A stretch of DNA of 56,345 bases from Desulfobacteraceae bacterium (GTDB lineage: Bacteria > Desulfobacterota > Desulfobacteria > Desulfobacterales > JAABSP01): NCBI GenBank assembly GCA_011390345.1, contig JAABSP010000032.1:1-56345 (forward strand), read 5' to 3'. Of this stretch, positions 1 to 56,345 are shown in pieces (the stretch's first letter is position 1; the number at the start of each line of letters is the position of its first letter). The notes under the pieces were generated by a model. That model saw only the letters and a program-made list of their open reading frames with translations, had not been told where the DNA came from and ran no database searches. The translations under genes were made by a program, and so were the position numbers.

Positions 1-1671
1 TGCAAGGGCATACTTTGCCGTCAGGACATTTTCATGGTACTGGTTCGGGTCCAAATAATCCCGCTGGTCCCGTCCTGAAAAGATCTCCTCGCCGGCTACA
101 ACCAGAGGAACCTCTATGGGCGCATCTCCGGAATTTTTCTTCCACTTCTCCCGAATCCCCTGTGCCCATTTTCGGTTTGCGCTAAGGGACCAGTCGGTGT
201 CAGGCTCGTTTAAGAACTGACGGCTGTAATAGGGGCTGACCTCCTCCGGAAAGGTCTCGGTGTTTCGATCCTGAACCCGGTTGGGGCCGATCTTGGCCTT
301 CTCCTTCTGATGGCAGGAGGCAACAAACCGCTCCTCTAAAAAGCGCCATTCTTTGGAATCGGTGGTGAGGTTGAAGGAGTACCGGAGAAAGTTCTCCTCT
401 GCGGTGTTCTCGTCCAGGCGCCGGATCAGATAGGCGATCGCGTTGATGAACTGCTCCCGGGAGGCCACGGGCGCATAGAGGAGCACTTCTCCGGACATCT
501 CCTGGATGGCCCTGCGGATATGGTCGGCCATCCCCTCGAGCATCTCGAAGGTGAAGTATTGGGTAACGCCGTAGTGCTGAGCCAATTTGAACGCATAGGC
601 CAGCTCGAAGAGGTTGTGGGAGGCGATGCCCATATGGACCGCCCGGATGTTCTCCGGCTGCATCCCGTAATCGACCATCCGCTTGTAGTTGGCATCCACA
701 TCGAGCTTGTTGTCGTAGGGGGCCAAAGGCCAGTTGTATGTGGCCGCCTCCACCAGCTCCATCTCCATGTTCGCGCCCTTGACGATCCGGATCTTGATGG
801 GCGCGCCGCCGTCTGCCACCCGCTTTACGGCCCACTTCGTCAGCTCCTGCTGCATGGGGAAGGCGTCGGGAAGGTATGCCTGGAGCACGATGCCCGCTGC
901 ATGGTTTTTGAATTCCGGCTGATCCAGGGTTCGGATGAAGGCCTGGGCCGTGATCTCCAGATCCCGGTACTCCTCCATGTCGAGGTTGACGAACTTCTTG
1001 CTTCTCCGGCCGTCCTTATGGACAAAGGTATTATCCTCTGCGGTCCCGAAGAGGCGGGTGAGCCGCTCTTTCAGTGCCTCCACGGTCTGCTCCAGCGCGA
1101 GGCCGCTGATCTGGGAGTAGACCGTGGATATCTTCACCGAGATATATTCGATCTCGGGATTTTCCAGGTCATCTACATAGCTCTTCAGCCGGTGCTCGGC
1201 CTCCTCTTCCCCAAGCACCACCTCCCCGATGTGGTTGATGTTCATCCGCACCCCCTCGGACTTGCGCTTCCGCAGGTGCGGATAGAGGGCCTCGGCCTCA
1301 CCGGGAACCACTGCCCGGGCGCTGTCTTCGCGCATTCTTTCGATCATCTGGGGAACCGACAGCTTGGGAAAATGGCGGCCCAATGCCAGAAAGAGGCGCA
1401 TGAGAAACTGTTCGTGGAAGAGAAAAAAGGCTGGCACCCCGTACCGTCGGAGCACGAAGTTGACCTGATCCGCCACACGCTCGGGATTGTCGGCCCTAAA
1501 GCTCTGGTCGATCATCTTGGTGAGCACCACCTTGTCCATGGGGTGGCGCAGCAGGCGCATCATCTTCTTCTGGTTGCGCCTTTCCTCCCGGGTCAGCAGG
1601 TCGTTTGCCCGATCCTGCCAGCGCATGGCAAGGGAGATCGCGTCATTCAGGATATGGTCGGGGATCTTCAT
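1..1671 (-). CDS. putA: Bifunctional proline dehydrogenase / glutamate-semialdehyde dehydrogenase (N-terminal part)
   Basis: The reading frame is open from an ATG at 1671 to the window edge (557 codons, 3' end outside). The translation begins MKIPDHILNDAISLAMRW. It carries features of the FAD-dependent PRODH barrel of PutA: a FEMLEGMADHIRR stretch and AYLIRRLDENTAEENFLR, which in PutA lies at the substrate and flavin site. The last visible residues look like the linker into the aldehyde dehydrogenase domain, so a fused PutA is expected. The family oxidises proline to pyrroline-5-carboxylate and then glutamate. GAGGTG lies about 6 nt before the start. The gene begins 49 nt after livF on the same strand, so it is probably the last visible gene of the ridA-liv-putA operon. 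No DNA-binding N-terminal domain is present. That the ALDH half is intact is inferred. Confidence 0.9.
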   Translation of the reverse strand, partial: MKIPDHILNDAISLAMRWQDRANDLLTREERRNQKKMMRLLRHPMDKVVLTKMIDQSFRADNPERVADQVNFVLRRYGVPAFFLFHEQFLMRLFLALGRHFPKLSVPQMIERMREDSARAVVPGEAEALYPHLRKRKSEGVRMNINHIGEVVLGEEEAEHRLKSYVDDLENPEIEYISVKISTVYSQISGLALEQTVEALKERLTRLFGTAEDNTFVHKDGRRSKKFVNLDMEEYRDLEITAQAFIRTLDQPEFKNHAAGIVLQAYLPDAFPMQQELTKWAVKRVADGGAPIKIRIVKGANMEMELVEAATYNWPLAPYDNKLDVDANYKRMVDYGMQPENIRAVHMGIASHNLFELAYAFKLAQHYGVTQYFTFEMLEGMADHIRRAIQEMSGEVLLYAPVASREQFINAIAYLIRRLDENTAEENFLRYSFNLTTDSKEWRFLEERFVASCHQKEKAKIGPNRVQDRNTETFPEEVSPYYSRQFLNEPDTDWSLSANRKWAQGIREKWKKNSGDAPIEVPLVVAGEEIFSGRDQRDYLDPNQYHENVLTAKYALA

Positions 1672-1720
1672 GAACACCTCGTCTCGGTTTGAATTGCAGG
1701 ATTGGGTTTTAGGGGATGGA

Positions 1721-2437
1721 TCAGTCCTTTCCGCCCAGATACGCGTTGATCACCTCCGGGTTGGAGAGAAGTGCGGACGCAAAATCCTGCATCACGATCC
1801 GGCCCACCTCCATGACATAGCCCCGGTGGGCCAGTTTCAGAGCGACCCGGGCATTCTGCTCCACCAGGATCACCGTCACCCCGGTCTCGTTGATCTGGCG
1901 GATGGTGTCGAAGATGGTCTTGACCAGGATCGGGGCAAGCCCCAGACTCGGCTCGTCCAGCAGCAGAATCCTCGGGTTGCTCATGAGAGCCCGGCCGATG
2001 GCCAGCATCTGCTGCTCCCCGCCCGAAAGGGTCCCGGCAAGCTGCTGTCTCCGCTCCTGAAGCCTCGGAAAGAGTTCGTAGATCCACTTCCGGTTCGTTT
2101 CGGTCTGCTTTGGATCTTTGGCGGTAAAGGCCCCGAGGTTCAGGTTCTCCCGAACCGTGAGAGTGCCGAATACCCGCCTTCCCTCGGGGGACTGGGTGAT
2201 CCGCTCCCGCACCACCTTGTGCGCGGGCAGCCGGTGCAGCGGCTTCCCCTCCAGCAGGATCTCCCCTTCCGAGGGCTTGATGATCCCGCTCAACGTCATC
2301 AGGGTGGTCGATTTCCCCGCGCCGTTGGCCCCCAAAATGGTGACGATCTCGCCTTCGTTTACCTCGATGTCGATGCCGTGAAGGGCCTCCACATTGCCGT
2401 ATTTTACATGCAGGTTTTTGACCTCGAGCAGTGCCAT
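1721..2437 (-). CDS. livF: Branched-chain/hydrophobic amino-acid ABC transporter, ATP-binding protein LivF
   Basis: A 238-residue ABC ATPase of normal LivF length. Visible motifs are Walker A GANGAGKST near residue 36, the signature LSGGEQQMLAIGRAL near 137, and Walker B ILLLDEPSLGL. The C-terminus ends NAYLGGKD, typical of LivF. It pairs with LivG to energise import through LivH and LivM at the inner membrane. It starts 8 nt after the livG stop with a GAGGGG ribosome-binding site, so translation is probably coupled. No anomaly is seen here, unlike in neighbouring livG. Confidence 0.95.
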   Translation of the reverse strand: MALLEVKNLHVKYGNVEALHGIDIEVNEGEIVTILGANGAGKSTTLMTLSGIIKPSEGEILLEGKPLHRLPAHKVVRERITQSPEGRRVFGTLTVRENLNLGAFTAKDPKQTETNRKWIYELFPRLQERRQQLAGTLSGGEQQMLAIGRALMSNPRILLLDEPSLGLAPILVKTIFDTIRQINETGVTVILVEQNARVALKLAHRGYVMEVGRIVMQDFASALLSNPEVINAYLGGKD

Positions 2438-2445
2438 AAGCCCCT

Positions 2446-3372
2446 CTATTCCTCCTCATCCGTACCCAGATAGGCCTCGATGACCTTCGGGTTTTCCTTG
2501 ATCTCCTCGGGATTTCCCTCCGCGATCTTCCGGCCGTATTCGATCACCACCAGATGCTCGCAGGCCCGCATCACCAGCCCCATGTCATGCTCGATGAGAA
2601 TGATCGTCAGGCCCCTTTCCCGCATCTTCGCGATGAGTTGGATCAGGGCATCGGTCTCCTGCTCGTTCATGCCCCCGGCCGGCTCGTCGAGTACCAGCAT
2701 TTTCGGGCCCGTGGCCAGGGCCCGGGCGATCTCCAGCAGACGCTGATTTCCGTAGGACAGATGGCCCCTTTCCCGCATCTTCCCGATGAGGTCGATCAGG
2801 GCATCGGTCTCCTGCTCGTTCATCCCCCCGGCCGGCTCGTCGAGTACCAGCATTTTCGGGCCCGTGGCCAGGGCCCGGGCGATCTCCAGCAGACGCTGAT
2901 TTCCGTAGGACAGATTCTTGGAAAGGGATTGGGCCTCTTCCCGAAGGCCCACGAATTCGAGCTGCTCCCGAGCCAGTTCCAGCGCGTGGGCCTCCTCTTT
3001 TTTCCCGGCCGGGGTCCTGAACATCGCGCGGAATGCGCCGGTGCGCATCCGGCAGTGGCATCCGGCCAATACGTTCTCCAGCACCGACAGATTCTGAAAG
3101 AGCCGGATGGTCTGGAAGGTTCTGGCGATTCCCAGCATCACCACCTTATGGGTGCGCCACCCGGTGATCTCCTGGTCGTCGAAGAGGATCTGGCCATTGT
3201 CCGGCTTGTAGTTGCCGGTGATCAGGTTGAAGACGGTGGTCTTGCCCGCGCCGTTGGGGCCGATCAGGCCCATGACCGCGCCGCTTTGAACGTCGAAAGA
3301 GACGTTGTCCACAGCGGTCAGGCCGCCGAAGTTCTTGGTCAGTTCTTTCAGGCTGAGTATCGTGCTGCTCAC
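2446..3372 (-). CDS. livG: Amino-acid ABC transporter ATP-binding protein LivG with internal 51-residue duplication
   Basis: A LivG-family ATPase with Walker A GPNGAGKT at residues 38-45. The usual length is about 255 residues; this one has 308. The excess is a direct in-frame duplication: the signature LSYGNQRLLEIARAL, Walker B MLVLDEP and the D-loop region occur at about residues 154-203 and again at 205-254. The second copy then continues into the normal H-loop segment LTIILIEHD. The start is GTG at 3372 and overlaps the livM stop by 4 nt. The duplicated block would insert a second signature/Walker B subdomain before the switch histidine, so activity is uncertain. Apart from this the gene is intact. 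Confidence 0.93.
   Translation of the reverse strand: MSSTILSLKELTKNFGGLTAVDNVSFDVQSGAVMGLIGPNGAGKTTVFNLITGNYKPDNGQILFDDQEITGWRTHKVVMLGIARTFQTIRLFQNLSVLENVLAGCHCRMRTGAFRAMFRTPAGKKEEAHALELAREQLEFVGLREEAQSLSKNLSYGNQRLLEIARALATGPKMLVLDEPAGGMNEQETDALIDLIGKMRERGHLSYGNQRLLEIARALATGPKMLVLDEPAGGMNEQETDALIQLIAKMRERGLTIILIEHDMGLVMRACEHLVVIEYGRKIAEGNPEEIKENPKVIEAYLGTDEEE
2610..2915. repeat. Tandem duplication of 153 bp inside livG
   Basis: Two adjacent 153-bp units, 2610-2762 and 2763-2915, match at about 149 of 153 positions. The four mismatches all fall in the first 65 bp of the plus-strand unit. Two codons change in the protein (Asp/Gln and Gly/Ala) and one difference is silent. The unit is exactly 51 codons, so the frame is kept. 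There is no matching sequence beyond the unit edges. Confidence 0.97.
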
Positions 3373-4313
3373 GGGGTTGCCTCGTCGATTGGATATTTTC
3401 TCGGACGGGGCGGAATGATCCCCTGGGTCCGAAAGATCATCATAAAGACCATGGCCGCGCCGAAAAAGAGCATCCGGGCATTGGCAAATCCCCGGAAGAG
3501 TTCCGGAAGGCCGATCACCAGAAATGCCCCTAGAATCACCCCGGGAATGCTGCCGGAGCCGCCCAGGATCACGATCATGAACATCACCACCGACTCCCAG
3601 AAGGAGAAGGATTCGGGCGATACGATGGTCATCTTGGCCGCAAAGACGGTTCCGATCATCCCGGCCCAGATCGCGCCGATCACAAAGGCCGCAAGCTTGT
3701 AGTGGGCCGTGTTGATCCCGCTGCCCTCTGCTGCCACCTCATCCTCTCTCAGATAGGTGAGAGCCCGGCCGAACCGGGAGTTCTCCAGCCGGTGGAAGAG
3801 ATAGACCGTGACGGCTGCAAAGGCCCAGATGAGATAGAAGAACTGGGCCGGCTTCCGGATTCTGTAGCCGAAAATCTCGGGCCGGTCGATGCCGAAGATG
3901 CCGTTGGAGCCGCCGGTGATGCCGAATACATCGTTGATGAGCGCAATCCTCACGATCTCCACCAGGCCGATGGTGACGATCAGCAGATAATCCCCCCGGA
4001 GATGGATGATGGGCCGGGCCACGATCAGGGCAAAGAGGCCCGCGAGAAAGCCGCTCAATGGCATGGCCCACAGCACCGGAACCCCGTAGGTCGTGTTTAA
4101 GATCGCGGTGGTGTATGCGCCGACGGCGTAGAAGGCCGCATGGCCCATGTGAAACATCCCGGCGTAGCCGACGATGATGTTGAGGCTCAGGCCCAGGATC
4201 GCATAGAGCCCCACGCTGTTCAAGACATCCACCCAGTACCGGTTCAAAAAGAGCGGGGAGAGGAGCAGAAGGAGGGCAAAGCCCGCGTAGATGAGGTTTC
4301 GTTGATCTTTCAT
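3369..4313 (-). CDS. livM: Amino-acid ABC transporter permease LivM
   Basis: A 314-residue hydrophobic permease with many predicted membrane segments. It contains the conserved LivM stretch LGLSLNIIVGYAGMFHMGHA near residues 41-60 and the loop GGSGSIPGVILGAF that contacts the ATPases. With LivH it forms the inner-membrane channel for branched-chain or other hydrophobic amino acids. Its start overlaps the livH stop by 4 nt (ATGA) and its stop overlaps the livG GTG start, so the cassette is tightly coupled. Confidence 0.95.
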   Translation of the reverse strand: MKDQRNLIYAGFALLLLLSPLFLNRYWVDVLNSVGLYAILGLSLNIIVGYAGMFHMGHAAFYAVGAYTTAILNTTYGVPVLWAMPLSGFLAGLFALIVARPIIHLRGDYLLIVTIGLVEIVRIALINDVFGITGGSNGIFGIDRPEIFGYRIRKPAQFFYLIWAFAAVTVYLFHRLENSRFGRALTYLREDEVAAEGSGINTAHYKLAAFVIGAIWAGMIGTVFAAKMTIVSPESFSFWESVVMFMIVILGGSGSIPGVILGAFLVIGLPELFRGFANARMLFFGAAMVFMMIFRTQGIIPPRPRKYPIDEATP

Positions 4314-5215
4314 ATCTTTTCGGCCACCCTTTCACCCAACAGTCCCGTGGGTCGGACGATCAGGATGAGAATCAGCACCAGAAACGCGATCGCGTCCTTC
4401 CAGGCAATCGAGATGTAGGCCGCGCCCAGTGCCTCGATGACCCCCAGCAGGATGCCCCCCACCATCGCGCCCGGGATGTTGCCGATGCCGCCGAGGATCG
4501 CGGCAGTGAAGGCTTTGAGGCCGTAGATCCAGCCCATGGTGAAGTTGACCTGCCCGTAGTAGAGCCCCACCATGAGGCCGGCCGCGCCGCCCAGTGCCGG
4601 CCCGATGAAGAAGACGATCATGATCACGCCGTTGACGTCGATCCCCATGAGCTTGGCCGCTCCCTGGTCTTCAGCGGCCGCTCGGATCGCTGTGCCGATG
4701 GTCGTCTTCTGGATGAAGGTGTAGAGCGCAAGCATCATGACGACCGATGCCAGCAGCACCAGAATCCGGATCATGGGAATATGGAGGCCGAAGACGTTGA
4801 CGACCATCCGGGGGAGAATGTTCTGGGGATAGACGTGGAAGCTCGCTCCGTAGATGAGCATGATGGTGTTCTGGAAGAAGATGGACGCGCCCAGTGCCGA
4901 GACCACTGCCGACAGCCGGGGCGATTCCCGTAAAGGACGGTAGGCCACCTGATCCAGCAGAATTCCGACGATGCCGACCAGGATCATCACCATGACGGCT
5001 AAAAGCAGGATCCCGAAAAAGGGGCCCAGTTTGTCCGTCAGCGCCATGGATGTGAGAAGGGTCAGCCCCAGGTAGGAGCCGATGGTGAAGAGATCCCCGT
5101 GTGCAAAGTTGATGAGCTTCAACACCCCGTAGACCATGGTGTAGCCCAGAGCGATCAGCGCATAGATGCCGCCCACCGCCAGCCCGTTTGTCAACTGCTG
5201 AAAGAATTGTTCCAT
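4310..5215 (-). CDS. livH: Amino-acid ABC transporter permease LivH
   Basis: A 301-residue permease. The N-terminus contains GLAVGGIYALIALGYTMVYG and LINFAHGDLF, hallmarks of LivH. The conserved cytoplasmic loop AILGGIGNIPGAMVGG is present near residues 235-250. It partners LivM. The gene lies 69 nt downstream of livK, with a weak AGAGAGATT-type ribosome-binding region. Length and motif order are normal. Confidence 0.95.
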   Translation of the reverse strand: MEQFFQQLTNGLAVGGIYALIALGYTMVYGVLKLINFAHGDLFTIGSYLGLTLLTSMALTDKLGPFFGILLLAVMVMILVGIVGILLDQVAYRPLRESPRLSAVVSALGASIFFQNTIMLIYGASFHVYPQNILPRMVVNVFGLHIPMIRILVLLASVVMMLALYTFIQKTTIGTAIRAAAEDQGAAKLMGIDVNGVIMIVFFIGPALGGAAGLMVGLYYGQVNFTMGWIYGLKAFTAAILGGIGNIPGAMVGGILLGVIEALGAAYISIAWKDAIAFLVLILILIVRPTGLLGERVAEKI

Positions 5216-5284
5216 AATCTCTCTTTTGTGCGGGAGGGGAGGCCGGACCCGGGAAGAGAGCGGCCTCCCGTCGGTAAGAGGGGT

Positions 5285-6418
5285 TTACGGCTGCAGGATG
5301 AACTCTCCGTTCTCATTCACCTGATAGACCCGGTAGACTTCGCCCACCCGGTCTCCCTTGTCGTTGAAGGAGATCTTGCCGGTGAGGCCGGGGAATCCTT
5401 CCATCTCTTTATGGAGGTAGTCCGCTATCTTTTGGGTATCGGTGGAGTCGGTCTGTTTGATGGCCTCGGTCACCACCCGGAAGCCGTCTCCGGCAAGCAC
5501 CGCATAGATGGAGTTGGGGGCATGGCCGTAGGCCTTCTGGAACTTCTCGACAAAGTCCCTGGCCTCGGGGGTGTCCAGGTCTTTGGGCAGAGGAGCGCTG
5601 ACAAAATAGAATCCTTTTGCCGCGGCATTGCCCGCGATCTTGACCAGGTCCGGATGGTTGGTGGCATCTCCGCCCATAAAGGGGACATCCCAGCCCATCT
5701 CGGTCTTCTGGCGGAGCAGCAGACCCGCCTCGGGATAATAGCCGGTGAAGAAGATCGCGTCGGGGCTCGTGGCCTTCACCTTTGTAAGAATCGCATTGTA
5801 GTCCCGCTCGCCCGGTGTGATGGCCTCGAAGAAGACCACTTCAACGCCCTCCATCTCGATCAGAAGCCCCTGGGTCTCGCTGGCCAGCCCCTTGGCATAG
5901 GAGGTGTTGTCGTGGAGGATGGCGACCTTTTTGTGACCCAGTTTCTTGATGGTATTGGCCGCGACTCTTCCCTGCTCGTCATCTCTGGGGCAGGTGCGGA
6001 AGAAGTAGTCGAGCCCCTTTTCCGTCAGCCGGATCGCGGTGGAGCCGTTGGCCACCTGGATGATCTCGGACTCGTCGTAGATGTTCTGGGTCGCCTCGGT
6101 GATGGAGGAGCCGTAGGTTCCGATCACGGCCACCACGCCCTTGGTGGTGAGGCGGGTTGCGGCCAGAGATGCCTGCCGCGGGTCTCCCGAGTCATCTTCG
6201 CTGATGACCTCGACCTTTTTGCCGTTGAGGCCGCCGGCGCTGTTGATGTCCTCGGCCAGCAGGTCCAGGACCTGTTTCATCTCCTGACCTTCGCTGGCCC
6301 AGGGGCCGGTCATGGGGCCCATCAGACCGATCTTTACGGTCTCGGCCGAAAATAGAGGGGGAGAAAGCAGCAGAGAGAGCGCCAGCAGGGGAAAAAACAC
6401 AGCAATAAACTTCTTCAT
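5285..6418 (-). CDS. livK: Periplasmic amino-acid-binding protein (LivK/LivJ family)
   Basis: A 377-residue type I periplasmic binding protein. Residues 1-24 form a signal peptide (MKKF, then a leucine-rich core, then FSA) with cleavage probably before AETVKIGL. The mature protein starts with the family-typical IGLMGPMTGPWASEGQEM. It delivers substrate to LivHMGF. The ligand cannot be read from the sequence. The RidA and PutA neighbours argue for proline or a related hydrophobic amino acid, but this is inference. AAGGAGAAC precedes the ATG. Confidence 0.92.
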   Translation of the reverse strand: MKKFIAVFFPLLALSLLLSPPLFSAETVKIGLMGPMTGPWASEGQEMKQVLDLLAEDINSAGGLNGKKVEVISEDDSGDPRQASLAATRLTTKGVVAVIGTYGSSITEATQNIYDESEIIQVANGSTAIRLTEKGLDYFFRTCPRDDEQGRVAANTIKKLGHKKVAILHDNTSYAKGLASETQGLLIEMEGVEVVFFEAITPGERDYNAILTKVKATSPDAIFFTGYYPEAGLLLRQKTEMGWDVPFMGGDATNHPDLVKIAGNAAAKGFYFVSAPLPKDLDTPEARDFVEKFQKAYGHAPNSIYAVLAGDGFRVVTEAIKQTDSTDTQKIADYLHKEMEGFPGLTGKISFNDKGDRVGEVYRVYQVNENGEFILQP

Positions 6419-6498
6419 TCGATGTTCTCCTTTTCTTTAGATGTTCAGCAGTTAAGGGAAAATCCCCGTAAAATACTGAATGCTTTAGCAAAGATCGG

Positions 6499-6897
6499 CT
6501 ACGGTGTCAACGACTGATTGCATGCGGTGCATCGGATCTCGATAAGCGCGTCTTTGGGAAGGCCTCGAACCGCTACCACGGCGCGGGCCGGCCGGTGATC
6601 GGTAAAGTATTCCGCATAGATCTCGTTGAACTCCCCGAAGCGGATGATGTCGTTTAAAAAGACATCGACTGCGACCACATCGCTGAGGGTACATCCGGCC
6701 GCCTCAAGAACGGCTTTCATGTTCTTGATTGCCCTGTGGGTTTGGACCGGAAATTCGATGCTGACCATCTCCCCTGAAGAGGGGTCGAGGCCGATCTGTC
6801 CGCTCACATAGAGGAAGGGGGGGGCGACAATCGCCTGGGAATAGGGGCCGATGGCTGCAGGGGCTTTTTCTGTCTGAATGGATTTCAATGTTGTCAT
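6499..6897 (-). CDS. ridA: RidA family enamine/imine deaminase
   Basis: The chosen start is ATG at 6897 (MTTLKSIQTEKAPAAIGPYSQ, 132 residues), preceded by GGAGGG. A longer frame reaching 6972 would run through the promoter. Family motifs are IGPYSQAI, YVSGQIGLDPSSGE and the active-site region ARAVVAVRGLPKDALIEIR, with the conserved Arg and Glu. RidA hydrolyses reactive enamines and imines made during amino-acid catabolism. As the first gene of the ridA-liv-putA operon it fits protection during oxidation of imported amino acids. Confidence 0.93.
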   Translation of the reverse strand: MTTLKSIQTEKAPAAIGPYSQAIVAPPFLYVSGQIGLDPSSGEMVSIEFPVQTHRAIKNMKAVLEAAGCTLSDVVAVDVFLNDIIRFGEFNEIYAEYFTDHRPARAVVAVRGLPKDALIEIRCTACNQSLTP

Positions 6898-6942
6898 GGC
6901 AACCCTCCGGTTTGCGTTAAAAATGACTTTTAAAGCAGTTGC

Positions 6943-6972
6943 ATCATAACCGATAGGATTCCATTTTTGCAA
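6943..6972 (-). promoter_or_regulatory. Putative sigma-70 promoter of the ridA-liv-putA operon
   Basis: On the minus strand TTGCAA (6972-6967), an 18-nt spacer and TATGAT (6948-6943) lie about 45 nt before the ridA start. Four and five of six positions match the -35 and -10 consensus. This was judged by eye only. Confidence 0.5.
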
Positions 6973-7296
6973 TTCTTTTTCGAATCATCTGCGGATTCAA
7001 AAAATTGTTAGTGGGAATGGATAAGATGATGCGGTTTTTCGTTCAAAATCTGTAATAAATGGAAAGTCAACAGACAAAATTGAGAAAAACAGATCGTTAT
7101 GATACATAATCCGCTATTTCGACCAGGATAAATAACAAAACAGTAATTTATTGAACCTGAACAACAAAAATGTGATATTTAACCGGTAAAATGAATAGGA
7201 TTCATTGCGGATGGCGAGCCGATATACTGTTTTAAGTGCATGATTATATGGATATAAAAATACTCACCCTTCCTTTTTTTTAACTTTATCCAACAA
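6973..7296. other. AT-rich divergent control region between ridA and nifH
   Basis: This 300-nt stretch has no credible gene. It is clearly richer in A+T than its surroundings, as expected for a regulatory region with DNA bending. I looked for the NifA upstream element TGT-N10-ACA and found no exact match. No strong hairpin was seen. Confidence 0.6.
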
Positions 7297-7312
7297 TGGC
7301 ATCTGAATTGCA
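7297..7312 (+). promoter_or_regulatory. Sigma-54 (RpoN) promoter of the nif operon
   Basis: TGGCATCTGAATTGCA matches the -24/-12 consensus TGGCAC-N5-TTGCA with the correct spacing. The only change is C to T at the last base of the -24 box. The start site would be near 7322-7323, leaving a leader of about 85 nt before nifH. Transcription from such promoters needs an enhancer-binding activator; no gene for one is in the window. Confidence 0.85.
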
Positions 7313-7391
7313 AGCTATCCCTTACGAAGTCGGAAGAGAGAGCGGAAACATCGAATGCAGATGCATAGAACGGAAATCTAATGAAAACTAA

Positions 7392-8234
<843 letters not shown>

Positions 8235-8254
8235 TTGTTCTAACCACCAACCAA

Positions 8255-8562
8255 TAAACACTAACCACTATGCACCAAAAAGGAGAAACGACAAATGATC
8301 ATGATTCGTTCCATCGTAAGGCCCGAAAAGGTGGATGATGTGCTGGCGGCACTGATGGATGCGGTCTTTCCAGCGGTAAGTGGACAGAGTGGAGGGGGAA
8401 ATCCTATGCACCAACCACCGACCACCGACCACTAACCACTAAACACTAACCACTATGCACCAAAAAGGAGAAACGACAAATGATCATGATTCGTTCCATC
8501 GTAAGGCCCGAAAAGGTGGATGATGTGCTGGCGGCACTGATGGATGCGGTCTTTCCAGCGGT
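8255..8562. repeat. Direct repeat covering the nifI1 leader and 5' coding end
   Basis: Segment 8255-8377 (123 bp) recurs without change at 8440-8562, an offset of 185 bp. Each copy holds a CACTAACCAC-type string, the ribosome-binding site AAAAAGGAG and the first 28 codons of nifI1. Between the copies lies a 62-nt segment ending in a dense CCACCGACCACTAACCACT string. Only the second copy continues into the full gene. Confidence 0.97.
8295..8435 (+). pseudogene. Truncated 5' copy of nifI1
   Basis: An ATG with the same ribosome-binding site as nifI1 opens a 46-codon frame. Its first 28 residues equal the start of NifI1 (MIMIRSIVRPEKVDDVLAAL...). It then reads unrelated residues into the repeat string and stops at TAA 8433-8435. 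It lacks the T-loop and trimer core, so it cannot be a PII protein. If translated, it would make a short peptide just before the true nifI1 and could lower or alter its translation. This effect is inferred. Confidence 0.85.
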
Positions 8563-8836
8563 CACCAAGATATCGGTTGTCGGCAGGGGAAAGCAGCGGG
8601 GCATCAAGATCGGCGAGATCACCTATGACGAGATTCCCAAAGAGCTGCTGCTGCTGGTGGTGAAGGACGAGGACAAGGATTTCGTGATCAACACCATTAT
8701 CAAGGCGGCCAAGACCGGGGAGAAGGGCGCGTTCGGCGACGGCAAGATCTTCGTGTCGCCGGTGGAGGAGGTCTATACCATCAGCTCCGGGATACGGGAG
8801 ATGCCGGACGGCACCACAATGGAGGTGGCGATATGA
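8480..8836 (+). CDS. nifI1: PII-like nitrogenase regulator NifI1
   Basis: A 118-residue GlnB-family protein starting MIMIRSIVRPEKVDDVL. It carries VVGRGKQRGIKIGEITYDE in the T-loop region and a C-terminal GDGKIFVSPVEEVYTI block. In methanogens NifI1 and NifI2 form a complex that inhibits dinitrogenase after ammonium addition, sensing 2-oxoglutarate. Placement between nifH and nifD is diagnostic. AAAAAGGAG precedes the start, and the stop overlaps the nifI2 start (ATGA). A broken copy of its 5' end lies 185 bp upstream. Confidence 0.95.
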   Translation: MIMIRSIVRPEKVDDVLAALMDAVFPAVTKISVVGRGKQRGIKIGEITYDEIPKELLLLVVKDEDKDFVINTIIKAAKTGEKGAFGDGKIFVSPVEEVYTISSGIREMPDGTTMEVAI

Positions 8837-9210
8837 AGGAGGTGATGGCCGTAATTCGGATGAATATGATCAACCAGACCAAAAAGGAGCTGGCCCAGGC
8901 CGGGATCTCGTCGGTCACGGCAAAGGATGCTCTGGGAAGGGGGAAGGGGCTGGTCGATCTGAATCTGCTGAAAGGGGCCGAGCAGGGGTATGAGGAGGCG
9001 GTCTTCCAGTTGGGCCAGAGCGGCCGGCTGATCCCCAAGCGGGTGCTCTTCATCGTGGTACCGGACAAGCTGGTGGACCTGACCGTGAAGACCCTGATCC
9101 AGGTCAACAAGACCGGCAAGTCGGGCGACGGCAAGATATTTGTGATGCCCATCATGGATGCGGTGCGGGTCCGGACCGGTGAGGCCGGGGATCGGACCCT
9201 GGACGGCTGA
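8833..9210 (+). CDS. nifI2: PII-like nitrogenase regulator NifI2
   Basis: A 125-residue GlnB-family protein (MKEVMAVIRMNMINQTKKEL) with GRGKGLVDLNLLKGAEQGYEE in the T-loop region and GDGKIFVMPIMDAVRVRTGE near the end, typical of NifI2. It acts with NifI1 in post-translational switch-off of nitrogenase. Its start overlaps the nifI1 stop by 4 nt, implying coupled translation and balanced amounts. Its last codons, GGACGGCTGA, are echoed as repeats in the following spacer. Confidence 0.95.
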   Translation: MKEVMAVIRMNMINQTKKELAQAGISSVTAKDALGRGKGLVDLNLLKGAEQGYEEAVFQLGQSGRLIPKRVLFIVVPDKLVDLTVKTLIQVNKTGKSGDGKIFVMPIMDAVRVRTGEAGDRTLDG

Positions 9211-9263
9211 TCCGGACGGCTGATATGTAGGGTTGATATGTAGGGTTGATCCGGATGGCTGAT
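9201..9263 (+). repeat. Short tandem repeats in the nifI2-nifD spacer
   Basis: Units in order: GGACGGCTGAT at 9201-9211 (containing the nifI2 stop) and 9214-9224, ATGTAGGGTTGAT at 9225-9237 and 9238-9250, and CCGGATGGCTGAT at 9251-9263. All end in TGAT. The array starts inside the nifI2 coding end. Confidence 0.9.
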
Positions 9264-9290
9264 ATCGAAAAGGATGCAGGAGTGTGATTT

Positions 9291-10952
9291 ATGTCAGATT
9301 ATATCGAAGGAATCATGGATACGGAGTGTGAGGTCATCGATCCGGTCGAGGTGAAGGAGGAGATGATCGTCCGGTACCCGACCAAGGTGGCCCGGAAGAG
9401 AGCCAAACAGATCGTTTTAAACCGGATCGGGGAGGAGGGCGAGGTTCCGCCGATCCAGGCCAATGTGCGGACCATTCCCGGGATCATCACCCAGCGGGGG
9501 TGTTGCTACGCGGGTTGCAAAGGGGTGGTGCTGGGGCCCACCCGGGATATCGTCAACATCACCCACGGCCCCATCGGGTGCGGCTTCTACAGTTGGCTCA
9601 CAAGGCGCAACCAGACCGACGCGGATGCCTCTCCGGACGGGCACAACTTCATGCCCTACTGCTTCTCCACGGACATGCAGGAGGGGGAGATCATCTTCGG
9701 CGGGGAGAAGAAGCTGAAACAGGCGATCCAGGAGGCCTATGACATCTTCAAACCCAAGGCCATCGCGGTCTTTTCCACCTGCCCCGTGGGGCTCATCGGT
9801 GATGATGTCCATTCGACGGCAAGGGAGATGAAGAAGAAGCTGGGAATCAATGTCTTCGGCTTCAGTTGCGAAGGGTACAAGGGGGTGAGCCAGTCCGCGG
9901 GGCACCATATCGCAAACAACGGGATCTTCACCCATGTGGTGGGTACCGATGACACGGTGGGGGCCGGCGAATATCGGATGAACCTGCTGGGGGAGTACAA
10001 CATCGGCGGGGATGCTTTTGAGATCGAGCGGATTTTCGAGAAGTGCGGTATGACTTTGGTTTCCACTTTCAGCGGGAATTCGAGCATCGACGGGTTTGCC
10101 AACTCCCATACTGCGGATCTGAATTTGATTATGTGTCATCGGTCCATCAACTATGTGGCCGAGATGATGGAGAAGAAGTTCGGGATTCCGTGGTTGAAGA
10201 TCAATTTTATCGGGGCCGAGGCCACGGCCAAGTCGCTGCGGAAGATCGCGGCCTATTACGGGGACCAGAAGCTGATGGACCGGGTGGAGGCGGTGATCGA
10301 AGAGGAGATGCTGCCGGTGAAGGCCGCGCAGCGGGAGGTTCGGCCCAGAACCGCGGGGAAGCGGGCTATGCTTTTTGTCGGGGGGTCCAGGGCGCACCAT
10401 TATCAGGAGCTGTTTTCCGAGATGGGGATGGAGACGGTTTCAGCCGGGTATGAGTTCGGGCACCGGGATGACTATGAGGGCCGGAAGGTGCTGCCGAGCA
10501 TCAAGATCGATGCGGACAGCCGGAATATCGAGGAGCTGGAGATTCACCCGGACCCGGAGCGGTATCGGCCGCGGAAGAGGCCCGAGGAGATCGAGAAGCT
10601 CAAGGCCGCGGGGCTGGGAGTGGCCGACTATGAGGGGATGATGCCCGAGATGAAGGAAGGGGTCATGATCATAGATGATATCAGCCAGTATGAGACGGAT
10701 AAGCTGATCGAGATCTACAAGCCGGATATCTTCTGTGCCGGGATCAAGGAGAAGTATGCGGTGCAGAAGCACGGGATTCCGCTGAAGCAGCTTCATAGTT
10801 ATGACTATGGGGGGCCATATGCGGGGTTTGCAGGGGCGGTGAACTTCTACAAGGAGATCGACCGGATGGTGAACAGCAAGATATGGGGGTATATCCGGGC
10901 GCCCTGGAAGGAACACCCGGAGTTGTCGGGGAGTTATGCTTTTGAGTCTTGA
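9291..10952 (+). CDS. nifD: Nitrogenase molybdenum-iron protein alpha chain
   Basis: A 553-residue NifD. P-cluster cysteines are visible at Cys71 (QRGCCYAGCKG), Cys97 (HGPIGCGFYSW) and Cys164 (FSTCPVGLIGDD). The FeMo-cofactor ligands are Cys282 (LIMCHRSINY) and His502 (LHSYDYGGPY). An insertion around residues 395-455, absent from Azotobacter NifD, is typical of anaerobe-type NifD. No anfG/vnfG gene lies between nifD and nifK, which supports a molybdenum rather than an alternative enzyme. AGGAG precedes the start. The protein pairs with NifK as the catalytic tetramer. Confidence 0.97.
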   Translation: MSDYIEGIMDTECEVIDPVEVKEEMIVRYPTKVARKRAKQIVLNRIGEEGEVPPIQANVRTIPGIITQRGCCYAGCKGVVLGPTRDIVNITHGPIGCGFYSWLTRRNQTDADASPDGHNFMPYCFSTDMQEGEIIFGGEKKLKQAIQEAYDIFKPKAIAVFSTCPVGLIGDDVHSTAREMKKKLGINVFGFSCEGYKGVSQSAGHHIANNGIFTHVVGTDDTVGAGEYRMNLLGEYNIGGDAFEIERIFEKCGMTLVSTFSGNSSIDGFANSHTADLNLIMCHRSINYVAEMMEKKFGIPWLKINFIGAEATAKSLRKIAAYYGDQKLMDRVEAVIEEEMLPVKAAQREVRPRTAGKRAMLFVGGSRAHHYQELFSEMGMETVSAGYEFGHRDDYEGRKVLPSIKIDADSRNIEELEIHPDPERYRPRKRPEEIEKLKAAGLGVADYEGMMPEMKEGVMIIDDISQYETDKLIEIYKPDIFCAGIKEKYAVQKHGIPLKQLHSYDYGGPYAGFAGAVNFYKEIDRMVNSKIWGYIRAPWKEHPELSGSYAFES

Positions 10953-10967
10953 GGAGAGTGAAAAGGG

Positions 10968-11105
10968 GAGAAGGGGAGGGCAGGAAAGGACAAAATGACC
11001 CAAAGGACATAAACGACATAAAGGACAAAGGACTGGATGGACAAAAGGACGAGGGGCCCAAATGACGAAGGGGCCCAAATGACAAAAGGACGAAGGGACA
11101 GAGGG
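10968..11105 (+). repeat. Purine-rich degenerate repeats in the nifD-nifK spacer
   Basis: The 160-nt spacer is almost wholly made of variants of GGACAAA, GGACATAA and GGACGAAGG, plus two copies of GGGGCCCAAATGACRAA at about 11045-11080. It has no credible gene and no strong hairpin. The ribosome-binding site of nifK (GAGGGGGAAAAT) sits at its end. Confidence 0.85.
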
Positions 11106-11112
11106 GGAAAAT

Positions 11113-12489
11113 ATGCTTTTAAGACATACGACGGCTGCGGTTGCTGAGAGGTCTGCTTTGACGGTGAACCCGGCCAAGACCTGTCAGCCGATTGGGGCGA
11201 TGTATGCGGCTTTGGGGCTGAATGGCTGCCTGCCGCACAGTCATGGGTCCCAGGGGTGCTGTGCCTACCACCGAAGCACTTTGACGCGGCACTATAAAGA
11301 GCCGGTTATGGCGGGGACCAGCTCTTTTACCGAGGGGGCTTCGGTCTTCGGGGGGCAGGCGAATCTGGTGCAGGCGATCAACAATATGTTCACGATCTAT
11401 GAGCCCGAGGTGATCGCGGTGCATACGACCTGCCTCTCGGAGACCATCGGGGACGATCTGCCGCAGATTATCTCAAAGGCTCGGGATGATGGGAAGATTC
11501 CCGCGAGGAAGTTCGTGATCCATGCCAATACGCCCAGCTATGTGGGAACCCATGTGACCGGATATGCCAATATGGCAAAGGCGATGGTCGATTATTTTGC
11601 GGAGAAAAACGGGGTTCGGTCCAGGGCGGTGAACATCGTTCCGGGGTTTGTGGAGCCTTCGGATATGGCCGAGATCCGGCGGATTGCCGGAGAGATGGGG
11701 ATTACGCCCATCCTCTTTCCTGATACTTCGAATGTGCTGAACGGGCCCTTGACGGGAAAGTTTGCCATGTATCCGGAGGGTGGTGTAACGGTTTCGGAGC
11801 TGACCAGAAGCGGGAGCAGCAAGGCTACGGTTGCGCTGGGAAGGCTGGCTGCGGGGCCGGCTGCCCGGGCAATGGATGTGAAGTGCAAGGTTCCCTGCCA
11901 CATCCTGGACCTGCCGGTGGGATTGAAGAAGACCGATGAATTCGTGGATGTCCTGCGGCAGCTTGCCGGGGTTCAGGTTCCCGATTCCCTGGAGGTGGAG
12001 CGGGGGCAGCTTCTGGATGTGATCTCGGATATGCACCAGTACCTGCACGGGGTGAAGGTGGGGATCGTGGGAGACCCGGATCAATTGATCGCGCTGACCG
12101 ACTTTCTCGTGTCGGTGGATATGATCCCGGTTCACATCGTCACCGGAACGCCGGGGAAGAAGTTTGAAAAGCGGATCAGGGAGATCGTAAAGGATGTGCC
12201 CCATCGGGTCAATGTGAGCGCCGGGGGCGACATGTTCCTCTTCCACCAGTGGGTCAAGAACGAGCCGGTGGATCTGATGATCGGGAACACCTACCTGAAA
12301 TACATCGCCAGAGACGAGGATATTCCGCTGCTTCGTTACGGATTCCCGATTCTCGACCGGGTGGGGCACAGCTATTTCCCCACGGTCGGGTACCGGGGCG
12401 GCATCCGGCTGCTGGAGAAGATCCTCGACGCGCTGCTGGACCGGAAGGATCGGGATTCGCCGGAAAGCGGGTTCGAGCTGGTGATGTAG
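11113..12489 (+). CDS. nifK: Nitrogenase molybdenum-iron protein beta chain
   Basis: A 458-residue NifK of the short type, without the N-terminal extension of proteobacterial aerobes. P-cluster ligands are Cys24 (NPAKTCQPIGAM), Cys49 (HGSQGCCAYHR) and Cys107 (VHTTCLSETIGDD). The TSSFTEGASVFGGQ segment carries the serine region near the P-cluster. The protein ends ESGFELVM, a NifK-like tail. It forms the alpha2-beta2 protein with NifD. Nothing in the reading frame is broken, but its last codons recur in the next spacer. Confidence 0.97.
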   Translation: MLLRHTTAAVAERSALTVNPAKTCQPIGAMYAALGLNGCLPHSHGSQGCCAYHRSTLTRHYKEPVMAGTSSFTEGASVFGGQANLVQAINNMFTIYEPEVIAVHTTCLSETIGDDLPQIISKARDDGKIPARKFVIHANTPSYVGTHVTGYANMAKAMVDYFAEKNGVRSRAVNIVPGFVEPSDMAEIRRIAGEMGITPILFPDTSNVLNGPLTGKFAMYPEGGVTVSELTRSGSSKATVALGRLAAGPAARAMDVKCKVPCHILDLPVGLKKTDEFVDVLRQLAGVQVPDSLEVERGQLLDVISDMHQYLHGVKVGIVGDPDQLIALTDFLVSVDMIPVHIVTGTPGKKFEKRIREIVKDVPHRVNVSAGGDMFLFHQWVKNEPVDLMIGNTYLKYIARDEDIPLLRYGFPILDRVGHSYFPTVGYRGGIRLLEKILDALLDRKDRDSPESGFELVM

Positions 12490-12501
12490 GAAGAGAGGGG
12501 T

Positions 12502-12650
12502 AGTGAATAGTGTTTAGTGGCTGGTGACTGGTGGCTGGTGGCTAGGCGGAAACCGGCTTTGAGCTGGTGATGTAGGAAGAGAAGGATAAAGCAAGGTAAA
12601 GCAGATTAAGTAGATAAAGCAGATTAAAGAAGTTCAAGCGAGGATGGAAT
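12502..12650 (+). repeat. nifK-nifE spacer with a nifK 3'-end relic and short repeats
   Basis: Three parts are visible. At about 12502-12545 there is a TGG-rich string (GTGTTTAGTGGCTGGTGACT) whose core AGTGTTTAGTGG is the reverse complement of CCACTAAACACT found before nifI1. At about 12547-12582 a stretch reads GGAAACCGGCTTTGAGCTGG then TGATGTAGGAAGAGA, encoding ETGFELVM-stop, a diverged copy of the nifK end ESGFELVM-stop. From 12585 to 12635 GATAAAGCAGATTAA-like units repeat. Confidence 0.85.
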
Positions 12651-12651
12651 C

Positions 12652-14004
12652 ATGTCTCAAATCGAAGTGTTGAAAGATCGGAAATCTCAGATCCATCTAA
12701 AGGGGAGCGAGCCCTTTGAGATGACCTGCGACCGCCACAGCCTCTCCGGCTCCGTGAGCCAGCGGGCCTGCGTCTTCTGCGGATCACGGGTGGTCCTCTA
12801 CCCGATCGCGGATGCGCTCCACCTGGTTCACGGGCCCATCGGGTGCGCGGCCTACACCTGGGACATTCGGGGGGCCCTCTCCTCAGGCCCTGAACTCCAC
12901 CGGATGAGCTTCTCCACCGATTTGCAGGAGACCGATGTCATCTACGGCGGGGAGAAGCGGCTCTATGCGGCCCTGACCCAGCTCATCGATCAGTATCAGC
13001 CAAAGGCCGCATTCATCTATGCCACCTGCATTGTCGGCATCATCGGCGATGATGTGGCCGCGGTCTGCAGCCGGGTGAGCCGGGAGAAGGGGATTCCGGT
13101 GCTGCCGGTCCACTCCGAGGGCTTCAAGGGGACCAAGAAGGACGGGTATCGCGCAGCCTGCGACGCGATGTTCAAGCTGGTGGGAAGGGAGGATACAGCG
13201 GATGTATCCCCCTTCAGCATCAACATCCTCGGGGAGTTCAACATCGGCGGCGAGGCCTGGATCATCCGGAAGTATTACGAGAAGATGGGGGTTCAGGTGG
13301 TCTCGGTCATGACCGGGGACGGAAGAGTGGGCGAGATCGGCCGCTCCCACGGTGCCGCGCTCAATGTGGTGCAGTGCTCGGGCGCGATGACCTCCCTTGC
13401 CGAGATGATGCAGAAAGAGTACGGCATCCCATTCATCCGGGTCTCCTACTTCGGACTGGAAGATACCGCAAAGGCCCTCTATGACGTGGCCCGCCGCTTT
13501 CCCGACAACCCGGAGATCCTGACTCGGACCATGGATCTCGTGAAGAACGAGATCCGGGCCATCGAGCCGGATCTTAAAGAATATCGAAAGGATCTGGAAG
13601 GAAAGCGGGCCGCCATCTATGTGGGCGGGGCATTCAAGGCATTCTCCCTGATTCGGGCATTGAAGACCCTCGGGATGGAGGTTGTCCTTGCCGGCTCCCA
13701 GACCGGAACCGACGAGGATTACCGGATACTGGAGCAGATGTGCGACGAGGGCACGGTTATCTTAGATGATGCCAACCCTGTAGAGCTTTCCAAGTATGTG
13801 ATCGAAAAGGATGCGGATCTCTTCATCGGCGGCGTAAAGGAGCGGCCCATCGCGTACAAGCTGGGGGTCGGTTTCTGCGACCACAACCACGAGCGGAAGA
13901 TCCCCCTGGCCGGATTCATCGGCATGTACAACTTTGCAAAAGAGGTCCACAGCACGGTTACGAGCCCGGTCTGGAAATTCGCCCACAGAAGACGGAGGGT
14001 ATGA
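12652..14004 (+). CDS. nifE: Nitrogenase cofactor scaffold protein NifE
   Basis: A 450-residue homologue of NifD with NifE features: Cys40 and Cys43 (QRACVFCGSR), Cys65 (HGPIGCAAYTW), Cys126 (YATCIVGIIGDD) and LNVVQCSGAMTSLAEMM. NifEN receives the NifB product and converts it to FeMo-cofactor precursor. The short N-terminal part with QRACVFCGSRVVLYPI separates it from NifD. GAGGATGG precedes the ATG. It overlaps nifN by 4 nt. Confidence 0.95.
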   Translation: MSQIEVLKDRKSQIHLKGSEPFEMTCDRHSLSGSVSQRACVFCGSRVVLYPIADALHLVHGPIGCAAYTWDIRGALSSGPELHRMSFSTDLQETDVIYGGEKRLYAALTQLIDQYQPKAAFIYATCIVGIIGDDVAAVCSRVSREKGIPVLPVHSEGFKGTKKDGYRAACDAMFKLVGREDTADVSPFSINILGEFNIGGEAWIIRKYYEKMGVQVVSVMTGDGRVGEIGRSHGAALNVVQCSGAMTSLAEMMQKEYGIPFIRVSYFGLEDTAKALYDVARRFPDNPEILTRTMDLVKNEIRAIEPDLKEYRKDLEGKRAAIYVGGAFKAFSLIRALKTLGMEVVLAGSQTGTDEDYRILEQMCDEGTVILDDANPVELSKYVIEKDADLFIGGVKERPIAYKLGVGFCDHNHERKIPLAGFIGMYNFAKEVHSTVTSPVWKFAHRRRRV

Positions 14005-15419
14005 TGAAGAGAGCAGATGCAAAAACAACGGCGGCAGCAGCGGCACCGGTTACAAAGGGTAAAGAAAAGAAAAAAGGAAAAGAGAATTACCGGCCCACCC
14101 GGAATGCGTGCAAGCTCTGTGCGCCCTTAGGCGCCGCCCTGGCCTTCAAGGGATTTTCCAAAACCATTCCCTTTCTTCACGGCTCCCAGGGGTGCGCCAC
14201 CTATATCAGGCGGTACCTGATCAGCCATTATCGGGAGCCGGTGGACATCGCGGCCTCCAATTTTTCCGAAGAGGCGGCCATATTCGGGGGGCAGAAGAGC
14301 CTTCTGCTGGGCCTGGAAAACGTCTGCAGGCAGTACCGGCCCGAGATGATCGGTCTGGCCACCACCTGCCTGTCGGAGACCATCGGCGACAATGTCCCGA
14401 TGTTTTTGAAGGAGTACCGAAAAGGCCGGGAGGATGGCCCGCCGGTGGTCCATGTCTCCACCCCCAGCTACCGGGGAACCCATGCCGAAGGATTTCACGA
14501 GGCGGTCCGGGCCGTGGTGGAAAGCCTTGCCACAGCGCCGGAGACCCCCTCCCGCGAGGGAATCAACCTCTTCCCCGGCATGGTCTCCCCAGCGGACATC
14601 CGCCATCTCAAGGAGATCTTCAAAGACTTTGAAACGGAGGTAACGATTCTGCCGGACATCTCCGAAACCCTGGACGGCCACTTATGGTCCGAATACATCC
14701 GGATGCCGGAGGGCGGAACCCCGATCCAAAAGATCCGGGGGAGCGGCCGCGCCCGGGCCAGCATCGAATTCGGCAGAGTCCTGTCGGGGCAGAAGAGCGC
14801 GGGAAAATCCCTGGAGGAAAGGGCCCGAGTGCAATGCTTCTCTCTCGGACTACCCATCGGCGTCTCGGAAAGCGACCGTCTCTTCCAGACCCTCTCCGAA
14901 CTGACGGGCCATCGAGTCCCCGAGCGCTATAACGCCCAGCGGGAGCGCCTTCTGGACGCCTATGTGGACGGCCATAAATATGTATCGGGCGCCCGCGCAA
15001 TCCTCTACGGAGAAGAGGATCTCGTGATCGGGCTGGCCGCCTTCCTCTCCGAGATCGGGATCACCCCGGTCCTCTGCGCCTCCGGTTCCAAAAGCGGCCT
15101 GCTGAAGGAAAAGCTTTCCCAGGTAACCCCGGATATCTCAAAAATCCAGGTGGAAGAGGGCGCAGACTTCTCCGACATCGAAGAGATAGCGGCCCAATCG
15201 GCCCCGGACATATTCATCGGCAGCAGCAAAGGATATCGAATCGCCAGGGCTCTGAACCTCCCCCTGGTTCGGGCAGGCTTCCCCATCCATGATCGGATCG
15301 GAGGCCCCCGCATCATTCACCTGGGATACCAGGGCGCCCAAGCCCTCTTCGACCGAATTGCAAACGCTCTCATCGAAAAGCGCCAGAGCGATTCCAAAGT
15401 CGGATACGGCTACATGTAA
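14001..15419 (+). CDS. nifN: Nitrogenase cofactor scaffold protein NifN
   Basis: A 472-residue NifK-like protein with an Ala/Lys-rich N-terminus (residues 5-28), then NACKLCAPLGAALAFKG, FLHGSQGCATYIRRY and ATTCLSETIGDN. It forms the NifE2N2 scaffold. Two adjacent ATGs at 14001 and 14004 are possible starts; GGAGGG is immediately upstream, which favours the second slightly. The NifK-type carboxy-terminal half is complete. It is not fused to NifB, which follows as a separate gene. Confidence 0.93.
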   Translation: MMKRADAKTTAAAAAPVTKGKEKKKGKENYRPTRNACKLCAPLGAALAFKGFSKTIPFLHGSQGCATYIRRYLISHYREPVDIAASNFSEEAAIFGGQKSLLLGLENVCRQYRPEMIGLATTCLSETIGDNVPMFLKEYRKGREDGPPVVHVSTPSYRGTHAEGFHEAVRAVVESLATAPETPSREGINLFPGMVSPADIRHLKEIFKDFETEVTILPDISETLDGHLWSEYIRMPEGGTPIQKIRGSGRARASIEFGRVLSGQKSAGKSLEERARVQCFSLGLPIGVSESDRLFQTLSELTGHRVPERYNAQRERLLDAYVDGHKYVSGARAILYGEEDLVIGLAAFLSEIGITPVLCASGSKSGLLKEKLSQVTPDISKIQVEEGADFSDIEEIAAQSAPDIFIGSSKGYRIARALNLPLVRAGFPIHDRIGGPRIIHLGYQGAQALFDRIANALIEKRQSDSKVGYGYM

Positions 15420-15459
15420 CCGGACAAAACTATTCTTTTTTACTAAACGAGGCAACCAA

Positions 15460-16737
15460 ATGAACCCCAACAGCCACCCCTGCTTCAACGACGACAAACG
15501 CCACACCGTGGGCCGCGTCCATCTGCCGGTGGCCCCGCGATGCAACATCCAGTGCAGATTCTGCAACCGGAAATACGACTGCGTCAATGAAAGCCGCCCC
15601 GGCGTCACCAGCGGGATCCTCACCCCGGCACAGGCCGAAATCTACCTCGAAGAGGTACTCGCGCAGAAAAAAGAGATCGCGGTGGTGGGAATCGCAGGCC
15701 CCGGAGACCCCTTTGCCAACCCAAACGAAACCCTGGAGACCCTGGACCGGGTCCGGCGCAGACACGAAGAGATCATCCTCTGCGTAGCCACCAACGGCCT
15801 CAATATCCTTCCCCATGTGAAAGAACTTGCCCGCCTCAAAGTGAGCCACATCACCATCACAGCCAATGCCGTGGACCCGGACATCGCATCCAAAATTTAC
15901 GCATGGGTCCGCCACGACCGCCGGGTCCACCGCGCCCAAAAGGGCTCTGCCATCCTCATCGAACAGCAGGCGGCCGCGGTCCAGGCCCTGAAGGAAAAAG
16001 GCATCACCGTCAAGATCAACTCCATCATCATCCCCGGAGTCAACGAAGAACAGATCCCGGTCGTCGCGGAAAAGATGAAGGCTTTAGGCGCAGACATCCA
16101 GAACTGCATCCCCTATTACAAAACAAAAGGCTCGGATTTCGCGGACCTCGACTCACCCACCAAGGAAAGCATCGCCCATATCCGAAAAGCGGCCGGCATC
16201 CACCTCCCCCAGATGCGCCACTGCGCCCGCTGCAGAGCCGACGCTGCCGGCCTTCTCGGGGAAAAGACCGACCCCCGACTGCTGGCGGCCCTTCAGAAAA
16301 ACTGCCAAACCCCCGCACCAAACGCGCCCAAGCCGGCCCAAAACCCGAACCGCCCCTACATCGCGGTCGCCAGCCTCGAAGGCGTCCTCGTCAACCAGCA
16401 CCTCGGCGAGGCCCATCGTTTTTTCATCTATGACAAGGAGAACGGAACCCCCAAGCTGATCGAAACCCGCGCCGCGCCCGAACCGGGCCGGGGCATCCGC
16501 CGCTGGGCCGCAGTATCCGACACCCTGAAAGACTGCGGAACCCTCATGGTCAGCGGCATCGGCCAGACCCCCAGCCAAATCCTGAAAAAAGAGGGCATCC
16601 GCATCATCGAGATGGAGGGGCTCATCACCGAGGCCATTGACGCGCTCCATGCCGGAAAAAGCCTCCCCCATCTCCTCCCAAGGCGGAAAACCACCTGCAC
16701 AGCGGTCTGTTCCAGCACCGGCGGCGGTTGCGGATAA
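15460..16737 (+). CDS. nifB: Radical-SAM FeMo-cofactor core synthase NifB with C-terminal NifX-like domain
   Basis: A 425-residue protein from ATG 15460, preceded by ACGAGGC. The radical SAM motif is Cys28-x3-Cys32-x2-Cys35 (APRCNIQCRFCNRKYDC), followed by NESRPGVTSGILTP and the GIAGPGDPFANPNETLETL segment of NifB. Residues from about 285 onward (IAVASLEGVLVNQHLGEAHR) match the NifX/NafY-like cofactor-binding domain. The tail is Cys-rich (CTAVCSSTGGGCG). NifB makes the 8Fe-9S-C NifB-co for NifEN. Longer upstream in-frame starts overlap nifN and have no ribosome-binding site. Confidence 0.95.
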   Translation: MNPNSHPCFNDDKRHTVGRVHLPVAPRCNIQCRFCNRKYDCVNESRPGVTSGILTPAQAEIYLEEVLAQKKEIAVVGIAGPGDPFANPNETLETLDRVRRRHEEIILCVATNGLNILPHVKELARLKVSHITITANAVDPDIASKIYAWVRHDRRVHRAQKGSAILIEQQAAAVQALKEKGITVKINSIIIPGVNEEQIPVVAEKMKALGADIQNCIPYYKTKGSDFADLDSPTKESIAHIRKAAGIHLPQMRHCARCRADAAGLLGEKTDPRLLAALQKNCQTPAPNAPKPAQNPNRPYIAVASLEGVLVNQHLGEAHRFFIYDKENGTPKLIETRAAPEPGRGIRRWAAVSDTLKDCGTLMVSGIGQTPSQILKKEGIRIIEMEGLITEAIDALHAGKSLPHLLPRRKTTCTAVCSSTGGGCG

Positions 16738-16794
16738 CCGAAAAGAGCATTCCGACAAACCAAAACCCCCCAATCCCAAAAAGGAGACAAACCC

Positions 16795-17114
16795 ATGGAA
16801 AAACCGAAACACCACATCTTTGTCTGCGCCAGTTTCAGAGCCGCAGGAGAGAGCAAAGGCATCTGTAACAAAAAGGGCTCCGTCGATTTCCTCCCCTACA
16901 TCGAAAACGAAATTCCACCCACAGCCAGGTAGACAGGGGCATGACCGACGTCGTGGTCACCAGCACCGGTTGCATGAAGGCCTGCGACCACGGCCCGGTA
17001 ATGGTAATCTATCCCCAAAACCTCTGGTATGGAAATGTAACAGGCGAGGATGCCATCGACGAGATTCTGGACGCAATGGAGGAGGAGACGGTGGCCGAAG
17101 CCTATCTTCTTTAA
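16795..17114 (+). pseudogene. nif-linked thioredoxin-fold 2Fe-2S ferredoxin, frameshifted
   Basis: An ATG at 16795 after AAGGAGACAAACCC opens MEKPKHHIFVCASFRAAGES, with Cys11 and Cys24. The frame stops at TAG 16930-16932. The rest of the family continues in another frame: DRGMTDVVVTSTGCMKACDH through to a stop at 17112-17114, with the GCMKAC pair. Both halves are needed for the CX12C plus CX3C cluster of this family, which is often placed after nifB in anaerobes. The two halves meet in an odd 17-nt stretch (16915-16931) absent from the expected protein, so an indel that is not a multiple of three is likely. Real decay, recent mutation and sequencing error are all possible. Confidence 0.85.
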
Positions 17115-17146
17115 ATATTTGTAAAGATTAGGAGAAAACATCCGGG

Positions 17147-17659
17147 TCAGAGATCCGCTTCATCGGTTTTATCGAGTTCGATCCCCACCGATTTCGGGTC
17201 CATGATCTTCGCCAGCCGCTGGAGCGCGCTTAAAATCATGGTCTGCTCCCAGTTCTCCAGCTTTCCGAACCCGTCGATGAAATTCTGCTGGAGCGGATAG
17301 GGCGCGGATTCCAGAAGTCCCCGGCACTCCTCCGTGACCGTCACATAGACCCGGCGCTTGTCCAGGGTGCTCCGCTGCCGTTTGATCAGCCCCCGCTTTT
17401 CCAGCCTGATCAGAATATTGGTCACGGTCCCCTGGCTCAGGCTCGTGGCCTTTGCCAGATGGCTGACCGTGATCTCCCCCAAAGCTGCAATCTCCTGGAG
17501 AATAACGAGCTGTGGCCCCGTAATCCCGTGATTTCTGAGCAGAAACCGGGAATAGAGATCCATGAACTGGATGATCTGCCTAAGGTAGGTCAGCACCTCA
17601 TGGCAGACAAGCCAATCTGCGCTGGAAGTCCTCTCTGTTTTTCCTTCTGTATTTTCCAT
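17147..17659 (-). CDS. MarR family transcriptional regulator
   Basis: The protein reads MENTEGKTERTSSADWLVCHE and has a central winged helix-turn-helix (GITGPQLVILQEIAALGEIT, then VSHLAKATSLSQGTVTNILI and the wing KRQRSTLDKRRVYVTV), as in MarR. The 170-residue start at 17659 is chosen because a promoter-like TTGACT/TAAGAT pair lies just upstream, within a longer frame that would begin with TTG at 17743. It is convergent with the nif ferredoxin gene and divergent from the P-loop ATPase of the 2-oxoacid oxidoreductase operon, so it may regulate that operon. The effector is unknown. Confidence 0.85.
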   Translation of the reverse strand: MENTEGKTERTSSADWLVCHEVLTYLRQIIQFMDLYSRFLLRNHGITGPQLVILQEIAALGEITVSHLAKATSLSQGTVTNILIRLEKRGLIKRQRSTLDKRRVYVTVTEECRGLLESAPYPLQQNFIDGFGKLENWEQTMILSALQRLAKIMDPKSVGIELDKTDEADL

Positions 17660-17715
17660 GTTCCACTTTTCAATTATTTCAGTATCTCCTGCCTTCTCGC
17701 TTCCCAAAATCCTAA

Positions 17716-17743
17716 ATCTTATTTCCCTTTCCAATAAAGTCAA
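17716..17743 (-). promoter_or_regulatory. Putative promoter of the MarR gene
   Basis: Minus strand TTGACT (17743-17738), a 16-nt spacer and TAAGAT (17721-17716), about 57 nt before the chosen start. Matches are 5/6 and 4/6. It lies only 24 nt from the divergent promoter at 17768, so one bound regulator could affect both. Confidence 0.45.
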
Positions 17744-17767
17744 GCCCCGATTGATTTTTGAAAAAGC

Positions 17768-17796
17768 TTGACAGGCCCCTCTTTTAAAACTACAAA
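17768..17796 (+). promoter_or_regulatory. Putative sigma-70 promoter of the vor-like operon
   Basis: TTGACA (17768-17773, perfect -35), 17-nt spacer, TACAAA (17791-17796, 4/6). The start site would be near 17803, about 63 nt before the first gene at 17866. Confidence 0.55.
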
Positions 17797-17865
17797 GGAT
17801 TGTTACAGTTCGGGAACATGAAGTTGCACTTAAAGTATATCGACTTGAATTTATAGTTTTTATTT

Positions 17866-18564
17866 ATGGATATCAACCTCGGCGGAATCGTCATCATCGT
17901 TGGAAACTACGGCAGCGGAAAGACCGAGGTGGCCGTCAACCTTTCGGTCCACCAGCGGTTGGCCGGAAAAGAGGTGCGCATCGGCGACCTGGACCTGGTC
18001 AACCCCTACTTCCGCACCCGGGAGGCGAGGAAACCCCTTGCCGATCTGGGCATCGACGTTGTGCTGCCACCCAAGCAGTACATGCATGCGGACCTGCCGA
18101 TCCTCACCCCTGAGATCGCGGGGATGATCCGCCGCCCCTCCGAGCTGACCCTCTTGGATGCCGGCGGCGACGATGTGGGCGCGACCGTGCTTTCGGCCTT
18201 AACGGATCACCTGAAAGGGAAGACCCCCCATGTGCTGCAGGTGGTCAACCCGTTTCGGCCCTTTACGGAGAGCATCGAGGGATGCCTGAAGATCCGGTCC
18301 GAGATCGAAGCGGCCTCCCGCCTTTTGGTCACCGGGATCGTCGGCAATGCAAATCTCATCGACGACACAACGGCTCAGGATATTGAAAACGGGGCCGAAT
18401 TCGTCAGAGATCTTGCCGAAAAGAGCGGGCTGCCCCTGGTCTTCATCACCGCTGAGAAATCCCTGATGCCGAAGATCGACAAAGAGCGCATCCCCTGTCC
18501 GATCCTGACAATCGACCGGCAACTGGTCCCGCCGTGGAAGAAGGCGGGGAGGTTTTCCCCGTGA
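17866..18564 (+). CDS. CobQ/MinD-like P-loop ATP-binding protein next to 2-oxoacid oxidoreductase
   Basis: A 232-residue protein with a Walker A-type loop GNYGSGKTEVAVNLSV near residues 13-28, DLDLVNPYFRTREAR and a later LLDAGGDDVGATVLSAL, which places it in the deviant-Walker cobyrinate synthase/MinD superfamily. Proteins of this shape are commonly found beside vor/kor gene sets in deltaproteobacteria, as here. Its role there is not established to my knowledge; cofactor or iron-sulfur assembly or assembly control is a guess. No membrane segment is seen. Confidence 0.8.
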   Translation: MDINLGGIVIIVGNYGSGKTEVAVNLSVHQRLAGKEVRIGDLDLVNPYFRTREARKPLADLGIDVVLPPKQYMHADLPILTPEIAGMIRRPSELTLLDAGGDDVGATVLSALTDHLKGKTPHVLQVVNPFRPFTESIEGCLKIRSEIEAASRLLVTGIVGNANLIDDTTAQDIENGAEFVRDLAEKSGLPLVFITAEKSLMPKIDKERIPCPILTIDRQLVPPWKKAGRFSP

Positions 18565-18676
18565 AAACCCCGGTTCCGAATCCAGGAAAACATATCATAC
18601 AAGAGATATTACCGGACATATAAACTATATCCAGAAATTATATCCAGGAAACCATGCCATCTTAAAGGAGTTTTTC

Positions 18677-18916
18677 ATGGCATCAAAAAATTACGACCAT
18701 ACCATCGACAATGACCGGTGCAAAGGCTGCGGCCTCTGCGTCACGGTCTGTCCCAAGAATGTTCTGGAGATCTCGGAAACGGTCAATGCCAAGGGCTATT
18801 TTCCCGTTTACCGGGCGCGGCCCGATGACTGCATCTACTGCACCACCTGCTGTATCATGTGTCCGGATGTGGGCATCACCATCGAAAAAACCGAAGAAGA
18901 AGACGCGCCTGCCTGA
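18677..18916 (+). CDS. vorD: 2-oxoacid:ferredoxin oxidoreductase delta (2x4Fe-4S ferredoxin) subunit
   Basis: A 79-residue ferredoxin-like subunit with two CxxCxxCxxxC motifs: Cys15, 18, 21, 25 (CKGCGLCVTVC) and Cys52, 55, 58, 62 (CIYCTTCCIMC). It starts after AAAGGAG. It heads the four structural genes of the oxidoreductase and relays electrons from the thiamine-pyrophosphate site to ferredoxin. The vor symbol follows the closest family name; the substrate could be 2-oxoisovalerate, 2-oxoglutarate or another 2-oxoacid. Confidence 0.88.
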   Translation: MASKNYDHTIDNDRCKGCGLCVTVCPKNVLEISETVNAKGYFPVYRARPDDCIYCTTCCIMCPDVGITIEKTEEEDAPA

Positions 18917-18976
18917 ATTGAGCGGACCGAGATCATTAGAAAGAAAATCAGGAAGAAAAAATCAGGAAGAAAAAAT

Positions 18977-20047
18977 ATGGGTAAAAAGATTCTGATGAAA
19001 GGAAACGAGGCCATCGGCGAGGCCGCGATCCGCGCGGGATGCCTCAATTATTTCGCATATCCGATCACCCCCCAGTCCGAAGTTGCCGAATATCTGGTCA
19101 AGCGGATGCCGGAAGTGGGCGGCGTATTTGTACAGGGAGAGAGTGAAGTGGCTGTGGGCTACATGATCTTCGGCGCTTCGGGCGCAGGAGCCCGGGTCTT
19201 CACCACCTCCTCCAGCCCCGGGGTCAGCCTCATGAGCGAGGCCATCAGCTACATCGCGGGAGCCCAGTGCCCCGCGGTCTTCGTCAACATCATCCGCGGA
19301 GGCCCCGGCCTCGGCGGCATCCTTCCGTCCCAGGGGGACTATTTCCAGGCCACCAAGGGCGGGGGCCACGGAGACTACCATATGCTCGTCATGGCCCCGG
19401 CCAGCGTGCAGGAGGCCGTGGAGATGGTGATGCTGGCCTTTCCCCTGGCCGAGAAATATAGAAACCCGGTGATGATTCTGGGCGACGGCCTGATCGGTCA
19501 GATGATGGAGCCGGTGGAGTTCCCGGACGATCTGCGGACCGAGCCGACGAATAAAGATAGTTGGGCCACCAGCGGCATGAAGAGCCGGGGCTCGACAGAG
19601 CGGAACCTGGTCAAGTCCTTATATCTGGACCCGACCCAGTTGAACGACCACAACCTGAATCTCAAGGCCAAATATGATCAGATGAAGGCCGAAGAGGTCC
19701 GGTATGAGCCGTATAACACGGACGGAGACTACAAAATCCTGATTGTCAGCTTCGGCACCATGAGCCGGGTCTGCCGCACCGCGATCGACTTCTTGAAAGA
19801 AGAAGGGATCGAGGTCGGGATGATCCGTCCCCAGACCGTCTTTCCCTTTCCCGATGCCCCGATCCGTGATGCGGCCGTAAAGGAGAGCTGCAAAGCCGTG
19901 ATCAGCATCGAGATGAACATGGGCCAGATGGTCGAAGATGTCGAACGGTGTTTAAAGGGGCAGCGGCCCGTCCACTGGTACGGCAAGTGCGGCGGCGATG
20001 TGCCCACCCCCGAGGAAATCATGGAAGTGATCAAGGAGCGGTTATAA
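18977..20047 (+). CDS. vorB: 2-oxoacid:ferredoxin oxidoreductase alpha subunit (VorB/KorA type)
   Basis: A 356-residue subunit starting MGKKILMKGNEAIGEAAIRA, with YPITPQSEVAEYL and the conserved GPGLGGILPSQGDYFQATKG. These are hallmarks of the pyrimidine-binding and domain II region of the alpha chain. Its stop overlaps the next start (TAATG). The gene order delta-alpha-beta-gamma is typical for Vor/Kor enzymes that decarboxylate 2-oxoacids to acyl-CoA, or run in the reverse, reductive direction in anaerobes. Confidence 0.92.
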   Translation: MGKKILMKGNEAIGEAAIRAGCLNYFAYPITPQSEVAEYLVKRMPEVGGVFVQGESEVAVGYMIFGASGAGARVFTTSSSPGVSLMSEAISYIAGAQCPAVFVNIIRGGPGLGGILPSQGDYFQATKGGGHGDYHMLVMAPASVQEAVEMVMLAFPLAEKYRNPVMILGDGLIGQMMEPVEFPDDLRTEPTNKDSWATSGMKSRGSTERNLVKSLYLDPTQLNDHNLNLKAKYDQMKAEEVRYEPYNTDGDYKILIVSFGTMSRVCRTAIDFLKEEGIEVGMIRPQTVFPFPDAPIRDAAVKESCKAVISIEMNMGQMVEDVERCLKGQRPVHWYGKCGGDVPTPEEIMEVIKERL

Positions 20048-20805
20048 TGGCAAAGACCTTTAAAAAGCCCGAAGCCCTTTCGGATGCGCATACCCATTAC
20101 TGCCCCGGCTGCACCCACGGCGTCATCCACCGGCTGGTGGCCGAGGCCATCGACGAGCTGGGCCTAAGAGACATGACTGTGGGCATCGCGCCCGTGGGAT
20201 GCGCGGTGCTGGCATACAATTATTTTACCTGCGACTTTCAGGAGGCGGCCCACGGACGGGCCCCGGCAATGGCCACCGGCATCAAAAGGGTCCGGCCCGA
20301 CCTGATCGTCTTCACATACCAGGGAGACGGAGACCTCGCAAGTATCGGCATGGGAGAGATCATCCATGCGGCCAACCGGGGGGAGAAGTTCACCGCGATA
20401 TTTGTCAACAACGCTGTTTACGGCATGACCGGCGGCCAGATGGCCCCCACCACCATGCCGGGCCAGCGGACAACCACATCCCCGGCCGGAAGAGACATCC
20501 TCGACACCGGGATGCCCATCCGGATGGCCGAACTCCTCTCCACCCTGAAGACCCCGAGCTATATCGCGCGGCAGGCGGTGCTCCGGCCCAAATACATCAC
20601 AAAGGCCAAAAAGGCGATTAAAAAGGCCTTTCAGTACCAGATGGAGAACCGCTGCTTCACCTTTGTGGAGGTGGTGAGCACCTGCCCCACCAACTGGGGG
20701 ATGTCGCCGCTGGAGTCCTTGGAATGGGCCGAAAAGACCCTGCTGCCCTACTACCCGCTCGGGGAGTTCAAGACCCCGGAACAGGAGGAACAAGATGCAG
20801 CATGA
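20047..20805 (+). CDS. vorA: 2-oxoacid:ferredoxin oxidoreductase beta (TPP-binding) subunit
   Basis: A 252-residue protein from ATG 20047, overlapping the stop of the alpha gene. It has CPGCTHGVIHRL (Cys19 and Cys22) and the thiamine-pyrophosphate motif GDGDLASIGMGEIIHAANRG followed by NNAVYGMTGGQMAPT. It lacks its own ferredoxin domain, consistent with a separate delta subunit. It overlaps the gamma gene by 11 nt, suggesting translational coupling. Confidence 0.92.
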   Translation: MAKTFKKPEALSDAHTHYCPGCTHGVIHRLVAEAIDELGLRDMTVGIAPVGCAVLAYNYFTCDFQEAAHGRAPAMATGIKRVRPDLIVFTYQGDGDLASIGMGEIIHAANRGEKFTAIFVNNAVYGMTGGQMAPTTMPGQRTTTSPAGRDILDTGMPIRMAELLSTLKTPSYIARQAVLRPKYITKAKKAIKKAFQYQMENRCFTFVEVVSTCPTNWGMSPLESLEWAEKTLLPYYPLGEFKTPEQEEQDAA

Positions 20806-21331
20806 AGTGATGTTTGCCGGTTTCGGGGGCCAGGGGATTCTCTCCATCGGAAAGATCCTGGCCCATGCGGCCATGGAGTCGGGGTATGAGGTGGCATGGG
20901 TCCCCTCCTACGGCCCGGAGATGCGCGGGGGAACGGCCTATTGTCTGGTGGTGATAAGCGACCGGCCTATCGGCTCGCCCATCATCAAGAATCCCAAACA
21001 TCTGATCGCGATGAACCTCCCCTCCTTGAAGAAGTTCGCACCCGTGGTCAAGCCGAACGGCGTTGTACTGATCAACAGCTCCCTGGCCCCGGAAAGGTCC
21101 GGCAGAGATGATGTGGACGAGATCCGGGTTCCGGTCTCTGACATCGCAAAGGATCTGGGCAGCATCCGGGCCGCAAACATCGTGGCCCTGGGCTCATTTG
21201 TGGCCAGAAGCAAGATTCTCGACTTTGAAAGCATCCGGGAGGCGGTCAAAGAGGAGTTCCGCAACAAGGAGAAGCTGATCCCCCTGGAGATGGAAGCCCT
21301 GGACCGGGGCAAAGCCGAAGCCCTGAAATAA
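20795..21331 (+). CDS. vorC: 2-oxoacid:ferredoxin oxidoreductase gamma subunit
   Basis: A 178-residue gamma chain (MQHEVMFAGFGGQGILSIGK) with the GFGGQG signature at residues 9-14, SYGPEMRGGTAYCLVVIS, and VLINSSLAP. It completes the four-subunit enzyme. The start lies inside the end of the beta gene. Length is normal. Confidence 0.92.
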   Translation: MQHEVMFAGFGGQGILSIGKILAHAAMESGYEVAWVPSYGPEMRGGTAYCLVVISDRPIGSPIIKNPKHLIAMNLPSLKKFAPVVKPNGVVLINSSLAPERSGRDDVDEIRVPVSDIAKDLGSIRAANIVALGSFVARSKILDFESIREAVKEEFRNKEKLIPLEMEALDRGKAEALK

Positions 21332-21344
21332 ATTAAGGATCACC

Positions 21345-22478
21345 ATGAGAGAGCGGGCTATTAAAGAGGGGGCCACGAAAGAGCGGGCAATGAAACTGCG
21401 GGTTCCGGAGCATATTCAACGCATAGCCCCCTATGTGCCGGGCAAGCCCATCGAGGAGCTGGAGCGGGAGTATGGCATCAGAGATTCCATCAAACTTGCG
21501 TCCAATGAAAACCCGCTCGGCCCCTCTCCCGGGGCTGTGGCCGCGATTCAAAAGGCGGTCGCAAATCTCCACCGGTATCCGGACGGCGGCGGCTATGTGC
21601 TGGTCCGGCGTCTCGGTCAACATCTGAATGTCCGGCCGGACCAGATCGTCCTCGGCAACGGATCCGATGATATCATCAGCATGCTCTCCCGGGTTTTTTT
21701 GGGCCCCGGCGACGAGGTGATGATGCCCAAATCGGCCTTTCTGATGTATGAGATCATGGCGCACTGCGATGGCGGGGCATGCGTTCATGTTCCCTTGAAG
21801 GAGCTGGGCATCGATCTGGCGGCAATGGCCGAGCGGCTGACGCCAGAGACCCAGATAATCTTCCTGACCCATCCGAACAATCCGACTGGCGCACCCCTTT
21901 ACAGGGAAGAGTTCGAGGCTTTCCTGGATCGGGTTCCGCGGGATGTGATCGTGGTGGTGGATGAGGCCTACATCGAATTTCTGCGCGCTGAGAATTGCGT
22001 CAACGGCCTCGACTACATCGACGGAGAGAAGCCGGTGGTGGTGCTCCGGACCTTTTCCAAAGCCTATGGCCTGGCAGGGCTCCGTATCGGCTACGGGGTG
22101 ATGCCTGCGCGGGTGGCCGAGGTCCTCAACCGCATCCGGCAGCCCTTCAATACCAGCCTGCTGGCCCAAGCCGGGGCCGCCGCGGCACTGGATGATGTCG
22201 AATTTCTGGAGAAGACGGTCCGGCTGGTCCACGAAGGGCTCGATTATCTCCATGAAAAGCTTTCCCGGCTGGGGCTGAAGAGCTACCCGAGCCAGGCCAA
22301 TTTTCTGATGTTTCGCTCTCCCATGCCGGCAGATGACCTCTTCGAGGCCATGCTTCGAAAAGGGGTGATAGTCCGCTCCATGCGCTCCTACGGCTTTTTG
22401 GATCATATCCGGGTCAATGTCGGGCTTCCCGAGGAGAACCGGCGGTTCATCCGGACACTGGAAGAGATCCTGAGATGA
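21345..22478 (+). CDS. hisC: Histidinol-phosphate aminotransferase
   Basis: A 377-residue PLP aminotransferase of fold type I. Visible are KLASNENPLGPSPG, LTHPNNPTG, VVVDEAYIEF and the PLP-lysine motif RTFSKAYGLAGLRIGYG, all typical of HisC. It converts imidazole-acetol phosphate to histidinol phosphate. The start at 21345 has TTAAGGATCACC upstream; a second ATG at 21390 would give a more usual length (362), because residues 1-15 are a repetitive charged stretch. It overlaps cmk by 4 nt. No other his gene is nearby. Confidence 0.9.
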   Translation: MRERAIKEGATKERAMKLRVPEHIQRIAPYVPGKPIEELEREYGIRDSIKLASNENPLGPSPGAVAAIQKAVANLHRYPDGGGYVLVRRLGQHLNVRPDQIVLGNGSDDIISMLSRVFLGPGDEVMMPKSAFLMYEIMAHCDGGACVHVPLKELGIDLAAMAERLTPETQIIFLTHPNNPTGAPLYREEFEAFLDRVPRDVIVVVDEAYIEFLRAENCVNGLDYIDGEKPVVVLRTFSKAYGLAGLRIGYGVMPARVAEVLNRIRQPFNTSLLAQAGAAAALDDVEFLEKTVRLVHEGLDYLHEKLSRLGLKSYPSQANFLMFRSPMPADDLFEAMLRKGVIVRSMRSYGFLDHIRVNVGLPEENRRFIRTLEEILR

Positions 22479-23146
22479 GAGAGCTGCTGATCACCATCGA
22501 CGGCCCGGCCGGTGCGGGAAAATCGACCATCAGCCGGATGCTGGCGGATCGGCTTGATTATCGGTATATCGATACTGGCGCCCTCTATAGGGCTGTCGCG
22601 CTGGCCGCAGACCGGATCAAGCTCTCCGGCGATGAAGAAGATGCGGTCTTTGAAGACCTTTGCCGGGGGCTTCGGATCGAATTCGTCCGGGAGGATCAGC
22701 CGGCGGAAAAACAGACCCGGCTGATGCTTGACCGGGAAGATATCACCGATCAGATCCGAACCCCGGAGCTGACCATGCTGGCGTCCAAGGTGTCGGCAAA
22801 GGGGCCGGTGCGGAAATTTCTGCTTGAAGTGCAGCGGGCACTGGGGCGGGAGAAGGCCGCGGTCTTTGAGGGGCGGGATATGGGGACAGTTGTCTTTCCC
22901 GAGGCCGATCTCAAATTTTTTCTGGATGCCTCCCCCGAAGCCCGGGCCCGGCGCCGGTATGAGGAGCTGAAACCTTTTCGGTCCGATCTCACCTGTGATA
23001 TGGTGCTGGAAGAGATCAACCGCAGGGACCAAAACGATTCCAGCCGGGCGCTTTCCCCCCTGAAGCCTGCGGTTGATGCAATTCTGATTGATTCTACAGC
23101 GCTTTCTCCGGCCGGGGTTGTGGAGAAGATGCTCTCCTTTTTTTAA
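22475..23146 (+). CDS. cmk: Cytidylate kinase
   Basis: A 223-residue nucleoside monophosphate kinase starting MRELLITIDGPAGAGKSTIS (P-loop at about residues 10-17), then YRYIDTGALYRAVAL and EGRDMGTVVFPEADLKFFLDA, which bind CMP. It phosphorylates CMP and dCMP. It precedes rpsA, a pairing conserved in many proteobacteria. ATGA overlaps with hisC. Confidence 0.95.
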   Translation: MRELLITIDGPAGAGKSTISRMLADRLDYRYIDTGALYRAVALAADRIKLSGDEEDAVFEDLCRGLRIEFVREDQPAEKQTRLMLDREDITDQIRTPELTMLASKVSAKGPVRKFLLEVQRALGREKAAVFEGRDMGTVVFPEADLKFFLDASPEARARRRYEELKPFRSDLTCDMVLEEINRRDQNDSSRALSPLKPAVDAILIDSTALSPAGVVEKMLSFF

Positions 23147-23194
23147 GTGCCTTGATTTTCTGTGGGGTAATTTCCCATTTTTTCAAAAAAAGTG

Positions 23195-23222
23195 TTGATC
23201 TTTTCAAAAGTATTGCTATATT
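23195..23222 (+). promoter_or_regulatory. Putative sigma-70 promoter of rpsA
   Basis: TTGATC (23195-23200), 16-nt spacer, TATATT (23217-23222), in the AT-rich cmk-rpsA gap. The start site would be near 23229, leaving a leader of about 60 nt. Matches 4/6 and 5/6. Confidence 0.5.
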
Positions 23223-23288
23223 TACTGAGTTATACTGTATGCAGCGCATACAGAAGAAAAAAAGGCTAAGGGGGATATACAATTTTTT

Positions 23289-25268
23289 ATGGAAAACATT
23301 ACAAGTAACCGAGATGAAACCGAAGAACTGCAGGAAAACGAAGTATCCGAAGTCGCGGTAGCGGAGAATGAAGCCGAAACGGCCGAGGTCGCGGTAGAGG
23401 AGAACGAAGCCGAAACGGCCGAAGATGCGGTGGCGGAGAGCGAAGCCGAAACGGCCCCGGAAGAGAATCTGGGCGAGAATCCGGAAGAGGAGACCGTTGA
23501 CGCGGTCATTTCCGCGCCGCCGGAAGAGAATGTGGACCCTTTCGCTTCGATCGAAGAAGAGATGGCGGAAGAGGATGCCTTCGAGGGCGAAGAGAGCATG
23601 GAGCAGCTCATGGATATGTATGAGGAGAGCTTCAAGCGCTTTGCCGAAGGAGAGGTCGTCACCGGCCGGGTCATCTCGGTGGACCGGGATCATGTGCTCG
23701 TGGACATCGGCTACAAATCCGAGGGGCAGATCTCCATCCATGAATTCCGGAACCAGGAGGGGGACGCGGCCGTCGAGGTCGGGGATTCCGTGGAAGTGAT
23801 GGTGGAGTTCTGGGACGACGAGGAAGAGGTCGTCAACCTCTCCAAGGAGAAGGCCGAAAAGGTCAAGGTCTGGGATGCCATCAAACAGGCATACGAGGCC
23901 GAGGGCACGGTGGAGGGAACCATCACCAACCGGGTCAAGGGCGGCTTTTCCGTGGATATCGGGGTTCAGGCGTTTCTGCCGGGCTCCCAGGCAGATCTTC
24001 GGCCCATCCGCAACCTTGACGAGATGGTCGGCAAGACTTTCGAGTTCAAGATCCTCAAGTTCAACCGGAAACGGAGCAACATCGTGCTCTCCCGGCGGGT
24101 GCTGCTGGAGGCCGAACGGGAGGAGCAGCGGTCCAAAACCCTCGAATCGATTCACGAAGGCAAAGTGGTCGAAGGGATCGTCAAGAACATCACCGAATAC
24201 GGCGTATTTGTCGATCTCGGCGGTGTGGACGGTCTGCTGCACATCACCGACATCTCCTGGGGGCGTGTAAAACACCCCTCGGAACTCTTCTCCATCGGCG
24301 ACAAGATCGAAGTCAAGATTCTGAACCTGGATCTGGAGAAGGAGCGGGTATCCCTGGGCATGAAGCAGCTCACGGAAGATCCGTGGAGCCATGCGGCCGA
24401 ACGGTATCCGGTCGGCTCCCACATCAATGGCCGGGTGGTCAGCCTCACCGACTACGGCGCATTCGTGGAGCTGGAAGAGGGGATCGAGGGTTTGATCCAT
24501 GTATCCGAGATGTCCTGGACCCGGAAGATCCGCCACCCCTCCAAGGTGGTCACGGCCGGCGAGGATGTGGAGGCCGTGGTTCTCGACATCAAGCCCGAAA
24601 GCCGCAGGATCTCTTTGGGAATGAAGCAGGTTGTCCCCAACCCGTGGGATGTGATCAGCGAGAAGTATCCGGTGGGAACGACCATCGAGGGGCGGATCAA
24701 GAACATCACCGATTTCGGGATCTTCATCGGGATCGACGAGGGGATCGACGGGCTGGTGCATATCTCCGACATCTCCTGGACCAAGCGGATCAAGCATCCT
24801 TCCGAGATCTACAAGAAGGGCGACATCGTCCGGGCCATTGTGCTGGATATCGAAAAGGATAACGAGCGGTTCTCCTTAGGCATCAAGCAGCTCCAGTCTG
24901 ACCCGTGGGAGACCGTGGACGAGCGGTATGATGTGGGCAAGGAGATCACCGGAACCGTCACCAACGTCACCGACTTCGGCATCTTCGTGGAGCTGGAGGA
25001 GGGGATCGAGGGGCTGGTGCATGTCTCCGAGATCAGCAAGGAGAAGATCAAGACCCCGATCGGCCGGTACAATGTGGGCGATGTGATCACCGCCAAGGTG
25101 ATGAACATCAACAGCGACGAGCGCCGCATCGGCCTTTCCGTGAAGCGGCTCGACGAGGATGATGACCAGGCTCTGTTGAGCGAGTATGTCAACAAGATCG
25201 GGCCTGCCACATCCACCTTCGGGGAGATCCTCCGGGAGAACCTCAAGGAGAAGCTCAACGAGAAGTAA
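23289..25268 (+). CDS. rpsA: 30S ribosomal protein S1 with acidic repeat-bearing N-terminal extension
   Basis: A 659-residue S1, about 100 longer than the 557 of E. coli. From about residue 118 onward there are six S1 RNA-binding domains with repeated VTDFGIFVELEEGIEGLVHV-type cores (for example NITDFGIFIGIDEGIDGLVH). Residues 1-110 are highly acidic and include three 12-residue repeats at 21-56. S1 binds mRNA and supports initiation. GGAAAACATT begins the coding region after a weak ribosome-binding site (AAGGGGGAT). A strong terminator follows. The acidic tail has no assigned function. Confidence 0.95.
   Translation: MENITSNRDETEELQENEVSEVAVAENEAETAEVAVEENEAETAEDAVAESEAETAPEENLGENPEEETVDAVISAPPEENVDPFASIEEEMAEEDAFEGEESMEQLMDMYEESFKRFAEGEVVTGRVISVDRDHVLVDIGYKSEGQISIHEFRNQEGDAAVEVGDSVEVMVEFWDDEEEVVNLSKEKAEKVKVWDAIKQAYEAEGTVEGTITNRVKGGFSVDIGVQAFLPGSQADLRPIRNLDEMVGKTFEFKILKFNRKRSNIVLSRRVLLEAEREEQRSKTLESIHEGKVVEGIVKNITEYGVFVDLGGVDGLLHITDISWGRVKHPSELFSIGDKIEVKILNLDLEKERVSLGMKQLTEDPWSHAAERYPVGSHINGRVVSLTDYGAFVELEEGIEGLIHVSEMSWTRKIRHPSKVVTAGEDVEAVVLDIKPESRRISLGMKQVVPNPWDVISEKYPVGTTIEGRIKNITDFGIFIGIDEGIDGLVHISDISWTKRIKHPSEIYKKGDIVRAIVLDIEKDNERFSLGIKQLQSDPWETVDERYDVGKEITGTVTNVTDFGIFVELEEGIEGLVHVSEISKEKIKTPIGRYNVGDVITAKVMNINSDERRIGLSVKRLDEDDDQALLSEYVNKIGPATSTFGEILRENLKEKLNEK
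23349..23456 (+). repeat. Three 36-bp tandem repeats in the rpsA N-terminus
   Basis: Units at 23349-23384, 23385-23420 and 23421-23456 encode EVAVAENEAETA, EVAVEENEAETA and EDAVAESEAETA. The units differ at a few positions, and the last 15 bases (GAAGCCGAAACGGCC) are the same in all three. Confidence 0.95.
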
Positions 25269-25322
25269 CCGGTCTTTGTCCGGCTGTGAAGATTGTCGGA
25301 TTTACCGGATCAGGAGATCATA

Positions 25323-25365
25323 AAAAGGGGCGCCCGCAGGTTCGAAATGCGGGAACGCCCCTTTT
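25323..25365. terminator. Bidirectional intrinsic terminator between rpsA and the Sua5-family gene
   Basis: AAAAGGGGCG (25323-25332) pairs with CGCCCCTTTT (25356-25365), and CCCGCA pairs with TGCGGG inside; the loop is 9 nt. A run of A on one side and T on the other lets it serve both convergent genes. Confidence 0.9.
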
Positions 25366-25430
25366 GTATTCAATGAAGGTCTGAAGTTTGCCGCCTGGGG
25401 TTTCAACCCAATGCTCGATTGAAAATCGCC

Positions 25431-26042
25431 TCAATATTCAAAGACCTCCAAATCGCCCATCCCCTCCCGCAGAATCACGGGTTCGTCTCCGATGAGGGAG
25501 ATGACGCTGGAGGGCTTTCCGGGCGCGGGCCCCCCGTCGATCACCATGTCGATCCGTTTGCCGAAATGATCCTGGATAAAGGAGGGATCGTAGAAGACAG
25601 TGCCGTCCTCTGCGGTGGCACTGGTGGAGATGATCGGATTGCCCAGCTCCTTTACCAGCTCGATGCAGATGGGGTGATCCGGAACCCGGATGCCCGCGGT
25701 CTTCCGGTTGGTGAGCATGATCTTGGGGACCAGCCGGGAGCCCTCGAGAATGAATGTATATGGCCCCGGCAGCATCCGCTTCATGGTCTTGTAGGCATAG
25801 TTGGAGACCTTCGCGTAGTCGCTGATGTTCTTCAGATCCGAGCAGATGAAGCTGAAGGGCTTCTTCTTCTCTCTTTCCTTGATCTGATAGACCCGGTCGA
25901 TGGCCTTCTTGTTCATGATGTCGCATCCGATACCGTAGTAGGTGTCGGTCGGGTAGGCGATGATGCCGCCGCCTCTCAAAATATCCGCCACCTGGCGGAT
26001 GAGCCGCAACTGCGGATTTTCTGGATTGATATGGATCAACAT
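25431..26042 (-). CDS. Sua5/YciO/YrdC/YwlC family protein (threonylcarbamoyl-AMP synthase-like)
   Basis: A 203-residue protein with ILRGGGIIAYPTDTYYGIGCD near residues 22-42, KREKKKP-type basic residues in IKEREKKKPFSFICSDL, and STSAT near the end, matching the Sua5/YrdC fold that makes threonylcarbamoyl-AMP for tRNA t6A. The paralogue YciO has a similar sequence, and this short single-domain form could be either. Only one such gene is visible. It is convergent with rpsA across a shared terminator. Confidence 0.85.
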   Translation of the reverse strand: MLIHINPENPQLRLIRQVADILRGGGIIAYPTDTYYGIGCDIMNKKAIDRVYQIKEREKKKPFSFICSDLKNISDYAKVSNYAYKTMKRMLPGPYTFILEGSRLVPKIMLTNRKTAGIRVPDHPICIELVKELGNPIISTSATAEDGTVFYDPSFIQDHFGKRIDMVIDGGPAPGKPSSVISLIGDEPVILREGMGDLEVFEY

Positions 26043-26235
26043 CTTTTATCTTTCGGTGACAGGTCCATTTCCGTGACCCTTGGATTTCTTCTGCAGATTC
26101 TTTTTGCTTTCATGAGCCATTCCCATATCTTCATCTTCAAGTGTAACGATCTTTTGCCGATCGATCAAGGAAAAGTTGTGCAGGATCGAAAATAAGGATT
26201 GATTCGCTGACATTCATCTGTTAAACTTTTACGTT

Positions 26236-26241
26236 TATAAT
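26236..26241 (+). promoter_or_regulatory. -10 element upstream of guaB
   Basis: A perfect TATAAT lies 24 nt before the guaB ATG. The best -35 at 17 nt spacing is TTCATC (26213-26218, 3/6). The resulting leader would be very short, about 17 nt, but it still includes the ribosome-binding site CGGAGGACGTT. Confidence 0.45.
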
Positions 26242-26265
26242 ATCAACCCTCATTCGGAGGACGTT

Positions 26266-27729
26266 ATGGCCAACCTAATGCCTGAAGAAGCCTTTTCCTT
26301 TGACGATGTCCTTCTGCTCCCCGATTATTCAGAAGTACTCCCCAAGGAAGTGGATGTCCGCACCCGCCTGACCCGGAACCTGACGCTGAACATCCCCATT
26401 GTCAGCGCGGCAATGGATACCGTTACCGAAGCCAGGGCCGCGATCAGCATGGCCCGGGCCGGCGGGCTCGGCTTTGTCCACCGGAACAACTCCATCGAAT
26501 CGCAGGTGATCGAGGTGGACCAGGTAAAGAAGTCGGAGAGCGGGATGATCATCGATCCTGTCACCATCCGGCCCGATCAGCCCGTAGGAGAGATCCTCAA
26601 GCTGATGGAAAAGTACCGGATCTCGGGCCTTCCTGTCGTGGAGAATGGTAAGCTGATCGGGATCGTCACCAACCGGGATCTGCGGTTTGAGACCGACATG
26701 AACCGGAAGGTCACCGAGGTGATGACCAGCGAGAATCTGATCACCGTCTCCGAAGGGATCGAGCTGGACGAATCCAAAAAGAAGCTCCACGAGCACCGGA
26801 TCGAAAAGCTGCTGGTGGTGGATGCCAATGGCCGGCTCACCGGGATGATCACCATCAAAGATATCGAAAAGATCAAGAAATACCCCAACGCGTGCAAGGA
26901 TTCCCGGGGCCGCCTCCGGGTGGGCGCAGCCGTCGGCGTGGGGCCCGACATGGAGGAGCGTGTTGCGGCCCTGCTGAAGGCCGACGCGGATGTGATCGTC
27001 ATCGACACCTCCCACGGCCACTCGAGAAACGTGATCAATGCGGTCAAACACCTGAAGAAGACCTTCACCGACATCGAGCTGATTGCGGGCAACGTAGGAA
27101 CCGCAAAGGGCGCTAAGGATCTCATCGACGCAGGGGTTGACGGCGTCAAGATCGGCATCGGCCCCGGCTCCATCTGCACCACCCGGATCGTGGCCGGCGT
27201 CGGGGTTCCCCAGGTGACCGCGATCATGAACTGCAAGGATGTCTCGGATGCATCGGGTATTCCCCTTATTGCAGATGGGGGGATCAAGTTCTCCGGCGAT
27301 GTCACCAAGGCCATCGGCGCGGGGGCTCACTGCGTCATGATCGGGGGCCTCTTTGCCGGCACCGAGGAGAGCCCCGGAGAGACCATCTTCTTTCAGGGCC
27401 GCTCCTACAAGGTCTATCGGGGCATGGGCTCTGTGGAGGCCATGAAGAAGGGGAGCAAGGACCGGTATTACCAGGGAGAAGACGAGGATGTGGACAAGCT
27501 GGTCCCCGAAGGGATCGTGGGCCGGGTTCCCTACCGGGGGCTTCTGGCCGAGAACGTCTACCAGCTCGTGGGCGGGCTGAAGGCCGGCATGGGATACCTC
27601 GGCTGCCGGACCTTGGAAGACCTTCGGCAGAAGGCCCGCTTCATCAGGATCAGCGCGGCAGGCATGAGAGAGAGCCACGTCCACGATGTGATCATCACCA
27701 AAGAGGCCCCCAACTACCGACTGGATTAG
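26266..27729 (+). CDS. guaB: Inosine-5'-monophosphate dehydrogenase
   Basis: A 487-residue IMPDH: N-terminal barrel start ([20 protein letters not shown]), two CBS domains at about residues 95-210, then the catalytic loop [18 protein letters not shown] with the nucleophilic Cys, and the flap segment [20 protein letters not shown]. It converts IMP to XMP in guanine nucleotide synthesis. CGGAGGACGTT precedes the ATG. It is a single transcription unit flanked by terminators. Confidence 0.97.
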
Positions 27730-27763
27730 AGGCTTTTTCCCCATCCTGCTTTTTTCACACCGG

Positions 27764-27809
27764 AAAGGGGCCGATCCATTGATGAACAGATGATGAATCG
27801 GCCCCTTTT
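27764..27809 (+). terminator. guaB intrinsic terminator
   Basis: AAAGGGGCCGAT (27764-27775) pairs perfectly with ATCGGCCCCTTT (27797-27808), followed by T residues. The inner CATTGATG/GATGATG part can extend the stem imperfectly. Confidence 0.9.
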
Positions 27810-27921
27810 CTTCCGAAACTGCCCCAAATACTACATGTATCCCCTTTGAAATAGGATAAGACCTTATTTCTGATATCCCTTTCCTGTCGTACTATTAGAA
27901 AAAAGGAAAGGAGACAGAAAG

Positions 27922-29430
27922 ATGTTTATAAATGATATTTACCAAAACCTAGATTCAGTTCCGTTCACGCGGATAACCGATACCAAGGACCCGAAGAATG
28001 GAAATGGGAAAGATCGGGATGAAACCCAGCATCTGCTCCATTGGCTCGTCGGTCATAGAGTCCAACTGGGGAAGGAGCAGGATGCCCAGCTCAATGCCCG
28101 CATGACGGCAGAGATGGAGCAGGATCGATTTACCAGCTTTTTTGAAAATTCTCCGGTGGGATTTGTCCTTTTGGATGAGGGAGGATGGATCATCAAGGCC
28201 AATGCCAATGCAAAACGGTATCTGGACCCCCAAGGCTCGCTGCTGGAAACCCCTTTAACCACACACCTCTCTTTGGATTCCAGGGAGATTTTTCGATTTC
28301 ATCTCTACTCCCTTCGAGAGGGCGGCGGCAGACGATCCTGCACCCTGCAAAACCGAATGAACAATCTGACCCTCCGGCTGGAGAGTCTTCTCCTTCCGAA
28401 TCAGGGGAAAGTAAAGGAAGAAAAGATTCTCGTCACCATTACCGATTGCACCCTCAACCAGATTCTGGAGTCGGCATTGTCCAAAAAATCGGAACAGCTT
28501 TCAGCGAAGAATCGGCTGTTCGACCTTCTCTTTAGACTTTCAGAGCTTGCACGGAAGGATTCCTTTGTTTCCCTGGAAGAGATCCTGCAGCAGGCAGCCG
28601 GGACCATTGCATCGGACTGGCCATTGAAATCCCCTTCGTCAGATCCCATATGGGTGAGAATCATCCATGACGGGGGAGAGTATCGCACGGAAAATGCCTT
28701 TGAAACCACCCCCTCGATCCGCCGGAAGATCCGCATCGACGGATGGGTCTGCGGAAGCATCGAGATGGGCGTAAATGATCTCTCCTCTGATGTGGCCAGT
28801 GGCAACAGCCCTTTTTCAGAAGAAGGGATGAGAAAGCCTCTGTCTCTCATCGCAGATCAGATCGGCCGGCTGATTGCACAGAAGAGAGCCAAAAGAGAAG
28901 TGGAGATCAACGATGATCTTGCTCTGAAGCTGGTTGAAGAGAATGGCTTTTTCCCCGGAACAACCCCTGGCCCTGATGATGATCTCTCCGGAAAGAAGAT
29001 CGTGGGATATATGGGATCTCCGGTCAAGGTACTCGTCTCGGACCAGCAGCCCTTTAATCGGGCCTTTTTGAAGATGATTCTGGAACGGTTTGGATTTGAT
29101 GTCTATGAGGCAAAAACGGAAGAGGATACCCTGAGCCAGGTGGAGCTGTTGATGCCCGATCTGGTGCTGATGGATCTTGGCATACCGAGCATGGAAGATT
29201 CTCCTGTCATCGAGCAGATGCGGAAACAGAAAGGAACTGAGGAAATGGTCATTTTAGGCGTCACTTCGGAACGCTTTGATGGGGAGCGGCTCTTCTGCTT
29301 TCAGTCGGGCTGCAATGACTTCGTCTCCAGACCCGTCAATGTCGATGATCTGCTGGAGAAGATCGGCATCTATCTCCATCTGGAATGGATCTATTTTGAA
29401 AATGATGAGATCCTCGAGGCTGCAATGTAA
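27922..29430 (+). CDS. PAS-GAF-like-receiver signalling protein without kinase core
   Basis: A 502-residue soluble protein. Residues 68-180 look like a PAS domain (FFENSPVGFVLLDEGGWIIK), residues 200-320 like a GAF-type sensor, and residues 368-490 like a receiver. There is no HisKA or HATPase. The receiver keeps Asp418 (LVLMDLGIP), but the acidic pair is SDQQ instead of DDQ and the conserved Lys is Arg (DFVSRPVN). Residues 359-490 resemble the linker and receiver of the next gene's hybrid kinase (VGYMGSPVKV versus IGYEGERIKV; FNRAFL versus FNRGLL). AAAGGAGACAG precedes the ATG. It may act as a decoy or adaptor for the adjacent kinase; this is inferred. Confidence 0.85.
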   Translation: MFINDIYQNLDSVPFTRITDTKDPKNGNGKDRDETQHLLHWLVGHRVQLGKEQDAQLNARMTAEMEQDRFTSFFENSPVGFVLLDEGGWIIKANANAKRYLDPQGSLLETPLTTHLSLDSREIFRFHLYSLREGGGRRSCTLQNRMNNLTLRLESLLLPNQGKVKEEKILVTITDCTLNQILESALSKKSEQLSAKNRLFDLLFRLSELARKDSFVSLEEILQQAAGTIASDWPLKSPSSDPIWVRIIHDGGEYRTENAFETTPSIRRKIRIDGWVCGSIEMGVNDLSSDVASGNSPFSEEGMRKPLSLIADQIGRLIAQKRAKREVEINDDLALKLVEENGFFPGTTPGPDDDLSGKKIVGYMGSPVKVLVSDQQPFNRAFLKMILERFGFDVYEAKTEEDTLSQVELLMPDLVLMDLGIPSMEDSPVIEQMRKQKGTEEMVILGVTSERFDGERLFCFQSGCNDFVSRPVNVDDLLEKIGIYLHLEWIYFENDEILEAAM

Positions 29431-29458
29431 AGAGTCTCCCCTGGAGATCTAAACCCCT

Positions 29459-29500
29459 GGCCGACTGGAGAGCATCGCTGCTTTTCAGCCGGCTTTTTTT
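29459..29500 (+). terminator. Terminator between the two signalling genes
   Basis: GCCGACTG (29460-29467) pairs with CAGCCGGC (29486-29493) with one A-C mismatch, followed by seven T. It separates the PAS-receiver gene from the hybrid kinase gene, so the latter needs its own promoter or read-through. Confidence 0.8.
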
Positions 29501-29582
29501 GTGGAAAATTCCTGCCCCTTGTTCTATCCTCCTGAATAGCGTATGCTGTATTTGGGAAAATATAGAAAGCGAGGCGAAGATC

Positions 29583-32129
29583 TTGAAAACAACAGACAAA
29601 GATTTACGTCTTCAAAAGACCCTCCAGCAGCTTGAAGGCTTACTGAAATACAGCCCCGGATTCATCACGATCATCGACAGGGGTTACCGCTATATCAGAG
29701 TGAGCGGTTCCGTGTGCCGTTTTATGGGGCTGGCCGAGGAAAAGATCCTGGGGAGGACTTTTGATGAGCTGCTGCCGCCCGAGATCGCGGCAAACTTTCG
29801 AAGAAGGATCAATGGGGTGCTGGAGAAAAAAGCCTCCCAGGAAGTGGAGGATAAGGTTCAGATCAATGGACAGACCCTCTACTTTTCCACCACCCTTTTT
29901 CCGATTTTCGACGCGGCAGGGGAGATCGAGGCCGTCTGCGGCATTGCCACAGATATTTCAGAGCGGAAAAAGGTCGAAGACAAACTGGAACAGTACCGGC
30001 TTGCCGTGGAATCTTCAAGAGATCTCATCGCGGCCGTGGGCCAAAATTATACATATCTGCTGGTCAATAAGCCCTTTCTTCGGTATCATGGCCTGAACCG
30101 GGAAATGGTGATCGGCCGTCCCATCTCAGAAATCCTCGGAGAAGATCTTTTTTTTCAGGTGAAGCCCAATCTCGACAGATGCTTTGCCGGAGAGTTCCTC
30201 TATTTTGAAATGCCCCGGGATTTCCCGACTATCGGGATGAGAGATCTTCAGATCCAATACTTTCCCATGAAGGAGAACAGCGGGAGGATCATCGGCGTGG
30301 TCTCTGTGCTGCGGGATATCACGGAGCAGAAGCTGGCCGAAGATGCACTCAAGATCAGCGAAGAGCGGTTCCGGGCTATTTTTGAGACCAATCCCATCGG
30401 CATTGGAATGATCTCCATTGCAGACCTGCGCATTCGGCAGGCCAATGAGCGGTTCTGCGGGATTACCGGGTATTCCCGGGAAGAGATCCTGCAGATGAAT
30501 CTGAAACAGATCACCCATCCCGAGGATATCGAAGCTGACATCGCAGGAATTCGGGATCTGGCACAGGGAAAGATCCCCCTCTATTTTACAGAAAAACGGT
30601 ATATCCGAAAAGATGGTGACATCCGCTGGATCAGCCTCACCGCGACGCTTCTGCCCAAGAACTATGGGGGGCTGCAGATGGTGATCGGAATGATCGAGGA
30701 CATCACCGAGCGGAAGCATTGGCAGGAGATGCTCCAGGGGGCCCGGGCCGGGGCCGAGACTGCCAACAGCGCCAAAAGCGAGTTTCTGGCCAATATGAGC
30801 CATGAGCTGCGCACCCCCCTCAACGCGATCCTTGGCTATGCCCAATTGATGCGGGATGATGAGGGGCTGACAGATCAGCACCGGAATGCGGTCGAGATCA
30901 TGTACAGAAGCGGAGAGCATCTGCTGATGCTGATCAGCGATATCCTGGATCTGTCGAAGATCGAGGCCGGAAAGGTTGAACTCGCGGCCGAAGATATCCA
31001 CCTCTCCTCTTTTCTCAACAGCATCTCCGAGATGATCCGCTACAGAGCCCGGGAGAGAGGGCTTCTCTTTGAAAGCTGCATCCAAAAAAATATCCCTGAA
31101 ATGGTATCTGTCGATCCGAAACGGCTCCGGCAGATTCTTTTGAACCTCTTGAGCAATGCCGTAAAGTATACCCTCAAGGGCAGTGTCGTTTTTGAAGCCT
31201 ATGGGGAAGGGGAGAAGATCTGCTTCAAGGTCGCCGATACGGGTGTCGGGATTCCACAGGTGCAGATCGAACAGATCTTTCAGCCGTTTCATCAGATCCG
31301 GGACCGGCGGATTCATGCCGAAGGAACCGGCCTGGGGCTCTCCATCAGCCAGAAGCTGGTTGCCATGATGGGGGGAAACCTGGAGGTGGAGAGCCTTGAG
31401 GATGCGGGAAGTACCTTCTGGTTCTGCCTTGATCTGCCTAATGTGGAACGAAAGATGGCGCCTGCGGCCCCCCCTTCCTTGCAGCGGATCATCGGCTATG
31501 AGGGGGAGCGGATCAAGGTGATGATCGTGGATGACCAGATGTTCAACCGGGGGTTGCTCCGCCGGCTCATGGAGCCGCTGGGCTTCGAGGTGATCGAAGC
31601 CGAGGATGGCCACGATGCGCTGATCAAAGATGATCTCTTCTCCCCGGATCTGATCCTGATGGATCTGATTATGCCGGGCATGGATGGCAGGGACGCCACC
31701 CGGCAGATTCGGCAGAACAGAGGGAAGACTCCGGTGATTATTGGGGTTTCGGCCGATGTCTCCGAAGAGACCATTGCAGAGACCATCGAGGCCGGGTGCG
31801 ACGACTTCTCTGTAAAACCGATCAACATCCGGGATCTGCTGGAGAAAGTGGGACGCTATCTCGGGCTCTGCTGGATCTATGAAAAGAGAAAGGGCAAAGC
31901 CCACAAGGAGGGGGCCGAGGAAAGCTGTATGATTCCCCCATCCAAAGAGGATATGGATGCTCTTCATGCCCTGGCCATGATTGGGGATATCAGCGGTATC
32001 AGCGCTTATGTCCGAAAACTGGAGTCGGGCTCTTTGGAATGGCAGCCCTTTGTCCGAACCTTGAGAAAATATGCCCAAGGCTGTCAGATCAAAAAGATCA
32101 AGGCGCTGGTTTCCCGCTATCGTCGCTGA
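29583..32129 (+). CDS. Soluble hybrid histidine kinase (3xPAS-HisKA-HATPase-REC)
   Basis: I start at TTG 29583 (LKTTDKDLRLQKTLQQ), with GAGGCGAAG before it; the frame is open further upstream, but that part overlaps the terminator. In 848-residue numbering: PAS domains at about 17-127, 132-247 and 257-377; H box His407 in LANMSHELRTPLNAILGY; HATPase at 510-625 with N box LLNLLSNAVKYT and DTGVGIP, GTGLGLSI; receiver at 645-765 with Asp694 (LILMDLIMPGMDG) and an intact VDDQ pair and VKP lysine. A helical C-terminal tail of about 80 residues follows. No membrane segments, so a cytoplasmic signal is expected. Confidence 0.92.
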   Translation: MKTTDKDLRLQKTLQQLEGLLKYSPGFITIIDRGYRYIRVSGSVCRFMGLAEEKILGRTFDELLPPEIAANFRRRINGVLEKKASQEVEDKVQINGQTLYFSTTLFPIFDAAGEIEAVCGIATDISERKKVEDKLEQYRLAVESSRDLIAAVGQNYTYLLVNKPFLRYHGLNREMVIGRPISEILGEDLFFQVKPNLDRCFAGEFLYFEMPRDFPTIGMRDLQIQYFPMKENSGRIIGVVSVLRDITEQKLAEDALKISEERFRAIFETNPIGIGMISIADLRIRQANERFCGITGYSREEILQMNLKQITHPEDIEADIAGIRDLAQGKIPLYFTEKRYIRKDGDIRWISLTATLLPKNYGGLQMVIGMIEDITERKHWQEMLQGARAGAETANSAKSEFLANMSHELRTPLNAILGYAQLMRDDEGLTDQHRNAVEIMYRSGEHLLMLISDILDLSKIEAGKVELAAEDIHLSSFLNSISEMIRYRARERGLLFESCIQKNIPEMVSVDPKRLRQILLNLLSNAVKYTLKGSVVFEAYGEGEKICFKVADTGVGIPQVQIEQIFQPFHQIRDRRIHAEGTGLGLSISQKLVAMMGGNLEVESLEDAGSTFWFCLDLPNVERKMAPAAPPSLQRIIGYEGERIKVMIVDDQMFNRGLLRRLMEPLGFEVIEAEDGHDALIKDDLFSPDLILMDLIMPGMDGRDATRQIRQNRGKTPVIIGVSADVSEETIAETIEAGCDDFSVKPINIRDLLEKVGRYLGLCWIYEKRKGKAHKEGAEESCMIPPSKEDMDALHALAMIGDISGISAYVRKLESGSLEWQPFVRTLRKYAQGCQIKKIKALVSRYRR

Positions 32130-32189
32130 AAATATCGATTTTTTGCTTCAACCTCCCGATCCTTTCGACCCAAATCTTTTCTGCCGACC

Positions 32190-32218
32190 TTGTCAAGGGA
32201 ATCGGTCTGTGCTATAAG
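32190..32218 (+). promoter_or_regulatory. Putative sigma-70 promoter of dnaE-coaE
   Basis: TTGTCA (32190-32195), 17-nt spacer, TATAAG (32213-32218); 5/6 and 5/6 matches. The leader to the dnaE ATG would be about 98 nt. Confidence 0.65.
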
Positions 32219-32322
32219 TCCTGTCCACAATAACCGGTTCTAAACAGACGGATTCGAAACGGAGTCAATACGAAAAAGTCCCTGAAAACAGGGGAGATTT
32301 ATCGCTATTAAAGGAAATGCCG

Positions 32323-35300
32323 ATGTCGCCAAACCCCCGCAATTTCGTCCATCTCCATGTCCATACCCAGTACAGCCTTCTGGATGGGGCCATCCGCCTG
32401 GAGCCGCTTCTGGAAAAGGCCAAAGCCTACGGCATGTCATCGGTGGCCATGACGGACCACGGAACCATGTTCGGTGTGGTGGAGTTCTATGAAAAGGCCC
32501 TGAAGGCCGGATTGAAGCCGATCATCGGCTGTGAGTGCTATATGGCGCCCCGGAAGCTGACCCACAAGACCGCAGCCGATGCCAAAGGGATGTCCCACCT
32601 GGTGCTGCTCGCGGAAAACCAGAAAGGGTATCAAAACCTCTGCCGGCTCGCTTCGGTTGCCCAGTTGGAGGGGTTTTACTACAAGCCCCGGATCGACAAG
32701 GAGCTGCTGCAGGCCCATTCCGAGGGGCTGATCGCGCTCTCGGCCTGCCTCCACGGAGAGATTCCGCGGCTGATCCAGGCCGGAAAAAGGGAGCAGGCCG
32801 ACGAGGCGGCCCGCTGGTATAATAACCTCTTTGGCGAGGGGAACTTTTTTTTAGAAGTACAGAGCAACGGCATCGAGGAGCAGACCGGGGTCAACCAGAC
32901 CCTGATGGACATGAGCGGCCGCCTATCCATCCCCCTTGTGGCCACCAATGACTGCCACTATCTGGACAGAAAGGATGTCCGGGCCCACGAGGTACTCCTC
33001 TGCATCCAGACCGGCAAGACCATGAACGACGGGGACCGGTTCCGCTTCAGCACGGATCAGCTCTATTTCAAGACCCCGGACGAGATGGCAGCCGAACTGG
33101 GGGAGTATCCGGACGCGATCGAAAACAGCGGGGCCATTGCCGAGCGGTGTGAGATCGAATTCGATTTCAAGACCTACCATTTCCCCCGGTTTTCGGCCGA
33201 TGAATCGGTCTCCGCGGACGATCTCTTCGACCGCGCGGTCCGGGAGGGGTTTGAAAACCGGCTTTCGGCCATTACCGCAAAACATCCGGATCTGGACAGG
33301 AAAAAGTATGAAGAGCGGCTTGAGTATGAGGTATCCATCATCAAGCAGATGGGCTTTTCCGGCTATTTTCTCATCGTGGCCGACTTTATCCGGTTCGGCA
33401 AGGAGAACGGGGTTCCGGTGGGGCCGGGACGGGGATCGGCCGCGGGCAGCATGGTGGCCTATTCCATGGGGATCACGGACTTGGATCCCATCGAGGGGCC
33501 GGGACGGGGATCGGCCGCGGGCAGCATGGTGGCCTATTCCATGGGGATCACGGATCTGGACCCCATCGAGCACGGCCTCATCTTCGAACGGTTTTTGAAC
33601 CCTGCCCGGATCTCCATGCCGGATATCGACGTCGATTTCTGCATCAACGGCCGGGAGCGGGTCTTCAAGTATGTGGTGGACCGGTACGGCGGCGGGGACT
33701 ATGTGGCTCAGATCATCACCTTTGGAAAGCTCAAGACCCGCGCGGTGATCCGGGATGTGGGCCGGGCCCTGGAGATCCCCCTCAAGGAGGTGGACGGGAT
33801 CGCGAAGATGGTTCCGGATGTACTCAACATCGGGCTGGATGACGCGCTCAAGCAGGAGCCCAAGCTCAAGGCCCTGATGGATAGCCGGAAGGATGTCAAA
33901 GAGCTGATCGACATCTGCCGGGTGCTGGAGGGGCTTCCGAGACACGCCTCCACCCATGCGGCCGGAGTGGTGATCGGGGATAAGCCCCTGGTCGATTACC
34001 TCCCTTTGTACCGCGGGAAAAAGGGGGAAGTCGTGACCCAGTTCGACATGAAGCGGGTGGAGCAGATCGGGCTGGTGAAGTTCGACTTTCTGGGGCTGCG
34101 GAACCTCACCGTGATCGAGGAGACTTTGAAGCTGATCCGCGAGAGCGGCCTGGAACCGCCGGATCTGGTCCATCTCGATCTCGATGACGCGGCCACCTAC
34201 GAACTCCTCTCATCCGGGGATACCACCGGGGTCTTCCAGTTGGAAAGCTCCGGCATGAAGGATCTTCTCCGAAGGCTGCGGCCCGCGTGTTTCGACGATG
34301 TCATCGCGCTGGTGGCCCTCTACCGGCCCGGCCCTCTGGATTCGGGGATGGTGGACGACTTTGTAGAGCGGAAACATGGCCGGCGGGAGGTGACTTATAT
34401 AGTTCCCGAACTTGCGCCGATCCTGAAGGAGACCTACGGCGTCATAGTCTATCAGGAGCAGGTGATGAAGATCGCGGGAGCCCTTGCCAACTACTCGATG
34501 GCCGAGGCCGACGGCCTCAGAAAGGCGATGGGAAAGAAGATCGCCGCAATCATGGCCGAGCATCGGGACCGCTTCATCAAGGGCGCTGTGGAGAACAGCA
34601 TCCCCAAGGAGAACGCGGTCCAGATTTTCGACCTGATGGAGAAGTTCGGCGGATACGGCTTCAACAAGTCCCACTCAGCGGCCTATGCCCTGATCGCCTA
34701 CCAGACCGGATACCTCAAGGCCCACTTCCCCCTGGCCTTCATGGCCTCTCTTCTCACCAGCGAGATGCACTCCATCGACGGCGTGGTCAAGTTTATCGCG
34801 GAGTGCCGCAGCCACAACATTTCGGTGCTGCCGCCCGACATCAACGAGAGCGGCAAGGTCTTCACGGTCGCAGAGGATAAGATCCGCTTCGGGCTGGTGG
34901 CCGTCAAGAACGTGGGGGAGGGGGCCATCGACGCGATCATCGAGGCCAGATCTGAAAAGCCCTTTGAATCCCTCTTCGACTTCTGCGAGCGGGTGGATCT
35001 CAAAAAGGTGAACAAGCGGGTGATCGAAAGCCTGATCCGGTGCGGAGCCTTTGACCGAACCGGTGCAAATCGGGCCCAGATGATTGCGGCCCTGGAGGAT
35101 GCCCTGGAGTATGGCCAGCGGGTCCGAAAAGAGCGGGACGATCCCCAGATGGGGCTTTTCGATATGGGCGACATTGCTGCAGCCCCCATCAATCCTCCGG
35201 CCCTTCCCGATATTTCCGAGTGGGAGGAGAACGAACGGCTTGCCCTGGAGAAGGACTCGCTGGGCTTTTACATCACGGGCCACCCCCTGAAGCGGTTCGA

Positions 35301-35928
35301 GGATCTCATCCGCCGGTTTTCCGGAACGAGCACCCTGACGCTGAAAGAGCGGGAGGATGGCGCCTTTGTCCGGATCGGCGGCGTGGTGACCCAGGCCAAG
35401 ACCATCCGGACCAAAAAGGGGGACCCCATGGCCTTTGTCACCCTGGAGGATATGGAGGGGACCGTGGAGGTTATCGTCTTCAACTCTCTGTATGAGACCG
35501 TGGGAGATCTTCTGGGGGAGGAGGTTCCGGTGATCGTGGAGGGACAGGTGCAGCAGGAGGAGGAGGGCGCGAAGATCCTTGCCGAAGCCATGATCAAAAT
35601 GGATCAGGCCGAGGAGACCTGGGCCGATAAGATCCTCTTCAACCTGGATGCGGAAAAGACGGACCGGGAGGGGCTGGAGCAGTTGAAAAACATTTTGAAG
35701 AAATACCCCGGAACCTGTTCGGCCTTTATCCAGCTCAACTTCAACGGCAAGGCCCGAACCCGGATTTCAATCTCCGAGGCGATCCGTGTGAAGGCTTCTG
35801 CGGAGATGACCGAGGAGGTCAACGGGCTTTTCCGCGGAAATGTGGTGGAGACCGAGTGCGCGGCCCCCGGATTGAAACAGGGGGAGAACAGCGGGAACGG
35901 GAGAAGAAGATGGGCGCGGTCGGGCTGA
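32323..35928 (+). CDS. dnaE: DNA polymerase III alpha subunit with 25-residue internal duplication
   Basis: A replicative polymerase with an N-terminal PHP domain ([16 protein letters not shown]) and palm motifs ending [15 protein letters not shown], which hold the catalytic aspartates. Later [18 protein letters not shown] and [20 protein letters not shown] are typical. An OB fold lies near residue 1000. Length is 1201 residues from ATG 32323, chosen because AAGGA is optimally placed; 32317 is an alternative. Residues 367-391 ([16 protein letters not shown]...) recur at 392-416. This glycine-rich loop contacts the incoming nucleotide in known structures, so the insertion just before the active site is striking. 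It overlaps coaE. Confidence 0.95.
   Translation: [1201 protein letters not shown]
33421..33570 (+). repeat. Tandem duplication of 75 bp inside dnaE
   Basis: Units 33421-33495 and 33496-33570 differ at three positions, all within the codons for Asp-Leu-Asp (GAC TTG GAT versus GAT CTG GAC), and all silent. The 25-codon unit keeps the frame. Removing one unit restores the normal family sequence [20 protein letters not shown]. Confidence 0.97.
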
Positions 35929-36524
35929 CCGGGGGCATTGCAACAGGAAAATCGACTGTATCCGGCTTCTTCAGGGAGGCCGGCGCAGCCGTGATCGACG
36001 CGGATCTCGCGGCAAGAGCTGTTGTGGCCCCGAACCACCTTGCCCATGCGGAGATCGTGGAGGGATTCGGGGAGACGATCCTGCTGCCGAACCGGGAGAT
36101 CGACCGGGCCAAACTGGGGAGGGTGATCTTCAATGAGCCCGCAAAAAAGGCGCTGCTGGAGCGGATCATCCACCCCCGGGTCTTTGCGGAGATGAACCGG
36201 CACCAGGCCGAAATCGAAAAAGAGCGGCCCCATGGGCTGATCATCCTCGATGTGCCGCTGCTCTTCGAGTCCGGGATGGCAAGGGAGCTGACGGATGTGA
36301 TCGTGGTCTATGTGCCGGAATCGGTGCAGTTGGCGCGGCTGATGAAAAGAGATGGCTATTCCGAAGAAGAGGCCCTGGCCCGGATCGATGCCCAGATGCC
36401 CATCTCGGAAAAGCGGCGCCGGGCAACCATCGTCATCGACAACAGCGAAGATCTTGCAGAGACCCGGAAAAGGACATTTGCGGTCTATGGGAAACTGATG
36501 GCGGAAACCGAGGCCGGAACCTGA
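35910..36524 (+). CDS. coaE: Dephospho-CoA kinase
   Basis: A 204-residue kinase from ATG 35910 (MGAVGLTGGIATGKSTVSGF, P-loop GGIATGKST), with IDADLAARAVVAPN, LLFESGMARELTDVIVVYV and RIDAQMPISEKRRRATIVIDN, all CoaE motifs. It performs the last step of CoA synthesis. GGAGAAGAAG precedes this start, which lies inside the last 19 nt of dnaE. A longer frame to 35856 would lengthen the overlap and adds no conserved residues. Confidence 0.93.
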   Translation: MGAVGLTGGIATGKSTVSGFFREAGAAVIDADLAARAVVAPNHLAHAEIVEGFGETILLPNREIDRAKLGRVIFNEPAKKALLERIIHPRVFAEMNRHQAEIEKERPHGLIILDVPLLFESGMARELTDVIVVYVPESVQLARLMKRDGYSEEEALARIDAQMPISEKRRRATIVIDNSEDLAETRKRTFAVYGKLMAETEAGT

Positions 36525-36536
36525 CCTCTATCTATC

Positions 36537-38528
36537 TCAGGCCGTAAAGACCGTCAGCACATCCTTTCTCGCGTTGACATGCTGGATGGTGATCTGGATC
36601 AGATCCTCGGGCTTCAGGTTTGCCCCGGCCGATACCGGAATGGTGCTCTCGACAAGGTACTCCGGGATGAGGATCTGGTAGTCGTTCCGGCGCCGGTTCA
36701 ACACGATGGCCTGCTCCCGCTCCCCGATCTTCCCCTCTATATGCTTGAGCAGCCAGTACCGCTTCCGGCGATTCTGAATCCGCGCCACCTGGATCATGGG
36801 GCCCTCCAGCACCTGGATGGCCCGATCCACCTCTTCGGAGGTATAGGGACGCTCCAGATCGTACGCGGCCCTTATCTGGCGCTGGGTGAGAAGATCCACA
36901 TACTTCCGGATGGGGGAGGTGGCCGTGAGATAGGCATTCAGCCCAAGCCCCGCATGGGGTTCGGGCGAGTGGCTCAGCACAAAGCGGCTCAGGTGCTTCC
37001 GCTGCATCCAGTTCTGAAAGAGGGAACCCTCGGCCTCCTTGTAGAGACGCTCACGGGGGGGCGGCTGGGACCGGTAGACCGCGGGCAGCCCCTGTTCCGC
37101 GATAAAGGTTCCCATGAGCCAGTTGGCCATGATCATCAGCTCCGATACCAGCAGCCGGCCCGGACTTTCCCGGTTGGTCCGGTTCAGCATCACCTCTCCG
37201 TCATCTGATAGCCAGAGGTTGATCTCCGGCAGGCAGATCTGCACGGCCCCGTCCTCCAGCCGCCTTTTCCGGAAGTTTTTGGCAATCTCGTGGAGGGCCG
37301 AGATCTCCCGGTTATCCTCTGCAATGGTGTTGACATCATAGTAGCTGAGCTGATGCTTCACCCGGATGATGCTGGGGACGATCTCATAGCCGAGGATATC
37401 CGCGTTGGAGTTGATCCGGATCAGGGTGCTGACGGCCGGCCGCAACTCCCCGGCTCTGAGACTGCAGAGCCCTTCGGCCAGGGTCGGCGGCAGCATGGGG
37501 ATCTTCTGATCCGGCATGTAGATGGAGCTGGCCCGTACCAGGGCCTCCTGATCCAGGGGCTCGTCCCGCGCCACAAAGTGGCCTACGTCCGCGATATGGA
37601 TCCCGACCTCGAAGAAACCGCCCTTTTCTTCAATGCTCAGCGCGTCGTCATAGTCGAGGGTGGCCTGTCCGTCTATGGTGATCAGGTCGAGATGGGTCAG
37701 ATCCCGGCGGACCCCTTCTGCCGAGAAATCGGGCGGGGATCGGGTCAGGCCCCGGGCCGATTCCATCACCGGCTCCGGGAAGAGGATCGGGGTCTCATAC
37801 CGGAGCAGGTCGATATTTTCGTCCGTATCCCAGAGTTTGAGCTTGACCAGCAGTTGAAAGAGCGCGTCGCCGGGCTCGATGCCGGCCCGTTCCAGGATGG
37901 CCTTTCCCAGCGCGTAATCCCTGCACTCCTTTTCAAAAAGATAGAGGGACTTCAGGATCTCGATGATCCGGACATTCTCCTCCGGGATCGAATCGGGCGG
38001 AGTCTTCATGTCCATGACCGATTTGATCCAGTCCCCGCCCGATTCGATGAGGATTCTTCTGCGTTCGGCCTCGGTTTCCTGGGCCTGTATCCCCTCCACC
38101 TGTTCCGGGGTGTAGGGGAAGAAGCGGTCGTTTTGAAACTTGAAATAGGTGCGGTTTGTAAAAAATGCCCGGATCACCGCGGACCGCCGGTCGTCATCCA
38201 GGCCGTCGGCAAACGCGAACTCGGTCATGGTATCGAGGTCGATCCACTCGGCCTCGTCATGGAGAACCTCCCATAGTTCCTCCACATCCACGGCCGCGGA
38301 CAACCCCTGACGCTTCTCCCCCAGCTCCCGGAGACGGTCCACAGCGCCGTCTCTTCCGGCCGAGATCGACAGGGACTGCACCGGAGAGAAGAGGATGCGG
38401 TTTGCCGAAAGGTTGACCTCCCGGTTCGTCTCTGTCAGCAGACGGAGCCGTTGGTTTCTATTCTCCAGGACCACCGATGAAATGATCCGCTGCCGGTCAA
38501 TGTATTCCACAATTTTGCCAGATTCCAT
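36537..38528 (-). CDS. RNB-domain exoribonuclease (RNase II/R family)
   Basis: A 663-residue protein. The RNB catalytic block TIDGQATLDYDDALSIEEKGG holds the four conserved aspartates of RNase II (TID, LD and DD). HIADVGHFVARDEPLDQEAL and the C-terminal TSPIRKYVDLLTQRQIRAAY, with the catalytic arginine region, are also present. The last 60 residues look like an OB/S1-type fold. It lacks the long basic tail of RNase R and is closer to RNase II-like proteins. It is convergent with coaE (12 nt gap) and probably degrades mRNA 3'-5'. Confidence 0.9.
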   Translation of the reverse strand: MESGKIVEYIDRQRIISSVVLENRNQRLRLLTETNREVNLSANRILFSPVQSLSISAGRDGAVDRLRELGEKRQGLSAAVDVEELWEVLHDEAEWIDLDTMTEFAFADGLDDDRRSAVIRAFFTNRTYFKFQNDRFFPYTPEQVEGIQAQETEAERRRILIESGGDWIKSVMDMKTPPDSIPEENVRIIEILKSLYLFEKECRDYALGKAILERAGIEPGDALFQLLVKLKLWDTDENIDLLRYETPILFPEPVMESARGLTRSPPDFSAEGVRRDLTHLDLITIDGQATLDYDDALSIEEKGGFFEVGIHIADVGHFVARDEPLDQEALVRASSIYMPDQKIPMLPPTLAEGLCSLRAGELRPAVSTLIRINSNADILGYEIVPSIIRVKHQLSYYDVNTIAEDNREISALHEIAKNFRKRRLEDGAVQICLPEINLWLSDDGEVMLNRTNRESPGRLLVSELMIMANWLMGTFIAEQGLPAVYRSQPPPRERLYKEAEGSLFQNWMQRKHLSRFVLSHSPEPHAGLGLNAYLTATSPIRKYVDLLTQRQIRAAYDLERPYTSEEVDRAIQVLEGPMIQVARIQNRRKRYWLLKHIEGKIGEREQAIVLNRRRNDYQILIPEYLVESTIPVSAGANLKPEDLIQITIQHVNARKDVLTVFTA

Positions 38529-38562
38529 AACCTATATTTCATAACAATCTCCACTGTGAAAG

Positions 38563-40002
38563 TCAATCAAATGGTGAAGAGATCTCAAAAAAAGCGGTGT
38601 AGGATTGAAAGAGGAGTTCCAGGGGATGGTACACTGGAAGAGGGAGGAGATGGGTAAACTGAAGGCGGCAACTGAGGCAGTCGGTGATGATGGCTTCGGG
38701 ATCTGTGCGTCTGATCTTTTCGATCAGGGGCTCTCCGATCCTGAGGGATTCACGATGGAAGCCCTTTTTCAACCCCAGGCTTCCGCCCATGCCGCAGCAG
38801 TCCAGGGAGCCGCCGACACTCCGGACCGACAGGGCAGGAATCTGTGCCAGCAGATTCGGATAGGGGCTTTTGATCCCCTGCTCCCGCTGGTGGCAGGGGG
38901 CAAAATAGACATACCGGCCTTGGATGGGGCCAAAATCGGTATTCAACCTCCCTTTTCGATGGAGACGGTCGAGATAGGCCCCCAGATCCGAGACATGGGT
39001 TGAAAGTTCCATGCGCGCCAGCGGAGGGAGAGAAGAAAAGAAGCCGTCATCTTTGAGGATATTCCGGTAAAGGGATTTTCTCAAGGAGATGAATGCCGCG
39101 CCCTTTGAAAGCTCTTTGGAAAACGCGGGTGAGGTACCGGGAACCCGGATCTCATCGGGTCCGGCACCGATCGATTCCTGATAGTCACGGGAATAGGCCG
39201 CCTTTTCCGAAAGCAGCACCGTAAAGAGAAAGCCGCAGGTGGGGCATGAGCAGACAATGTCAAACCCGGATTCGATCATCTTCAAGAGGTTATCGAGGTT
39301 GAATCCGGCCCATTCGAGGCTGGTTGTGTCATCCCCTTCCAGAAGGGTGGGCATGCCGCAGCACTGCTGGGGCGGAACATGGACTGTGATGTTGTTGCGA
39401 AGCATCACCTCGACCGCGGCCTTGGCCACCTCCGGGAAGAGATATCCGGCCGTGCAGCCGGCAAAATAGGCCGCTTTTGGTTTTTCTGAGCTTTTCAAAT
39501 CGCCTGAGCTTTTCAATTCGATGGTTCGATCCAGCCCCTGATTTTGAGCCCAGGCAAAAAAGCTCTGAGCCGGCATCTGCGGCAATGACCGGTCCTGATG
39601 AATCCCCGCGATCCGCTTTGCCAGCCCCGCAAAAAAGGGAATCGAAAGAATCCGGTTGTAAAGCTTAGGCATCTTAGTGCCCCATCGGCCGAACCGCTGA
39701 ACATCTGCCAGGAGGCGAATGGAGAGGGGCATCCCCTTTTTGCGGACCACCGCGGTCTTTCCCTGAATCAGATCCTCCCGGATATTGGGACAGGGGCAGA
39801 GCCCGCAGAGGGTACAGCGATCGGACAGCTCCCGAAGATCCTTTGCAAGAACCGGACAACCCTCCTCCCGTTCCCGGTCATAGAGCCCATAAAGCTTTGG
39901 AAAAACCGGACAGCTTTCATCCATCAGAAAGCGGCAGGTATCGCAGTCTGCACAGGCATCCAGGGCATCTCGAATTCTTTTTTCCGGCGCGTCGGGATTC
40001 AT
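38563..40002 (-). CDS. HdrD/GlcF-like iron-sulfur protein with two CCG domains
   Basis: A 479-residue protein with N-terminal iron-sulfur motifs CADCDTCRFLMDESCPVFP and CTLCGLCPCPNIREDL, then two cysteine-rich CCG domains: AGCTAGYLFPEV...QQCCGMP near residues 187-222 and FAPCHQREQG...LDCCGMGG near 370-410. Such proteins bind noncubane 4Fe-4S or accept electrons in heterodisulfide, lactate or glycolate oxidoreductases. No flavin partner is adjacent. The start overlaps the stop of the upstream membrane kinase (ATGA), so the two are co-transcribed; a redox-linked signal is possible but inferred. Confidence 0.85.
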   Translation of the reverse strand: MNPDAPEKRIRDALDACADCDTCRFLMDESCPVFPKLYGLYDREREEGCPVLAKDLRELSDRCTLCGLCPCPNIREDLIQGKTAVVRKKGMPLSIRLLADVQRFGRWGTKMPKLYNRILSIPFFAGLAKRIAGIHQDRSLPQMPAQSFFAWAQNQGLDRTIELKSSGDLKSSEKPKAAYFAGCTAGYLFPEVAKAAVEVMLRNNITVHVPPQQCCGMPTLLEGDDTTSLEWAGFNLDNLLKMIESGFDIVCSCPTCGFLFTVLLSEKAAYSRDYQESIGAGPDEIRVPGTSPAFSKELSKGAAFISLRKSLYRNILKDDGFFSSLPPLARMELSTHVSDLGAYLDRLHRKGRLNTDFGPIQGRYVYFAPCHQREQGIKSPYPNLLAQIPALSVRSVGGSLDCCGMGGSLGLKKGFHRESLRIGEPLIEKIRRTDPEAIITDCLSCRLQFTHLLPLPVYHPLELLFQSYTAFFEISSPFD

Positions 40003-42005
40003 TTCGACAGAATCTCCCTGATCTTTACGGAGAGTTCATCCATGTCAAAGGGCTTTTGAATAAAGCCGCTGCAGCCGGCTCCCATCAGCTCTCTTCCCTG
40101 CTCCTCCATGTTGTAGCCGCTGGCCAGGAGGACCTTGACATCGGGCACGATCTTCTTGAGATGGTAGAAGATCTCCTTTCCCCCCATCTCCGGCATGATC
40201 ATGTCCAGCACCACCATATCGATTTCAGAGCACTTTTCCCGGAAGATCTCAATGGCCGCTTTTCCGGATGTCGAGCTGATCACCGTATAGCCGAGATATT
40301 CCATCATCTTGGTGCCGACCTTGATCACCATCTTCTCGTCGTCGATTAAAAGAATCCGCTCCTTTCCCTTCTCCAGCCGGGTTTCAGGCAGACGGACCAA
40401 AGAGATCTCTTTTTTCGAGGCCGGCAGCAGAATGTTGAAGAGGCTTCCCTCTCCGGGCCGGCTCGCGACGCTGATGATTCCCCCGTGGTTTTTGATGATC
40501 CCGTAGGCCGAGGCCAGCCCCAGCCCCGTGCCCATGCCCATCTCCTTGGTGGTGAAGAAGGGATCGAAGACCTTCTGCTGGGTCGCTTCGTCCATTCCGA
40601 TGCCAGTATCTTTCACCCTTATCCGGACATAATTGCCGGGCCGAACCGAATGGACGGCCCCCTCCTCCGGGGTCAGAAGGATGTTTTCTGTGCTGATGAA
40701 AAGATTGCCCCCCTCGGGCATGGCCTGCCAGGCATTGACAAAGAGATTCATCAGCACCTGATCGATCTGGCCCCGGTCGATCTCCACCGTATGGATATCC
40801 GGGAAGAGATCGCAGTCGATTTCGATATCCTTGTGTGTTCTGCCGAACATGGAGGCGCTCTTCTTCAGGAGTTCGTTGATGTTCGATGGCAGGACCTCCA
40901 CCTTTCCGCCCCTGGCAAATCCCAAAAGCTGCCGGGTCAGATCCGAAGCTCTTCCCACATATTCCCGGATGCTGTTAAGATGATCGAAATTGGGATGCGC
41001 GCGGTCCGTGTCGATCTGCATCAGGGAGGTGCGGCCCTGGATGGCCATGAGAAGATTGTTGAAATCATGGGCAATTCCCCCTGCCAGGGTTCCCAGGGAC
41101 TCCATCTTCTGGGCTCTGAAGAATTGCGCCTCCAGCCGCTTTCGTTCCTGCTCCACACCTTTTCGCTCCTCGATCTCCCGCGTCAGCTTCCGGTTGAGAT
41201 TCTTCAGCGCGTCCTCCCGCTGCTGGAGCCGGGTGATCATCCGATTGAAACGGATGATGATCCATTGAATCTCCCGCTGCCGATACTGCCGGACATCCAA
41301 TACTTCAAGGGTCTTTTCATCCGCGACCGAATCGATCTGGCGGATCAGATCGTCCAGGGGCCGTTTCAAAAACTGCCGGACTAAAATCTTGGTCACCAGA
41401 AAGAGGACCAGAACCACCGAGAAGACCGTGATGATCGAGGAGAGGAGGACATTCTTCCGGCTCTTTTTATAAAGGCTGTCCGACAGGCCGATCTCCAGGG
41501 TGCCGATCCTTCTGCCTTCATGGTGGATGATGAGATTTTTTTCCAGCAGTTGGAGGTCTTTCTTCCGCAGAAAATGAAAAAGGACGGCTCCTACATCATC
41601 TTTCACCACCAGCTTTCCCACGAACTCATCCTTGGTCGCGGTCAGACCGATCTTTTCCAGGGATTTGTCATTCATGTTCCAGAGGGGCAGCTCCATATTG
41701 TCGGCCAGGGTCTCGGCATAATCATCGAGCTTTGCCCGGAAATTGGTTTCCAGGTTGAGGGAGATCGCCATATAAGTGGCCGATATGACAACTATCGAAA
41801 CGACAATAACGGAAATGATGATCCCGTTGGTCAGATCCTTTGAAATGGTCTTCCGGTTCGATTCGATCACCGTCTCGATCGATGGGTTTGCCGGGTCAGA
41901 AGCCTCTATTTTTGAAATCAACATGCTCCGGATGGACTCGTGGTGGTTGAGATCTTTTTTATTATCTACTGCCGAAGATCGATATTCCTTTTCGATTCTT
42001 ACCAT
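39999..42005 (-). CDS. Membrane-bound hybrid histidine kinase (TM-sensor-TM-HAMP-HisKA-HATPase-REC)
   Basis: Two membrane helices at about residues 57-85 ([20 protein letters not shown]) and 190-213 flank a periplasmic sensor of about 100 residues ([31 protein letters not shown]-like). A HAMP-like region follows, then H box [19 protein letters not shown], HATPase with [14 protein letters not shown] and [12 protein letters not shown], and a receiver with [14 protein letters not shown] and the conserved lysine in FIQKPF. The start is uncertain: ATG 42005 is chosen; ATG 41924 is an alternative, and an earlier frame to 42146 would overlap the divergent gene. It overlaps the HdrD-like gene downstream. 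Confidence 0.88.
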
Positions 42006-42024
42006 TTTTTTGCCATCGATACCA

Positions 42025-42056
42025 TTTGAAATTTGAAGTCCCGGATAAATTTCAAA
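42025..42056. promoter_or_regulatory. Perfect 10-bp inverted repeat between divergent genes
   Basis: TTTGAAATTT (42025-42034) and AAATTTCAAA (42047-42056) are separated by 12 nt. The repeat sits between the membrane kinase and the divergent small gene. Operator-like geometry; no known site is recognised. Confidence 0.6.
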
Positions 42057-42122
42057 AGAAAAAGGTTGAATGCGACATACCTGTTGCGCACCACCGGTTT
42101 CTTGTGGTACATAGAATGGATT

Positions 42123-42458
42123 ATGAAACAGTATGTAATCGATCAATTACGATTTGAGGATTTCGACAGGCTCAAAAGCCATCTGGAAGATCACTTCCAG
42201 GGGTCGACCATCGAAGGTATCTACTGGATTCCGCTGACAGAGGAGATTCTCTCCCCCATACAGGCCGAACATCAGGAGTGCAAGCCCTTCTATTTCGCAC
42301 TGGAACTGGTGGCTCCGGACCGATTGAGCTGTGAACTTCTGGTCCGGACCCAGAGTCGAATGCGCTGCGCCTGCATCCGATATGCCACAAAAGAGCAGCG
42401 CAGTTGGCTCACGGATACGGTGGACGCAATCCTTGAAAAACTGGAGATAAGTATCTAA
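42123..42458 (+). CDS. Small conserved protein of unknown function
   Basis: A 111-residue acidic protein, MKQYVIDQLRFEDFDRLKSH, from ATG 42123; the longer frame from 42033 lies across the divergent control region. It contains YWIPLTEEILSPIQAEHQEC and CELLVRTQSRMRCACIRYAT, with several cysteines (about residues 53, 71, 81 and 83). I recognise it only as resembling proteins seen in other deltaproteobacteria and cannot give a function. The stop is immediately followed by plsC (TAA ATG), so translation is probably coupled. Confidence 0.75.
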   Translation: MKQYVIDQLRFEDFDRLKSHLEDHFQGSTIEGIYWIPLTEEILSPIQAEHQECKPFYFALELVAPDRLSCELLVRTQSRMRCACIRYATKEQRSWLTDTVDAILEKLEISI

Positions 42459-43163
42459 ATGGGAAGAACATGGCTGGTGATTGTCTGGACTCTTCTGACC
42501 ACCTTTTATTTCGGGAACATGGCGATTGCGGTCTCCTTTCTGGACAGCACCGGAAAAATGGTCCATAAGATTGCGCAGATCTGGGCCGCCGGCATCCTCT
42601 GGATCTCCGATGTCCGGGTCGAGGTGCGGGGGAAGAAACATCTCGATCTTGAAAATTCCATGATCATCATGGCCAATCACCAGAGCCATTACGACATTCC
42701 CGTGATGCTGGCCCATCTGCCGGTCCAATTCCGGTGGCTGGCCAAGGCCGAACTCTTCTCCATCCCCATCTTCGGCTATGCCATGCGCCGGGCCGGCTAT
42801 ATCAGCATCGAGCGGTCCGACAGGAAATCGGCCTTTAGAAGCCTTGCCCGGGCAGCCGAAATGGTTCGAAACGGGGCATCCGTTCTCATCTTTCCCGAGG
42901 GAACCCGGAGTGATGACGGCACCATCCGTCCCTTTAAAAAGGGCGGATTCGTTCTGGCTGTCGATTCTCAGGTTCCTGTGGTTCCCGCAATTCTTCGGGG
43001 CACAAGAGAGATCATGCCCAAAAATCGGGTTCATATCCGATCCGGATATGTGACCCTGGAGATCCGTCCCCCGGTCCATACCCGGGTTTATTCGAGAAAG
43101 ACCAAGAACGATCTGCTGCAGCGGGTGCGGGAGGTGATCGTCCGGGAATTCTATGAAGGGTAA
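42459..43163 (+). CDS. plsC: 1-acyl-sn-glycerol-3-phosphate acyltransferase
   Basis: A 234-residue membrane acyltransferase. An N-terminal hydrophobic segment at about residues 3-25 precedes the catalytic NHQSHYD (HX4D box, about residue 75) and the second block LIFPEGTRSDDG. AGYISIERSDRKSAF between them is typical. It makes phosphatidate in phospholipid synthesis. It follows the small gene without a gap and lies 9 nt before the RNase J gene. Confidence 0.93.
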   Translation: MGRTWLVIVWTLLTTFYFGNMAIAVSFLDSTGKMVHKIAQIWAAGILWISDVRVEVRGKKHLDLENSMIIMANHQSHYDIPVMLAHLPVQFRWLAKAELFSIPIFGYAMRRAGYISIERSDRKSAFRSLARAAEMVRNGASVLIFPEGTRSDDGTIRPFKKGGFVLAVDSQVPVVPAILRGTREIMPKNRVHIRSGYVTLEIRPPVHTRVYSRKTKNDLLQRVREVIVREFYEG

Positions 43164-43172
43164 AAGGCTGAA

Positions 43173-44834
43173 ATGGCGGAACTGAAGCTCAGAATCATCC
43201 CCCTCGGGGGGCTCGGCGAGATCGGCCTCAATATGATGGCCATCGAATATGGCCCGAACATCATCGTGATCGATGCGGGGCTGATGTTCCCCGAGGAGTA
43301 TATGCTAGGTGTCGATTATGTGATTCCGGACATGGAATACATCCGTCTCCACAGATCCCGGGTCCGGGGCATCCTGCTCACCCACGGCCATGAGGATCAC
43401 ATTGGTGCGCTGCCCCACCTGCTCCGGGAGGTGAATGCGCCGGTCTACGGAACCGCCTTCACCCTGGCCCTGGTCCGCCACAAGCTCGAAGAGCGGGATA
43501 TGCTCGCCACCTCAAAACTGGTCACCATCTCTCCGGATGCTCCGCTTCTTCTCGATCCCTTTGAGATCGAATTCATCCGGGTCAATCACAGCGTTGTCGA
43601 TGGTGTCGGGATCGCGGTGAAGACCCCGCTGGGGGTGCTGCTCCATACCGGGGATTTCAAGATCTCCTACAATCCCATTGACGGAATGGTTACGGACCTC
43701 AACCGGTTTGCCGAATTCGGCCAGAAAGGGGTGCTGGCCCTTCTCTCCGATTCCACCAATGTGGAGAACGAAGGATACACCATCCCGGACCAGCAGATCG
43801 GGGAAAACTTAAGAAAGATAATCACCCGAAGCCGGGGCCGGGTCATCGTGGCTCTTTTTGCCTCCAGTATCTCCCGGATACAGCAGATCGTCAGCATTGC
43901 CCTGGAATCGGGCCGCCGGATCGCTTTCAACGGCAGAAGCATCGAGATCACGACCAGGATCGCAAAGGAGCTGGGCTTTTTGAAGCTCGACCCCGAAATG
44001 GAGATGGAGATCGACGAGGTGGGGGACCTGCCCGATGACGAGGTGGTGATCATCACCACCGGCAGCCAGGGGGAGCCCATGTCGGCACTGGCCCGGATGG
44101 CCTCGGGCATCCACAAGCAGCTCAAGGTCCGGGAGCATGACACGGTGATCCTCTCCTCCAAATTCATCCCGGGCAACGAGAAGGCCATTGCAAAAATCAT
44201 CAACAACCTCTGCCGGCGGGGCGCGGCAGTCGTCTATGAGAAGATCTCCCAGATCCATGTCTCGGGCCACGCGTTCCGGGAAGAGCTGAAGCTGATGATT
44301 CAGCTCACCCGGCCTAAATATTTCATCCCGATCCACGGAGAGTACCGCCATCTGATCCTCCATGCCCGGCTTGCCCAGGAGATGGGGATCGATCCTGCCC
44401 GTGCACTCCTTGCGGAGAATGGGGAGATCCTCGAGTTCGACGGGCGGGGTGGCCGGATTTCAGAATCTGTGGGAACCGGGAGGATTCTGGTGGACGGCAA
44501 GGGGATCGGGGATGTGGGCCGAAGCATTTTAAAGGAGCGGCGGGCCCTCTCCGAGGACGGCTTTGTCGCGGTCACCCTGGCGTTCGACGAGGAGACCGGC
44601 ATCATCGTCTTTGGCCCCGAGATCGTCTCCAAGGGATTTGTATTCGAGACTGAAACGGGCCACCTGCTGGAGGATGCCATCTGCGTGATTTTAGAGATTG
44701 TCGAGGAGATCGGCCCCGATGTGCCGGACAGAATCACCAGAATCCGCTCCCGAATCCAGATGGATCTTCGGAAGTACTTCACCTTCACCATCCGGCGCAA
44801 ACCCCTGATTCTCCCCTTTGTCCTGGAGGTATAG
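43173..44834 (+). CDS. rnj: Ribonuclease J
   Basis: A 553-residue metallo-beta-lactamase/beta-CASP RNase. The zinc-binding motif LTHGHEDHIGALPHLL is near residue 72, HTGDFKISYNPIDG follows, LLSDSTNVENEGYTIPD is the usual RNase J block, and HVSGHAFREELKLMIQLTRPKYFIPIHGEYRHL covers the C-terminal motifs. It combines endo- and 5'-3' exonuclease activity in RNA turnover. Co-occurrence with the RNB enzyme at 36.5 kb gives both degradation polarities in this genome. Confidence 0.94.
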   Translation: MAELKLRIIPLGGLGEIGLNMMAIEYGPNIIVIDAGLMFPEEYMLGVDYVIPDMEYIRLHRSRVRGILLTHGHEDHIGALPHLLREVNAPVYGTAFTLALVRHKLEERDMLATSKLVTISPDAPLLLDPFEIEFIRVNHSVVDGVGIAVKTPLGVLLHTGDFKISYNPIDGMVTDLNRFAEFGQKGVLALLSDSTNVENEGYTIPDQQIGENLRKIITRSRGRVIVALFASSISRIQQIVSIALESGRRIAFNGRSIEITTRIAKELGFLKLDPEMEMEIDEVGDLPDDEVVIITTGSQGEPMSALARMASGIHKQLKVREHDTVILSSKFIPGNEKAIAKIINNLCRRGAAVVYEKISQIHVSGHAFREELKLMIQLTRPKYFIPIHGEYRHLILHARLAQEMGIDPARALLAENGEILEFDGRGGRISESVGTGRILVDGKGIGDVGRSILKERRALSEDGFVAVTLAFDEETGIIVFGPEIVSKGFVFETETGHLLEDAICVILEIVEEIGPDVPDRITRIRSRIQMDLRKYFTFTIRRKPLILPFVLEV

Positions 44835-44839
44835 CAAAG

Positions 44840-47143
44840 ATGCTGGGCCCCATGCGAAAGGAGATCATCGGCATTCTCTTCTTTTTTGCCGTCTTTTTTC
44901 TGCTCTTCAGTCTCCTCTCCTACAGCCCGGACGATCCCTCCATCCACAACGCGACTCATCCGCACTCGATCCATAATTTCTTCGGTCTCTTCGGCGCACA
45001 GGTGTCGGGCGCGCTGCTGGGCCTTTTCGGCATCGGCGCGTTCTGGATTCCGGTGCTGATCTTTCTGGGGGGAATGAAGCTCTTTACGAACAAGACCTTC
45101 CAGCATCCGGGGCTGATCCTCTCGGGCGGAGTGCTGCTGGTGATCGCTACGGGCGGACTCTTTGCTTTTTTTCGAAACGCATACCCCTTTTTCGGCAGAG
45201 AGTTCCCGGCAGGGGGAATCATCGGCATTCCGATCCGGGAATTCCTGATTCAGTTCACCAACTTCACCGGCGGGGTTCTCATCCTTGCCATTGTCTGCCT
45301 CATCGGTTTCATGCTCGCGACCGGCTTCTCTCTGGTGGCCTTTTGCGGGATCATCTGGGGAGGGATTCTCAAAAGCGGCGAGCATGGAAAGAGCCTCTGG
45401 GGAAACTGGCGTCAGAACCGGGTCAAGAGCAGTAAGCGGAAGCCGAAGATTCGAAAACGTCCCAAAAATGATGAAAACCGGCCCTGGCGGCTGGGGCTGA
45501 AGGCCGCTCAGTTGCCGGTGCGTCTTCTCACTGGCCCCAAGACCGAAAAAGCCGATGATGGAGTCGTGAAATCGGAACAGAATCCGTCTCCGAAACCCGA
45601 GGCCAAACCCGAAGGAATACCGGCCCGGAACCAGGAGGCCGCCAAGAGTCCTGAAAAGGAAGGAGATGTCACCTGGCTTCCGCCGATTCCGAAAAAATTC
45701 CAGATCCCGCCCACGGTATATCTGCGTCCTCCGGACAAGCGCCCCGCCTCCTCCAGCCAGAACCGGCTCGAAGAGCAGGCCCGTCTTCTCGAGAAGAAGC
45801 TGGAAGATTACGGGGTCTCCGGAGAGGTCTCCATCGTAACCCCGGGGCCTGTGATCACCACTTTTGAATATGTGCCCGCGCCCGGTGTCAAGATCAACAA
45901 GATCACGGGCCTGGCAGATGATCTCTCGCTGGCGCTGAAGGCCATGAGCATCCGGATCGTGGCCCCGATTCCGGGAAAGGCCGCGATCGGCATCGAGATC
46001 CCCAACGACCAGCGGGAGTACGTCCGGATGAAGGAGATGGTCGAATCGGATGTCTTCAAGGCGGGCCGATCCCCGCTCACCATGTGTCTGGGCAAGGACA
46101 TCATCGGCCATCCGGTAGTGGCGGAGCTGGACAAGATGCCCCATCTGCTCATCGCCGGCGCCACAGGAACCGGAAAGAGCGTGGGGCTCAACGCGATCAT
46201 CTGCAGTTTCCTCTACAAATCCAATCCGGACGAGGTGAAGATGATCATGGTGGACCCGAAACGGATCGAGCTGTCCATCTACAACGGCATCCCCCACCTG
46301 ATCACCCCGGTGGTCTCGGACCCGAAGCAGGCCACCAACGCGCTCTTCTGGGCCGTCAAGGAGATGGAGCGGCGGTATGAGCTGCTCTCAGAGCTTAAGG
46401 TCCGCAATATCAGCCAGTACAATCGAAAAGTCGAGAAGATCAAGCCTTTGGATCTGGAAGGGGAAGGGACGCCCCCGGAAAAGCTTCCCTACATAGTCAT
46501 CATCATCGACGAGCTGGCCGACTTGATGATGGTCTCCTCAAGGGATGTGGAGGTTGCCCTCACCCGCCTGGCCCAGATGGCCCGGGCCGCGGGGGTCCAT
46601 CTGGTGCTGGCCACCCAGCGCCCCTCGGTCGATGTACTCACCGGCATCATCAAGGCCAACTTTCCCACCCGGCTCACCTATCAGGTCTCCTCCAGAACCG
46701 ACTCCCGCACCATCATCGATGCCAACGGCGCGGAAAAGCTGCTGGGGGAGGGGGATCTCCTTTTTCTGCCGCCGGGGACCGCGAAGCTCCAGCGGATTCA
46801 CGGCCCCTACATCACTGAAGAGGAGCTGACAAAGATCACCGATTTCTTAAAAGATCAGCGCCCTCCGGAATACGACCATTCGGTGCTGGATGCGCCGGAG
46901 AAGGAGGCCAGCGGGTTTGTCGAGGAGGAGCAGCATGACGAGCGGTACGACGATGCCGTGGCCCTGGTCACGGAGACCAAACAGGCCTCCATCTCCTTTG
47001 TCCAGCGGAAGCTGCGCATCGGCTACAACCGGGCCGCAAGGATCATCGAGATGATGGAAAAAGAGGGAATTGTGGGCCCTTCTGACGGTGTCAAGCCGCG
47101 GGAGGTGCTGGTGCGGGGATATGACGAGGTATCTGAGGCATGA
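44840..47143 (+). CDS. ftsK: DNA translocase FtsK
   Basis: A 767-residue FtsK/SpoIIIE. Four to five N-terminal membrane helices lie within residues 1-175, followed by a short Pro/Lys-rich linker (about 190-280), so this is the short form. The motor has GATGTGKSVGLNAIICSFLY, MIMVDPKRIELSIYNGIPHL and LATQRPSVDVLTGIIKANFP. The C-terminal gamma domain (TKQASISFVQRKLRIGYNRA) reads KOPS-type sites. It pumps DNA at the division septum. GGAGGT precedes the ATG. It overlaps the methyltransferase gene by 4 nt. Confidence 0.95.
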   Translation: MLGPMRKEIIGILFFFAVFFLLFSLLSYSPDDPSIHNATHPHSIHNFFGLFGAQVSGALLGLFGIGAFWIPVLIFLGGMKLFTNKTFQHPGLILSGGVLLVIATGGLFAFFRNAYPFFGREFPAGGIIGIPIREFLIQFTNFTGGVLILAIVCLIGFMLATGFSLVAFCGIIWGGILKSGEHGKSLWGNWRQNRVKSSKRKPKIRKRPKNDENRPWRLGLKAAQLPVRLLTGPKTEKADDGVVKSEQNPSPKPEAKPEGIPARNQEAAKSPEKEGDVTWLPPIPKKFQIPPTVYLRPPDKRPASSSQNRLEEQARLLEKKLEDYGVSGEVSIVTPGPVITTFEYVPAPGVKINKITGLADDLSLALKAMSIRIVAPIPGKAAIGIEIPNDQREYVRMKEMVESDVFKAGRSPLTMCLGKDIIGHPVVAELDKMPHLLIAGATGTGKSVGLNAIICSFLYKSNPDEVKMIMVDPKRIELSIYNGIPHLITPVVSDPKQATNALFWAVKEMERRYELLSELKVRNISQYNRKVEKIKPLDLEGEGTPPEKLPYIVIIIDELADLMMVSSRDVEVALTRLAQMARAAGVHLVLATQRPSVDVLTGIIKANFPTRLTYQVSSRTDSRTIIDANGAEKLLGEGDLLFLPPGTAKLQRIHGPYITEEELTKITDFLKDQRPPEYDHSVLDAPEKEASGFVEEEQHDERYDDAVALVTETKQASISFVQRKLRIGYNRAARIIEMMEKEGIVGPSDGVKPREVLVRGYDEVSEA

Positions 47144-47784
47144 AGATCAAGCCGGGAATCATCGAATGGGTAAAAGGGTTTCTCGATCCGGAGGAGGGGG
47201 AGCGCCTCTATGAGATCGGGCTGGAGGCGAGCCGCGTGGGGCCGTGTCTGGAGATCGGGAGCTACTGCGGTAAATCGACATTGTATCTCGGGAGCGCATG
47301 CCGGGAGAATGGCGGGGTGCTCTATTCCGTGGATCATCATCGGGGCTCTGAGGAGCAGCAGCCCGGAGAACTCTATTTCGATCCGGAGCTGTATGACTTC
47401 CAATTCGGCCGAATCAACAGCTTCCGCTATTTTTCCTTTATCCTTGAAAAGGCCGAACTTCTCGATACGGTGGTCCCGATTGCGGCATCATCGGCCCTTG
47501 CAGCCAGAGGGTGGGCCACGTCTCTTTCCCTGCTCTTCATCGACGGAGGCCACTCCTATGACGCGGTCTTCACCGACTACAGCGCCTGGGTCGGCCATGT
47601 CCGTCCCGGCGGCTATCTGTTGATCCACGACATCTTCACCAGCCCGTCCCAAGGGGGGCAGGCACCCTACCAGATCTACAAGCTCGCTCTGAATTCGGGG
47701 CTCTTCAAAAGACATCCCACCATAAAGACGCTGGGAATTCTCCAGCGGCGGGTGGGGGGAGAGCTGCCCGACCTCCTGTCCTGA
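47140..47784 (+). CDS. Class I SAM-dependent methyltransferase (Methyltransf_24-like)
   Basis: A 214-residue protein with the SAM-binding motif PCLEIGSYCGKSTLYLGSAC near residue 35, LLFIDGGHSYDAVFTDYSAW and the post-II motif VRPGGYLLIHDIFTSPSQGG. The substrate cannot be told from the sequence. It is translationally coupled to ftsK (ATGA), but a functional link is not implied. Confidence 0.85.
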   Translation: MKIKPGIIEWVKGFLDPEEGERLYEIGLEASRVGPCLEIGSYCGKSTLYLGSACRENGGVLYSVDHHRGSEEQQPGELYFDPELYDFQFGRINSFRYFSFILEKAELLDTVVPIAASSALAARGWATSLSLLFIDGGHSYDAVFTDYSAWVGHVRPGGYLLIHDIFTSPSQGGQAPYQIYKLALNSGLFKRHPTIKTLGILQRRVGGELPDLLS

Positions 47785-47808
47785 TTTCCCTGTTTATTTT
47801 TACATGAT

Positions 47809-48183
47809 TCAACGGTAGATATCGACCAGATCATAGTAGATAAAGGCCAGAATCACGGTCCAGCCCACAAAGTGAAAGAGGACCGATCCCATAGTATCGA
47901 GGCTGTGGCTCAGGGTGTTCAGGGTGGCGCTGATGATGAAAACCGTCGAGATCAGCAGCAGTACCGCCATGATGTGGGTAAAGACCAGCATGATCCGGTT
48001 CGGCTGCTCTTTGTAGGATGTGGTGGTCCAGATCTGAATCAGGGTGGCCCAGATGATCGGAATCGCCACAAAATAGAGCAGCAGGTTCTCCTCTGTGGGA
48101 AAGGTGTAGTCGATATAAAACTCGAAAAACCAGACCCCGATGATGAAGATTAGAAAGTTTCGAATGGCCACAAAAAGGATCAT
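47809..48183 (-). CDS. Small hydrophobic membrane protein of unknown function
   Basis: A 124-residue protein with four predicted membrane helices (starting MILFVAIRNFLIFIIGVWFF; others near residues 34-52, 65-88 and 100-118) and short polar loops. I recognise no family. Its start overlaps the stop of the upstream phosphoesterase gene (ATGA), so the two are likely co-expressed at the membrane. Confidence 0.7.
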   Translation of the reverse strand: MILFVAIRNFLIFIIGVWFFEFYIDYTFPTEENLLLYFVAIPIIWATLIQIWTTTSYKEQPNRIMLVFTHIMAVLLLISTVFIISATLNTLSHSLDTMGSVLFHFVGWTVILAFIYYDLVDIYR

Positions 48184-49595
48184 AGAGACTCTCCATCAAA
48201 TAGAAAGGTATCGGGTCCCAGCTCCAGAGAAACCGAGATATCGGCCGGCGGAAGATCTCTCCAGAGGGAAGAGAGAGTTTGGCCGAGCATCTGCATCGTT
48301 GGTTCATTGCTTTTTGAATAGGTATTGAGAATCGCCTGGGTTATGGGTGAAGGATTTTCATCTCCGCGATAATGGGCAGTGACCGCGTCCGCGATCAGAG
48401 GCGCGATGGCCTTTGCCTGCTCCGGAGTCAGCCCGTATCCACCCTGATCGGCCGGCTCTGTTCCCATCTCAAAGGTCAAATCATAAACCCCGCCTCTCAG
48501 TACATCGGCCGCATATTCGGTAAAGGGAAGCCCACCGGTCTCATCATCGATTTCGGTCACATATCGGCTCTCCACAGTAAATCGGCCGCTTCTGTCAAGG
48601 GATCCGATCCGGTAGGGGACAGGATATGCGACCAGAGAACCGGTCTCCACATCGATAAGAGAGATGACTTCACCGTCGATCTCCCAGCTTCTTCCGGTGA
48701 TATCCTGTGCATGATAATGGCCTGTGAAGACCAATTGTAATCCTGCTTCCGCAAGGTTTCGGGAGACATGTTCCCAGTCATCGATCACATATTCCGATCC
48801 CGGAAAGATCCGGGATTGTCCTGAAAAGTGCTCCAGCAGACCATGATGCATTATTCCGATCACCTGTTTCTCCTTTGCCTTGGCCTCATCGAGCCGCTGA
48901 ACGATCCAATGGAGGGTGCTCTGGGTGAAGCGTCCCGAAATCACCGGCCTTCCAAGAATTTGATTGGCATCATGATCTGTGGAATCCAGAGCAAAGAGCC
49001 AGAAGCCCGGGGAGGGCTCCGCGATATAGCTGAGGGAATCGGCATCCCGGTAGAGGGCCTCCCCATAACCGAAATCGGCATAGATGGAAGCAAAGTCTTC
49101 GGGAGAAACAGAGGCAACCGGCAACTGATCATTTCCGGAATAGGCAAAGGCATGGGGATTGTTCACGTCATGGTTGCCCGGAACCAGATAGACCTGAAGG
49201 CCGTCCGATTCCAATCTTCTGAGAAGGTCGGCAAATAATTCATGGTTGATCCTTTCCCCATCCTTTGTCAGGTCTCCGGAAATGATGACAAAGTCCAGGC
49301 CCGGAATCTTTCTTATGGAATTAAGAGCGGTATTCAGTATGGCCCGGCTCTCCCGGATCATCTTCCGATCCTGGAATATATACGCCTCAAAGGCCGGCCC
49401 TTCTGTTCCCAATGAAGGATCATAGAGGTGAGGATCGGAGAAAACCGCAAAGGTAACAGATGAAGGGTCTTTGCGCGGCTCCGGTTCCGGTTCTGCCCGA
49501 TTTCCCTGCTGATCTGAATCGTCACATCCGGCAAGAAGGATCGCGCTGAACAGCAATACCCCAAAACATAACCGCCATATTATTTTTCTTTTCAT
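48180..49595 (-). CDS. Metallophosphoesterase lipoprotein
   Basis: From ATG 49595 (MKRKIIWRLCFGVLLFSAIL) with GGAGT about 10 nt upstream; 471 residues. A lipobox LLAGC near residue 26 predicts lipid anchoring. Calcineurin-like phosphoesterase motifs appear in order: FSDPHLYD, SGDLTKDGE, VPGNHDVN, GIMHHGLLEHF and FTGHYHAQD, the full metal-binding set. The C-terminal third is of unknown type. It probably hydrolyses a phosphoester at the cell surface or periplasm; the substrate is unknown. Confidence 0.88.
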   Translation of the reverse strand: MKRKIIWRLCFGVLLFSAILLAGCDDSDQQGNRAEPEPEPRKDPSSVTFAVFSDPHLYDPSLGTEGPAFEAYIFQDRKMIRESRAILNTALNSIRKIPGLDFVIISGDLTKDGERINHELFADLLRRLESDGLQVYLVPGNHDVNNPHAFAYSGNDQLPVASVSPEDFASIYADFGYGEALYRDADSLSYIAEPSPGFWLFALDSTDHDANQILGRPVISGRFTQSTLHWIVQRLDEAKAKEKQVIGIMHHGLLEHFSGQSRIFPGSEYVIDDWEHVSRNLAEAGLQLVFTGHYHAQDITGRSWEIDGEVISLIDVETGSLVAYPVPYRIGSLDRSGRFTVESRYVTEIDDETGGLPFTEYAADVLRGGVYDLTFEMGTEPADQGGYGLTPEQAKAIAPLIADAVTAHYRGDENPSPITQAILNTYSKSNEPTMQMLGQTLSSLWRDLPPADISVSLELGPDTFLFDGESL

Positions 49596-49649
49596 GATAT
49601 ACCGTACTCCTGACAAAGTGGTTTTTAAGCCGGCCGATTTTCTCCTCTC

Positions 49650-49784
49650 TCATTGCACACTTTTCTCTAAGGAAAACCCCTTTTCCAGAAAGATGCCCAT
49701 TTTCTCACCGGGTGGGGCATCTTCTGCTCCGGATATCGAAAATATAGCGAAAAAAGAGAGCATACCCAAAAATATTTTTCTCAT
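49650..49784 (-). CDS. Possible 44-residue secreted peptide (doubtful)
   Basis: An ATG at 49784 overlapping the restored stop of the decayed AAA/PD-(D/E)XK gene opens MRKIFLGMLSFFAIFSISGA, which looks like a signal peptide, followed by 24 polar residues. It ends 54 nt before the phosphoesterase lipoprotein. No family is recognised; it could equally be an accident of the decayed region. Confidence 0.25.
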   Translation of the reverse strand: MRKIFLGMLSFFAIFSISGAEDAPPGEKMGIFLEKGFSLEKSVQ

Positions 49785-50206
49785 TTCGTACCCCATGATT
49801 TCTTTGATTTTACCCAGACTTCCTTGCCCCGAAAAAGCGACGGCAAGCTGCAGAATCTCTTTTACCCCGGCCCCTCGCAGCTCCGCGTCATAGCCGCGGG
49901 ATTCGATCTGCGCCATCGCCTTTTCCAACGCCTTCTCCGGCGTCTCCTTCCGGCGGACATTGACCCTTTTGAATTCCATAAGAATCCCTTTGCGCTCCCG
50001 ATCTGCCGGGAGCAGGATCACTTCGGCCGGCGCTTCTATGATCTCTTTGATAAAGGAACTCTTGTCCACATAGAGATATCCTGCGGACCTGACAGCAGGA
50101 TCACTTCGGCCGGCGCTTCTATGATCTCTTTGATAAAGGAACTCTTGTCCACATAGAGATATCCTGCGGACCTGAGCTTGTAAAAGTCGGAGACCCCGAT
50201 GGCCAT
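49781..50206 (-). pseudogene. Remnant of an AAA-ATPase-like / PD-(D/E)XK nuclease-like gene
   Basis: The start MAIGVSDFYKLRSAGYLYVD matches the N-terminus of the AAA-ATPase-like family whose members carry a C-terminal PD-(D/E)XK nuclease-like domain. The frame is broken by an 83-bp tandem duplication. The second copy then joins directly to the C-terminal nuclease-like part (LMEFKRVNVRRKETPEKALE and AQIESRGYDAELRG), skipping the P-loop and most of the protein (normally about 500 residues). A further shift near 49825 separates AVAFSG from the expected KEVWVK. It is clearly inactive. Confidence 0.85.
50011..50175. repeat. Tandem duplication of 83 bp in the AAA/PD-(D/E)XK remnant
   Basis: 82 bp at 50011-50092 recur unchanged at 50094-50175. 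The offset of 83 is not a multiple of three and breaks the frame. The two copies show no differences, unlike those in livG and dnaE. Confidence 0.97.
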
Positions 50207-50317
50207 CCGGGGGGCTGCATTTTATCCATTTGATATTCTTCCGTTAAAAAGGATCTGCTCCGAACGATGCCCAATTAGGACTCGCCATCACCGCAGCAAA
50301 AATGGTAAGCTCGATAT

Positions 50318-50349
50318 TTGATCATCGGCCCCAGGCCGATACATATATT
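50318..50349 (+). promoter_or_regulatory. Inverted repeat in the ABC exporter promoter region
   Basis: ATCGGCC-CCA-GGCCGAT (50324-50340) is a perfect 7-bp dyad with a 3-nt centre. TTGATC lies directly before it and TATATT (50344-50349) after it. The spacing of 20 nt is too long for a standard promoter, but it resembles sites where a MerR-type regulator twists the DNA, as in some drug-exporter promoters. This is speculative. Confidence 0.4.
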
Positions 50350-50411
50350 CCACCGGTTGATATACTACACCGGCATAAAATATTCAACAGCAAGGGATCT
50401 GCCGACGCGCA

Positions 50412-52169
50412 ATGAAATCGTTTCATCTGATCAAGCCCTATTTTTCGGAAAACCGCTTTTCGATCCTCATCGGGATCATCTGCCTGGTGATCGTTGACCT
50501 GTTCCAGCTCTTTATCCCCCGGGTGGTGAAATGGGCTGTGGATGATCTCACCGCCTTTAGAATCGACATGTTCGGCCTCTTCATCTATGCAATGGAGATC
50601 GTGGGGTTGGCCCTTGCCATCACCATCTTCCGGTATGTCTGGCGGCGCTGTCTCATCGGCCTCTCCCGCCGGGTGGAAGAGGGGATTCGGGACCGGCTCT
50701 TCTCCCATCTGCAGATCCTCTCTCCGAAATATTTCGACAAGACCCGCACCGGGGATCTCATGGCCCATGCCACCAACGACATCAACCATATCCGGATGGC
50801 AACAGGGATGGGGATGGTGGCTTTGACCGACGCGCTCTTTTTAGGGTCGGCCGCGATCCTCTTCATGGCCTACATCAACGTCCGTCTCACCCTCTATGTG
50901 CTCATCCCCGCGCCTTTGATCATCTTCGGAACCCGTTTCTTCGGCAGCCGGATGCATCGGCTCTACGGCGAGGTGCAGGCCTCTTTTTCCGATCTCACCG
51001 AGGTGGTTCGGGAGCGGTTCACAGGCATCCGGATCATCAAGGCCTACAACCGGGAGGCTGAATCGACCGAGCGCCTGGAGCGGATGTCCGAGGAGTACAT
51101 CGGAAAGAACATCCGGCTGGTGACTATCACCGGCTCCTTTTTCCCGATGATGGTCTTCCTCTCCAACCTGAGCATGGCCATCGTCATCTTTATTGGGGGC
51201 CGCCAGACCATTCTGGCCGAAATCACCCCCGGAGATTTCGTGGCCTTCATCAGCTATCTCAGCATCCTTACCTGGCCCATGATGGCCCTGGGATGGCTCA
51301 CCAACCTGATCCAGCGGGGAAAAGCCTCTTTGGACAGAATCGACACCATCCTCAAAACCGAGCCGGCTATCGCGGACCCGCGGGACCCGCAGCCGATGAG
51401 AGAATACCAGGATCGGATCGTCTTGGAAAAGGTGAGCTTCTCCTACGGAGAGACCGATGAACCCGCGGACCGGGGGGAGGCCCTATCCGACATCGATCTG
51501 ACCCTCCAAAAGGGAAAGACCTTAGGCATCATCGGCCCCCCGGGCGGCGGGAAGACCACACTTCTCCAGCTCATCCCGAGGCTCTACGATGTGAATACCG
51601 GGAGCATCCGGATCGACGGCAAGGATATCCGGAATGTCAGAGTTGCGGATCTGCGCTCCCTCATCTCCTTTGTGCCCCAGGAGCCCTTTCTCTTTGCCGG
51701 AACCATAAGAGAGAACATCACCTTCAATGATCCCGGAATCACCGAGGAACAACTGATCCAGGCCGCAAGGGAGGCGGCCCTGCTGGAGACCATCGAGGGG
51801 TTTGCCAAAGGGTTTGAAACAGTTGTGGGGGAGAAGGGCGTCATCCTTTCCGGGGGCCAGAAGCAGCGGATCGGCCTGGCAAGGGCACTGCTCCGGGATG
51901 CGTCGATCCTGATGCTCGACGACCCGATCAGCCAGGTGGACACCGAGACCGGCAACACCATTATCGAGACCATTCGAAAGACCGCGGCCCGGCGGACCAT
52001 CCTCATCGTCTCCCACCGACTTTCGGCACTCAAGGCCGCAGATGAGATCATCGTGCTGAAAAACGGCCGGATCACCCAGTCCGGAACCCACGAGACCCTG
52101 ATGGAAAAGGACGGCTACTATGCAAGAACCTATCGCCTGCAGGAGATGGAAGAGGCACTAAATGTTTGA
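50412..52169 (+). CDS. Heterodimeric ABC exporter subunit 1 (degenerate-site NBD, BmrC-like)
   Basis: A 585-residue fused permease-ATPase: six membrane helices in about residues 1-310, NBD from about 330. Walker A is GPPGGGKTT and the signature is canonical LSGGQKQRIGLARAL, but Walker B reads ILMLDDPISQVD, with Asp in place of the catalytic Glu. This is the pattern of the subunit with the non-hydrolysing site in heterodimeric exporters such as BmrC or TM287. It overlaps the next gene by 8 nt. The pair probably exports lipids, drugs or peptides from the cytoplasm. Confidence 0.92.
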   Translation: MKSFHLIKPYFSENRFSILIGIICLVIVDLFQLFIPRVVKWAVDDLTAFRIDMFGLFIYAMEIVGLALAITIFRYVWRRCLIGLSRRVEEGIRDRLFSHLQILSPKYFDKTRTGDLMAHATNDINHIRMATGMGMVALTDALFLGSAAILFMAYINVRLTLYVLIPAPLIIFGTRFFGSRMHRLYGEVQASFSDLTEVVRERFTGIRIIKAYNREAESTERLERMSEEYIGKNIRLVTITGSFFPMMVFLSNLSMAIVIFIGGRQTILAEITPGDFVAFISYLSILTWPMMALGWLTNLIQRGKASLDRIDTILKTEPAIADPRDPQPMREYQDRIVLEKVSFSYGETDEPADRGEALSDIDLTLQKGKTLGIIGPPGGGKTTLLQLIPRLYDVNTGSIRIDGKDIRNVRVADLRSLISFVPQEPFLFAGTIRENITFNDPGITEEQLIQAAREAALLETIEGFAKGFETVVGEKGVILSGGQKQRIGLARALLRDASILMLDDPISQVDTETGNTIIETIRKTAARRTILIVSHRLSALKAADEIIVLKNGRITQSGTHETLMEKDGYYARTYRLQEMEEALNV

Positions 52170-54123
52170 ATTCGGATACGCGGAAGAGGAGAAACTCGGA
52201 AAACCCTACGACCTGGGGCTGCTCAAACGGCTCTACCCCTATGCCCGGGTCTACGGACGCTATTTCCTCGCGGCCATAGCCCTGGTGATCATGATCACGC
52301 TCTTTGAGCTGGCCATTCCCTACATCACCAAGATCGTGATCGACCGGTACATCGTCCCCCAGACCGTGATCGGGACCGAGGGGGAGAAGAACCGATTTCT
52401 CTCGGCCGACCCGGATGATCCGAAGATCCAAAGCGCAATGGCCCGATATCCCGATCTTTTCGAAATAAAGGAGGGAAGTGCCCGGATCGCCTACGAGGAT
52501 TTGCAGCATCTGGATAAAAAGACCCTGGCCCTCCTCCGGTCCGACGACCTCAAAGGGGTGGCGGCCGCGGCCGCGATCTTTCTCATGGTTATCATCTGCA
52601 GCTTTCTCTTCACATTCATCGAGGTGATGGTGATGGAGTACACGGGACAGCGGATCATGCATGATCTGCGGATGCAACTCTACGATCACATCCAGAGCCT
52701 CAACGTCTCCTTTTTCAACCGCCATCCCGTGGGCCGTCTGGTCACACGGGTGACAAACGACATCCAGAACATGTACGAGCTTTTCACCTCGGTCATAGCG
52801 TTCGTCTTCAAGGACTTTTTCCTCCTGGTGGGGATCGCGGCCGTGCTCATCAGCATCAACTGGAAGCTTGCCCTCATCTCCTTTACAGTCCTGCCGGTGG
52901 TCATATGGGCCGCATTCATCTTTGCCGACAAGGCCCGCGACGTCTTCCGAGTCCTCCGGGTCAAGGTGGCTGAGATCAACACCCGGTTCTCCGAGACCAT
53001 CGGCGGCATCAAGGTGATCCAGGTCTTCGGCCAGGAGAGGAACAACCACCGCGGGTTCGCCCGGCTCAACCATGAGAATTACGAGGCCGGGATGCACCAG
53101 ATCCGGATCTTTGCGATCTTCATGCCGGTGATCGAGCTTCTGGGGGCCGTCGCGACCGCGATCGTGATCTTCTACGGCGGGGGCCGGGTCATATCCGAGG
53201 CAATCACGCTGGGCTCTCTGGTCGCCTTTATCTCCTACATGCGGATGTTCTTCCGGCCCATCCGGGACATCGCGGAAAAATACAACATCCTGCAGAACGC
53301 GATGGCCTCGGCCGAGCGGATCTTCCAGATCCTGGACAGCAAAGAGCGCCTTCCCGAAGTTTCCGGGGCACCGGATCATCCCTTTGCCAAGGAGACCATC
53401 CGCTCCCTCCGGTTCGATGATGTCAGGTTCGGATATCTGCCCAAGGAGATTGTATTGAAAGGGATCGACTTCACCCTGAATGCAGGGCAGACCCTTGCCA
53501 TCGTGGGGCCCACCGGCTCCGGCAAGACCTCGATGATCAACCTGCTGACCCGGTTTTACGATCCGAACTCGGGCCGGATCGAAATCAACGGGGAGGACAT
53601 CCGGAATCTGCCCATCCCCCTGCTCCGTTCCAAGATGGCGCTCGTGACCCAGGACCCCTACCTCTTTTCCGGCCCAATCCGGGAGAACATTTTCCCACCG
53701 ACCGAGGAATGGAGCGCCCCGGGGATCGACGATGTCCTCAATGCCTCCAATGCCCGCTCCGTGATCGACCGGCTCCCCCAAGGGCTGGAGACGGATCTCT
53801 CCGAAGGGGGCGCGTCCCTTTCCAGCGGAGAGCGGCAGCTCCTCTCCATTGCCCGGGCCTTTGCCCGGGACCCGGACCTGATCATTTTGGACGAGGCCAC
53901 CTCCTACATCGATTCCGAGACCGAAGCCCGGATTCAGGACGCGCTCATCAAGCTGATGAAGAACCGCACCTCGGTGATGGTGGCCCACCGGCTCAGCACC
54001 GCGCGCTATGCGGACCGGATCATGGTCCTCCACCGGGGCCGGATCATCGAGTCGGGAAGCCATGAGGCCCTCATGGAGAAGAAGGGCTTCTATTACCAGT
54101 TGAATCAATTGCAGAACGGGTAA
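52162..54123 (+). CDS. Heterodimeric ABC exporter subunit 2 (catalytic NBD, BmrD-like) with extracytoplasmic insert
   Basis: A 653-residue partner. The loop between TM1 (about 34-58) and TM2 (about 133-155) is expanded to some 75 polar residues (GTEGEKNRFLSADPDD...), resembling the extracellular domain of BmrD. The NBD has Walker A GPTGSGKTS, a deviant signature LSSGERQLLSIARAF and a canonical Walker B LIILDEATSYIDSE. Together with subunit 1 this gives one consensus and one degenerate ATP site. Lengths (585 and 653) are close to BmrC/BmrD (585 and 673). Confidence 0.92.
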   Translation: MFEFGYAEEEKLGKPYDLGLLKRLYPYARVYGRYFLAAIALVIMITLFELAIPYITKIVIDRYIVPQTVIGTEGEKNRFLSADPDDPKIQSAMARYPDLFEIKEGSARIAYEDLQHLDKKTLALLRSDDLKGVAAAAAIFLMVIICSFLFTFIEVMVMEYTGQRIMHDLRMQLYDHIQSLNVSFFNRHPVGRLVTRVTNDIQNMYELFTSVIAFVFKDFFLLVGIAAVLISINWKLALISFTVLPVVIWAAFIFADKARDVFRVLRVKVAEINTRFSETIGGIKVIQVFGQERNNHRGFARLNHENYEAGMHQIRIFAIFMPVIELLGAVATAIVIFYGGGRVISEAITLGSLVAFISYMRMFFRPIRDIAEKYNILQNAMASAERIFQILDSKERLPEVSGAPDHPFAKETIRSLRFDDVRFGYLPKEIVLKGIDFTLNAGQTLAIVGPTGSGKTSMINLLTRFYDPNSGRIEINGEDIRNLPIPLLRSKMALVTQDPYLFSGPIRENIFPPTEEWSAPGIDDVLNASNARSVIDRLPQGLETDLSEGGASLSSGERQLLSIARAFARDPDLIILDEATSYIDSETEARIQDALIKLMKNRTSVMVAHRLSTARYADRIMVLHRGRIIESGSHEALMEKKGFYYQLNQLQNG

Positions 54124-54150
54124 AGGGAACCCTCGAAAAAACTCCCTTTT
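54122..54150 (+). terminator. Weak hairpin after the ABC exporter
   Basis: AAAGGGA (54122-54128) pairs with TCCCTTT (54143-54149), loop 14 nt, ending in four T. The stem begins within the stop codon of subunit 2. Strength is modest. Confidence 0.4.
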
Positions 54151-54203
54151 GCACCCCTTGATTATTTTTTTGATTCCCATTCAAAAATATGAATGGATAT
54201 CTC

Positions 54204-54232
54204 TTGATAAATTGATTCGGACATGATATGAG
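54204..54232 (+). promoter_or_regulatory. Putative promoter of fhs
   Basis: TTGATA (54204-54209), 17-nt spacer, TATGAG (54227-54232); 5/6 and 4/6. It leaves a leader of about 70 nt. A small dyad CCATTC-GAATGG lies just upstream at about 54176-54195. Confidence 0.5.
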
Positions 54233-54307
54233 GTGTATCTTTAACAACGGGCCGCAGAAGGCAGGCCAATGTATTATTAACCTCAAGGCAAGAAGGAGTT
54301 GGACTCG

Positions 54308-56071
54308 ATGGCTTACGATGCAACGAAGATGGCAGACTGGCAGATTTCTGAAGACGCGGAAAAGAACATGCCCACCCCTGAGGAGTGGCAGGAGAAGCTC
54401 GGCCTTTTAAAAGAAGAGATGCTCCCCATGGGGCGTCTGGCCAAGGTCGATTTCCTCAAAGTGATCGACCGGATGAAGGACAGGCCGGATGGAAAGTACA
54501 TCGAAGTGACCGCAATCACCCCGACACCTCTGGGAGAGGGCAAAAGCACCACCTCCTGCGGACTGATGGAGGGACTGGGAAAACGCGGCGTCAACGTCGG
54601 CGGCGCACTGCGTCAGCCCTCGGGCGGCCCCACCATGAACGTCAAGGGAACAGCGGCAGGCGGCGGAAACTCCCTGCTGATCCCCATGACCGAATTCTCT
54701 TTGGGTCTGACCGGCGACATCAACGACATCATGAACGCGCACAACCTCGCGATGGTGGCCCTCACTGCCCGTATGCAGCATGAGCGGAACTACAATGACG
54801 AGCAGCTTGCCCGTCTCACCAAGATGCGCCGTCTCGACATCGACCCGACCCGGGTCGAGATGGGCTGGATCATCGACTTCTGCGCCCAGGCCCTGCGCAA
54901 CATCGTCATCGGCCTCGGGGGCCGCTATGACGGCTACACCATGCAGTCCAAGTTTGGCATCGCGGTCGGCTCCGAGCTGATGGCCATCCTTTCGGTCGCC
55001 ACGGATTTGGCCGACCTCAAGGAGCGGATCAACAACATCACCGTGGCCTTTGACAAGAGCGGCAAGCCTGTCACCTGCGGCGATCTGGAAGTCGGCAACG
55101 CGATGACCGCGTTCATGAGAAACACCATCAACCCGACCCTCATGTGTACCGCAGAGTACAATCCCTGCTTTGTCCACGCCGGACCTTTTGCCAACATCGC
55201 GGTGGGCCAGTCCTCCATCATCGCAGACCGGATTGGTCTGAAGATGTTCGACTACCACGTCACCGAGTCCGGATTCGCGGCCGATATCGGCTTTGAGAAG
55301 TTCTGGAACGTGAAGTGCCGGTTCAGCGGCCTCAAGCCCCATGTGTCGGTCCTCACCTCCACGATCCGCGCGCTCAAGATGCATGGCGGCGGACCCAAGG
55401 TCGTGGCCGGAAAGGACCTGGCCCCGGAGTACAAGGAGGAGAACCTGGAGCTGGTGGAGAAGGGCTGCGAGAACATGGTCCACATGATCAACGTGATCCG
55501 CAAGTCCGGCATCAACCCGGTGGTCTGTATCAACCGGTTCTACACCGACACGGACGCAGAGTGCGACGTTGTCCGGAAGGCCGCAGAGGCCGCAGGCGCA
55601 CGCTGTGCCGAGTCCAAGCACTGGGAAAAGGGCGGCGACGGCGCGCTCGAGTTCGCGGATGCGGTCATCGATGCCTGCAACGAGACCAATGATTTCAAAT
55701 TCCTCTATCCGCTGGAGATGAAGCTGCGCGAACGCGTCGAAAACATCGCCAAGGAAGTCTATGGCGCGGACGGCGTGGACTGGGCATCGGATGCCGAAAC
55801 CAAGGCCAAGATGCTGGAAGATGATCCCAAATATGCGGACTTTGCCACCATGATGGTCAAGACCCACCTGAGCCTCTCCCACGACCCGGTCAGGAAGGGC
55901 GTGCCCAAGGGCTGGCGTCTGCCGATCCGCGACGTCCTCATCTACTCCGGCGCGAAGTTCCTCTGCCCCTGCGCAGGAACCATCTCCCTGATGCCCGGAA
56001 CCTCCTCGAACCCGGCCTTCCGCCGGATCGACGTGGATACCGATACCGGAAAGGTCTCCGGACTCTTCTAA
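54308..56071 (+). CDS. fhs: Formate-tetrahydrofolate ligase
   Basis: A 587-residue enzyme from ATG 54308, with AAGGAG placed about 10 nt upstream. The N-terminal P-loop region [59 protein letters not shown] and C-terminal [15 protein letters not shown] are hallmarks. It makes 10-formyl-THF from formate and ATP, the entry step of the methyl branch of the Wood-Ljungdahl pathway as well as purine and one-carbon supply. Length is slightly above the usual 555-560. No other pathway gene is in the window. Confidence 0.96.
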
Positions 56072-56345
56072 ATCGGCATCATATTCCTGCCGGGCTTTCG
56101 GGCCCGGCAGATCAGTTTCCCTTTAAAAGGGGTCGGGGCAGTAGATTGCTTCGACCCCTTTTTTTCTCCCAAGATATTTTGTTCCGTCTGGCTGGATATG
56201 AAGAGCGCGGGAGCCCAGATCCAACTGGCCGCGATGGAAAAAGCCCCCCGGACAGTTCCGACCTTCCGGTCCGACACCAGAAAGGACTCCGCACCCATGA
56301 CGGAAAGCCTTCCTGCGGCCCGGGTGATGCCCATCATGAGCATCC
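56068..56345 (-). pseudogene. Truncated sodium:solute symporter fragment (continues past window edge)
   Basis: Minus-strand frame open to the right edge. It includes GRLSVMGAESFLVSDRKVGT and GAFSIAASWIWAPALFISSQ, which match the N-terminal helices of the sodium:solute symporter family. After SSQ the similarity ends and the frame runs through the fhs terminator region to a stop at 56068, whereas the family needs about 400 more residues. I read it as a broken 5' remnant. Upstream parts lie outside the window, so the start is unseen. Confidence 0.55.
56087..56165. terminator. Double hairpin terminator after fhs
   Basis: First hairpin: CTGCCGGGC (56087-56095) with GCCCGGCAG (56102-56110), no T run. 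Second: AAAAGGGGTCG (56125-56135) with CGACCCCTTTT (56152-56162), followed by T to 56165. The second can serve both strands. Confidence 0.85.

Follow-up and report, generated by a model that had tools for sequence, protein, structure and literature searches.

Does the bacterium whose DNA is described here replicate with a polymerase that carries an active-site loop twice, or does the doubling exist only in the genome record? The window (the whole stretch analysed, 56,345 nucleotides, contig C76 1–56345) belongs to a draft genome that spans 4.79 Mb over 199 contigs and is listed with 97.28% completeness and 0.7% contamination. It encodes dnaE, the DNA polymerase III alpha subunit, at 32317–35928 on the forward strand. 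The product is 1,203 residues long as assembled, matches NCBIfam PRK05673 and TIGR00594 (with the best stretch from residue 394) and has the PHP, pol3_alpha, finger, HhH and OB domains all present in Pfam.

Within dnaE a 75-bp unit occurs twice, in tandem and in frame, as copy 1 (33420–33494, forward strand) and copy 2 (33495–33569, forward strand), and the reading frame remains open through both. The unit translates as GPGRGSAAGSMVAYSMGITDLDPIE, with HGLIFERFLNPARISMPDIDVDF coming after it, and sits shortly upstream of PDIDVDF, which in this family contains the catalytic aspartates. The two copies are 96% identical, differing at 33480/33555 (C/T), 33481/33556 (T/C) and 33486/33561 (T/C). The affected codons read GAC-TTG-GAT in copy 1 and GAT-CTG-GAC in copy 2, all silent (Asp-Leu-Asp). 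Comparison of the copies thus bears out the in-frame tandem repeat with three silent differences given in a preliminary description of this DNA; its coordinates, 33421–33570, capture the array correctly but are shifted by one base from ours (33420–33569), because one ambiguous base at the junction, a G, is common to both copies.

Of the 225 single-base changes that the unit could undergo, 57 are synonymous, and three silent changes out of three would arise by chance with a probability of about 0.016 if changes were random. Sequencing error is therefore a poor explanation of the differences, as the preliminary description had already argued. What that description did not remark on is where they lie. 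The copies share an exact run over their first 60 bases, and the differences, at unit positions 61, 62 and 67, are confined to the last 15. The chance that all three would fall in the 15 bases at either end is 0.013, an even spread being assumed. For the silent differences, two strain alleles are as good an account as long selection.

The doubling sets this dnaE apart from those of its relatives. We examined 109 relatives' loci: 29 from relatives' genomes, identified in a search of 58 genomes that included the window's own, and 80 named loci, the best 80 of 589, which may share species with the first set. Counted from the start of the loop through PDxDxDF, the stretch is exactly 48 residues long in 107 of the 109, against 73 in the window, and the remaining two (L024 and L027) have an intein at the loop; a doubled GPGRGS loop was seen in none of the 109. 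The window protein reaches 73–74% identity with its closest relatives. Among the best 80 of 589 named matches, most are metagenome-assembled genomes of Desulfobacteraceae/Desulfobacterales, so the genome appears to belong there. Profile matches from NCBIfam and Pfam are split into at least two pieces at residue 394, where copy 2 begins, and the single GPGRGS segment of the Escherichia coli alpha subunit (2HNH) aligns to both copies. In the titles and opening lines of abstracts of the papers found, a DnaE with a doubled loop is not described; excerpts of one paper (PMC3919608) mention no duplication beyond that of a tandem OB-domain in two Lactococcus PolCs.

The preliminary description had also raised a second dnaE or polC elsewhere in the genome. 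At the thresholds used, none was found in the 97%-complete draft, whose sole identified C-family polymerase is the insert-bearing dnaE; a paralogous DnaE or PolC was accordingly rejected as donor of the extra unit. When the genome was searched for stretches similar to 33100–33900, only the window itself matched (40 of the 73 first-look candidates scored). A leftover piece with the other dnaE allele was likewise not found in the genome, by a search in which short pieces could be missed, as the contigs of <3 kb sampled among the first 60 stretches read N.

The dnaE repeat belongs to a wider class on this contig. A direct-repeat scan identified four cases in the window in which the exact run common to two nearby copies falls short of the distance between them, with run/spacing of 60/75 (dnaE), 91/153 (livG), 82/83 (a PDDEXK_9-family gene fragment) and 123/185 (a P-II gene). 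The preliminary description is right that the region is rich in local duplications: besides dnaE, the contig has three more of this form. In all four an identical run meets a divergent or unmatched end: 3 differences in 15 bases in dnaE, 4 in 62 in livG, 1 in the PDDEXK fragment and unmatched flanks in the P-II case.

In livG, a branched-chain amino-acid ABC transporter ATPase, a 51-residue segment (LSYG... to ...RERG; 2610–2915, reverse strand) is doubled in frame. Its 153-bp unit occurs twice, with 91 identical bases and then four differences, all in the last 62 bases of the unit (chance 0.05, either end allowed), some of which change amino acids (DLIG versus QLIA). A control search for LivG in four genomes at E 1e-60 gave matches in the window's own genome and in one of the same family (G001), whose LivG has one LSYG unit, whereas that of the window has two, at residues 154 and 205.

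The P-II repeat (8255–8562, forward strand; P-II in Pfam, nifI1-like by position) consists of 123 identical bases, 185 apart, comprising the upstream region, the start codon and about 28 codons. The first copy (8255–8377) enters other sequence and then a stop, forming a truncated extra gene start; the intervening 62 bases close, as judged by eye, with a spacer resembling the one that precedes the gene. The surrounding region, 7407–12489, contains nifH, two P-II genes (nifI-like by position) and two nitrogenase component-1 genes (nifD/nifK-like), consecutively.

The PDDEXK_9-family repeat (50011–50175, reverse strand) has 82 identical bases followed by one difference, and its 83-base spacing places the two copies in different frames. 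A paralogue that could provide a single-unit control for this fragment was not found. By eye, the fragment (49650–50260) seems to be missing the gene's central part. Across the window, spacing is not a multiple of three in two of the four repeats, and of the three coding duplications, two keep the reading frame (chance of two or more of three, 7/27). Separately, a ribosomal protein S1 reading frame has a 36-bp repeat in 3.1 copies near its start (23347–23456).

To place these four cases we scanned 100 stretches of the genome outside the window (1,446,934 non-N bases; run ≥50, spacing ≤250), N bases being left out of the total and 8 of the first 60 stretches being wholly N. The sample contains perfect tandem duplications (for example, in L119, L149 and L206) and minisatellites. 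Three partial-run rows were returned, all in multi-copy arrays (L173, L203 and L208) and so dropped from the two-copy count, and no two-copy partial-run repeat was found in the 1,446,934 bases at these settings. That all four such cases lie inside the window corresponds to a binomial p of 2e-6, a descriptive value since the class was defined after the window was seen. Wider settings show further direct repeats, which were not counted: L119 at spacing 825, L120 at 869, L141 at 356 and at 68–210, and L152 at 642 and at 165 (run 37). The relatives' loci, 851,098 bases scanned with a run of ≥36 and a spacing of ≤400, gave two rows: a perfect 30-bp repeat (L054) and a partial one (L109), with a run of 53 and a spacing of 84, which lies right at the beginning of its locus and resembles, by eye, a degenerate array. 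Elsewhere in the sample, a perfect 52-bp tandem repeat (L206:2838-2942; G000:C61) shifts the frame of a universal-stress-protein-like gene, as judged by eye, and is possibly another join error. At a contig end, L141:19371-19616 (G000:C60) has repeats of about 35–39 bp spaced 68–72 bases, CRISPR-like in appearance.

The doubled loop is very probably not a real feature: it is absent from all 109 relatives' loci, its differences are gathered at one end, three more features of this kind lie on the same contig and the type of error is a described one. Judged from the sequence, the cell would in all likelihood have one dnaE unit, the doubled unit being a false join in the record. Two assembled pieces meeting in dnaE would have 60 identical bases in common; one would end with a 15-base tip representing a second strain's allele, and the other would start with the common 60 bases and continue in the first allele. 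Copy 1 is then the putative end of a strain-A contig and copy 2 the putative start of a strain-B contig. Gluing such pieces end to end, with the overlap uncollapsed, would yield the overlap twice, with allele differences in the tip only. A tip on the ending piece would give an identical run and then one-sided differences (dnaE, livG and the 82 + 1 case), and a tip on the other piece would give unmatched sequence ahead of the identical run (the P-II case). We infer both the joining step and the existence of two strains. A single cause, the end-to-end join, explains all four features of the contig, and the unmerged overlap of contigs from two strains, which the preliminary description had named as its alternative, emerges as the best-supported reading.

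The literature describes comparable errors. In the excerpts of one study (PMC7111523, Genome Res. 2020), local assembly errors are described and thought prominent in IDBA-UD assemblies, scaffold joins can retain duplicate overlap sequence with Ns between the copies, and non-unique sequence at scaffold ends is kept by some assemblers. Several observations count against a join. The published error carries Ns, whereas the window has none and, in the first 60 of the 100 stretches, neither do the sampled contigs apart from those that are N throughout. The error would apparently have to be concentrated in this contig, two of the coding duplications keep the frame, and a leftover piece with the other allele did not turn up. 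The run lengths (60, 91, 82 and 123) also point to no single k-mer length; multi-k assemblers could give several. Foreign DNA was considered for the window and gave no clear sign, composition being mostly within the genome range. The five segments between joins have tetranucleotide distances of 0.082–0.198 (64 genome stretches of >15 kb: maximum 0.199, mean 0.090) and a GC content of 0.566–0.590 (genome stretches: 0.502–0.584), with the first segment (2,762 bases, GC 0.590) slightly over the GC range.

A real, recent tandem duplication by illegitimate recombination, present in part or all of the population, is an unlikely alternative, in which the polymerase accommodates 25 extra residues as a loop or the mutation is harmful and short-lived. 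In bacteria, short tandem duplications that arise spontaneously are head-to-tail, with little junction homology, and are identical when young. The dnaE repeat is in frame with one base of junction microhomology, and the sampled genome holds other short perfect tandem duplications, such as those in L149 (66 bp) and L206 (52 bp); a recent duplication should, however, be identical as those are, whereas the dnaE copies have three one-ended differences. Such an event would also have struck the sole C-family polymerase found, and would leave four such features on one contig unexplained.

Far less probable is the reading that the preliminary description had favoured, a real, old and selected doubling in which two GPGRGSAAGS loops precede the catalytic aspartates and change fidelity or nucleotide handling. 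The silence of all three differences speaks for it, but these should then be spread along the unit, and direct repeats of 75 bp should, with age, collapse via slippage or recombination. A doubled-loop polymerase in long coexistence under selection also sits poorly with its absence from the 109 relatives' loci and with the three similar features on the contig. We modelled dnaE residues 249–793 with AlphaFold2, using an alignment with 20 relatives (mean pLDDT 75.0). The lowest stretch, model residues 122–150 (<50), is nearly all of copy 1 (121–145) plus the first residues of copy 2; blocks within copy 1 score 23–35, and the next two blocks, in copy 2, score 78 and 75. This very low confidence for copy 1 speaks against an established second loop, but it is alignment-driven: the alignment puts the relatives on copy 2, so the model says nothing firm on a real two-unit enzyme.

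The two intein-bearing relatives (L024:1-3903 and L027:1-3912), which belong to the same order, have an intein-like insert of about 415 residues exactly in the loop (GPGRG-C...HN-SAAGS). Pfam matches in the insert are to LAGLIDADG and intein-splicing domains, with the splicing match under the Pfam cut-off in L027. These inteins lie five residues into the unit, yet a mobile-element trace such as imperfect intein loss is scarcely credible and was rejected because the unit boundary differs from the intein site: the unit starts ahead of that site and contains no intein residues, and the same repeat form occurs at three other places on the contig, with no intein seen there.

If the doubling is an artefact, as we favour, its message is one of caution only. 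In the genome record, dnaE and livG would each carry a false insertion, a spurious partial gene would precede the P-II gene and a frame break would lie in the PDDEXK gene fragment; users of the record should treat these four features as joins needing checks. Exact runs that end in one-sided differences, where several occur on one contig, could be used to screen for such joins without reads. Were the doubling true, the window's dnaE would be alone among the 110 DnaE loci examined in having its active-site loop twice, and the organism's only replicative polymerase would have an altered nucleotide-contacting region in which silent changes had gathered over time.

Set against known systems, the window dnaE resembles the E. 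coli enzyme (2HNH) in domain order and motifs and, as assembled, differs from DnaE-type alpha subunits by 25 extra residues between the loop and PDIDVDF. With spontaneous tandem duplications it has the head-to-tail arrangement of copies in common, but differs in the clustering of its differences at one end. The closest likeness is to the metagenome-join error, as set out in the excerpts of PMC7111523: near-identical sequence on both sides of a join creates a false local duplication, as in the window. There the copies are separated by Ns, whereas those of the window abut or, in the P-II case, lie 62 bases apart, and each of the four window repeats has a one-ended difference or unmatched sequence.
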